Source: a virus. Taken from it: 36,484 nt of DNA. The translations under genes were made by a program, and so were the position numbers. Numbering within the stretch: the first letter of the stretch is position 1; each line of letters opens with the position of its first letter. The DNA lies in the IMG/VR virus record IMGVR_UViG_3300008267_000721, positions 1-36,484 of that record. One strand, written 5' to 3'. The notes beneath the pieces were generated by a model. It saw only the letters and a list, made by a program, of their open reading frames with translations. It had not been told where the DNA came from and did no database searches. This document shows, piece by piece, positions 1-36,484 of the stretch.

Positions 1-558
1 TTGGTTTATTTTAAACGCTGGGGATGAACTTGAAACCTCAATTGCATTTTCCGATGTTCCAGAAACTCTAAGTAAATTAGAAATTATAGTAGAACCAGTT
101 ATAGTTGTAAATTGTCCTGTAGTTCCACTTATTATTCCACCTAATATTGAACCAGTAAATTGATGTGTATCAGAAATATCATCACCAAATATTGTAGAAC
201 CAGATTTTAATATTTGAGAAGAAGAAACAATTAAAGTATCTGCTCTCAAAGTTCCTGTAAGGAATAACGTATTTGTTGTATAATCAAAAGTTAAATTTGA
301 TGATGCCCCAAGTGTGGAACCAGAATTGTATTGTATTTGTTTGTCAGATCCTGCTGGTGTCGCTACAAATGTTCCTTGATAAGCAGAAGCAGATATTGTA
401 CCAGTTACAATTAATGTATTTGTTGCTGGATTGAAAGTAAAATTAGATGAACCAGATAATACTTGTGACCCAGAATTAAACTGAACAGAATTGGTTGGGC
501 CATTAGCGACCGCACCGGTTATTAAACTATTGACATAAGCCCAACCAAATCTACTCAT
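1..558 (-). CDS. Fibre-like structural protein, N-terminal part (3' end beyond left edge)
   Basis: An open frame of exactly 186 codons starts with ATG at 558 and runs off the left edge without a stop, so only the N-terminus is seen. A good SD (AGGA) lies just upstream, and the start is 1 nt past the stop of the preceding gene. The protein begins MSRFGWAYVN and is rich in Ser, Thr, Gly and Asn. Residues 25-57 and 75-106 are two copies of a bead-like unit with the pattern QxNSG...SSNxTF...TNTLxxTGT. A DTHQFTGSI motif follows at about 130-138. Beta-rich tandem units of this type are usual in phage tail fibres, spikes and other host-contact proteins, often ending in a self-cleaving chaperone; the end is not visible here. 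Role as a fibre is inferred from repeat style and late-operon position. Confidence 0.75.
   Translation of the reverse strand, partial: MSRFGWAYVNSLITGAVANGPTNSVQFNSGSQVLSGSSNFTFNPATNTLIVTGTISASAYQGTFVATPAGSDKQIQYNSGSTLGASSNLTFDYTTNTLFLTGTLRADTLIVSSSQILKSGSTIFGDDISDTHQFTGSILGGIISGTTGQFTTITGSTIISNLLRVSGTSENAIEVSSSSPAFKINQ
241..486 (-). repeat. Two diverged copies of a ~33-residue fibre repeat
   Basis: Within the partial fibre-like gene, residues 25-57 (388-486) and 75-106 (241-336) align without gaps over most of their length: QxNSG, then S/A-S-S-N-x-T-F, then T-N-T-L-x-x-T-G-T-x-x-A. The copies differ at many positions, so this is an old protein-level duplication, not a recent DNA repeat. Confidence 0.6.
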
Positions 559-559
559 A

Positions 560-988
560 TTATCCTACCCCTACAGAACCAGACCAGTTTGGTAGTAAAG
601 TTGGACCAGAATTATACAATAAGTGTTCATCAATATTTGTTAATTCAGCAAATACAGAAGCACTTGTTGGTGTTGCAGCATTAGCTAATAAAAATACAGA
701 ATTTACTTTAACTCTGAATTCTGATTGTGGAAAGGTAGAAGTTGATGTTCCTGCTGGAATAATAAAATAATTTGTTCCTTTTATTCCATTTGCAGAAAAT
801 CCAACTCTTAAATCACCAGAACTTGTATTTCTAATTATTATTCTTTGGGTAACAAATGGAAAATTAACTTCTGCTGGTGTTCCAGAAGAAGCTGGGGCAG
901 CAATACTAGAAGATGCAAATGGAATACCAGAAACTTGGTATGAACCAACGTTTGCAATACCTACATAATAAGGATTATTAAATGACAT
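560..988 (-). CDS. Small beta-rich structural-type protein, unknown function
   Basis: This 142 aa protein starts with ATG at 988 behind a clear GAGGGT SD that overlaps the stop of the bS21 gene. It has no cysteines, signal peptide or membrane segment. The composition (Ser, Thr, Ala, Gly, Val, with RIIIRNTSSGDLRVGFS near residues 50-64) suggests an all-beta fold. The segment around NYFIIPAGTSTSTFP reads like those of small decoration or fibre-associated proteins. It lies 1 nt upstream of the fibre-like gene and is probably co-translated with it, which favours a virion or fibre-adaptor role. I do not recognise a named family, so function is inferred only from position and composition. Confidence 0.7.
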   Translation of the reverse strand: MSFNNPYYVGIANVGSYQVSGIPFASSSIAAPASSGTPAEVNFPFVTQRIIIRNTSSGDLRVGFSANGIKGTNYFIIPAGTSTSTFPQSEFRVKVNSVFLLANAATPTSASVFAELTNIDEHLLYNSGPTLLPNWSGSVGVG

Positions 989-991
989 AAA

Positions 992-1255
992 CTACCCTCG
1001 CTTTTTATAATTATTATCGTTTTGAGAATTTATCTTTTTTTGGAATTCTCTTACACGTTTTTTCTCGTTTTTAATTCCTTCAAGTTTTTGTCTGCGTCTT
1101 ACAACAGATGGTTTTTCGTAATAACGTCTTTCTCTAACTTGTTCGATAACTCTTTCTTTTTTAACTCTTTTAATAAATCTTTTGAGCATTCTTTCAAATG
1201 GTTCGTCTTTCTTTTGCTCAACTTTTGCGTTAACGTGTGTACTTTTTTTAGACAT
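992..1255 (-). CDS. rpsU: Ribosomal protein bS21 homologue, phage-encoded
   Basis: The 87 aa product aligns without gaps to bacterial bS21 over about 60 residues. It shows the N-terminal EPFERMLKRF (E. coli has EPFDVALRRF), the central VRERRYYEKPS (E. coli VRRREFYEKPT) and a long Arg/Lys-rich C-terminal helix. bS21 sits on the 30S platform next to the 16S anti-Shine-Dalgarno end and promotes initiation. Length is slightly above the usual 58-71 aa, with a 16-residue Lys-rich N-terminal extension and a tail ending NYKKRG. ATG at 1255 overlaps the preceding gene by 8 nt and has a GAGGT SD. It sits between head-type and fibre-type genes, so it should be expressed late. Identity is secure; the role (replacing host bS21 to favour phage mRNAs) is inferred. 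Confidence 0.92.
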   Translation of the reverse strand: MSKKSTHVNAKVEQKKDEPFERMLKRFIKRVKKERVIEQVRERRYYEKPSVVRRRQKLEGIKNEKKRVREFQKKINSQNDNNYKKRG

Positions 1256-2210
1256 ATAAACCTCTTAATTCGTTAAGTCTATTTTTAAGTTTTTCAACTT
1301 TGTTTTCTTTTTGAACATTTTCGCCTTCAGCAGACCCTGCAAAAAGCTTTTCTTTTGATAATTTTGGAAAACTATCAGAGAACTCTTCTACCTTTTCATC
1401 AGTAAAATTGCTATTAATTAATTTAGAATCAAATTGGTATGAATCATCATTGTTCGTTACTTTGATAACATCTACAAGGTCAAAGTCACTTGGTAATGAT
1501 TGATAAATATTTGGCTGATTAACAGCCCAATTTGTAATTAATTCTTCTTTTGTGTCACCCTTAAAACCATCGTTTTGAGCAATTAAAGCAATTTTGTTTA
1601 AATCAGAAACTGCTGCTTTGGTTAAGTTTTGTGTTTGAACTTCTGGTTTCATTTGATGATATAATGCTTTTGTTTGCAATCTCTCAATTGCTGCTTTATC
1701 TGAAAGATTACCAATTTGTTCTACTTGGTCCTTAGATAATGAACCAATATATTGCATAATAGGTGTACCTGTTTTCATAAGTCTTTGTTGAGTTTCTGAA
1801 GAAACACCAGCAAATAAGTTATCTAGTTGTCTATCAATATCTTTTACTTTTTGATAATCACCATCATCTATTGCTTTATCGTATTCTGTATGCAATCTTT
1901 TTTGTTCTTGGAATTTGCTTTGCAACAATTTAATATCATCTTGTGTTAATTGAGATTGTAATTCTCTTAATACATCTTCTTTCATACCAGCTTTCTTTAA
2001 AATTTGTTGAATTGTTTCTCCTCCACCAGACCCAGCATCACCTTTACCACCCATTCCAGCAGCAGCTTGGTGTCCAGCAAAAGTCAAAGTAAGAGCCATT
2101 AAAGCAGCTTGAAGTTGCTTTGCTAATCCTTCTTCAATTAATACTTTCTCTAATTCTTCACGAATTATAGAGCGAAGTTGGGATTCAATGATTATTTTAT
2201 TTTTTTCCAT
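1248..2210 (-). CDS. Putative internal head/core protein with recurrent N-terminal motif
   Basis: The 320 aa product starts at ATG 2210, overlapping the upstream gene by 19 nt. Residues 6-28 carry the recurrent helix (IIIESQLRSIIREELEKVL) followed by IEEG, which fits the [LI]-x-E rule for cleavage by T4-type prohead proteases. A short hydrophobic Ala/Leu/Met segment (about 33-50) and a Gly-rich linker (about 51-66) follow. The rest is predicted mostly helical and highly charged, with Gln- and Lys-rich stretches and no cysteine. I recognise no enzymatic family. Its position in the head operon, three genes below the protease, plus the N-terminal motif, suggest a scaffold, core or co-packaged internal protein. 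An alternative is a minor tail component. Role is inference. Confidence 0.65.
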   Translation of the reverse strand: MEKNKIIIESQLRSIIREELEKVLIEEGLAKQLQAALMALTLTFAGHQAAAGMGGKGDAGSGGGETIQQILKKAGMKEDVLRELQSQLTQDDIKLLQSKFQEQKRLHTEYDKAIDDGDYQKVKDIDRQLDNLFAGVSSETQQRLMKTGTPIMQYIGSLSKDQVEQIGNLSDKAAIERLQTKALYHQMKPEVQTQNLTKAAVSDLNKIALIAQNDGFKGDTKEELITNWAVNQPNIYQSLPSDFDLVDVIKVTNNDDSYQFDSKLINSNFTDEKVEEFSDSFPKLSKEKLFAGSAEGENVQKENKVEKLKNRLNELRGLYV

Positions 2211-2611
2211 CCACCTGTCATCCTTAATAATCCACCGATATCGATACCGGGGTCGCTTGGGTCTGTGTCACCTAATGGGTCTGCTGCTCTTGCTTCATTA
2301 ACTTTTTGTTCTGGATTTCCAGCAGAAGCAATAGGAGTTGTTCCCTCAAATATATTTATACCGCCATATGCTTTTTTACTTACTTCTTCAAGCATTTTCT
2401 TTCTTTCGTCAAATGCTTTTTGTTTTTCAGCAAGTCTTTGTTGTTTATAGTCATCTTCGACAACTTGTGGTTGAACTTGTCTTGTTTCAACAACTCTACC
2501 AGTTTGTTTGATAATTTCACTTATCACACTTGTCAATTCTTCTTGCATTGTTTCTTTTACAAGTTGTTTGACAAGAGGTTTTAACATTTTCTTTAATTCT
2601 AATTGTGTCAT
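2192..2611 (-). CDS. Small charged protein of the head region, unknown
   Basis: This 139 aa protein starts at ATG 2611, 8 nt after the previous stop. The first 35 residues form a strongly amphipathic helix with a divergent version of the neighbours' N-terminal motif (KQLVKETMQEEL, then ISEII). A Gln/Lys-rich predicted coiled segment (about 45-78) follows. The C-terminus is Gly/Pro/Asp-rich and probably disordered. No cysteine, signal peptide or catalytic motif is visible. It overlaps the 320 aa gene by 19 nt, so the two are likely translationally coupled. A helical, charged product next to the protease fits a prohead core or scaffold component, but I cannot assign a family. Confidence 0.6.
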   Translation of the reverse strand: MTQLELKKMLKPLVKQLVKETMQEELTSVISEIIKQTGRVVETRQVQPQVVEDDYKQQRLAEKQKAFDERKKMLEEVSKKAYGGINIFEGTTPIASAGNPEQKVNEARAADPLGDTDPSDPGIDIGGLLRMTGGWKKIK

Positions 2612-2619
2612 TTAATTCT

Positions 2620-3423
2620 CTAAGTTGTGGGAGTTGTTGGGGGTGCAGCGGACATTAAATTTCTTAAATGTTTAATTATATTATCAACTAATTGGTCTAA
2701 ATTAGTTTTTACATCCTCTGGTATTTGCGCCATATTTGTGGCTAATTCAAACAAATTTATAACCAACAAAACCAAAGAAGCTACAAAAATAGAACTATTT
2801 TGTTCTTTATATGTTGGAATTAAACTAGCAATTCCTTTTTTTAAATTTGTTATTTGTGCTTTTATATTGTCTTGTTTAGACTTTTCTGGGGCGTTTTGTG
2901 GTTCTTGTACTTTTTGTGCTTGTGATAAAAGTTGTTTCAATAGAGCAACTTCTTGGGAAGAAAGACCAGAAGTTGAAGAACCCTTAACTTTATTTTTTGC
3001 TTCTTTAACTTGTTGTTTTGAAACATTTACTTTTTCTTGCAATATCTGTTTTAATCTTTCTAATTTTCGTATACTATCTTCTACATGGTCTTTATTAAAT
3101 TCTAAATTTGTTGAAAAAATTTCAGAATATAAATTTTTAAAATTTTGTATACTTTCTGGTAATAAAAATTTAATTTGCGGTTCAATGTCATTAAATTGGG
3201 AAGGTATTTTAGACCCAAATTTATCTTTTATTGATGAAAAAGCAGACTTATCTGCTGCTTGTTTAAAAGTTGAAGAAAAATCTTTTCCAATTGTAGAAAA
3301 AGCACTTTTTATTCCAGTACCCAAACTTGAAAACATATCGCCTATACCTTCTTGAATTAAATAATTTTTTAATTCTGTACGTATAATATTTCTAAGTTTT
3401 GTTTCTGTAATAACAATTTTCAT
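2620..3423 (-). CDS. Putative internal head protein with recurrent N-terminal motif and one membrane-like segment
   Basis: The 267 aa product starts at ATG 3423 with an AGGT SD 9 nt upstream. Residues 3-24 carry the recurrent helix (VITETKLRNIIRTEL...YLIQEG); IQE before G is a good [LI]-x-E protease site. Cleavage there would leave a new N-terminus beginning GIGDMFSSLG, which continues as an amphipathic Ser/Gly/Phe/Lys stretch to about residue 60. The middle is charged and helical. A hydrophobic segment at about 211-229 (FVASLVLLVINLFEL) looks like a transmembrane helix, and the tail is Pro/Thr-rich. It is the first gene after a terminator-like hairpin. Possible roles include a head-core protein or an injected, membrane-active virion protein. 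No family recognised. Confidence 0.62.
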   Translation of the reverse strand: MKIVITETKLRNIIRTELKNYLIQEGIGDMFSSLGTGIKSAFSTIGKDFSSTFKQAADKSAFSSIKDKFGSKIPSQFNDIEPQIKFLLPESIQNFKNLYSEIFSTNLEFNKDHVEDSIRKLERLKQILQEKVNVSKQQVKEAKNKVKGSSTSGLSSQEVALLKQLLSQAQKVQEPQNAPEKSKQDNIKAQITNLKKGIASLIPTYKEQNSSIFVASLVLLVINLFELATNMAQIPEDVKTNLDQLVDNIIKHLRNLMSAAPPTTPTT

Positions 3424-3446
3424 ATTATAAAACCTATAAATAAATA

Positions 3447-3474
3447 GAGGATGGTATCATAAAATACCATCCTC
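3447..3474 (-). terminator. Perfect 11-bp hairpin, probable intrinsic terminator or mRNA-stability element
   Basis: A perfect inverted repeat GAGGATGGTAT / ATACCATCCTC (3447-3457 and 3464-3474) encloses a 6-nt loop. On the transcribed (minus) strand it is followed by a U-rich but not pure run (UAUUUAUUUAU). It lies in a 74-nt gap between the 72 aa and 267 aa genes, one of the few non-coding gaps here. Stem length and G+C contrast strongly with the A+T-rich surroundings. The imperfect U-tract allows partial termination or a processing/stabilising hairpin instead. Confidence 0.65.
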
Positions 3475-3497
3475 ATTAATTTTAAATCAAAAAACGA

Positions 3498-3716
3498 TTA
3501 TTTCTTTTTTGATTTTAAAGGACTCATTTTGTGGTCAGCATGAGCACCTTTCATTTTTTTCATTGCAGCTTTTTTCTTTGCTTCGGCAAGTTGTTGTTCT
3601 AATTCAGCAACTTCTTGGTCAGCAGAATTAACTTCTTCTTCAGCTTGTTGGTCTGCAACAAGTTTTTCCAATTCTTCTTTGATTATTTTTACTAATACTT
3701 GTTTAGTGAGAGTCAT
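3498..3716 (-). CDS. Small charged head-core-like protein with recurrent N-terminal motif
   Basis: I place the start at ATG 3716, not at the in-frame site at 3746 inside the protease gene. The 3716 start gives MTLTKQVLVKIIKEEL, matching the N-termini of neighbouring proteins, and has an AAGGA SD at suitable distance. The junction with the protease stop is TAA-A-ATG. The 72 aa product is helical: the motif, then an acidic Glu/Gln coiled segment (about 22-45), then a Lys/Met/His-rich basic tail (about 46-72). Size, charge and position beside the protease recall the small core proteins of T4 heads (gp67/gp68), but there is no convincing sequence match. Role is inferred. Confidence 0.65.
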   Translation of the reverse strand: MTLTKQVLVKIIKEELEKLVADQQAEEEVNSADQEVAELEQQLAEAKKKAAMKKMKGAHADHKMSPLKSKKK

Positions 3717-3717
3717 T

Positions 3718-4326
3718 TTATTTTGTTCCTTTTTTGAGAATATCATTTATTAAACCATTGATTTTTGCTTCTCTATTTTCAATCAAAGAGCGATTTTTAT
3801 TTTCTTGCATCATAAATGCACCTCTAGTTGAAGGTTCTGAAACAATATCAAAGCATATAAGATTAAAGTCATCTTCAACAAGAGTGACACCTTTGTTTTC
3901 TCTAACAGAGCCTGTTCCTCTTGATGAAATACCAATTTTTACATTTGCATTTACTAATTCTTTTAATACTTGTCCGCATGGTGTATTGAGCACTTGAATT
4001 TTGCCCATAACATCGTTACCTTGCCACCAAACATTGGTAACAATATGTGAAACTTTGGTTAAGTTAATAACAGATTCAGCAGGGTGGTCTAATTCTCCTA
4101 ATGCTCTTCTGTCTTTAACAACTTCTAAATATCTTTTAACTTCTCTTTCCAAAACCATACGTGGATAAACTCTTCCGTTTCCGTTTTGTTCATCACATCT
4201 TTGCATTGGTCCTGTAAGAATTAAGCCACCATTTTTAATAAAATGTTTATCGGATTCTGTCAAAACATCATCACAATAACCATTTGGACATAATTCAAAG
4301 TATTCTGTTAATAATTGTCTAGCCAT
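3718..4326 (-). CDS. Prohead core protease, T4 gp21-like
   Basis: The 202 aa product has the hallmarks of T4 gp21-type serine proteases, which share a fold with herpesvirus assemblin. They include NGNGRVYPRMVLEREV (about 48-63), LGELDHP with the likely catalytic His81, and KIGISSRG with the likely nucleophile Ser134 or Ser135. A FDIVSEPS segment at about 159-166 follows. In this family the enzyme sits in the prohead core, is activated on assembly and cuts scaffold, capsid and internal proteins after [LI]-x-E. ATG 4326 has a TAGGA SD. The gene lies downstream of the portal, as in T4-type gene order, and just upstream of several short proteins that carry candidate cleavage sites. Enzyme class is confident; exact catalytic residues are by motif only. 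Confidence 0.9.
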   Translation of the reverse strand: MARQLLTEYFELCPNGYCDDVLTESDKHFIKNGGLILTGPMQRCDEQNGNGRVYPRMVLEREVKRYLEVVKDRRALGELDHPAESVINLTKVSHIVTNVWWQGNDVMGKIQVLNTPCGQVLKELVNANVKIGISSRGTGSVRENKGVTLVEDDFNLICFDIVSEPSTRGAFMMQENKNRSLIENREAKINGLINDILKKGTK

Positions 4327-4332
4327 TTATAT

Positions 4333-4431
4333 TTAGTTCCTACGGCCAAGCCGTTTTCCTCTACAACAAAGTCTTACAGGTTGTAAAGACCATTTGCGAG
4401 TCCAAAATGCTTGTCTTAATGTTGTAATCAT
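4333..4431 (-). CDS. Tiny basic protein (32 aa), unknown
   Basis: A complete ORF fills most of the 135-nt gap upstream of the protease. ATG 4431 has a GAGGT SD immediately upstream, and TAA is at 4333-4335. The product starts MITTLRQAFWTRKW, has 9 Arg/Lys and no Asp/Glu, two Trp and a Cys-Cys pair, and ends GKRLGRRN. Arg codons include CGC, CGG, CGT and AGG, less A+T-rich than its neighbours. The SD and the neat fit between genes support translation. Its 3' end overlaps the hairpin and SD region that precede the protease, so it could act as a translated leader for the protease or as a nucleic-acid-binding peptide. No family recognised. Confidence 0.55.
   Translation of the reverse strand: MITTLRQAFWTRKWSLQPVRLCCRGKRLGRRN
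4342..4354 (-). promoter_or_regulatory. Short GC hairpin just upstream of the protease SD
   Basis: ACGGC-TTG-GCCGT on the minus strand forms a 5-bp all-paired stem with a 3-nt loop. It ends directly at the AGGA that serves as the SD of the protease gene and lies inside the 3' end of the 32 aa ORF. Ribosomes translating that ORF would melt it, giving possible coupling. Short stem, so weak evidence. Confidence 0.3.
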
Positions 4432-4461
4432 ATTGACCTCAATATAATTTAAATAGTATGT

Positions 4462-4746
4462 TTATTCTTTATTTTCTTTATTGATTTTAATATTTAATCC
4501 AAAATCATTGAACAACATACACAAAGCATATGATGTAGCAGAAGAAATAAATCCTGCCGCCAAGAAATTAAATTGTACCATAAACATAAACCAATTAAAT
4601 AATCCAACCCAAAAACCCAAACACATGGGACATTTAAATAATTCACCAAAAAATCCTTGTTTTGGTCTTATCGAATCAAATATAGTTCCGTATATTAAAA
4701 TCTGTGTAAGTCCCCAAGAAGCAAGAATAAAATAAATAAGTTCCAT
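4462..4746 (-). CDS. DUF1360-like small integral membrane protein
   Basis: The 94 aa product has three hydrophobic segments (about 2-20, 44-58, 61-79) and a conserved-looking FKCPMCLGFWVG motif (Cys39, Cys42) entering the second segment. That Cys-Pro-x-Cys-Leu-G-x-W-V motif is what I associate with DUF1360 membrane proteins, whose function is unknown. ATG 4746 overlaps the stop of the preceding gene by 1 nt (TAATG), so expression is coupled. The C-terminus is short and Lys/Asn-rich. In a phage head operon it could act at the inner membrane during head assembly or infection; that is speculation. Family call rests on one motif plus topology. Confidence 0.6.
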   Translation of the reverse strand: MELIYFILASWGLTQILIYGTIFDSIRPKQGFFGELFKCPMCLGFWVGLFNWFMFMVQFNFLAAGFISSATSYALCMLFNDFGLNIKINKENKE

Positions 4747-5300
4747 TATTTCTTTTCTTTATTTTTGCCTTCGCCAAGATAGGCAATATTGTAATGCTTG
4801 TTGATAGAGTAGGCAGATGTTCCAATAGAGCCTTGTTTTGGTTTCTGTGGCACTTCACCAAGTTCTGTTGAATGTTCTTCATCTGGTTCAAGCAAGTATT
4901 CTTCTTGGTCTTTCTTTAGCTCTTCTTCTTCCTTCCAAGAAGGAGATTCTTCTCTGAAGTATTTAAAAATTGAAAATAAAATAACTTCTATTGGGTCTGG
5001 TCCATCTGGTAATTGTTCTGGTATGGTTGCTTCAAGCGAACAGAATATATTACCACCCTGTACTGAAGATGAATCAATCACACCACGTTTATAAAGGTAA
5101 TCAAAAAATCTGTTTTGTGTAAAGTAACTTCTATCATCCATTAAAACTTTAGAAAGAGCAATAATCTTTTTCGTTTTTGGAGAGATAATAATATCCATAT
5201 ATGGGTGGTCTTGAATTAAAATATTACCATCCAATGTTTTACGTGCGTCTAATCTAATAACAAGATCTGGTTGATCTCTTAATTTAATTACAATTTTCAT
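4746..5300 (-). CDS. Unknown protein downstream of the portal (184 aa)
   Basis: ATG 5300 overlaps the previous stop by 1 nt (TAATG), and its own stop overlaps the next start the same way, so it lies in a coupled four-gene string starting at the portal. The N-terminal half (about 1-115) looks like a compact alpha/beta domain (MKIVIKLRDQPDLVIRLDAR, later FFDYLYKRGVIDSSSVQGG). The second half is a Glu-rich linker (about 118-150) and a Lys-rich tail that is probably disordered. There is one Cys and no signal or membrane segment. I recognise no family. Position between portal and protease suggests a head-assembly or neck role, but nothing in the sequence proves it. Confidence 0.65.
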   Translation of the reverse strand: MKIVIKLRDQPDLVIRLDARKTLDGNILIQDHPYMDIIISPKTKKIIALSKVLMDDRSYFTQNRFFDYLYKRGVIDSSSVQGGNIFCSLEATIPEQLPDGPDPIEVILFSIFKYFREESPSWKEEEELKKDQEEYLLEPDEEHSTELGEVPQKPKQGSIGTSAYSINKHYNIAYLGEGKNKEKK

Positions 5301-6109
5301 TATGAATTCAATTCCTTAACCAAGGATTGAAAACTTAAAACTTTTTCAATTATCTCTTTATCAACTGGTCTTGATTTAAGTTCATCAATTTTGTTGTTTA
5401 ATTTTTCTTTGTCGGCTTCGCTCAAACTTAATGAAGAATTAACAACGTTTCTAATTCTTGAAATTTCTTCGTTTAAATAGACAAGGAAATCAATATTATT
5501 ATCAGCATAAGAAAGAATATATTTTGAAAACAAAGTCTTTTGCTCTTCCAATAAAGATTCAGAATATTTATCATTAAACTTCTTGATTATTTGTTTATAT
5601 ATCAAATTATCAATTGGACGCATTTTGGTTTCTTCAACTACTTTATTTTCGCTTAAAATGTTTACAACTTGTTGTTCCAACAAAACTCTATGTTTAATTG
5701 AAACGTTATCATCAAAAAGTTGAGAGATAGTTGCAAGGTCTTTATAGTTTGGAAGAAAAGTAGAAAACACAGATGGTTCTAATTGTTTGTTCATCTTGTT
5801 TATTACTTGTGTTTGTTGATTAAATATGTCGCTACTATTCATGGAGAAATAAATTCTCTTTGCTTCTTGAATCATTTTATCAGCAATATGCTTATCAACA
5901 CCTTTTGTTTCATAAAGGCTTTTATAAACATCTAATTCTCTATGCAAGATAGAGTTTTTTCCAAAGTGTTCTTTAAGGATTGACATAATAATTGTTTTTC
6001 TATTGTCATCTTTATTAACAATAGATTTAGTCAATTCTTTAACAAGAGTCTCGTAAAGAAAAGCGGTATTTCTTTTCTTATTATGTTTAACTTTCACTCT
6101 TTCTTGCAT
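5300..6109 (-). CDS. Helical head-region protein, unknown (269 aa)
   Basis: ATG 6109 lies inside the 3' end of the portal gene (23-nt overlap) with a GGAG SD 10 nt upstream. The product is almost entirely helical and charged, with a Lys/Arg-rich N-terminus (VKVKHNKKRNTAFLYETLV) and Leu/Glu/Lys-rich coiled regions through to residue 269. It has no cysteine, membrane segment or catalytic motif. Proteins with this N-terminal pattern beside portals are familiar to me from marine T4-type phages, but I know of no assigned function. Candidate roles are head scaffold/core or portal-associated factor. The helical character and position favour a scaffold-like role; this is inference. Confidence 0.65.
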   Translation of the reverse strand: MQERVKVKHNKKRNTAFLYETLVKELTKSIVNKDDNRKTIIMSILKEHFGKNSILHRELDVYKSLYETKGVDKHIADKMIQEAKRIYFSMNSSDIFNQQTQVINKMNKQLEPSVFSTFLPNYKDLATISQLFDDNVSIKHRVLLEQQVVNILSENKVVEETKMRPIDNLIYKQIIKKFNDKYSESLLEEQKTLFSKYILSYADNNIDFLVYLNEEISRIRNVVNSSLSLSEADKEKLNNKIDELKSRPVDKEIIEKVLSFQSLVKELNS

Positions 6110-8045
6110 TAGTAGATTTCTCCAAGTTTTCGATTAATTGTTTAATTTCTTTGTTTGTTCTGAATAATTCTAGTTCTTCATTATCATAATTAGATTGATT
6201 AGATTCGTAAATTCCTCTGCTTAGACCAGATAATTCTTTCATGCCGGGAGTAACTGCGTTTCTACCAGCCATAGATTTAAACTTTGATTGGTAACTACGT
6301 GTTCTTGCTCCCGCTCCTCTATCATCACGTTGTTTAGGATAATAAATCTTTCCATTAGAGTTTGGAGAATAATATCCATCTTCACGACGACCGGGTGGTG
6401 CTGGTTCTGCTGCTGGGGCTTCTGCTCCACCACCACCTTCTGGTGTTGCGAGCAACATGCTTTCTGGTTCTTCGCCGCCCTCTGCTGCACCTGTTTCTGC
6501 ACCACCTTCTGGTGCTGGTGTTTCTTCTGCCCCGCCACCCAATGCACCACCAAGTCCAAGTTCTCCACCACCACCACCGCCAGCTTCTTCTGCGGGTTGT
6601 CCAATTTTTTCAAGTGATGCAGCAAATTTCTTGTCGTAGAACATTTCTCTTTGAATCTTGACAATTTGTTCATCAGACATACCAAAGATATTTTGTGCTA
6701 CCCAATGCTTGGAAAAGTATCCTTCAGTAGCAGCAGAAGCAACATCAAACTTAACTTTCCAATGTTCAAGTTCTTGAAGTGCTGCAATCTTGGATGGATT
6801 GTTAAGAGATAATTTAAATGAAATTAAATCTGTACCACGGAATCCAAGAGTATAAAGATGAATAATACCAATCTTTTCAAGTTCCGCTACAATTACTCTT
6901 TGAAGTCTTTGAATAGTTCTTGCGAAACGAATATCTTTTTGTGCAAGTGTTGTTTTATCTTCTGTTGCACCATCGCCTCTAATCAAGTAAGACATTGGTA
7001 CTTTAAGTGCAGCAAATAATTTATCTCTAAGATATTTTACATCTTCAATAGCAGAAGCAAACTGACCACCAGCTAATGCTTCAATTTTAGTATTATTTAC
7101 TCCACCACGTACAGGAATGAAGTAATCTTCATCAACTGAGGTTGGATTGTAGCGTAAATCTACACGACCTGTATTAGAATCAAGAATTTGATTTCTTTTC
7201 ATTTGGGTCATGACTTTTTGCATGTATTGCTCAATGTCTTCTGGAGGAACATTACCAACATCTACGTAGAATACTTTACGCTCTGGTGAACGTGTAATTC
7301 TATAGGCCATCATTGCATCTTCAAGAAGTGTGAGTTGTCTCCAAATTCTTCTTGCAGGGTCTAATACTGATGTACCATATGGTGAGTGTTTATCATTTCC
7401 AAGAATTCTAAAGTGTGCAATTTGCCAATTCTCAAATGTTAAACCACCAGAGTTCCATTGGAATTGTACATAATTAGAATTTGTTTTATCTTTACCTTCC
7501 ATTCTTTCAATTTGATTTGCTGGAAGTCCAATACCGCTTGTGATACCAAGTTTGTCATCGATATCAAGATATAAAAAGAAATCTCCATACTTACACATAT
7601 TTCTTGACCAACTAAACAAGTTTGATTCAAGATTTAATGTCTTAAAATATAAAGTTTCTAATATAGATTTGATTTCTTCGTTTGGACATTTAACTTTTAA
7701 CATATCTGTTAATTCGTTATTTGTCGTCATTTCGTCTGCATAAATATCGAGAGCAGATGCTATTTCTGGCATGTACTCCATTTGGTCAAAGTCAATATAT
7801 CTATCAGCACGATTTTGTGCGTGCATGGTCTTAGAAGACATATTTTCATAAGCAAGATATTCTGCTTTTTTAAATGACAAACCTTGTGCAGATTGAAATT
7901 TAAATTTATCTAATTGTGTTCTTCGATATCTACTTTGAGTTTGCTGATTATAGTTGGAGAGTGGCCCAGAAAACAATTTTGTCAATTGCTTAAATAATTG
8001 CGACTCTTCGTTTCTTGTGTTTTTGTTTCTTCTATTATCAGCCAT
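6087..8045 (-). CDS. Portal vertex protein, T4 gp20-like
   Basis: The 652 aa product sits directly after the terminase. It has the features of gp20-type portals: a conserved core with ASALDIYADEMTT (about 96-108), GDFFLYLDID (about 154-163), ERKVFYVDVGN and an MKVPMSYLI-like segment (LKVPMSYLIRGDG). The portal is the 12-mer DNA channel at one head vertex and docking site of the terminase. It is longer than T4 gp20 (524 aa) mainly through a Gly/Ala/Glu/Pro-rich low-complexity insert at about 485-560, which is strikingly GC-rich for this genome, followed by a Lys/Ser/Asn-rich tail. ATG 8045 has an AAAGGA SD overlapping the terminase end. Family call is strong from motifs and gene order. Confidence 0.9.
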   Translation of the reverse strand: MADNRRNKNTRNEESQLFKQLTKLFSGPLSNYNQQTQSRYRRTQLDKFKFQSAQGLSFKKAEYLAYENMSSKTMHAQNRADRYIDFDQMEYMPEIASALDIYADEMTTNNELTDMLKVKCPNEEIKSILETLYFKTLNLESNLFSWSRNMCKYGDFFLYLDIDDKLGITSGIGLPANQIERMEGKDKTNSNYVQFQWNSGGLTFENWQIAHFRILGNDKHSPYGTSVLDPARRIWRQLTLLEDAMMAYRITRSPERKVFYVDVGNVPPEDIEQYMQKVMTQMKRNQILDSNTGRVDLRYNPTSVDEDYFIPVRGGVNNTKIEALAGGQFASAIEDVKYLRDKLFAALKVPMSYLIRGDGATEDKTTLAQKDIRFARTIQRLQRVIVAELEKIGIIHLYTLGFRGTDLISFKLSLNNPSKIAALQELEHWKVKFDVASAATEGYFSKHWVAQNIFGMSDEQIVKIQREMFYDKKFAASLEKIGQPAEEAGGGGGGELGLGGALGGGAEETPAPEGGAETGAAEGGEEPESMLLATPEGGGGAEAPAAEPAPPGRREDGYYSPNSNGKIYYPKQRDDRGAGARTRSYQSKFKSMAGRNAVTPGMKELSGLSRGIYESNQSNYDNEELELFRTNKEIKQLIENLEKSTNARKSES

Positions 8046-8047
8046 AT

Positions 8048-9634
8048 TTATCCTTTAAATATCCAAATAAAATCTTTTTGCATTTCTCTTTGTTGCAAAA
8101 GTTTGTCTGTAAGTTTGTTTCTTTGGTCGTAACTTAACATACCATTTATACTAGTATCTAGTACCTTATTCGATTTTGTTATACCTGTCAATAATGCTTT
8201 TTGATATTCAATATCTTTTGTTGCATTTTGGAATACTGTATCTTTTACCCAACACGCAATTGATAACGACAATACTAAATCATCGTTATATCCTTGCATT
8301 GCCTGTGGTCTTCCATGATGCCAAATAAACGTTGTCAATTCATTATAAGAACGTACAGAGTTTATTCTTATCATCTTTGACCTAATAAACTCTTCCATCT
8401 TAGCAATTATCAAAGGTCTTGATTTGTGTGAGGTTGTAAAACCGGGAACAGAGTTAGACATACCTTGTGCCACGTATTGCTCAACAAATTCAGTAGAGCC
8501 TTTGGTTGAATAATAAATGTTTTTATATCCAAGTGATATAATCTTTTCTAATACTGCATACCCAAGATTGTTGTTTTCAACAACAATCATTGCATTACCA
8601 TATTGTCTTCCAGTATTCATCAATAAATTTGCAAAGTCATCTATATTTAATTTTCCTTGATATTCTGCAACTTGTTCCATTGTATCAAGATTGATTACAT
8701 GAAATACTGAAAAGTCCTTACCATCACCTCTGGCAACGTCTGCGACTAATAAGTATTTACATTTCTCATAGTAATCTTTCCAAATCCACAAGTTTCTATC
8801 AACACCAAGTCTTAATTTTGGTTCTGCAAATATTGTTGATAAGTATTCTAAATCTTCTGCTGAAAGTACAGTCTCACCAGATGCATTGAAAGAGCACTCA
8901 TATTCTTGTGCAATTTCACGTTTAGAAAGGTTTTTAGTTTCTTTCTGAAACCATTCTTCGTTTCTTTCTGGATGTACAGACCAATGAAGTTTTATTGGAT
9001 GAAATTCGTTTACAGAAGATTCAGCATCAATATAGGTTTGATGAAACCAATTACCGACACCATTAGGAGTTGAAATAGAAATACAACGACCACCAGTTGC
9101 CATTGTAGGATAAAGACCTGTCCAAAGTTCTTGCATACCCTCAATAAATGCTGCTTCGTCCAATACAAGCAAAGATAGTGCTTCAGAACGACCAGCATCG
9201 CCAGAAGTTGCAGATGATTTAATTTGTGACCCATTTGATAATTCAAATGAGTTTCTATTATCAATTGTTACTGTAGCAATCATAAGCCACGAAGGAACAG
9301 ACTTAATAATATATTTAACTTTCTTGACTAAGTTAGATGCTGAAAGAAGTTTAGTTGCTAATACCAAAACGTTCTTATCACGATGAAACAACATCAACCA
9401 AGCAATATAACCCGCAACTACAGTAGATAAACCAAGCTGACGGGCCTTCAGAATAACGCTAAATCTATGGTCTTGAAAGTCTTTGACTACATCCTCTTGA
9501 AACGGATACATTCTAAATGGAATTGGACCACGTTGAGGGTGTGAGATTTTACAATATGTATTTATGAAATATACAGGATTCTTACCACACTTTAATATTT
9601 CGTCTTGAACTTGTTGTTTGGTAAGTTTATACAT
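8048..9634 (-). CDS. Terminase large subunit, T4 gp17-like
   Basis: The 528 aa product is a two-domain packaging motor. The ATPase has a Walker A-like KARQLGLST (63-71), Walker B LLVLDE (155-160, with Asp159 and Glu160) and coupling motif ISTPNG (187-192). The RNase H-fold nuclease shows acidic residues in LVADVARGDG (Asp299), IVVENNN (Glu353) and YNDDLVLSLSIA (Asp451/Asp452), matching the Asp-Glu-Asp layout of T4 gp17. It translocates DNA into the prohead through the portal encoded next and cuts the concatemer. Slightly shorter than T4 gp17 (610 aa). The ATG at 9634 has no clear SD and lies 6 nt after the previous stop, so coupling is likely. No small terminase subunit was recognised nearby. 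Confidence 0.95.
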   Translation of the reverse strand: MYKLTKQQVQDEILKCGKNPVYFINTYCKISHPQRGPIPFRMYPFQEDVVKDFQDHRFSVILKARQLGLSTVVAGYIAWLMLFHRDKNVLVLATKLLSASNLVKKVKYIIKSVPSWLMIATVTIDNRNSFELSNGSQIKSSATSGDAGRSEALSLLVLDEAAFIEGMQELWTGLYPTMATGGRCISISTPNGVGNWFHQTYIDAESSVNEFHPIKLHWSVHPERNEEWFQKETKNLSKREIAQEYECSFNASGETVLSAEDLEYLSTIFAEPKLRLGVDRNLWIWKDYYEKCKYLLVADVARGDGKDFSVFHVINLDTMEQVAEYQGKLNIDDFANLLMNTGRQYGNAMIVVENNNLGYAVLEKIISLGYKNIYYSTKGSTEFVEQYVAQGMSNSVPGFTTSHKSRPLIIAKMEEFIRSKMIRINSVRSYNELTTFIWHHGRPQAMQGYNDDLVLSLSIACWVKDTVFQNATKDIEYQKALLTGITKSNKVLDTSINGMLSYDQRNKLTDKLLQQREMQKDFIWIFKG

Positions 9635-9640
9635 ATCATA

Positions 9641-10192
9641 TTAGTCGTTCTTGAATTTGACGTTTGATGGTTTTTTAGCTTTGTCTCTACCAAGTTCTAA
9701 GAATTTTCTTGTTATATCTCTTGTGATATCTTCTGAAGGTGGAGAAACTGGCTCTACGTCTTTCAATGATGTTATTTTATAATGTTTTTTAGCTTCTACT
9801 GAGGTTCTTTGACGAGAGATTGGTTGCACTAATACTTGTACTTCGCCAACTGCTTCCAAAGAAAGAGCAGATTTTGTTATATCTTTATATTCTTTTTTCA
9901 AAAAGGAAACAATTTTTTCAATTGTTGCTTCCATTTCTCCTTCAAAATCTTTCTTCATATATACATCTTTCAATTTGATATCGGATGTATAAACAATAGT
10001 GAGCATGTTACCGCTTGTTTTTACCTTAAATCCGTCAATTACTCTTGAATCAAGTAAAGGGTCGCCTTCTTCTCTTTTAAGACCGATAGAACGTTGTTTG
10101 CTATCAGAAGCATATTTCTCAACATGAGAACCATCGTAAGCGTTTGCTGCTGCTTGATGAATACCTTGAATTATTTCATAAGTGGTTGCCAT
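9641..10192 (-). CDS. Conserved-looking protein upstream of terminase (183 aa), unknown
   Basis: The product begins MATTYEIIQGIHQAAANAYDG and has LKREEGDPLLDSRVIDGF at about 38-55. It then has an alpha/beta region with a helix-rich VSFLKKEYKDITKSALSLEA (about 92-111) and a basic C-terminus (GRDKAKKPSNVKF). I recall proteins with this N-terminus beside terminases in marine phages, but not a demonstrated function. There is no Cys, membrane segment or nuclease motif. It starts 2 nt after the previous stop, with an AAGGA about 12 nt upstream. Neighbour genes suggest a virion, neck or packaging role; a small-terminase-like role cannot be excluded but no DNA-binding motif is evident. Confidence 0.7.
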   Translation of the reverse strand: MATTYEIIQGIHQAAANAYDGSHVEKYASDSKQRSIGLKREEGDPLLDSRVIDGFKVKTSGNMLTIVYTSDIKLKDVYMKKDFEGEMEATIEKIVSFLKKEYKDITKSALSLEAVGEVQVLVQPISRQRTSVEAKKHYKITSLKDVEPVSPPSEDITRDITRKFLELGRDKAKKPSNVKFKND

Positions 10193-10194
10193 GT

Positions 10195-10575
10195 TTATTC
10201 GTATCCTTCTTCGCCCAATGAAATGGAATCAAATGTTGTTTCTGAGTCTTCACCCATAGTTTCATCTTGTTGTTGGTCAAATTGCCCAGATTGCATATCG
10301 TAATCTAATGCATGATATACATCACCAATCATTTGTGACATAACGGCAATTTTATATTGCATCCATTCTGGGAGGTCATCGTCACCTTGAATCATATCGT
10401 GAAGTTTCATAGCATATTCACCAATTTTAAATAATTGTGATTTTGCCATATAGCCTTCTTGTTCATATTCTGGCTCGCCAGTAAGTTCTTCTGGTTGCTC
10501 AACTGGACCTTCTAATTGATACATATCCAATTCTTCTTGGATAATTTCTTTTAATCTAGACTTAGAAATTTTCAT
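10195..10575 (-). CDS. Small acidic protein with recurrent N-terminal motif
   Basis: I choose ATG 10575, because a strong GGAGG SD lies 10 nt upstream and the product then starts MKISKSRLKEIIQEEL, matching four other N-termini in the window. The longer frame from 10656 overlaps the upstream gene and adds a segment with no supporting SD. The 126 aa protein is acidic: Glu/Gln/Pro-rich linker (about 20-45), a helical part with YMAKSQLFKIGEYAMKL and DDLPEWMQYKIAVMSQ (about 45-90), and an acidic, probably disordered tail. Candidate cleavage sites IIQE and QLEG follow the motif. Function unknown; the shared leader suggests targeting to the same place as the head proteins at 1248-3716. Confidence 0.7.
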   Translation of the reverse strand: MKISKSRLKEIIQEELDMYQLEGPVEQPEELTGEPEYEQEGYMAKSQLFKIGEYAMKLHDMIQGDDDLPEWMQYKIAVMSQMIGDVYHALDYDMQSGQFDQQQDETMGEDSETTFDSISLGEEGYE

Positions 10576-10945
10576 TTTTATTTGGCCTCCAACCTGTCTT
10601 CCATCTTTCTTCTCTTCCTTCGACCCATTGAATATAACATTTATTGCAACATTCAAAACGATTCATATACAAATCGTCCTTTAAATCAAAAGAATATGTA
10701 GAACAGATTGGACAAGTCCTATTACTATCTTTATTAAGTAGTTTTTTAGAAATAAAAACACCATTTACTTCAACTTTTTGATCCTTATCATTTTTATTTT
10801 CTATTTGAGAAAGTTCTTTAAGTTGTTCAAGGTATGCTTTTTCTTTTTCTTCGTTCCAATAATGTTTTGGATTTGCAATTGTATCTTCACCATATTTTTG
10901 TGCAATTGCTTTTTCAATCTTTACAATTTCATTCAAGTCTTTCAT
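10562..10945 (-). CDS. Zinc-ribbon protein, unknown role
   Basis: I place the start at ATG 10945; an in-frame TTG at 10957 is possible but has no better SD. The 127 aa product has a helical charged N-terminal half and a C-terminal four-Cys site: CPIC (78-81) and C-N-K-C (100-103). It ends with YIQWVEGREERWKTGWRPN, whose Trp/Arg/Glu pattern looks conserved. Such treble-clef or zinc-ribbon modules in phages commonly bind DNA, RNA or proteins, or act as transcription or packaging cofactors. It overlaps its downstream neighbour by 14 nt. Zinc binding is well supported by spacing; function is not known. Confidence 0.75.
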   Translation of the reverse strand: MKDLNEIVKIEKAIAQKYGEDTIANPKHYWNEEKEKAYLEQLKELSQIENKNDKDQKVEVNGVFISKKLLNKDSNRTCPICSTYSFDLKDDLYMNRFECCNKCYIQWVEGREERWKTGWRPNKNENF

Positions 10946-11141
10946 GTTTTCTGCCAAAAGTTATGTTTTGTGTAATTTTAATATCTTTATGTGTCCATTG
11001 CCACAATTCACCATTTTCTTGAATAATTGTGTATGTTGTATCGGTTTCATGACCATATTCTGTAACAAGCCAAATAATTCCCTTTCCTTTGGGAGTTATA
11101 ACATCAATTCTATTAATTGGCTCAAATATTGTTATAGACAT
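10929..11141 (-). CDS. Small beta-rich protein, unknown (70 aa)
   Basis: ATG 11141 has a TAGGA SD 7-8 nt upstream and overlaps the previous gene by 20 nt. The product looks like a small beta-barrel: alternating hydrophobic strands (SITIFEPINRIDVITPKG, then GIIWLVTEYGHETDTTYTII, then GELWQWTHKDIKIT). It has no Cys, signal or membrane segment. The pattern is reminiscent of small cytoplasmic phage accessory proteins, but I do not recognise a family. Confidence 0.65.
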   Translation of the reverse strand: MSITIFEPINRIDVITPKGKGIIWLVTEYGHETDTTYTIIQENGELWQWTHKDIKITQNITFGRKHERLE

Positions 11142-11532
11142 ATATTGTTCCTATTGATGTAACGAATCCAGCAGCGAAACCGATTCCAATCCACATAGGC
11201 GTTTGATTTTTTGTTTGTTTCTTTAATAACTCATATGCTTTATCAAGTTCTTTATCTTTTTCAACAATTAATGCTTCTTTTGTCATTTTATAAGAATCAA
11301 AATCATATTGAATTTTTTGTATATCTAATTCACATTTAATTTCTTGTTTTTGTTTTTCATGTTCATTATCAGCTTTGCATTGAGCAATTTCTGCATCGTG
11401 AGTCGTAAAGATTGTAGCCATAGCTTCTGGTCTTAATAGAGTACCAGTAAAAGGTGCTGGCTGGCCTTGCTCAACGCTTTTGAAATCTTCTGCAACAGCT
11501 AACGACGCTATCAATAATAAACTACTTATCAC
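11122..11532 (-). CDS. Secreted/membrane protein with signal peptide and C-terminal TM; possible lysis gene
   Basis: The start is GTG at 11532, embedded in the last codons of the upstream gene (11-nt overlap). The 136 aa product has an N-terminal signal peptide (SLLLIASLAVA) with an A-x-A cleavage site before EDF. A PAPFTGTLLRPEAMA segment follows, then a long charged helical region with two cysteines, and a C-terminal hydrophobic segment (WIGIGFAAGFVTSIGTIYVY, about 114-133). Signal peptide plus periplasmic coiled coil plus membrane anchor, next to a holin-like and a TM-coiled-coil gene, suggests the envelope-disruption step of lysis (spanin-type function). No lipobox is visible, so it is not a classical o-spanin. 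Role is inferred from topology and neighbours. Confidence 0.6.
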   Translation of the reverse strand: MISSLLLIASLAVAEDFKSVEQGQPAPFTGTLLRPEAMATIFTTHDAEIAQCKADNEHEKQKQEIKCELDIQKIQYDFDSYKMTKEALIVEKDKELDKAYELLKKQTKNQTPMWIGIGFAAGFVTSIGTIYVYNNI

Positions 11533-11887
11533 TTAAATTATACCTTTTTTTTAATTCATCGCTGATTGCAGAAGGGTTTTTTTTAAATCTTTTAGATAAC
11601 TCTTTTTGTTGTTTATGTTGAACTTGTTTTATATCTTTAAGTTCTTGTTCATATCTTGCTTCTTCTGCATCCATTCTGTCTTGATATTGTTGGAACAATT
11701 GGTCATAATAAATGCTTTGTTCTTCAAGAGCACCTTCTAAAAGGTTTATTTGTTTTTGTGAAGATTCTCTTGAAGAATCAAAAGCTTTTTGTATGCCTTT
11801 TGTACTATTATAAAAATATAGTGGGATAAATATAGCATAAGCTAAAGCTAAAATAAGTTTCCAATATTGTTTTACAATATTAACCAT
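11522..11887 (-). CDS. N-terminal TM plus coiled coil, i-spanin/Rz-like topology
   Basis: The 121 aa product starts at ATG 11887 inside the 3' end of the holin-like gene (8-nt overlap), so coupling is likely. One N-terminal membrane helix (WKLILALAYAIFIPLYFY, about 9-26) is followed by a long charged coiled coil (about 30-110, Gln/Glu/Lys-rich). This is the shape of inner-membrane spanins (Rz), which span the periplasm and fuse the membranes in the last lysis step. Rz-type proteins diverge greatly, so topology and neighbours are the only evidence. An alternative is a generic membrane-tethered coiled-coil protein. Confidence 0.55.
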   Translation of the reverse strand: MVNIVKQYWKLILALAYAIFIPLYFYNSTKGIQKAFDSSRESSQKQINLLEGALEEQSIYYDQLFQQYQDRMDAEEARYEQELKDIKQVQHKQQKELSKRFKKNPSAISDELKKRYNLSDK

Positions 11888-12077
11888 TAGATTTTAATTT
11901 TGAAACAATATCTACAACACTTTGACCACCAATATAAATGGCAGAAATAAGAACCCAATCAGATGATTGTAAATCTGAAAAAGCTAAAAGTCCTGTTGCT
12001 GTAAGCCAAACAAGTAGCTTTCTTGAAATTATTTTATCAAGAAATTTATCTAATCCATGCTTAAATATTGCCATCAT
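11880..12077 (-). CDS. Holin-like small membrane protein
   Basis: The 65 aa product starts at ATG 12077 (or the adjacent ATG 12074), with a GAGGAT SD. It has a basic amphipathic N-terminus, a first hydrophobic segment (LLVWLTATGLLAF, about 21-33), a short polar turn and a second (WVLISAIYIGGQSVVDIV, about 41-58), then a Lys-containing tail. Size, two membrane segments and a charged C-terminus fit small class II/III-type holins, and it heads a three-gene membrane string. The start overlaps the upstream gene by 17 nt. Without an endolysin beside it the lysis assignment is a hypothesis. Confidence 0.5.
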   Translation of the reverse strand: MMAIFKHGLDKFLDKIISRKLLVWLTATGLLAFSDLQSSDWVLISAIYIGGQSVVDIVSKLKSNG

Positions 12078-12282
12078 TTCGATCCTCTTTATGTTTTTGC
12101 GATTCTAAATAATTGTAGATTGCATCAATAAATAGTTTCTGAAACTTTTTGTCACTCCACCTTTTCCAGCCATAAGTTTGTTTTATAGATTGTTTAGTTT
12201 CATCATCAAATTCCAAAATAACTTTGGCGGTTCCATCTGGCTGATCTATAACGTCTGCAACATGAATTTTAAACTGAGACAT
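12061..12282 (-). CDS. Small unknown protein coupled to the SbcCD gene
   Basis: I prefer ATG 12282, since an AAAGGACGG SD sits 8 nt upstream, within the final codons of the SbcCD fusion gene. ATGs at 12306 and 12288 are less well spaced. The 73 aa product has a beta-rich N-terminal half (MSQFKIHVADVIDQ, then GTAKVILEFDD), a WKRW patch (about 39-42) and a helical, charged C-terminus (AIYNYLESQKHKEDR). Overlap with the SbcCD stop by 14 nt implies translational coupling and perhaps related function, but I recognise no family. Confidence 0.65.
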   Translation of the reverse strand: MSQFKIHVADVIDQPDGTAKVILEFDDETKQSIKQTYGWKRWSDKKFQKLFIDAIYNYLESQKHKEDRNDGNI

Positions 12283-15200
12283 AAGCATATCCGTCCTTTT
12301 TATCAATTGTGATGATTGTATCAGCTACGTCTTTTAGTGCATCCATATGTGAAATAAGAAGCACTACATCATAATAGTTTTTAACCATATCTAGAATTCT
12401 AATGAATCCTTCCATGTTTTCGGAATCGAGAGCAGTACCGGGTTCGTCCATAACCATAAAGTTGCATTTAGGTAGATTGGATACTTGGAGCAAAGAAAGA
12501 CGAATTGCCATTGCAGCAATAGTTTTTTCAGCACCAGAACCCATTTCGATTGGACGAGCATCATACTTAGGATGTTTAATGAATACATTTAATCTTGCCC
12601 CATCATCTTCAAAATATACCTCAAAATCTACAATATTGGAAAGGACTTTTGAAATTTCAGCATTAATAACTGGGAGTTTCTTTTTGATGATTTCATAAGA
12701 AATTCCGTTTGGATGCATACAACGCATAAAGTAATCGTATGCAGCATATTCATTTCTGTATTGTTCAAGTTCTTTCTTTTCGTTTTCTAATGTTTGAATT
12801 TTGTTTTTTGTAGAACCAATCTTAATATAAGTTTCAATTACTTGTTCATCAAGTTTTGTGAGGCGATTATTTAGTTTATTCGCCTCATTTTTTGAGTTGA
12901 ATAGCTTGTCTTTCAATTCATTAATCTTTTGGAACAAATCATTGTTCTTTTTATATTGTTCAACCTTAGCTTCAATTTTGGAAAGTTCTGTTTCTGTGGT
13001 TGAAATATCGTTTGTTAGTTTTTGAATTTCAACTTGAAGTTTAAGAACGTCCTTTTCTGTTTGACTCTTTTTAACAACGATTTGGTCATACTTTGAAATT
13101 TGTGAATAGATGTTTTTGATATCATAATTCTCAATTTCTTTCTTTAATTGGTCATGTTCTTGTTTATCGTTGTTAATTGAATCTTCATAAAGAGGAATTT
13201 GCATTTTTGCAGAATATGCATCTTTAATAAATTTGCAACTTAAAAACTTATCACCACATGGAATATCGTTGAGAAGTTTTGTTTTCTCTTGCAAACGAGT
13301 AAGTTCTTTGTTTGATGAAGCAATTTCATCAAACATTTTCTTCAATTCTGTTTGTTTATCAACAATAAAATCTCTTTTGTTTTCAAGTTCTTTGATATCA
13401 AAAGATGCAATAAAGTTTTCAATCTTTTCGTAAAGTTCTTGCTTCTCTTTTAATTCTTTTTCTTTCGTCGTCTTTGTTTCAAAAAACTTAGAAAGTGCAT
13501 TTTGATATTTTGTTTTTTGATTCAAAACATTATCAATATCAACAGACTCTACACCACACTCTTTAATTTGTGATTCGTATAGTGCAATATCAGAGCTATT
13601 TGTAGAAATAAGCTCTTTTAGTGAAGATACTTCTTTGCTCTTTTCTTCAATAAACTTGTTGTAATCATCAAGGAGATTTTGATTAATAACAATCTCAGAG
13701 TCATATTCTTTACCTTCAAGCTTCTTCAAAAGACCTTTGAGATTTGCTGATTCTTCTTTTGCCATTTTAAATTTAGAATCAAAGATTTCCAAATCTAAAA
13801 AGCGAGCAAGAATTTCCTTTCTACGGGTTGAGCCTTCTTTAATAAATGTCATTGAATCAAGTTGAGAAGAAAAGGAAGTAAGCATGAAATCGTCAATGGT
13901 TCCAAACATCTTACGGATACGCTTATCTGTATCTGTACGAGATAATTCGTTCATTTGGTCCCATTGACAAGAGTGTGGGTCAAAACATCTAAGTGATAGT
14001 TCTGTTTTTGCTTCTTCGGTTACTTCACCTTTTAGTTTCTTTGTGTATTTCTCTGCTTTTCTATCGATGTAATACTCAAATCCATCAACTTCGATTACTG
14101 CTTTACCACGACCAAAAGGACGAGTTTGGTTAATTACGTTTGTTGTCTTACGTTCATTCTTAGAAGTTGTATTGAAGATTGAATAAAGAATAGAGTCAAT
14201 GATGCTGGATTTGCCAGAATAGTTCTTGCCAAAGATACCAACAATTCCATTTAACTTATCAAAGTCAATAGAGTTACTTTCCCCATAGTTAAAAAGATTG
14301 TCCCACTCAACACTTTTAAGTTTCCAATTTACATTTCTGCAAACTTCTTCTTGTGATTCGATTACAGAGTTATAACGTGAATTAATATCATATACTTGCT
14401 TCATAATCTCGTCTGAGACTTTGTAATCGGCAAGATATTCTGACATAAGTTTTTCTTGGACCTTTTTATTTCGCAAATCTTCTTTTGCAATAACTCTGCC
14501 ATTATTAAAGTTATCGTTTCTATTTACATTTTTTGCCAAGAAAGAAATTGATTCTGGCTTGTATTTTTCCTTTGCCACATCAGATGCTTTCTTCATAAGT
14601 TCTGGTGAAAGATTGTACTTAGAAAGCAAACGCAGACGAGCATTCTGAGGAACATGAATGTTAAATGGAATCTTTCCATCTTCTGTAAGTTCAATTGTAA
14701 AGAATGGATAAGGATTTTCTACTTGAACATGCTCAACATTAAATGTTTCTTTATCTTGGATATTCCAAAGCAAGAAACCCTTATCGTTTGTTTCGCCATG
14801 ATTCTGTTGAATAAGAGAACCGGGATAACGACAACGACCAGCAAAGTCTAATGCTTGATTGGTTTTATGGATATCTCCAAGCAAAGCATAATCAAACTTT
14901 TCAAGGACTGAAAATCCAATATCTCCGTGTGTCATGGCAAAACCAGTATCGGTTTCAGAACCTTCTACCGAACCATGAAATAGGGCAATATTCGTCTTGG
15001 TTTCATCTACATTTAAATCCCAATTCTCTTCATCAACAATTGAGAGAACATGGAAATTAAAATCACCAATACTAAACTTTTTAGAGTATTTGTGAAGATG
15101 AATGTTTGTATTTTTTAGTGCTTCAACAATTGGAGTAACAGCATCTTGTCTATCTTTGTTGGATAGATTCAAGTCGTGATTACCAAGAATAACATGAAGT

Positions 15201-15415
15201 GGAGCAATAGAAGCCAAGTTTTCAAATAGCTTGGCTGTCATTTCAAAATAAGCAGGAGAAAGGTCAAGTTTGGTATGAGCAGTATCACCCGTATTAATAA
15301 TAATATCTGGTTGTACTTCTTTTACTTTTTCATATAAGGAATTAAAAACTTCACTATATTGCTTGTGAAATTTAAAATTCTTGATGTGGATATCACTTAC
15401 ATGAACAATCTTCAT
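12269..15415 (-). CDS. Fused SbcD-SbcC (gp47-gp46 type) recombination nuclease/ATPase
   Basis: This 1048 aa protein joins both Mre11/Rad50-type subunits. Residues 1-~230 are a metallophosphoesterase nuclease: VSDIH (Asp8, His10), GDTAH (Asp44), GNHD (79-81) and LLGDIH (about 179-183). From about 385 comes an ABC/SMC ATPase: Walker A GKNYSGKS (396-403), long coiled coils (about 550-900), signature GSGAEK (about 959-964), Walker B NFMVMDE (about 985-991) and H-loop ISHMD (about 1021-1025). The apex has PCGDKFLSCKF, Cys720 and Cys727, instead of the usual C-x-x-C zinc hook. The complex processes DNA ends for recombination-dependent replication. T4 and most bacteria encode the two halves separately. 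ATG 15415 has a GAGGT SD and a good upstream promoter. Confidence 0.95.
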   Translation of the reverse strand: MKIVHVSDIHIKNFKFHKQYSEVFNSLYEKVKEVQPDIIINTGDTAHTKLDLSPAYFEMTAKLFENLASIAPLHVILGNHDLNLSNKDRQDAVTPIVEALKNTNIHLHKYSKKFSIGDFNFHVLSIVDEENWDLNVDETKTNIALFHGSVEGSETDTGFAMTHGDIGFSVLEKFDYALLGDIHKTNQALDFAGRCRYPGSLIQQNHGETNDKGFLLWNIQDKETFNVEHVQVENPYPFFTIELTEDGKIPFNIHVPQNARLRLLSKYNLSPELMKKASDVAKEKYKPESISFLAKNVNRNDNFNNGRVIAKEDLRNKKVQEKLMSEYLADYKVSDEIMKQVYDINSRYNSVIESQEEVCRNVNWKLKSVEWDNLFNYGESNSIDFDKLNGIVGIFGKNYSGKSSIIDSILYSIFNTTSKNERKTTNVINQTRPFGRGKAVIEVDGFEYYIDRKAEKYTKKLKGEVTEEAKTELSLRCFDPHSCQWDQMNELSRTDTDKRIRKMFGTIDDFMLTSFSSQLDSMTFIKEGSTRRKEILARFLDLEIFDSKFKMAKEESANLKGLLKKLEGKEYDSEIVINQNLLDDYNKFIEEKSKEVSSLKELISTNSSDIALYESQIKECGVESVDIDNVLNQKTKYQNALSKFFETKTTKEKELKEKQELYEKIENFIASFDIKELENKRDFIVDKQTELKKMFDEIASSNKELTRLQEKTKLLNDIPCGDKFLSCKFIKDAYSAKMQIPLYEDSINNDKQEHDQLKKEIENYDIKNIYSQISKYDQIVVKKSQTEKDVLKLQVEIQKLTNDISTTETELSKIEAKVEQYKKNNDLFQKINELKDKLFNSKNEANKLNNRLTKLDEQVIETYIKIGSTKNKIQTLENEKKELEQYRNEYAAYDYFMRCMHPNGISYEIIKKKLPVINAEISKVLSNIVDFEVYFEDDGARLNVFIKHPKYDARPIEMGSGAEKTIAAMAIRLSLLQVSNLPKCNFMVMDEPGTALDSENMEGFIRILDMVKNYYDVVLLISHMDALKDVADTIITIDKKDGYAYVSV

Positions 15416-15431
15416 TTGTACCTCTATTGTT

Positions 15432-15460
15432 AGAATAACATCTTACAACAACAGAGTCAA
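15432..15460 (-). promoter_or_regulatory. Sigma70-like promoter upstream of the SbcCD fusion
   Basis: On the minus strand TTGACT (15455-15460) and TATTCT (15432-15437) are separated by exactly 17 nt, in the 51-nt gap before the gene. The -35 matches 5 of 6 consensus bases and the -10 matches 4 of 6. Transcription would begin just before the GAGGT SD. Confidence 0.5.
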
Positions 15461-15466
15461 TAGATA

Positions 15467-15766
15467 TTATCTTAACGATTTAATGAGTTGTGAAAGCTGT
15501 ACGTGTCCTTCTGAGAAAACTAAGTTTGCAACATTCATAGCAAGTTCTGGATTTCTTTTTATTTCTTCCATAGCATTGATTATATTGTTTGCTATGCTTT
15601 GTGCTTTTTGGTCTGATTGTTCGTCATATTTATAACCAAGTTTTTTACCATATTTAACTTGCCCAGAACCCAATTTTTGTTCATCACTTTCACCAAACTC
15701 TGGTGTCATCATTTCTTGAATTTCGTTGCGGATTATTGAACGAAGTTGTGATTCGGTAAGTCTCAT
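15467..15766 (-). CDS. Small protein with recurrent N-terminal motif, in the replication block
   Basis: The 99 aa product starts at ATG 15766 with an AAGGA SD about 11 nt upstream. Residues 2-17 (RLTESQLRSIIRNEIQ) nearly match the leader of the 320 aa head-region protein (ESQLRSIIREEL). The rest has a Gly/Lys/Tyr/Asp-rich segment (about 25-50) and a helical C-terminus (SIANNIINAMEEI, then HVQLSQLIKSLR). No Cys, membrane segment or catalytic motif. It lies between primase and SbcCD, far from the other motif carriers, so it could be a co-packaged protein made with the DNA-metabolism genes. Function unknown. Confidence 0.7.
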   Translation of the reverse strand: MRLTESQLRSIIRNEIQEMMTPEFGESDEQKLGSGQVKYGKKLGYKYDEQSDQKAQSIANNIINAMEEIKRNPELAMNVANLVFSEGHVQLSQLIKSLR

Positions 15767-15779
15767 TTATTATGTTTCC

Positions 15780-16709
15780 TTAAATTGCCATAATTTGACT
15801 TTCTAGTAGCCAATTATCAGTAATTAGTTTGGCATTATCTTTTCTTTGTTTAAACTGCTCTTTTGTCATAGTACCAACATCTTCATATCCAGAAATATCA
15901 ACTTTATAAATTTGAATATCATAATGTGATAGTTTTTCAATTACATCGTTTGCTTTCTTTTCTGCATCTGGGTCAAGAGCAATATAGATTGTTGGGTCAT
16001 ACTGAACAATTTTATTGAACAGAGTTGTCTTTTCGTTCAATGTCGAACCAAGCAAAGGAATTGCATTTTCTGCTTTGATTGCATCAAACACACCTTCTAC
16101 CAAGACAATATCTTGGTTCCAATCAACAAACAATTCATTAAAAACAATATCTTTCGATACATTTGGATTCATGTATTTTGGAAATGCTTTTCCATACGAA
16201 CGTGCAATAAAGTAATCACAATTACCATTTGTATCAAAAGATGGCACAACAATGCGACCAGCATATTCACCAGATAAACACACACCCATTTTCCACATAA
16301 CAATATCTTGTTTTGTTAGTCCTCTATCAAAGAGATACTTTGTAGCGAATCTGGTTGTTACTGGAAGGTTCTTGTTTGCCAAGGATATAAATTCACTTGG
16401 TAAATCAATTATTTCTTTTACATGCTGTTCTTGTTGTTTAAATAGATCGGAATTTAGTTGTGTTAAATCAACAACATTATTAAGTTTGTCCCATTCCATA
16501 AGCTGAGAATAAGACAAACGTACTTTTAATAGTCTGCGAACGTTCCTACCACGAACGTCACAAACCCAGCACTTATAGTGGTTTAACCGCAGGTTAATAC
16601 TTAATTTGCGCTTATGATGTTTGCAGAAAGGACAATAAAATAAAACTTCTTCACCAGACTTGTGATATTCTCCAAGTGCTGCTGAAAGAAGGGAAGTTTT
16701 GGATGCCAT
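15780..16709 (-). CDS. DNA primase, DnaG-type (zinc finger + Toprim)
   Basis: The 309 aa product opens with a zinc-binding domain: CPFC (26-29) and CWVC (47-50), preceded by a basic KHHKRKLSINLR stretch. The central RNA-polymerase core shows GRIVVPSFD (151-159) and FIARSYGKAFPKYMNP (167-182). The Toprim part has LVEGVFDAIKA (203-213, Glu205) and IALDPDAEKKA (243-253, Asp246 and Asp248). It primes lagging-strand synthesis by making short RNA primers. No helicase domain is attached, so a separate helicase is expected outside the window. ATG 16709 has no SD; a candidate promoter ends 6 nt upstream, so the mRNA could be nearly leaderless. Family call is firm. Confidence 0.92.
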   Translation of the reverse strand: MASKTSLLSAALGEYHKSGEEVLFYCPFCKHHKRKLSINLRLNHYKCWVCDVRGRNVRRLLKVRLSYSQLMEWDKLNNVVDLTQLNSDLFKQQEQHVKEIIDLPSEFISLANKNLPVTTRFATKYLFDRGLTKQDIVMWKMGVCLSGEYAGRIVVPSFDTNGNCDYFIARSYGKAFPKYMNPNVSKDIVFNELFVDWNQDIVLVEGVFDAIKAENAIPLLGSTLNEKTTLFNKIVQYDPTIYIALDPDAEKKANDVIEKLSHYDIQIYKVDISGYEDVGTMTKEQFKQRKDNAKLITDNWLLESQIMAI

Positions 16710-16715
16710 GTAGAC

Positions 16716-16744
16716 ACTATATCATATCAATTTTTACTTTACAA
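16716..16744 (-). promoter_or_regulatory. Candidate promoter giving a near-leaderless primase mRNA
   Basis: On the minus strand TTGTAA (16739-16744) and TATAGT (16716-16721) are 17 nt apart; the -10 matches 5 of 6 consensus bases, the -35 4 of 6. The -10 ends 6 nt before the ATG, and there is no SD, so a start site at or next to the A of the ATG is possible. Confidence 0.35.
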
Positions 16745-17384
16745 CAATGTTGACATAGTGATTCATAATATTGTCTTTGTCGTTATCACTATTATGCCAA
16801 ACCCATGCATAAAGACTTTTAATTTCATCAATTCTTGTTCTTACTTTTGACGCTTCTTGCTCAATCCATTTTAGTTGTTGTTTGTTTGGTTCTGGTATAT
16901 CAATTCCTAATTCCATAGCAATTTCGCAAATTAAGAACCAATTTTTGTTTCTATACGCTTCTTGTGCTTGCAAAAATTGTTTCATTCTTTTTTGTCGTAA
17001 TTGTTCTTTTTCATTAGCAGGGATTGAATCGGGATGCGTAAGGAAAACTATCTTTTTATATAATTTAGATATTTCTTCGTCTTCCGACTTTGATTCTTCT
17101 ATTTCTGGTTGTTCAATTACACCAGATTCAGACTGACCAAAACTATCTTCTTGCTCTTCAAATGCATCTTCTTCTGAAGATGTGGATAATTCTGTGCTAT
17201 CACTATTTTCATTTGTTTCTGGTTTTTTATAGTTTAGGTTTTTTTCTTCACACTTTCTATAAAATGCATCTTTAAAATTTGCTTGTGCTTCTTTTAATTC
17301 TTCTTCATAATAGTCAAGTTCAGCGTACAAGAATTTTAATTCAAGAAACAACTTCTTGTATTTTCTAACAAGAGAAGTAGACAT
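16734..17384 (-). CDS. J-domain (DnaJ-like) protein
   Basis: The 216 aa product has an N-terminal charged coiled coil (about 5-50) and a Ser/Glu/Asp-rich acidic linker (about 55-105). A J-like domain at about 105-160 follows: helix II KLYKKIVFLT running into the HPD tripeptide (117-119), then helix III RMKQFLQAQEAYRNKNW. The C-terminal region (about 160-216) is helical. HPD is the DnaK-activating motif of J-proteins. The arrangement, J-domain in the middle and no Gly/Phe or zinc region, is that of a specialised co-chaperone. It may recruit host DnaK to replication or assembly proteins. It lies between the resolvase and primase genes. ATG 17384 has no clear SD. J-domain call is good; target is unknown. 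Confidence 0.8.
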   Translation of the reverse strand: MSTSLVRKYKKLFLELKFLYAELDYYEEELKEAQANFKDAFYRKCEEKNLNYKKPETNENSDSTELSTSSEEDAFEEQEDSFGQSESGVIEQPEIEESKSEDEEISKLYKKIVFLTHPDSIPANEKEQLRQKRMKQFLQAQEAYRNKNWFLICEIAMELGIDIPEPNKQQLKWIEQEASKVRTRIDEIKSLYAWVWHNSDNDKDNIMNHYVNIVVK

Positions 17385-17391
17385 ACAATAA

Positions 17392-17784
17392 TTAGCTTTC
17401 TAAGCCATATAAAGCAATAACAATAGCATCTGCTTTATCATCTGTACCGGGAACTGGATTGCCGTGAGCGGTTATACCATAAGTAAATTCAGTATGATTT
17501 TTCTGAACATACTCACCATTAAAACGTTGCAACTTTGCCATAGTGTGTGCCGTTGTTTTACCACCACCAAACGCTATAAATGGCTCTTCAACAAAAACTT
17601 CCATTATTGGATAATGTTTTTTTAATTTTATAAGTTTATTCTCAAATAGTTTAGCACGTTCTTCTAATGATGTTTCTGTCTTAAACTTAATCAAATCAGT
17701 AGAAACAATCTTTTTATCATAGTCCATAACGGCTATACCAATTTTTGATGTACTAACATCAAGTCCTAAAATCATATTTTTCAT
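17392..17784 (-). CDS. RuvC-like Holliday junction resolvase
   Basis: The 130 aa product has the RNase H-fold signature of RuvC-type resolvases. It shows ILGLDVSTSKIG with Asp9, VFVEEPF with Glu66/Glu67 on the central strand, and GTDDKADAIVIAL with Asp116-x-x-Asp119 on the last helix. These give the four acidic metal ligands in the expected order. It is shorter than E. coli RuvC (173 aa). Such enzymes cut four-way junctions and, in phages, debranch replicated DNA before packaging. ATG 17784 has an AGGT SD 7 nt upstream; an internal ATG three codons on is less well placed. Neighbouring primase and SbcCD genes fit a recombination role. Confidence 0.88.
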   Translation of the reverse strand: MKNMILGLDVSTSKIGIAVMDYDKKIVSTDLIKFKTETSLEERAKLFENKLIKLKKHYPIMEVFVEEPFIAFGGGKTTAHTMAKLQRFNGEYVQKNHTEFTYGITAHGNPVPGTDDKADAIVIALYGLES

Positions 17785-17792
17785 TTAATAAC

Positions 17793-18848
17793 CTAAATAT
17801 CTAATTTTAATTTAAATGTAAAATCTCTATCTTCTGTCTTTTTAACAGGTTCTGCAACATTTGCAATAGCAATGAGATTTTTATTTTCATCGTAAATACC
17901 AACTTTTGTTATATAAGTTGTTTTCTTAAATGGTGGCTCTGGGTCTGAGTAAGAGGCAGATGTTGTGTTTTTAATATTTACTTCTGCTTCATTAAATGAA
18001 TAAGATGAAGAATAATAAACATTTAAGTTAGTTGAAGACTTATCTAAAAATGTTGGATTATTTGAGTAATCATTCATCCCCCAACCAAAAAATAACCACG
18101 ATGTTGCTTGTGGGTCAGTTATATCATCAAGATAATTAACCAAATCGCTTTTAATTGTCCAACTTCCAGTAAGAAGAAGAAATCCTTCATTATATAATAC
18201 AACACCAGCAATTGAGCCAGAACCAGTAGAGCCAGAAGGGCCAACTTGAATAAGTTCTCCATTTCTTTTGCTATCTTGTATTTCTGCAATTAAAGTACCA
18301 GTATAAAACATTTTTAAGTTTATGGTTCCTTTTTCTATTCCAGAACCATAAATTATACTTGGTATATTAATTAAATTTAATTTTTGGTCGCTTTTATCTC
18401 CTAACGATGAAGAAAAAGCATAGTGTCTTGATAAAGGTAAATAATAATTAAGAGTGTTTCTTAAACCATCAACGTGTGGTCTGCTTTCACCTTGTACATA
18501 ATATTCTCTAATAACAGATGCCGATAATGGATAACTAGAAGTTATTGTATCGCCATAACTAAAATCTGAATTAAATTGTGAGGTTGAAATAGTTTTAAAT
18601 GCAGATAAACCACTTTGTTTGGTTATAAAAGGATAAATTAAGCCAGTTGAACCAGAGCTTCTATCTACGTTTTCTTCATATAAATTCACAAAACCATTTG
18701 GAACACAACCAACGCTTGATGTAAATGAGCCAGATTGAACAACTCTATTATTATAATAAACTTGTCCTTTAGCAATATAAAAGTTAAATTTTGGATGACT
18801 TTCTATTCTGTTATAGAAAATGTCATTTTCACCAAATTTGTATATCAT
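17793..18848 (-). CDS. Virion structural protein, paralogue of the next gene (351 aa)
   Basis: The C-terminal half aligns with the 339 aa product at 18853-19872. Shared features are a G-[ST]-[IF]-x-[LM] strand, GVVLYNEGFLLLTGSW (GVLYRN and AVVTASLF in the partner) and a final block YITKVGIYDENKNLIAIANVAEPVKK ending in LKLDI. The I-x-x-V-G-[IL]-Y-x-x-x-x-x-L-[IL]-A block resembles ones I associate with phage fibre or baseplate proteins. The N-terminal half is unique, aromatic and Ser-rich (FGENDIFYNRIESHPKFNFY). No Cys pair or signal. ATG 18848 is 3 nt after the previous stop, without an SD, so it probably depends on coupling. A tail/baseplate role is inferred. Confidence 0.75.
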   Translation of the reverse strand: MIYKFGENDIFYNRIESHPKFNFYIAKGQVYYNNRVVQSGSFTSSVGCVPNGFVNLYEENVDRSSGSTGLIYPFITKQSGLSAFKTISTSQFNSDFSYGDTITSSYPLSASVIREYYVQGESRPHVDGLRNTLNYYLPLSRHYAFSSSLGDKSDQKLNLINIPSIIYGSGIEKGTINLKMFYTGTLIAEIQDSKRNGELIQVGPSGSTGSGSIAGVVLYNEGFLLLTGSWTIKSDLVNYLDDITDPQATSWLFFGWGMNDYSNNPTFLDKSSTNLNVYYSSSYSFNEAEVNIKNTTSASYSDPEPPFKKTTYITKVGIYDENKNLIAIANVAEPVKKTEDRDFTFKLKLDI

Positions 18849-18852
18849 TTTA

Positions 18853-19872
18853 TTAGTAGTCTAATCTAACTCTTAATGTCAATTCGTTAGTTGGGTCTTT
18901 CTTTAATGGTTCGGAGGTTTTTGCAACAGCCAACAATTCATTGTCTGCTGAATATAAACCTACAGTAGTTATATAAGATACTGGAACATCGGTTGATGTA
19001 TTTTTAACAACCATCTTGCTGCTTGAAAGATATGTTGGATTGGAAGAGTAGTTAAAATCGTTGTGAGCAGCACGACAGAAGTATACTGTAGAATTAAGTT
19101 CTGTTGTGTTGTTGAATGAAATATTGCTGATTCTTCTTCTGAGGGTGTCCATATTTACATCTATTGTTGAACCAGATAGTACAACATTTCTAGCTGCAAC
19201 ACCAGCAGAACCAGTACCATAAAAAGCTGCATTAAACAAAGAAGCGGTTACAACTGCAACACCGGCTTGATAATAAACTAAGCCATATGAAGATGTTGTA
19301 CCATTTCTGTAAAGAACACCATATTCACCAGCAGGGGAATTAATTCTATAATCGTTTTCTGCACCATCATCGTTTATAATAAACAAATTACCAGATGAAG
19401 GAGTGGCATATGCCCCTGTCATAAATGACATACTAAATGAGCCTTTTTTAATTTCATCTTTTGTTAATAATCTAGAAAAATTAAAGAAGAAAACTTCACT
19501 TAATTTGTTGCCGCCAGCAGCAATATTCCCATCTTCATCAAACTTCATTATACTGCCAGTTGCATCATAACCAACCAACATTTGTGCCATTTGATTATAG
19601 ATATTAATCTTTTTTGCATTTTGAGTGCTGGCTGCACCAGACAAGCCAGAATCAGCAGAATATCCCATTGTTAAATCTACAATGTGATTTGCTGAAGAAC
19701 TTAAATAAGGGTAATCATATACAGACTGAAACATGCCATGTGAATATTCTTTAATATTTTCATCATTATATGTTCCAGAAAACAATGTTCCTGTTAATGG
19801 AATTGCTTCGTTTAACAATGTTCTTGTTGAAACTACGTCATTTGTAGATAAATTTTTAAATGTTGTTGCCAT
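18853..19872 (-). CDS. Virion structural protein (339 aa), paralogue of its neighbour
   Basis: The product begins MATTFKNLSTNDVVSTRTLL and has YSHGMFQSVYDYPYLSSSAN (about 43-62) and KKINIYNQMAQMLVGYD (about 87-103), segments I recall from structural proteins of marine phages. The C-terminal half carries the same beta-rich block as its downstream paralogue and ends SYITTVGLYSADNELLAVAK...LRVRLDY. No membrane segment or catalytic motif. ATG 19872 has an AAGGG about 13 nt upstream. It sits in a run of tail-type genes; baseplate or fibre-attachment role is likely, but the exact part is unknown. Confidence 0.8.
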   Translation of the reverse strand: MATTFKNLSTNDVVSTRTLLNEAIPLTGTLFSGTYNDENIKEYSHGMFQSVYDYPYLSSSANHIVDLTMGYSADSGLSGAASTQNAKKINIYNQMAQMLVGYDATGSIMKFDEDGNIAAGGNKLSEVFFFNFSRLLTKDEIKKGSFSMSFMTGAYATPSSGNLFIINDDGAENDYRINSPAGEYGVLYRNGTTSSYGLVYYQAGVAVVTASLFNAAFYGTGSAGVAARNVVLSGSTIDVNMDTLRRRISNISFNNTTELNSTVYFCRAAHNDFNYSSNPTYLSSSKMVVKNTSTDVPVSYITTVGLYSADNELLAVAKTSEPLKKDPTNELTLRVRLDY

Positions 19873-19891
19873 TGTTTATTTTATACCCTTA

Positions 19892-20794
19892 TTAAACCTT
19901 TGCAAATCTTACAGGAACATCAATCATATAACCAGTAGTTACACCTGTAATTCTTACATTACTATCAATATAACTAGCAGATACTGCTGATAAATTAACA
20001 TTTTCTATTGTTGTTGTTGAACCAAGTAAGTTAAATAAATATGTACTTGAATTTAAATCCAAAGATGCTTGCAATTTAAATTGTAGATATGTTCCTCTGG
20101 GGCCAGCTATTACCATACCCGATGAATTTGTTGTTCTGTCGGTAATTTCTTTTACATAATCAATATCTGAGTCTGCTGAGAAGTAGTAACTTGCTATATT
20201 GTCATCATCGATATAAGAAACAACTGCTCTTGAATTATCAACACTAGAAATTACATTTGCCAATCTATTGTCGATTTGAATTATATATTGTGTTTCAATC
20301 AAATCAGAGTCAATTGCAAATGCGGGAGATACTTCTGATGTATCTAATCCTTGGTCTACTCTAATTGTTCCACCATTAGCTGGGGTTTCTCCGAACAAAA
20401 CGCCAGTTGCTGCACCTAAACTTGTTTCTGTATCAGTATCGACTGCAACAACAAATACGCCAGAAGAGTGTTTTTGATATCCAGTAATAACATCGTTTAG
20501 TTTAACAACAGGCAAGTAAAGAAGATTGTTTCTTGGAATAGATAATAGTTTTGATTTTAAAGAAATGCTATTGTTTGTGAATGCTTCAAATACTGGTGAT
20601 TGTAAAATATCTAAATCATAATAAGCAGAACCACTTGGATGATTCTTATTATAAAGATTGTAATTGATTTCATCATCACCAAAAGCAAATTTGGTAATTC
20701 TAAATGAACCATCACCTTTAGCTAATCTAAATCTTCCAGTATCAGTAAGAACTGCATCAAGTATTATATCGCCGCTATTATCTAAAAATGCCAT
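19892..20794 (-). CDS. Virion structural protein with LTDTG...FGDDEI N-terminal domain (300 aa)
   Basis: The N-terminus (MAFLDNSGDIILDAVLTDTG, then RLAKGDGSFRITKFAFGDDE) is of a type I recognise from marine phage virion proteins. It aligns loosely with the start of the 334 aa protein at 26569-27573 (D-x-x-L-T-x-x-G-[KR]-x-x-L-x-x-G-x-F). The remainder is beta-rich with Ser/Asp/Thr repeats and no Cys. ATG 20794 has a GAGGT SD 8 nt upstream and follows an 83-nt gap, the largest in this block, which has TATAAC as a possible -10. A tail or baseplate role is inferred from neighbours. Confidence 0.75.
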   Translation of the reverse strand: MAFLDNSGDIILDAVLTDTGRFRLAKGDGSFRITKFAFGDDEINYNLYNKNHPSGSAYYDLDILQSPVFEAFTNNSISLKSKLLSIPRNNLLYLPVVKLNDVITGYQKHSSGVFVVAVDTDTETSLGAATGVLFGETPANGGTIRVDQGLDTSEVSPAFAIDSDLIETQYIIQIDNRLANVISSVDNSRAVVSYIDDDNIASYYFSADSDIDYVKEITDRTTNSSGMVIAGPRGTYLQFKLQASLDLNSSTYLFNLLGSTTTIENVNLSAVSASYIDSNVRITGVTTGYMIDVPVRFAKV

Positions 20795-20877
20795 TGATTA
20801 AACCTCTACAATAAATAGTGTGTTATAAATTTTCTTTATCTATTTCTACATTTAACTGCAAATTCAAGTCAAACATT

Positions 20878-23037
20878 TTAAGATGGATTGACAATTGTTT
20901 GTAGAATTTCTGGTTTTATGTGAATTAGTTTTTTTAAAGTTTTTTCACCTTTTTTATTTAGCGCAAAATCTTTAATATTAATTATGTTTTTTCTTAAATA
21001 AATTGCACCATCATCATTAACCATTTCAATTTCATAAACATCTGTAGGATTTGATACATTACCATGTATGTCAATTGTTCTAAAAGCATAATAATATTTT
21101 CTATTTGGCAAAAGATTATCTATAAATGTAGCAGAAGACGCTTTTGAAATTGTCTCTAAATCATAATCAGTTGTAACATTTGTGAGTAAATTGTTTGTAA
21201 AATTATTATAATTATTTGGTTTTGTAGTAACTCTATAAACTTCAAAGAATGATGGTATATCGTCTGATTTAAAAGTTTGTTGTACAATTGGTAAAGAAAT
21301 ATACATTGTTTCTAAAGTTTTTAAATTTGTAGTTTCATTTTCATTTATAGGTATAAAAACAGATTTTTCTTCACCAGTAGAATTATTAAATAATATCTTA
21401 ATTTTATTATCTATATTTTTATATGGAACAAATGTTATTTCTGGAGGTAATGGTGAATCGTCTAAAACTTTATTCGTTATCGAATAAACAGAAACTTTTG
21501 CCAATGTAACAACTGGTGCAGTAGTATAATCAATAGATGCAATAAATTGATTAGCTTCTGAAATTTGAATATTTGTTGTTGTAATAGAATTTGCAATTAT
21601 TAAATTATATGCATATATCTCATAACGATACTGAGAATTATATTTTACTTGCGTATCAATAAATTGAAATGTGTCAATGGTGGCATCATTTGGAATCCAG
21701 AAAGATTGAATTGGTGTTGTTGAATTGCCTTTAAATTTATCTACTTTATAAAAAATTGTTTCTGAGTATGCAGGTTCACCACTTATTGTCTCACTAAAAC
21801 TTCTCATTGTTTGTTTGACAAGTTTTCTTAATTTGCCATAAAAAATTAAATAACTTAAACTTCTAGCAAATTCATAGTTTTTTTGTGTTAATTTCTTAGT
21901 TTCGTCATCAACACCAAAAATAAGTGTATTTGAATTATTTGTTTCATTAGGAGTAAAATCTTCTCTTGTTTTTGCCCACCAATCAAAAATATTATAAGTT
22001 TCTACACTTAAATTTTGCAAATTTGAATTTAATGATCCATATATTTGATTTTCTGAAATTAAATTATTAATTTGTAATTCAAAATCAGATTGTAAATTTT
22101 CACCATTAAAATATGACACTTGCTGGGATGCTACTACTAAATCAGTCAAAGTACCAGTATTATTAATTACATAATTTATTAAAGACAAAGTAAGGCCAGA
22201 ATCTTTCAGTAATGTAGAAAAAGAAGAAAATTTATCCATTGTTATGTTAATTTCATTGTACATTGGATGAAGTTCTTTAAATTCATTTAATTGAGATACA
22301 TAACTTAATTGTTCTGGTGGTATTACAATATTTGTCATTGGACCAAAAATATTAGAAACATCAATTGTTTGTGTACTACTCAAAACATCAGCATACAAAT
22401 CGTGATATTCACCACTTGGCTTGTTTGTAGAAAATGCATTAGTTTGCATAGAATAAGTTTCTGTACTATTAATTAATCCGTTTAAAGTAACAATATTATT
22501 AAAAGTTTCCTCTTGACTACCAACTTCTCTTTCGGCTTTTGCATACATAATAGCATACATATTTGGTAATATCTTTTCATCAACATTAGACGGCGTAATT
22601 GAATTTTCATATAATTCAGATAAAAAATTATATTCATAATTTATATTTGCAGCATAAGTAGCTTGTTTTAATCCTAAAAAGTTTGCATCATTAATATCAA
22701 AAAAACCATCTAATATTGTGTAGTGGTCAGATGCAATATTGGTTATCAAACTTGAAGATACAAATAAATTCCAGTCATTTAGAGAAAGAATAGTATTTAA
22801 ATTGTAAAATTCATATTTTTCCGTTATTGATGGAAAGTCAGAATTGTCAGAAGTTGTTGTTAAAACTTTTTTCTTTGTAAGGCTTGAAACTTCTGAGTTG
22901 TCAAAATTTGAATTTACTAAAATTGTATTTTGTTCTAATGTTGTTCCGACATTAAACAATTTTTTAATTGATAAGTTAATATTATCTTTGTTGACATTTG
23001 TTGGTTCTGATATGGTTATTTTTCTACTTATTGACAT
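20878..23037 (-). CDS. Large structural protein with fibronectin-III-like C-terminus (719 aa)
   Basis: The product is Asn/Ser/Thr-rich, with no signal peptide. The C-terminal ~200 residues contain a beta-sandwich pattern typical of fibronectin type III modules: FFEVYRVTTKP, then LLPNRKYYYAFRTIDIHGN and PTDVYEIEMVNDDG. Fn3-like modules are common in phage tail proteins, where they are thought to bind cell-surface sugars. The central part (about 430-490) includes a KNSQYRYEIYAYNL-like strand (KYNSQYRYEIYAYNL) that may be a second Fn3 module. ATG 23037 overlaps the upstream 1174 aa gene by 14 nt. Tail or baseplate component is likely; exact role unknown. Confidence 0.75.
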   Translation of the reverse strand: MSISRKITISEPTNVNKDNINLSIKKLFNVGTTLEQNTILVNSNFDNSEVSSLTKKKVLTTTSDNSDFPSITEKYEFYNLNTILSLNDWNLFVSSSLITNIASDHYTILDGFFDINDANFLGLKQATYAANINYEYNFLSELYENSITPSNVDEKILPNMYAIMYAKAEREVGSQEETFNNIVTLNGLINSTETYSMQTNAFSTNKPSGEYHDLYADVLSSTQTIDVSNIFGPMTNIVIPPEQLSYVSQLNEFKELHPMYNEINITMDKFSSFSTLLKDSGLTLSLINYVINNTGTLTDLVVASQQVSYFNGENLQSDFELQINNLISENQIYGSLNSNLQNLSVETYNIFDWWAKTREDFTPNETNNSNTLIFGVDDETKKLTQKNYEFARSLSYLIFYGKLRKLVKQTMRSFSETISGEPAYSETIFYKVDKFKGNSTTPIQSFWIPNDATIDTFQFIDTQVKYNSQYRYEIYAYNLIIANSITTTNIQISEANQFIASIDYTTAPVVTLAKVSVYSITNKVLDDSPLPPEITFVPYKNIDNKIKILFNNSTGEEKSVFIPINENETTNLKTLETMYISLPIVQQTFKSDDIPSFFEVYRVTTKPNNYNNFTNNLLTNVTTDYDLETISKASSATFIDNLLPNRKYYYAFRTIDIHGNVSNPTDVYEIEMVNDDGAIYLRKNIINIKDFALNKKGEKTLKKLIHIKPEILQTIVNPS

Positions 23038-26000
23038 TATCTAACTCTAATTTTGAAAATGTGTATGATGATTTCGTACTGGAATCGATTGTATTAACAA
23101 CCACTAATTGTTTAATAAGTTGTTCTTGCTCTTTATTGAATGCAGAAACTTTTAAATTGCTTAACAAGTTTTCAGTATTAATTAGAGTATTATTAATATT
23201 AATATTTATATTTGGAAGCAAATTTTGTATTTGTGCTTGCACAATTGATGCTTGTGGTATTTCGTCTTTTTCAATAATTGCAAACTCATTGTATGTGTCA
23301 AGTTCTAGTCCAACTTCTGTACCTATATTAAATGTTTTGTTTACATATTTTTTGGTTCTAATAATAACTAAGCCAGAAAGTTGATCATATTCTTCTTTTG
23401 TAAGTAATCTCCAAATTGGATTATTTATTAATCCATTTTCAAAACCTGCAAGATATTCAATTTGACAAATATTTTGGAAATTAAGTCTCATAAAGTTTTT
23501 AGTTTGTGGGTGTAAAAATGGGTCAAATGAATAAGAATTTAATTTAAATTTTGTGTTAACAACAGAACCAAGCATTAAACTTTTAATTTGCAATGGTATA
23601 TTAGTCAACGAATTAAAAGCATTTTTACTTTGTTTAATTTGTTGAAATTGAACATTTTGTTGTACGTTACCCAACATACCTTGTGATGTAATGTTAGTAT
23701 TTTGTGCGGTTGAATTTAAACTTGCAGTTGTAATTGTATTGAGAGCGTTTGAAGTTTGTCTGACTTGTTGAAAACCAACATTTTGCTTGATTGCTATAGA
23801 GTTAGGAAAAACTTGTGAAGATTTAATATTTGAATTATCTAATGGTGTTACAATATTTTTAATTTCTGAAATAAAACTATTTTTAGATAAAACATCAAAT
23901 TTTTGAATTGTATTTATTGAAGTAACAGAATCTGGCCTTATTATCCCATCGTATAACAAATTAATTAAAGGAGTAAGATTTGATAAAGATAAAGCTTCGC
24001 TATCTGAGGAATCGGAACAAGACTCTTTAACATCAAAAACATTATTAGCTGTATTAAATCCTGCATTATCAAAAATTTTATTTGAATCAATCATTAAAGA
24101 AGATTTAGTTATAAATTCCAAATTATTATTAGTTGTCAAATTAGATGAAAAATCATTAATTGTAGATAATTTAAAATTTGTTTTTAAAGATAATTCGTTA
24201 TTTACAAGGTCGTTTTGAAACTTTTTACTTGTAGTTGTAAATGTATTTTGGACAATAGCATCATATTTTTCAAAATCCATCGTTGTACTATCATATGTAT
24301 CTATTGAATAAGAATCGCTATTGTTATCCAAAATTGTAGCTGGACTGAAGTAGCATGAGCTAAACGAATTAATGTCGCCTAAAGAATTTATTTCATCACT
24401 TGAAAAAAGATTACTTAATGAAGATAAATTAATATCAATTGTGTTGTCAAAATATTTTTTAATTTCTGTTGTTATTCTATTATCAAAAGTAGATTTTTTA
24501 ATCTTTGGTAGTCCAAATTGAATAGTTGTAAGATTTTCTATCTTATTTTCATCTAAAGATAAGTAATCAATACCAGCTTTTTTAATATCAGAATCAATAA
24601 CTGCTTTAAATGTGTTGGATAAAGATTTAGTTTTTATTGTTTTAGATTTATAAGATAATGTATTTTTATTAGCTTTTTCATCAATATCAAACTTTTTGCA
24701 AATTTGTTCAATCAATTTTTGTAAATCATTTAAAACACTTTGTATACTTGTTGGATTCGTTGTGGAAGGATTTAACAACTTATAATAAAATTTCATTTTA
24801 TTATCAATATTAATATTATTGATATATTTGTTTGTAAAAACACATATCGCAGAAGGTATTACAATCCAAGGTGCGTTTTGCATATTATTAAGATTATTAA
24901 TTGTTCTACTAGTGGCTATAACATTTAAATTAAGAGGATTGTATTTTTTCGTTTGTGTGTCAATAAATTTATTATTTTGTTTATTTTCAGAAGGTAAAAA
25001 CATATCAAATCTTTGGGCTTCTGAAAGGTATAAAATTAAAACATTTCTTAAATCTGTAAGATAATTTATTTCGCTTTGAATTAGCTCATTGCTTTTATCT
25101 TCAATTTCGATTTCAACAGAATATTGGTATTCTCCAGTTGTAAGAGTCGCAATTTCGTAATCAGTAAATGAAAATGTTCTGTAATTTGCTGCTGTTGGAA
25201 CTTTTAATTCCGTTATTGATGCAACTTTTTTGAGAGAGTCTAATGTAGCAAAACTTGGTAATGTTGAACCAAAATTTCCATTATTTAGGTCATCAACTGA
25301 TGTGGTATACAGCTTATTATAAGAATCAAAAAAAGAAACTTTATTTGTTAAATTTCCAAATTGTGTTTCAGATGTTGAAATTATAGTTTTGTCTGGAGTA
25401 TATTCGCTAAATGGAATGACAGAGTTTTGATGTGTTTTAACTCTTTTTCTAACTATGTTTAGTTTTTTAATTTTTATAAAATCAAAAGTATTTGTATTAT
25501 CATAAATTTGTGGATTTTTTGAATTATCTTTTAAGAAGGAAAGAATATCGAATACAAAAAAACAAGAATATTCATTAGTTTTTTGTCTTGATTTATATAA
25601 ATCCGATAAATATGGTTTTTTTACGATTTCAAGATTTATACTATTTACACTTGTAGAATTATTAATTGTTAATGTATTTGATGAATTTTCTAAAATTAAT
25701 GTGTCTAAATCTCTTAAATCAGTTACTTTTTTATTAGGTACTGGTATGACTTTTAAAGATTGTTGTGTTAACTCTTGTGTTGCAGATTTAGGTTTTGTTG
25801 CAAAAAACTTGCCAGTTTGTCCTTTTATTGGATTGCCAATAAAAGTATTATTATTTTGGTCAACAAGTATATAAGATTGACTTTCAACATTGTTGTTGTA
25901 TATAACTCTTTCTTTTGAAACGTTACCTTTTACTTCAAATCCATTAGGAATATTTAATTCAAATGAATTAATTAACTCGTCAATATCCAAATAAGCAAAA

Positions 26001-26548
26001 GCAAAAACATCAATATGTTGTTTTTGAGGATTTTTACTGGTAAATCTTGTTTGTTTAATATGTTTAAAAACATTTGTTTTATTAGTTACAAATGCTATCG
26101 ACTTATTTTCATAAAAATCACTAAGTTTAAAAACTTTTTCTGTATAATCATTGATATTTTTTATGTTTTTAACATCAATAGTAAAATTTGATGATAATAA
26201 CTCATTTGTTAAATTTTCACTAAAACTTTGAATAACTTTTACATATACAAAATTTAAATAATTAATTTGATTTAAAATTAACGATTCAGTTAGTGTCTCA
26301 ACATTTAAAATTGACAAAGTAACATCAACAAATAAATTTTTATTTTGTATTTGTTTTGTAGAAAACGTTGGTTTTTGTATTAATTTATTTTGCGATACGC
26401 CAGAATAAACATATTCTCTTTCACTATTAATATGAGGATTGCTCTCTGGTTCTGGGTCTAAACCTACAGACATATTGATATTTTCAATTACAACATTTGG
26501 CAAATTTGTACCAGCTAAATATTGTAAACTTTCAGTTATTATTGCCAT
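23024..26548 (-). CDS. Very large Asn/Ser/Thr-rich structural protein (1174 aa)
   Basis: Starts at ATG 26548, 20 nt after the previous stop, with a distant AGGT. The product is dominated by Asn, Ser, Thr, Ile and Lys, and I see no enzymatic motif. Around residues 919-985 a ~23-residue unit occurs twice (QNVGFQQVRQTSNALNTITT and QNVQFQQIKQSKNAFNSLTN). The N-terminal region has several beta-rich blocks (FVYVKVIQSFSENLTNELL). Late-operon position between a LamG giant and an Fn3 protein argues for a tail or baseplate component. No family recognised. Confidence 0.75.
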   Translation of the reverse strand: MAIITESLQYLAGTNLPNVVIENINMSVGLDPEPESNPHINSEREYVYSGVSQNKLIQKPTFSTKQIQNKNLFVDVTLSILNVETLTESLILNQINYLNFVYVKVIQSFSENLTNELLSSNFTIDVKNIKNINDYTEKVFKLSDFYENKSIAFVTNKTNVFKHIKQTRFTSKNPQKQHIDVFAFAYLDIDELINSFELNIPNGFEVKGNVSKERVIYNNNVESQSYILVDQNNNTFIGNPIKGQTGKFFATKPKSATQELTQQSLKVIPVPNKKVTDLRDLDTLILENSSNTLTINNSTSVNSINLEIVKKPYLSDLYKSRQKTNEYSCFFVFDILSFLKDNSKNPQIYDNTNTFDFIKIKKLNIVRKRVKTHQNSVIPFSEYTPDKTIISTSETQFGNLTNKVSFFDSYNKLYTTSVDDLNNGNFGSTLPSFATLDSLKKVASITELKVPTAANYRTFSFTDYEIATLTTGEYQYSVEIEIEDKSNELIQSEINYLTDLRNVLILYLSEAQRFDMFLPSENKQNNKFIDTQTKKYNPLNLNVIATSRTINNLNNMQNAPWIVIPSAICVFTNKYINNINIDNKMKFYYKLLNPSTTNPTSIQSVLNDLQKLIEQICKKFDIDEKANKNTLSYKSKTIKTKSLSNTFKAVIDSDIKKAGIDYLSLDENKIENLTTIQFGLPKIKKSTFDNRITTEIKKYFDNTIDINLSSLSNLFSSDEINSLGDINSFSSCYFSPATILDNNSDSYSIDTYDSTTMDFEKYDAIVQNTFTTTSKKFQNDLVNNELSLKTNFKLSTINDFSSNLTTNNNLEFITKSSLMIDSNKIFDNAGFNTANNVFDVKESCSDSSDSEALSLSNLTPLINLLYDGIIRPDSVTSINTIQKFDVLSKNSFISEIKNIVTPLDNSNIKSSQVFPNSIAIKQNVGFQQVRQTSNALNTITTASLNSTAQNTNITSQGMLGNVQQNVQFQQIKQSKNAFNSLTNIPLQIKSLMLGSVVNTKFKLNSYSFDPFLHPQTKNFMRLNFQNICQIEYLAGFENGLINNPIWRLLTKEEYDQLSGLVIIRTKKYVNKTFNIGTEVGLELDTYNEFAIIEKDEIPQASIVQAQIQNLLPNINININNTLINTENLLSNLKVSAFNKEQEQLIKQLVVVNTIDSSTKSSYTFSKLELDNVNK
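23590..23793 (-). repeat. Two-copy ~23-residue repeat in the 1174 aa protein
   Basis: The two copies (about 23719-23793 and 23590-23664) share the pattern Q-N-V-x-F-Q-Q-[VI]-[RK]-Q-[ST]-x-N-A-[LF]-N-[ST]-[IL]-T and are separated by about 18 residues of Asn/Thr/Gln-rich sequence. They are diverged at the DNA level, so this is a structural repeat in the protein. Confidence 0.6.
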
Positions 26549-26568
26549 GTATTAAATATAACCTAACT

Positions 26569-27573
26569 TTAAATTTCGCATTGTTCAATATCTTCGTCAG
26601 CAATATTCGATTGATAAATATTAACAGATTGTAGGTCTGTATTTTCCTCACAATCATAATCGTCATCTAATTGATAATCTAATTTTTTAAGTCTTTGTAT
26701 TGAGGAACAAATAACTTCTTCTGGTATTTCATCATCAACTAAAATTTCAAAGAAATGATTAATAAATTCTTGTGTGTTTGTTTCATCCTCTATTATTGAA
26801 CCATCATCTAAAACAAACTGCTTTTTTTCAAAAGGTAGTGGAATTAAGTTTTCGTAAGAAGATGAAATAGAGTTTGAAACACTACTTCCAGTAATTTCTT
26901 CAATTAAATAAGGTATGATTTCAAAATTTTCTTTTTCAAACTCAACATTGTTTTCTAATATTTGTAACAAAACATATTCTTGTATAATTTTAAAAGTTGT
27001 GTTATCAGAAAATAAAAAGTCATATTTTATTTTTTCATTTTGTGGTGTTATTTCAGAAGATTTGATTGGTTTTATTTTATATTTTATTGTAGTATTTAAT
27101 TGTGGTATTTTTTGAACAGAATACGAACTTGAATATGAAGTTGTAACATTTCCAGATAATTCACCATTTAAAAACAAAACTGAATAATTTGGAGCTTGTT
27201 GTACTCCAACTTCTGCATTACCTAAAGGTAAAATTTGTGTGTATGCTTGTTCTGCTGGATTGGCAAAAGATAGAACAGCAGCATCTGGGCTATTAGCTAA
27301 TCTAGTTCTGTTAGTTTCAATAAACGAATTCATTGCAGTTTCTCTACTTGAAAAAACATATTGTGTTTTACAATATGGTGTTTCATCTTGTATTCTATCT
27401 TCGATATCGATTGTAGCTTCACCACTAACACCAGAATAAGAAGAATCGTATAAAACATTGTTATCAAAAAAAGAATAATATGCTGGTTTAAATTTACCTT
27501 GCGAAAGTAATTGTTTACCAAATTGCGTTAATTGCAAATCTAATACTTCTTCTTTTTTGTTAAAAAATGACAT
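26569..27573 (-). CDS. Virion structural protein (334 aa), N-terminal domain shared with the 300 aa protein
   Basis: The product starts MSFFNKKEEVLDLQLTQFGK, followed by LLSQGKFKPAYYSFFDNNVL. The D-x-x-L-T-x-x-G-[KR]-x-x-L-x-x-G-x-F spine followed by a Y-rich D-containing strand matches the N-terminus of the 300 aa protein. C-terminally it is acidic, with a Glu/Asp/Ile-rich tail (DDEIPEEVICSSIQRL, then DYDCEENTDL). ATG 27573 overlaps the stop of the giant gene by 1 nt (TAATG) and has AAAGGG upstream. It is co-translated with the giant LamG protein, so a partner or adaptor role in the same tail substructure is plausible. Function is not established. Confidence 0.8.
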   Translation of the reverse strand: MSFFNKKEEVLDLQLTQFGKQLLSQGKFKPAYYSFFDNNVLYDSSYSGVSGEATIDIEDRIQDETPYCKTQYVFSSRETAMNSFIETNRTRLANSPDAAVLSFANPAEQAYTQILPLGNAEVGVQQAPNYSVLFLNGELSGNVTTSYSSSYSVQKIPQLNTTIKYKIKPIKSSEITPQNEKIKYDFLFSDNTTFKIIQEYVLLQILENNVEFEKENFEIIPYLIEEITGSSVSNSISSSYENLIPLPFEKKQFVLDDGSIIEDETNTQEFINHFFEILVDDEIPEEVICSSIQRLKKLDYQLDDDYDCEENTDLQSVNIYQSNIADEDIEQCEI

Positions 27574-30500
27574 TATTTAATACCCTTTTTCAAAGCATCT
27601 GCAAGATTGGAAATGGTATTTGAAATAGTCTTATTAGTTTCAACTATTGAATTAGATAGCGTGTTTTCAATATTATTGGTAATTTGTGAATTAACATCAA
27701 CAACATTGACCATAGCAACACCAGAAGTTTCTCTTAATTTATCAGAAACAAAAACTTTATTTGCTGAAAAGTCGTCTGGTTTTTGAAAATCAATTGTTGC
27801 TTTCATATCTGCCAATTCAACCAATGAGAAGAAATCATAAGGCCAATTATAACTATATTTAACATCAGAAAATAGATTTTGATTTTTAGATTGTAATAAA
27901 ACATTATTTGTAATTAATGAATTGTTTGTATCAGTAACTTTAGTTCCAAGATACTCGGTATAATCTATTTTTGCTCTTTGTTTAACTTTGAATACCATCC
28001 ATTGAATATTACCATCAATTGTTTGATTTTTTAATGCGTTAGCATGACCCATTAATTCGTTGTAAAGAAGTTTGTGAGAAATTGTTGCAGTTTTCTTTTC
28101 TACTTTACGAGAATTAACTGGTGGTAAGTTTTGCCAAATATAGGATAAATCATTTTGGTCTAAATCATAATCAAATTCAAATACATACATTGAAACAGGA
28201 GTAGATTCTTTGTTTGTTTTGAAATCGAACATTGGAGGAAATACATATTTATCAAGATAAGAAGAAAGTTGCTTAATAGTATTTCCAGCATCTTCAGAAC
28301 CATCTTCGCTCAATTGAAGCAAGCCTAAAGCAACATCTGCTGTTACTCTTGGTATTTCAAAGAACTTTTTGATACCAGCTTCTTCTATATAAGGAACAGC
28401 AACAACTGCTTCATAAACTTTCTTTGTTTTTTCAAGTTTACCAAGTTTAACAGGTTCAGTAGAAAATCCTACAAGTTCCGTTAAGTCTTTTATATCTGTT
28501 GATGCATTGTAATATTTGTCTTCTGTCGCAGTTGGGTGATATTGCAACCAATTTTGAGGAATTGCTGCAATTTGCATGAATATACCTTCATTGTCTTGTG
28601 GTATCTTTCCAAATTGATGCCACATACCAAATGGAATAGTTTGTCTTGTTACAACTGATACTTCGTCACCAGACAATGAAATATCATTAAAATTTAACAT
28701 TGGAGTTTCAAATTTTGTCTCAATATTCCAAGCGTATGTGGTATCGCCTGTTTTTAATGTTCTATTGTTAGTAATTGAATTAAAATCAGAATTAACTATA
28801 GTTTTATAATTTTGAATATTCAAAGATGCGCTTAATTGCATTGAGTTTTTATTTACGCGAGTTTTATCCAAGAAAGAATAATAATCATCATTTGCACTAT
28901 CAACAGACAATGCCCATATATTGGCTGTGTCTGTAACTCCATCATCAACAAAAGATGCTGTCCAAGGAATTGTTCTTGTGTCAAATCTTAAATAATTTAT
29001 ATTACTATTTTGTATAATTTCTTGAATTGTGTATTGTTTTGTTTCATTTGCTTTAAATACAATATCAGCCCAAGATTCACCATAATAATATGGTGGTGTA
29101 TAAATTGGATTAAATCCAATTCTTGAATCTCTAGAATAAGAACTTGCTGTTGAAAGATTTCTTACAAGTGGATTAATAGACCCACTAGTATTTGTATCAA
29201 CAAAATCTGGTCCGAATGCAGATGGTCTACTATACATTGTAAATGTTTCGTGTAAGCCTTCGTTTGAAGAATAAACAGAAAACAGCGAAGCTGTTGCTGT
29301 GGGTGTTGAATTGGCTATACTTGAACTCAAAACATAATCTAAGTTTCTATCTGGGTCTTGTGGTAATTCATAGTTTGATGGGAAATAATTTCTTCCTTGA
29401 TTTAAGCTACGATACATTTTAAGTCTTGCACCATAAACAGAGCCAGATAAAAGTTTAAGATTTAAAGTATTTTCTGGTTTTGAGGATATAGAAGATAATT
29501 TTTGTTCAGATAAAAAGAAATTTACAGACTCAGCCAAGAAATTGTTTATCATATATTTATATTTTTTATCACCATCTGATTGTAAGATACTTTTACTTGC
29601 GGCTTCACCAGACTCAGATAGTTGAGTCACAAAATTTTTGTATCTTAAATTTGTACTTGCTGATGGGTGTGATTCAAAATCATAAAGTGTAACGTTTTTA
29701 ACATATTTTTCTGGCTGTAATATTGCTTCAAATGGCAATCTATTAGTAATAGTAGCATCACTTTCGTTTCTTGAAACAATCATCACATTTGAACCAGAAC
29801 CATCTAAGTTTGTTAATTCTATAGCTTTAAGACCAAAATTAGAGGTACTAGAAGTTAAATCAAAAATTGGCTTATTTATTAATGCATAATCAACAGCAAC
29901 ACCAGATTTGATTGTATTAAATAAAATACCGGGAGCCATAAATGGTGTAATAAAGTTTCTGTGTTTTATATCATCAGAAAATATTGAAGCAGTTATATAA
30001 GAGCTTGATGCAATTGAAGAAGAAACATATGGCAAATAAGAACTAGAAAAAGCAGTTGCTATATCAATTGTTCTATCTGCTGGGAAAAATCCTTTGTATG
30101 GAACAAACTTGATATATGCATTACATTCTAGTGTTAATTTAAATGGGTCAACTAAATCTTTATGGTCTTCTTTAACAACAGAGAAGTTTTTCATAAATTC
30201 AGAATTAGAAAATGTTTTATAAAATGTATCTGTTGTACTACTAGAATAATCAGAGTCTGCACCAATAATTTGTAAATCATTTAATACATTAACATTTTTT
30301 GATGACAAGTAATCTTCAATCTTGTTTTCAACTCTAAATTCTGGTATAAGTGAACCATTTTTTCCAATATAATACATATCATCTGAATATTCGTCGTATG
30401 AATTGTAAAATGGATTTATAGATGATGAAGAATAAGTACCATCTTCATTTAAAATGTTTGCTCTTTCTGGTGCTGACCAATAAGCCTCTCCAAAGCCAAT

Positions 30501-33500
30501 TGGTATTGGGGATGATGCATCGCTTATGTCTTTTCCAGTTATAGCAACATGAGATTTTATATTTTGAACCATGTGTTTTCTAGAAAACAATGGAGATAAT
30601 TTCAATGATGATGCATCAGATGTGTTTCTATAAAAGAAAACATTGTTATTCTGCAAAATACCAGCACCATTACCTGTTGAAGAAACGCCAGAACTACTTG
30701 TTGTTCTGCTACTAAAAGATGTTTGTGTATCTAAAGGCCACATACTTTGACTTGGAATCGTCAACGAACCAAAAGAAGAAGAGTTGTTTTGTGTTATTCT
30801 ATCAGACTGAGAATCTCTCCAGAATTGATTATCATAACGTGTTCTTTTTCTTACAACTTTTTTGAATTTGTTTTTTGAAGATGGATATACAACTTCTTCG
30901 TATCTCAAAGAATTAAATTTATTAATTGGATTGATGTTACTTGTTAAAGCACCATTTAAGTATAATTTAGTGGCTTGTTTATAAGATTCGTGATTACACT
31001 TAGAAAGGCCCAGCAAATAATTAAATTCATCATCACAGAAATATTCTACTTCATTTTGATTGCTATATGTTATTTGAACATTGCTGATATTTTTACCATC
31101 ATTATATCCAAGTGAAGTTAATATTGGTTTTCTATATACAACGTAAGGTTCTGTAAAAAATCTGTTTGAATTTCTTGTATATATTGTTAATTGATTTCCA
31201 AATGGAGCAGTTATTGTAACTAAATTTGAGCCAAAATTCCCAAATTGACTATTTTTAATTTGCAATCTTACAGAAGGATGTGATGAACGATAAAGTTGCT
31301 TAAATGTTGGATATTGATATAATCCGTTTCTAACAACCATAAGAGCGTTGAACAATCCTGCTTCACTTGCTACTGATGTAACAATTGAACTTGTCAAAGA
31401 AGAAAGTGATGCAGTTACCGAACCTAAATAATCATATCCTGTTTCTTCAACTAGTACGCTATTTAACCCAACAGAATCTAATGTATTAGTAGCACCAGTA
31501 AGAACAAATTGCCCTGCACTATCCAATCCAACATCGGAGTTAGATACGAATGGTATTGTTTGTACAACTGAACTTGTACCTTGTGGAGCAGTTACAAAAT
31601 TATTAACGTGTCCAAAGTTTGCAACGTTTCCACTTGTTATACCTTGTGTTAACGAGGCAGTAATCCAAGTATAACCAGAATCTTTTCTTGGAATTTGATA
31701 AGAAAAAAATCCGTTATTGTAATTTGTAACCAATCCAGAATCATTAAATCTATAGACAGGATTTCTATTAATTTTGTGTATTGATGGTATGGTGGCAGAA
31801 CCACTCATTAAACCACCAAAATCTGCGTGTCTTGACAATAGTTGGTTATAGTTATAGCCTATTGTACCTTCAATTATTTCTGGTGTGTAACTTGAAGATT
31901 CTATTGTAAGATTATCATTTACTCTTCTAGCATCACCAATTACTTGTTTGTTTCTAAATGGTAAAGCATTATAAGCAGATAATTCTTCTGCAAAACGATT
32001 TAAGTAACCTCTTGAAAGTGTTCTAATTTCACCGGGAGCAGAGAAACGATTGCCAATTATTGTTTTGTATGCCGTTCTGGTTGGAAGTGTAAAGTCTACT
32101 CTTTCATCATTTGGTTCAGTTCTAAGAATTGTTTTCAATTCAGTTTGGGCCAAATTGATTGTTCCAGTTTGGTCAATCAACAAAGAATTGTTTGTTGTTC
32201 TGCCAACTGAGTGGATTGCTTCGTAATTTGAGCGGAAATTACCCAAACTATAAGATGAAGTAGAATATTGAATATTGCGAATATTTACTGGTCTTTTTGC
32301 GGTTGTTTCTCTATAGTATGGTGCTCTTAAATGAGCACGGACAGGATAAGATGGTTCGTCTGGATTACCTTCTGGATATGGATAATCTGCACCTACAAAA
32401 CCAAGTGTTGCTTGGTAAGATGAAGTACCAAGTTGTCCTAATAATAATTTCCACCCCTCTGGTCGCGTTGTGTAGCCGTCTGTGCCACGATTGATATCAA
32501 CGTGTCTATATTGTAATCCGCCAACCCATCTGTCTGTAAATGGCCCCTGCATGGGCTTCTCTTTATCGTTACCATAAACATCGTTGTGAATATTTGTGAT
32601 AATAACACCGCTCATAAAGTTTTCGTTTACTTGTGCGTTATAACCAGAAGTTATGTTGCCACTTATAAAGTTTGCTGGAATTGCAATGTCGGATTTTAAT
32701 ACTTCGCCATAGCCAAGAGAAGATGAAACATAATCTCTGCCATGAACAACGTTGAAATGATATTTAATCTTTTTATTTGGGTCTTTTACGTCGTTAATGT
32801 TCTTTAATAATGATGAAGTATTTTCTACACCAACAAACAAGTAGTTGGCAGGAACATTGATAAGATCATCAGTATCCATTGGTCCGTGTGGAGCAGTTGC
32901 AATTTTTAAGAATTCAACTTTATTGTTTTTGTGAAGATTTGTTCCACCTTTGATTTGTTTAGTTTCTTCAACAACATATCTTGTTGGTGTTGTATATCTT
33001 CTATTGAGAGCAGAGGCAGCAACTGATAAAACCATACTTCTTGCAAAGTTAGATGCAGAAACGCTTGATGATAATGGTGTTGTGTCTCTTTCAGCACGAT
33101 TTAGCCAATAATCAGCGTTATCTGCTTCTAAACCACTTAATGGTCTGTGACCAAACTTCCAATTATATAGAAGTTTGTTTATTGATTGTGCTCCTGCTTC
33201 TGGGTCTGTTCCCTTAAATTCAATAGTTGGGAATTTGTTCCAGTATTTATTTCTTTCAAGAATGTGACTTTCAACAAGATTAAAGATTTTTTCTGAAACG
33301 TTTGCAGATGCTGGAGTAAGTTGTACGATAAACACAGATATTGCAGAATCTAACCATTTATATAAATCAATATATTTATCTAAACTTGGAGTATTTTGTA
33401 CTCTTTCAAAGAACAATTGTCTAAGTTTAGACATATCTTTATATTCTTGACGATAACGATTAACTGGTTCACCAATCAAATTATTAAATTCGATTATTGT

Positions 33501-36484
33501 ACCAAACATATTAAGCATTTCTTCAGAAATACTTTGATACATACTTTTTTCAAATGTATAGAAATAATTTGCTGGTCTTGTTTCTCTTGTATAAACAAGG
33601 TCATCTTGTGTTAATACTTGAATAGTATCTAAAGAATCTAAACTTTCTGGTAGTTGTTGTTTAGCAGAAAATACATATTCAATGTTTACTACTTGGTCAT
33701 CGTTTGGTAAGAAAAAGTCACCACGACCAGTATATTGATGATTTAATATATTGCCAAGCCACCCATATCTATTTAACAAATCTAAAGAACCAGAAGTTGC
33801 ATCTGGTACTATAAATTGTGCAACTTTACTTGTTGGATTACCATCACCATTATCAGAAGAGGTAATAGTGGTAAAGTCCCAATTTAGAGCAAGTGTATCA
33901 ATTTGTGGTACATAAGTTCCAGAAATTGAAGTTAATGATGGATTGTATGCATTTCTGTATGCGTGTAATGAACCATAGTTTGACGTATCTTTTGAGTGAG
34001 CGATTATAACATCGTCATCAAGATATGTTTGCCAATATTTAAGAGTTGATATTTTTGTATCTGTTCTTGTTATAACATTTTGTGAAGATGTAAAGTTAAG
34101 TACGTGTGAACCAACATAAAATCTTTTTGCTTTTGTAAAGAAATTCTTACCTCTTGCATTATCAAGACTTTGTGTAAGTAAGAATTCACTTTCTATTGTA
34201 TCGAGATTAGTTTTAACACCATAAAACTCAAGTGTGTAAGTTGAGCCAGATGTATCGTTAATTAAATCAATATTTTCATATTTATCTGGTCTAACTCTAA
34301 CGGCAAAATTCCATTTAGAGTTATTATAAACGTCTAAATAAACTGAAGATGTTAAGTTAACATAACTACCATTATAATCGGTTAATTGGAAGTAAACATT
34401 TTTAGATTCTTGTTGTGGTCTAACAGCGTAAACTTGGAAATTAATATCATCAGTACCATGCCAAGTCGTATCACTTGCGCTAGAAGAATTAGCCTCATGC
34501 ATACCAAAAAGTGAAGATGATAAGAAAAGATAAGACACATATAATGGTTCACCTTTTTCAAATCTTTTTGGAAATATAACTTCTGTTTCTGCTGTCATTC
34601 CCATATATGAAGCAGATGAATTACCGGGAATATACGATAATGAACTTGATATTGACGGGTCAGAATATTGATATATCGTCGTATCAAATCGGTCTGTATC
34701 ATTGAAATCTACAAATTTCTTTTTAACAGCAGTAGAATATGAATTATCTTGTATTTTATATGTTGTATTGTCAGCATATAAATTCATTTTTATTAATTCT
34801 GAATCTACACCAAAACAGCGAATTAAATTACGATATGCTTTATCTGTGCCTTTTGATTTTAATATATTGGTTAAATTATTATATATATTTAAATAAATTT
34901 GATTCTTTACATCACTAATAGAACCACTATATAGTTGAGTATTGCTTCTGTTTGCAAAATATTCTACAATTTCAGTATCAACAAATATTTCTGGTGTTAT
35001 TAATCCATAATTTTCAATTAATCTATTTGAAAAAGGTATTGGCTTATCAGAGCCACTTGTATAACTAATATCTTTTATTTTATCAACAAAATCAATTTGA
35101 TTATACAAATTATCAAAATATGAAGCTATTGTTTGTATTAAATTTGGTAATAAACCAGATCCATTTTTTTGCTCGTCATCCCTAATCCATTGTGGCATAT
35201 AGTTGTAAACAGCAGCATTATTTTCAGTATCGTGTTCAAAACTATCATCAATTAATGTTTGTAAAGAGGAGGTATATTGTGGATGTATATTATAAATAAC
35301 AGGGTCTGGTTCTTCTGCAAATCCATAAGAAACAAAAGCAGACCCTGTATTTCTGCAAGAGCTTTCGTATCCAACAAAAGACCCATTTGAAATTCTACCA
35401 GAATAATCTAAAACTGCGGAATCGTATGATGATGTTCCAACAATACCTTCGTTAAATTTATAATAAACTCCCAAATCAGTATTTGCATCTTCAACGTTAG
35501 AACCACCATTTACATTTGTGAACCAATAATATTGAATATCTTTTTCTGTTCTTGCTGTTTTCCAATATCTAAATTCGTCTAATGACCCAGAAAGTTTACC
35601 CCAACCAATATCTGTTGCAGTTCCAGAAAATGCAGTTACTAAGGAACCAATTGATGCTAACATTGCACCAGTTACTGGCTGTAAAGAAGTTCCAAATACA
35701 ATATTATCGTTTAATTCACCATTAACATAAAATTTGGTATTTATTGTAGAACCAGTATTTTTTAATATTATGGAATATTGATTCCAACCAGAAGATGTTA
35801 ATTGTGATACAAGAACATCGCCAAGTCGTATTCTAGTAAATCCGTTTGAACCAGATTGGGCAGTTAAATAAAATGAAGACAATGCTGAATTTGAACTGGT
35901 TAATTCAAGTGTTAAACGACCATAATTGGCACTTGAAGATGTTTGATTGTTCCATAAATCAAAAATAACTTCTTTTTCTGTTTTACTTGAATCAAATCCA
36001 GTTTTATTAAGCCAGAATTCTAACGTAACACCATTGGTCAAATCATAATCTAAATTGCTTGCTCTTTTATATTCTTCAGAATAAAAGTTTGAATATTTAA
36101 ATTTATCTACTAGTGTGCTACCAGATGTATTTGGTCCACCTTTTATATAAACATAGCTTAATGTGGATGGTTTTCCATAACCACTTACTTTTGAACCTAC
36201 TAAGGAACCCCATCCATTTGGAGAAATTGTAATATATCCAGTATATCTTGGGTATTTATTGTCAAATATCCATTTGTCAAAATTTGATGATGTATTAAAA
36301 AATTGAGTCTTTTCTTTTAATGAACCATCATAAGGATATTGCTGTGAAATTCTAACATAAGCGTCAGAATAATACTTACTAGCTAAACCAAATTTAGCAA
36401 ATTTTTTAGGGTTTGAATAATCAACAGGTGCTACAAATTTAGAAATATCAATTTGTTTTTGTTCAATAAAATCAGCAGATTCTA
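27573..36484 (-). CDS. Giant LamG-containing structural protein, 5' end beyond right edge (at least 2969 aa)
   Basis: The frame is open from the stop at 27573 to the window edge; no stop occurs between 36041 and 36484, so an in-frame TTG at 36041 is not the start. Residues encoded at about 35354-36041 form a LamG/concanavalin-like jelly roll (VTLEFWLNKTG, WNQYSIILKN, SGSLDEFRYWKTARTEKDI). A second copy lies at about 34010-34560 (LYVSYLFLSSSLFG, WNFAVRVRPDK, ISTLKYWQTYLDDDVI). A ...NILKSKGTDKAYRNLIRCFG segment lies between them. Further on is a MQGPFTDRWVGGLQYRH block (about 32500-32560) that looks conserved. The rest is Ser/Tyr/Asn-rich beta sequence. LamG folds bind glycans, so baseplate or host-contact function is likely. 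This is the largest gene here and heads the structural operon in the window. Confidence 0.9.
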   Translation of the reverse strand, partial: ESADFIEQKQIDISKFVAPVDYSNPKKFAKFGLASKYYSDAYVRISQQYPYDGSLKEKTQFFNTSSNFDKWIFDNKYPRYTGYITISPNGWGSLVGSKVSGYGKPSTLSYVYIKGGPNTSGSTLVDKFKYSNFYSEEYKRASNLDYDLTNGVTLEFWLNKTGFDSSKTEKEVIFDLWNNQTSSSANYGRLTLELTSSNSALSSFYLTAQSGSNGFTRIRLGDVLVSQLTSSGWNQYSIILKNTGSTINTKFYVNGELNDNIVFGTSLQPVTGAMLASIGSLVTAFSGTATDIGWGKLSGSLDEFRYWKTARTEKDIQYYWFTNVNGGSNVEDANTDLGVYYKFNEGIVGTSSYDSAVLDYSGRISNGSFVGYESSCRNTGSAFVSYGFAEEPDPVIYNIHPQYTSSLQTLIDDSFEHDTENNAAVYNYMPQWIRDDEQKNGSGLLPNLIQTIASYFDNLYNQIDFVDKIKDISYTSGSDKPIPFSNRLIENYGLITPEIFVDTEIVEYFANRSNTQLYSGSISDVKNQIYLNIYNNLTNILKSKGTDKAYRNLIRCFGVDSELIKMNLYADNTTYKIQDNSYSTAVKKKFVDFNDTDRFDTTIYQYSDPSISSSLSYIPGNSSASYMGMTAETEVIFPKRFEKGEPLYVSYLFLSSSLFGMHEANSSSASDTTWHGTDDINFQVYAVRPQQESKNVYFQLTDYNGSYVNLTSSVYLDVYNNSKWNFAVRVRPDKYENIDLINDTSGSTYTLEFYGVKTNLDTIESEFLLTQSLDNARGKNFFTKAKRFYVGSHVLNFTSSQNVITRTDTKISTLKYWQTYLDDDVIIAHSKDTSNYGSLHAYRNAYNPSLTSISGTYVPQIDTLALNWDFTTITSSDNGDGNPTSKVAQFIVPDATSGSLDLLNRYGWLGNILNHQYTGRGDFFLPNDDQVVNIEYVFSAKQQLPESLDSLDTIQVLTQDDLVYTRETRPANYFYTFEKSMYQSISEEMLNMFGTIIEFNNLIGEPVNRYRQEYKDMSKLRQLFFERVQNTPSLDKYIDLYKWLDSAISVFIVQLTPASANVSEKIFNLVESHILERNKYWNKFPTIEFKGTDPEAGAQSINKLLYNWKFGHRPLSGLEADNADYWLNRAERDTTPLSSSVSASNFARSMVLSVAASALNRRYTTPTRYVVEETKQIKGGTNLHKNNKVEFLKIATAPHGPMDTDDLINVPANYLFVGVENTSSLLKNINDVKDPNKKIKYHFNVVHGRDYVSSSLGYGEVLKSDIAIPANFISGNITSGYNAQVNENFMSGVIITNIHNDVYGNDKEKPMQGPFTDRWVGGLQYRHVDINRGTDGYTTRPEGWKLLLGQLGTSSYQATLGFVGADYPYPEGNPDEPSYPVRAHLRAPYYRETTAKRPVNIRNIQYSTSSYSLGNFRSNYEAIHSVGRTTNNSLLIDQTGTINLAQTELKTILRTEPNDERVDFTLPTRTAYKTIIGNRFSAPGEIRTLSRGYLNRFAEELSAYNALPFRNKQVIGDARRVNDNLTIESSSYTPEIIEGTIGYNYNQLLSRHADFGGLMSGSATIPSIHKINRNPVYRFNDSGLVTNYNNGFFSYQIPRKDSGYTWITASLTQGITSGNVANFGHVNNFVTAPQGTSSVVQTIPFVSNSDVGLDSAGQFVLTGATNTLDSVGLNSVLVEETGYDYLGSVTASLSSLTSSIVTSVASEAGLFNALMVVRNGLYQYPTFKQLYRSSHPSVRLQIKNSQFGNFGSNLVTITAPFGNQLTIYTRNSNRFFTEPYVVYRKPILTSLGYNDGKNISNVQITYSNQNEVEYFCDDEFNYLLGLSKCNHESYKQATKLYLNGALTSNINPINKFNSLRYEEVVYPSSKNKFKKVVRKRTRYDNQFWRDSQSDRITQNNSSSFGSLTIPSQSMWPLDTQTSFSSRTTSSSGVSSTGNGAGILQNNNVFFYRNTSDASSLKLSPLFSRKHMVQNIKSHVAITGKDISDASSPIPIGFGEAYWSAPERANILNEDGTYSSSSINPFYNSYDEYSDDMYYIGKNGSLIPEFRVENKIEDYLSSKNVNVLNDLQIIGADSDYSSSTTDTFYKTFSNSEFMKNFSVVKEDHKDLVDPFKLTLECNAYIKFVPYKGFFPADRTIDIATAFSSSYLPYVSSSIASSSYITASIFSDDIKHRNFITPFMAPGILFNTIKSGVAVDYALINKPIFDLTSSTSNFGLKAIELTNLDGSGSNVMIVSRNESDATITNRLPFEAILQPEKYVKNVTLYDFESHPSASTNLRYKNFVTQLSESGEAASKSILQSDGDKKYKYMINNFLAESVNFFLSEQKLSSISSKPENTLNLKLLSGSVYGARLKMYRSLNQGRNYFPSNYELPQDPDRNLDYVLSSSIANSTPTATASLFSVYSSNEGLHETFTMYSRPSAFGPDFVDTNTSGSINPLVRNLSTASSYSRDSRIGFNPIYTPPYYYGESWADIVFKANETKQYTIQEIIQNSNINYLRFDTRTIPWTASFVDDGVTDTANIWALSVDSANDDYYSFLDKTRVNKNSMQLSASLNIQNYKTIVNSDFNSITNNRTLKTGDTTYAWNIETKFETPMLNFNDISLSGDEVSVVTRQTIPFGMWHQFGKIPQDNEGIFMQIAAIPQNWLQYHPTATEDKYYNASTDIKDLTELVGFSTEPVKLGKLEKTKKVYEAVVAVPYIEEAGIKKFFEIPRVTADVALGLLQLSEDGSEDAGNTIKQLSSYLDKYVFPPMFDFKTNKESTPVSMYVFEFDYDLDQNDLSYIWQNLPPVNSRKVEKKTATISHKLLYNELMGHANALKNQTIDGNIQWMVFKVKQRAKIDYTEYLGTKVTDTNNSLITNNVLLQSKNQNLFSDVKYSYNWPYDFFSLVELADMKATIDFQKPDDFSANKVFVSDKLRETSGVAMVNVVDVNSQITNNIENTLSNSIVETNKTISNTISNLADALKKGIK

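Follow-up and report, generated by a model that had tools for sequence, protein, structure and literature searches.

Large environmental phages consist mostly of genes without a known function, and the proteins that enter the host together with the DNA are known for only a few model phages. A stretch of 36,484 nucleotides from an IMG/VR virus record (hereafter, the window) raises a question that touches on both matters: why should otherwise unrelated proteins, encoded next to a prohead protease, start with the same short helix? A sequence-only reading had described this helix on three neighbouring proteins, and suggested that it could be a leader for loading cargo into the prohead. The three open reading frames are indeed present, all on the minus strand, and their shared N-terminus is real. 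However, the scope of the phenomenon had been understated, because the helix occurs on five proteins of the window and throughout a group of phages, where it coexists with a second, T4-like tag. We refer to the helix as tag A and to the T4-like N-terminus as tag B. The genes discussed here, with the score of each tagged protein in a position matrix of tag A, are the following:

1248-2210, minus strand: 320-aa tagged protein; N-terminus MEKNKIIIESQLRSIIREELEKVLIEE followed by G; tag, residues 1-27 (2130-2210); matrix score 25.6
2192-2611, minus strand: 139-aa untagged protein of the same cluster; 86 matches by tblastn in the loci compared
2620-3423, minus strand: 267-aa tagged protein; N-terminus MKIVITETKLRNIIRTELKNYLIQE followed by G; tag, residues 1-25 (3349-3423); matrix score 20.8
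3498-3716, minus strand: 72-aa tagged protein; N-terminus MTLTKQVLVKIIKEELEKLV; tag, residues 1-16 (3669-3716); matrix score 26.5
3718-4326, minus strand: gp21-type prohead protease (Peptidase_S77; PF03420, phrog_207)
6087-8045, minus strand: T4-type portal protein (phrog_213, E 3.9e-76)
8048-9634, minus strand: large terminase (phrog_2, E 5.3e-48)
10195-10575, minus strand: 126-aa tagged protein, upstream of the terminase; N-terminus MKISKSRLKEIIQEELDMYQLEG; matrix score 40.3
15467-15766, minus strand: 99-aa tagged protein, between primase and SbcC-like genes; N-terminus MRLTESQLRSIIRNEIQEMM; matrix score 28.7

The protease, previously called gp21-like, is a genuine member of the Peptidase_S77 family, as indicated by its matches to PF03420 (103.8 bits for a cut-off of 27, E 1.1e-29) and to the head maturation proteases of phrog_207 (E 7e-53). 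Its gene sits in a T4-type head module, with the portal and the terminase inside the window, and a gp23-type capsid gene, which falls outside the window, is present in relatives. PHROGs and Pfam matches of the 72-, 267- and 320-aa proteins are weak helix-helix matches without meaning. For the 320- and 126-aa proteins, AlphaFold gives low-confidence models (mean pLDDT 51) in which the tag is predicted as a helix followed by coil.

The consensus of tag A, drawn from 130 sequences, reads M-K-[IL]-T-K-x-x-L-[KR]-x-I-I-[KR]-E-E-L and belongs to an N-terminal helix of about 22 residues, whose conservation drops to zero past residue ~24. The leader had been proposed as a searchable tag, and as such it retrieves at least 318 non-redundant proteins with unrelated bodies in IMG/VR, carried by a group of T4-related aquatic phages. 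A position matrix of residues 2-16 (threshold 16) scores exactly five window proteins as tagged; its rate in random viral contigs, one match per 1.05 Mb, would predict about 0.035. In 80 related protease contigs plus the window, 58 matches to a strict regular expression lie no more than ~10 residues from an ATG, and 5 lie elsewhere. Chance resemblance among Lys/Glu/Ile-rich helices of AT-rich genomes might be invoked, given the simple composition of the helix, and tblastn of the bare tag against phage records gave no match in one search, for which the low-complexity filter of BLAST is the likely cause, and one weak match in another, so that cultured phages may carry it. However, together with the random-contig rate, the absence of the tag from all 279 archaeal genomes and a control DNA pattern of similar complexity (one extra Glu codon), which matched nothing in viruses and yielded a single spurious match in a cellular genome collection, refute this idea, to which we give practically no weight. 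The archaeal count, and that of 0 in 50 random viral contigs, also answer in part, for archaea and random viral contigs, the earlier doubt of whether the motif would be equally common outside phages with gp21-type proteases.

A shared start could also reflect an element acting at the DNA level, either a mobile 5′ cassette or a recombination hot spot copied ahead of genes, with the peptide as a by-product. Codon sharing is indeed somewhat higher between tandem tagged genes of one contig (0.64) than between different contigs (0.53). Yet codon entropy differs little between the tag and the bodies, a variation indicating that selection acts on the peptide, and the upstream DNA shows only a ribosome-binding-site-like signal, which together make such an element very unlikely. 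A T4-type late promoter, TATAAATA, lies upstream of 2 out of 313 tagged genes, and is not seen as a signal.

If the peptide itself matters, where it ends becomes the next point. According to PMC9026906, T4 gp21 cleaves after L/I-X-E, and the internal proteins of T4 have targeting propeptides of 10-19 residues. A leader end following this rule had been noticed in two of the three neighbouring proteins, and at the level of the whole family it is enriched: an [LI]-x-E ending at residues 19-24 occurs in 49% of the 318 tagged proteins versus 3-8% in later windows along the proteins, and the 155 cases observed exceed a column-shuffle control (mean 72, or 23%; maximum 92 of 2000), in statistics that are inflated by the relatedness of the contigs. 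No other cut site is enriched in the tagged proteins, and in these phages the gp23-type capsid protein has a propeptide that ends in the same form, L-[LIV]-x-E before [ASVN]. The strict motif at 19-24 is missing in 51% of the tagged proteins, and its relaxed version, [LIVM]xE, in 37%; three of the five in the window are among those lacking a textbook site.

The two window proteins with a clear [LI]-x-E at the helix end (2/5) are the 267- and 320-aa ones, with candidate cuts predicted between E25 and G26 (IQE before G) and between E27 and G28 (IEE before G), respectively. In relatives of the 267-aa protein the bodies diverge and the tag is retained, whereas L24, E27 and G28 of the 320-aa protein are invariant across five homologues of 24-40% identity, as is a C-terminal peptide where LNE, ending at residue 314, precedes LRGLYV, a candidate second cut (1269-1277). 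The 72-aa protein occupies the slot of T4 gp22, its start codon overlaps the protease stop, and its tag, kept in every homologue from related contigs, has no [LI]xE right behind the helix. This protein is short, charged and coiled-coil-like, and lacks a single cut site. Two more tagged genes lie outside the portal-protease cluster. The 126-aa protein, also without [LI]xE at the helix end, has as its body a MAKSQLxKI...LPEWxQxKI domain, which bears other tags in other phages. The sole I-Q-E of the 99-aa protein sits within the helix (residues 16-18), and its body had no homologue among the related loci compared. The untagged 139-aa protein belongs to a family conserved beside the protease in most S77 contigs, a placement that suggests it is probably a component of the core or scaffold region.

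Whether the carriers cluster with gp21-type proteases had been put forward as a check, and among tag contigs of at least 60 kb S77 is present in 23 of 32, versus 2 of 50 random contigs, figures again inflated by relatedness. The nine contigs without S77 either have no T4-type portal or carry it where the contig ends, and are thus uninformative about the head module. Conversely, roughly half of the S77 contigs examined, among them contigs of 159-175 kb, carry no tag A, which means that the protease does not require the tag. The association may reflect shared descent only, and tag A could address proteins elsewhere, such as the host membrane, the polymerase or a replication compartment, with S77 as a companion inherited within one phage group. 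This phylogenetic confounding, the absence of the strict cut motif from half of the carriers and a group of carriers that lies 6-10 kb away from the protease, upstream of the terminase, all speak in its favour. However, it leaves unexplained the [LI]xE enrichment, the likeness to the capsid propeptide site, the crowding of tagged genes in core-gene slots and the exchange with T4-like tags on the same body (see below), and we regard it as improbable, slightly more so than the following one.

From 1.5 kb ahead of the protease to 2 kb behind it, in the slots that T4 gives to its core genes gp67/68 and gp22, tagged genes are concentrated 5-fold. None lies in the portal/terminase stretch immediately preceding, nor from +4 kb onward. 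Across 23 large contigs, 63 out of 64 matches to the pattern have the orientation of the protease. That the densest positions are those of core genes invites the idea that tag A is a docking helix of prohead core assembly factors (gp67/68/22-like), later degraded by the protease, where Glu sites would serve degradation and nothing would be delivered. The features of the 72-aa protein would fit, and T4 core proteins are likewise cut at several sites (PMC9026906). But the bodies are too many and too different, with up to 5-7 per contig and many of them distant from head genes, some carry enzyme-like domains (polynucleotide-kinase-, acetyltransferase-, NUDIX- and LigT-like), and the single enriched cut site lies at the tag end, so we consider this possibility unlikely. 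Tail, shell and replication families were not found among the tagged cargo.

A tag common to unrelated bodies, the range of phages that carry it, the position and orientation of the genes and the co-conserved cut motif are best accounted for, with a probability of roughly 75%, if tag A is a new class of capsid-targeting propeptide that would be removed by the S77 protease. The closest precedent is the capsid-targeting sequence (CTS) of the T4 proteins IPI, IPII and IPIII, cut by gp21. Both are short N-termini on unrelated proteins, the [LI]-x-E that ends the CTS, followed by A or a different small residue, is matched in about half of the carriers of tag A, and both occur in phages with an S77 protease and the gene order portal-core-protease-core-capsid. 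However, the CTS spans ~10 residues (MKTYQEFIAE), whereas tag A is a longer helix of different sequence (KITKxxLKQIIKEEL) without the aromatic-x-x-aromatic-[LI]-x-E core, and the three IP genes of T4 are scattered outside the head operon, whereas the many carriers of tag A lie in part beside the protease. Targeting has been proven for the T4 CTS, where an Asp at the position matching E27 of the 320-aa protein prevents processing and leaves targeting intact (PMC9026906), and for tag A we infer it. In phage P1, the N-terminal 30 residues of DarB are enough for loading a protein into the head (PMC9024508). This signal, from another phage group and likened here by description, resembles tag A in its N-terminal mode of loading, and no consensus common to DarB and other Dar proteins was found. 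In phiKZ and SPN3US, a diverged homologue of gp21 cuts many internal or ejected proteins behind a Glu, and the passages of PMC9026906 on which this literature comparison rests describe for their head and inner-body propeptides no tag common to hundreds of unrelated proteins.

Tag B, M-x-[LI]-x-E-N-W-R-x-[FY]-[LI]-x-E, is a second N-terminus shared by unrelated bodies in the tag A loci, and is absent from the window. It has the same [LI]xE end as tag A, with an aromatic core in place of the L..II helix, and it retains the residues that serve targeting and processing in the T4 CTS, with their spacing aromatic-x-x-aromatic-[LI]-x-E. Genes with tag B lie within 2 kb of tag A genes in 17 of 22 cases, where random stretches of these loci would give 58%, an excess too modest to serve as evidence. 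One cargo body, that of the 126-aa protein, starts with tag A in some phages and with tag B or the T4-type MKTFKQLREE in others, a swap seen in locus L174 and in cyanophage S-H9-1. A candidate further tag, NFDLKKFLVE before NKLT, appears in Immutovirus, where proteins of Flavobacterium phage immuto (NC_055915) start with MADNFNLRSFLTE and MENFDLKKFLVE, each followed by N, and with MKKSQLRQIIKEALD; we found no virion proteomics of Immutovirus in the literature.

Under the propeptide reading, we infer docking, cleavage, packaging and injection in the following way. During assembly, the amphipathic helix of tag A would dock its carrier on the core or scaffold of the prohead. The S77 protease would then cut after the Glu of [LIV]-x-E, at residues ~19-24 for leaders in the common register and a little further on in the 267- and 320-aa proteins, whose leaders are longer, in the wave of cleavage by which the capsid protein loses its propeptide. 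The freed cargo would remain in the head with the DNA, and at least part of it would be injected to act early on the host; some carriers encoded beside the protease may instead belong to the core and be degraded.

If true, tag A would be a new protein-loading signal beyond the T4 system, and sequence alone, in the form of a 22-residue motif, would mark several hundred unknown families of proteins as cargo of the head. Many tagged proteins without a known function would become candidates for material injected into the host, and the tag would point to first-minute effectors and counter-defence proteins, such as the cargo with enzyme-like domains. A broader proposal, for which we see about even odds, is that phages with S77 proteases use a few interchangeable N-terminal address tags (A, the T4-like B and perhaps more), swapped on the same cargo, to load large and fast-changing cargo sets into the head. 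In that case, every such genome would hold a readable list of its head-loaded, and probably injected, proteins.

An N-terminal helix, M-K-[IL]-T-K-x-x-L-[KR]-x-I-I-[KR]-E-E-L (tag A), opens five otherwise unrelated proteins of this 36,484-base IMG/VR fragment, whose genes lie on the minus strand. The sequence-only reading had placed it on three neighbouring head-region proteins; the sequence bears out these three ORFs, each with its N-terminal helix, and the limit to three falls, as a position matrix (residues 2-16, derived from related contigs) finds two more. On random viral contigs, picked by an arbitrary 14-mer, the matrix gives one match per 1.05 Mb, so that 0.035 would be expected in the window. 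The features, all on the minus strand, are:

992-1255, ribosomal protein S21-like gene
1248-2210, tagged protein, 320 aa
1269-1277, conserved C-terminal LNE/LRG[LV]YV in the family alignment of the 320-aa protein
2192-2611, untagged 139-aa family
2620-3423, tagged protein, 267 aa
3498-3716, tagged protein, 72 aa
3718-4326, prohead protease
10195-10575, tagged protein, 126 aa
15467-15766, tagged protein, 99 aa

The protease adjoining the tagged genes is of the gp21 type, as the earlier reading held (PF03420, 103.8 bits vs a cut-off of 27), and gene order is T4-like: terminase, portal, small genes, protease, small genes. The gene for the major capsid protein falls beyond the window; relatives carry it farther downstream. 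The S21-like gene lies within this head module (PF01165, E 1.7e-11); many related contigs, and Microcystis phage Mel-JY01, also have such a gene next to the protease. The 139-aa family (86 matches), kept downstream of the protease in most contigs with this protease, begins with another repeated helix, LKKxLKPLxKxxxKE.

A DNA pattern for the tag, scanned over IMG/VR, matched at least 120 stretches, with as many as five tagged genes per stretch among the matches listed; the collection totals at least 415 tagged genes and at least 318 non-redundant bodies. The consensus of 130 tagged proteins is MKITKxxLxxIIKEELxxxxxE, followed by practically no conservation. Since the search pattern left free positions 5-7, 10, 14 and all after 16, E14 (95% of tagged proteins) and the 19-22 zone emerge independently of it. 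A literature search on the IIKEEL core in phages, over mainly open-access journal papers, returned nothing relevant. Tag A is a real, widespread N-terminal tag, previously unnamed as far as the searched literature shows. One protein of another phage locus (L163:6560-7246) begins with two tag-like helices in tandem (MKLTNSQLRRLIKEEIKLASRHAPASHNKFKFTKTELVNIVKEEV).

The tag is unlikely to be a DNA cassette, because its codons are nearly as diverse as those of the bodies and the DNA upstream of tagged genes holds only a ribosome-binding-site-like signal; selection on it acts at the protein level. Structure predictions, too low in confidence, were excluded from the evidence.

The proposed clustering of carriers with gp21-type proteases is borne out: the protease occurs in 23 of 32 tag contigs of 60 kb or longer among the matches listed, vs 2/50 random contigs, none of which (0/50) has the tag pattern. 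Of the nine remaining tag contigs, seven are also without a T4-type portal and in the other two it sits at the contig edge, which makes them uninformative fragments rather than counter-examples. The pattern is found in 24 of 50 protease contigs and in none of the more distant protease relatives, which confines it to part of these phages; in cells, where the scope was archaea, none of 279 genomes has it.

Tagged genes occur in 45 of 80 related contigs found via the protease, always oriented with it, as are 63 of 64 pattern matches in the 23 large protease-bearing contigs. Around the 80 proteases, tagged genes number 2.0 per 10 kb over the 1.5 kb preceding the protease and 3.0 per 10 kb between +0.5 and +2 kb; there are none at -3 to -1.5 kb or beyond +4 kb, and a second cluster lies upstream of the terminase. 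Their density near the protease is 5-fold that elsewhere. The matching slots in T4 are gp67, gp68 and gp22. As the contigs are related, P values for these counts are given little weight.

According to PMC9026906, T4 gp21 cleaves after L/I-X-E, and both ends of T4 Alt undergo processing. Among the matches listed, 155 of 318 proteins (49%) have an [LI]xE that ends at residues 19-24, against 3-8% in equal windows farther along the same proteins. Column-wise shuffling (2000 times) gives a mean of 72 and a maximum of 92, so Leu/Ile and Glu co-occur in the same proteins. The commonest residue after the Glu is A, G, Q, S or N. The strict [LI]xE cut motif is missing from about half of the tagged proteins; in the window these include the 72-aa and 126-aa proteins and, past the end of the helix, the 99-aa one. 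Independently of the tag data, the capsid proteins of these phages are gp23-type (PDB match to T4 gp23, E 4e-32), with a propeptide ending L-[LIV]-x-E and A, S, V or N as the next residue. The 320-aa family keeps L24, E27, G28 and the C-terminal LNELRGxYV invariant, the remainder falling to 24-40% identity; LNE/L could be a second protease site, at the opposite end from the tag.

Tag-blind clustering of all N-termini in these loci recovers tag A together with another shared start, M-x-x-[LI]-x-E-N-W-R-x-[FY]-[LI]-x-E (tag B); the remaining clusters resemble ordinary homologues, and random loci yield almost none. Tag B shares with the T4 capsid-targeting sequence (MKTYQEFIAE/A in IPII/IPIII) the spacing aromatic-x-x-aromatic-[LI]-x-E; in the T4 sequence, residues 4 and 7 matter to targeting, residues 8 and 10 to processing (PMC9026906). 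Among the cargo of tag B are NUDIX, GNAT, kinase-, nucleotidyltransferase- and LigT-like domains. The body of 10195-10575 bears tag A in the window, W-F-K-Y-L-T-E/A in another phage locus (L174) and an MKTFKQLREE start in cyanophage S-H9-1. With one body under different N-termini in different phages, the simplest reading is that these starts share one job.

The helical domain of that body (MAKSQLxKI...LPEWxQxKI) is found again in many T4-like phages; one 841-aa Immutovirus protein (L352:9305-11830) contains it twice, and in cyanophages it lies beside a stretch labelled DUF6321 in other records. Immutovirus has other shared or tag-like N-termini (L352:12930-14230, L352:6974-7438), candidates for further tags: two neighbouring genes carry MADNFNLRSFLTENKLTKNAQLLKEG and MENFDLKKFLVENKLTTNSKILKEN, another N-terminus is MKKQILSEQFRRMQKLAGIITESQ, and all three contain [LI]xE.

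The 130 tagged proteins match 14 Pfam families, almost every family a single time (GNAT, AAA_33/polynucleotide-kinase-like, pentapeptide repeats, DUF6321, EF-hand and others), none of them tail, shell or replication families; 91 untagged ORFs of matched length, drawn from the loci of the tagged ones, match 34, among them portal, protease, tail-sheath stabiliser, amidase and methyltransferase. One tagged protein (locus L172) has its AAA_33 domain beginning at residue 32, a short distance beyond the tag. Most likely, tag A represents a new class of capsid-targeting propeptide, which would act like that of T4 through a different sequence. From T4 practice and the type of cargo, we infer that at least some of the tagged proteins would be injected into the host.
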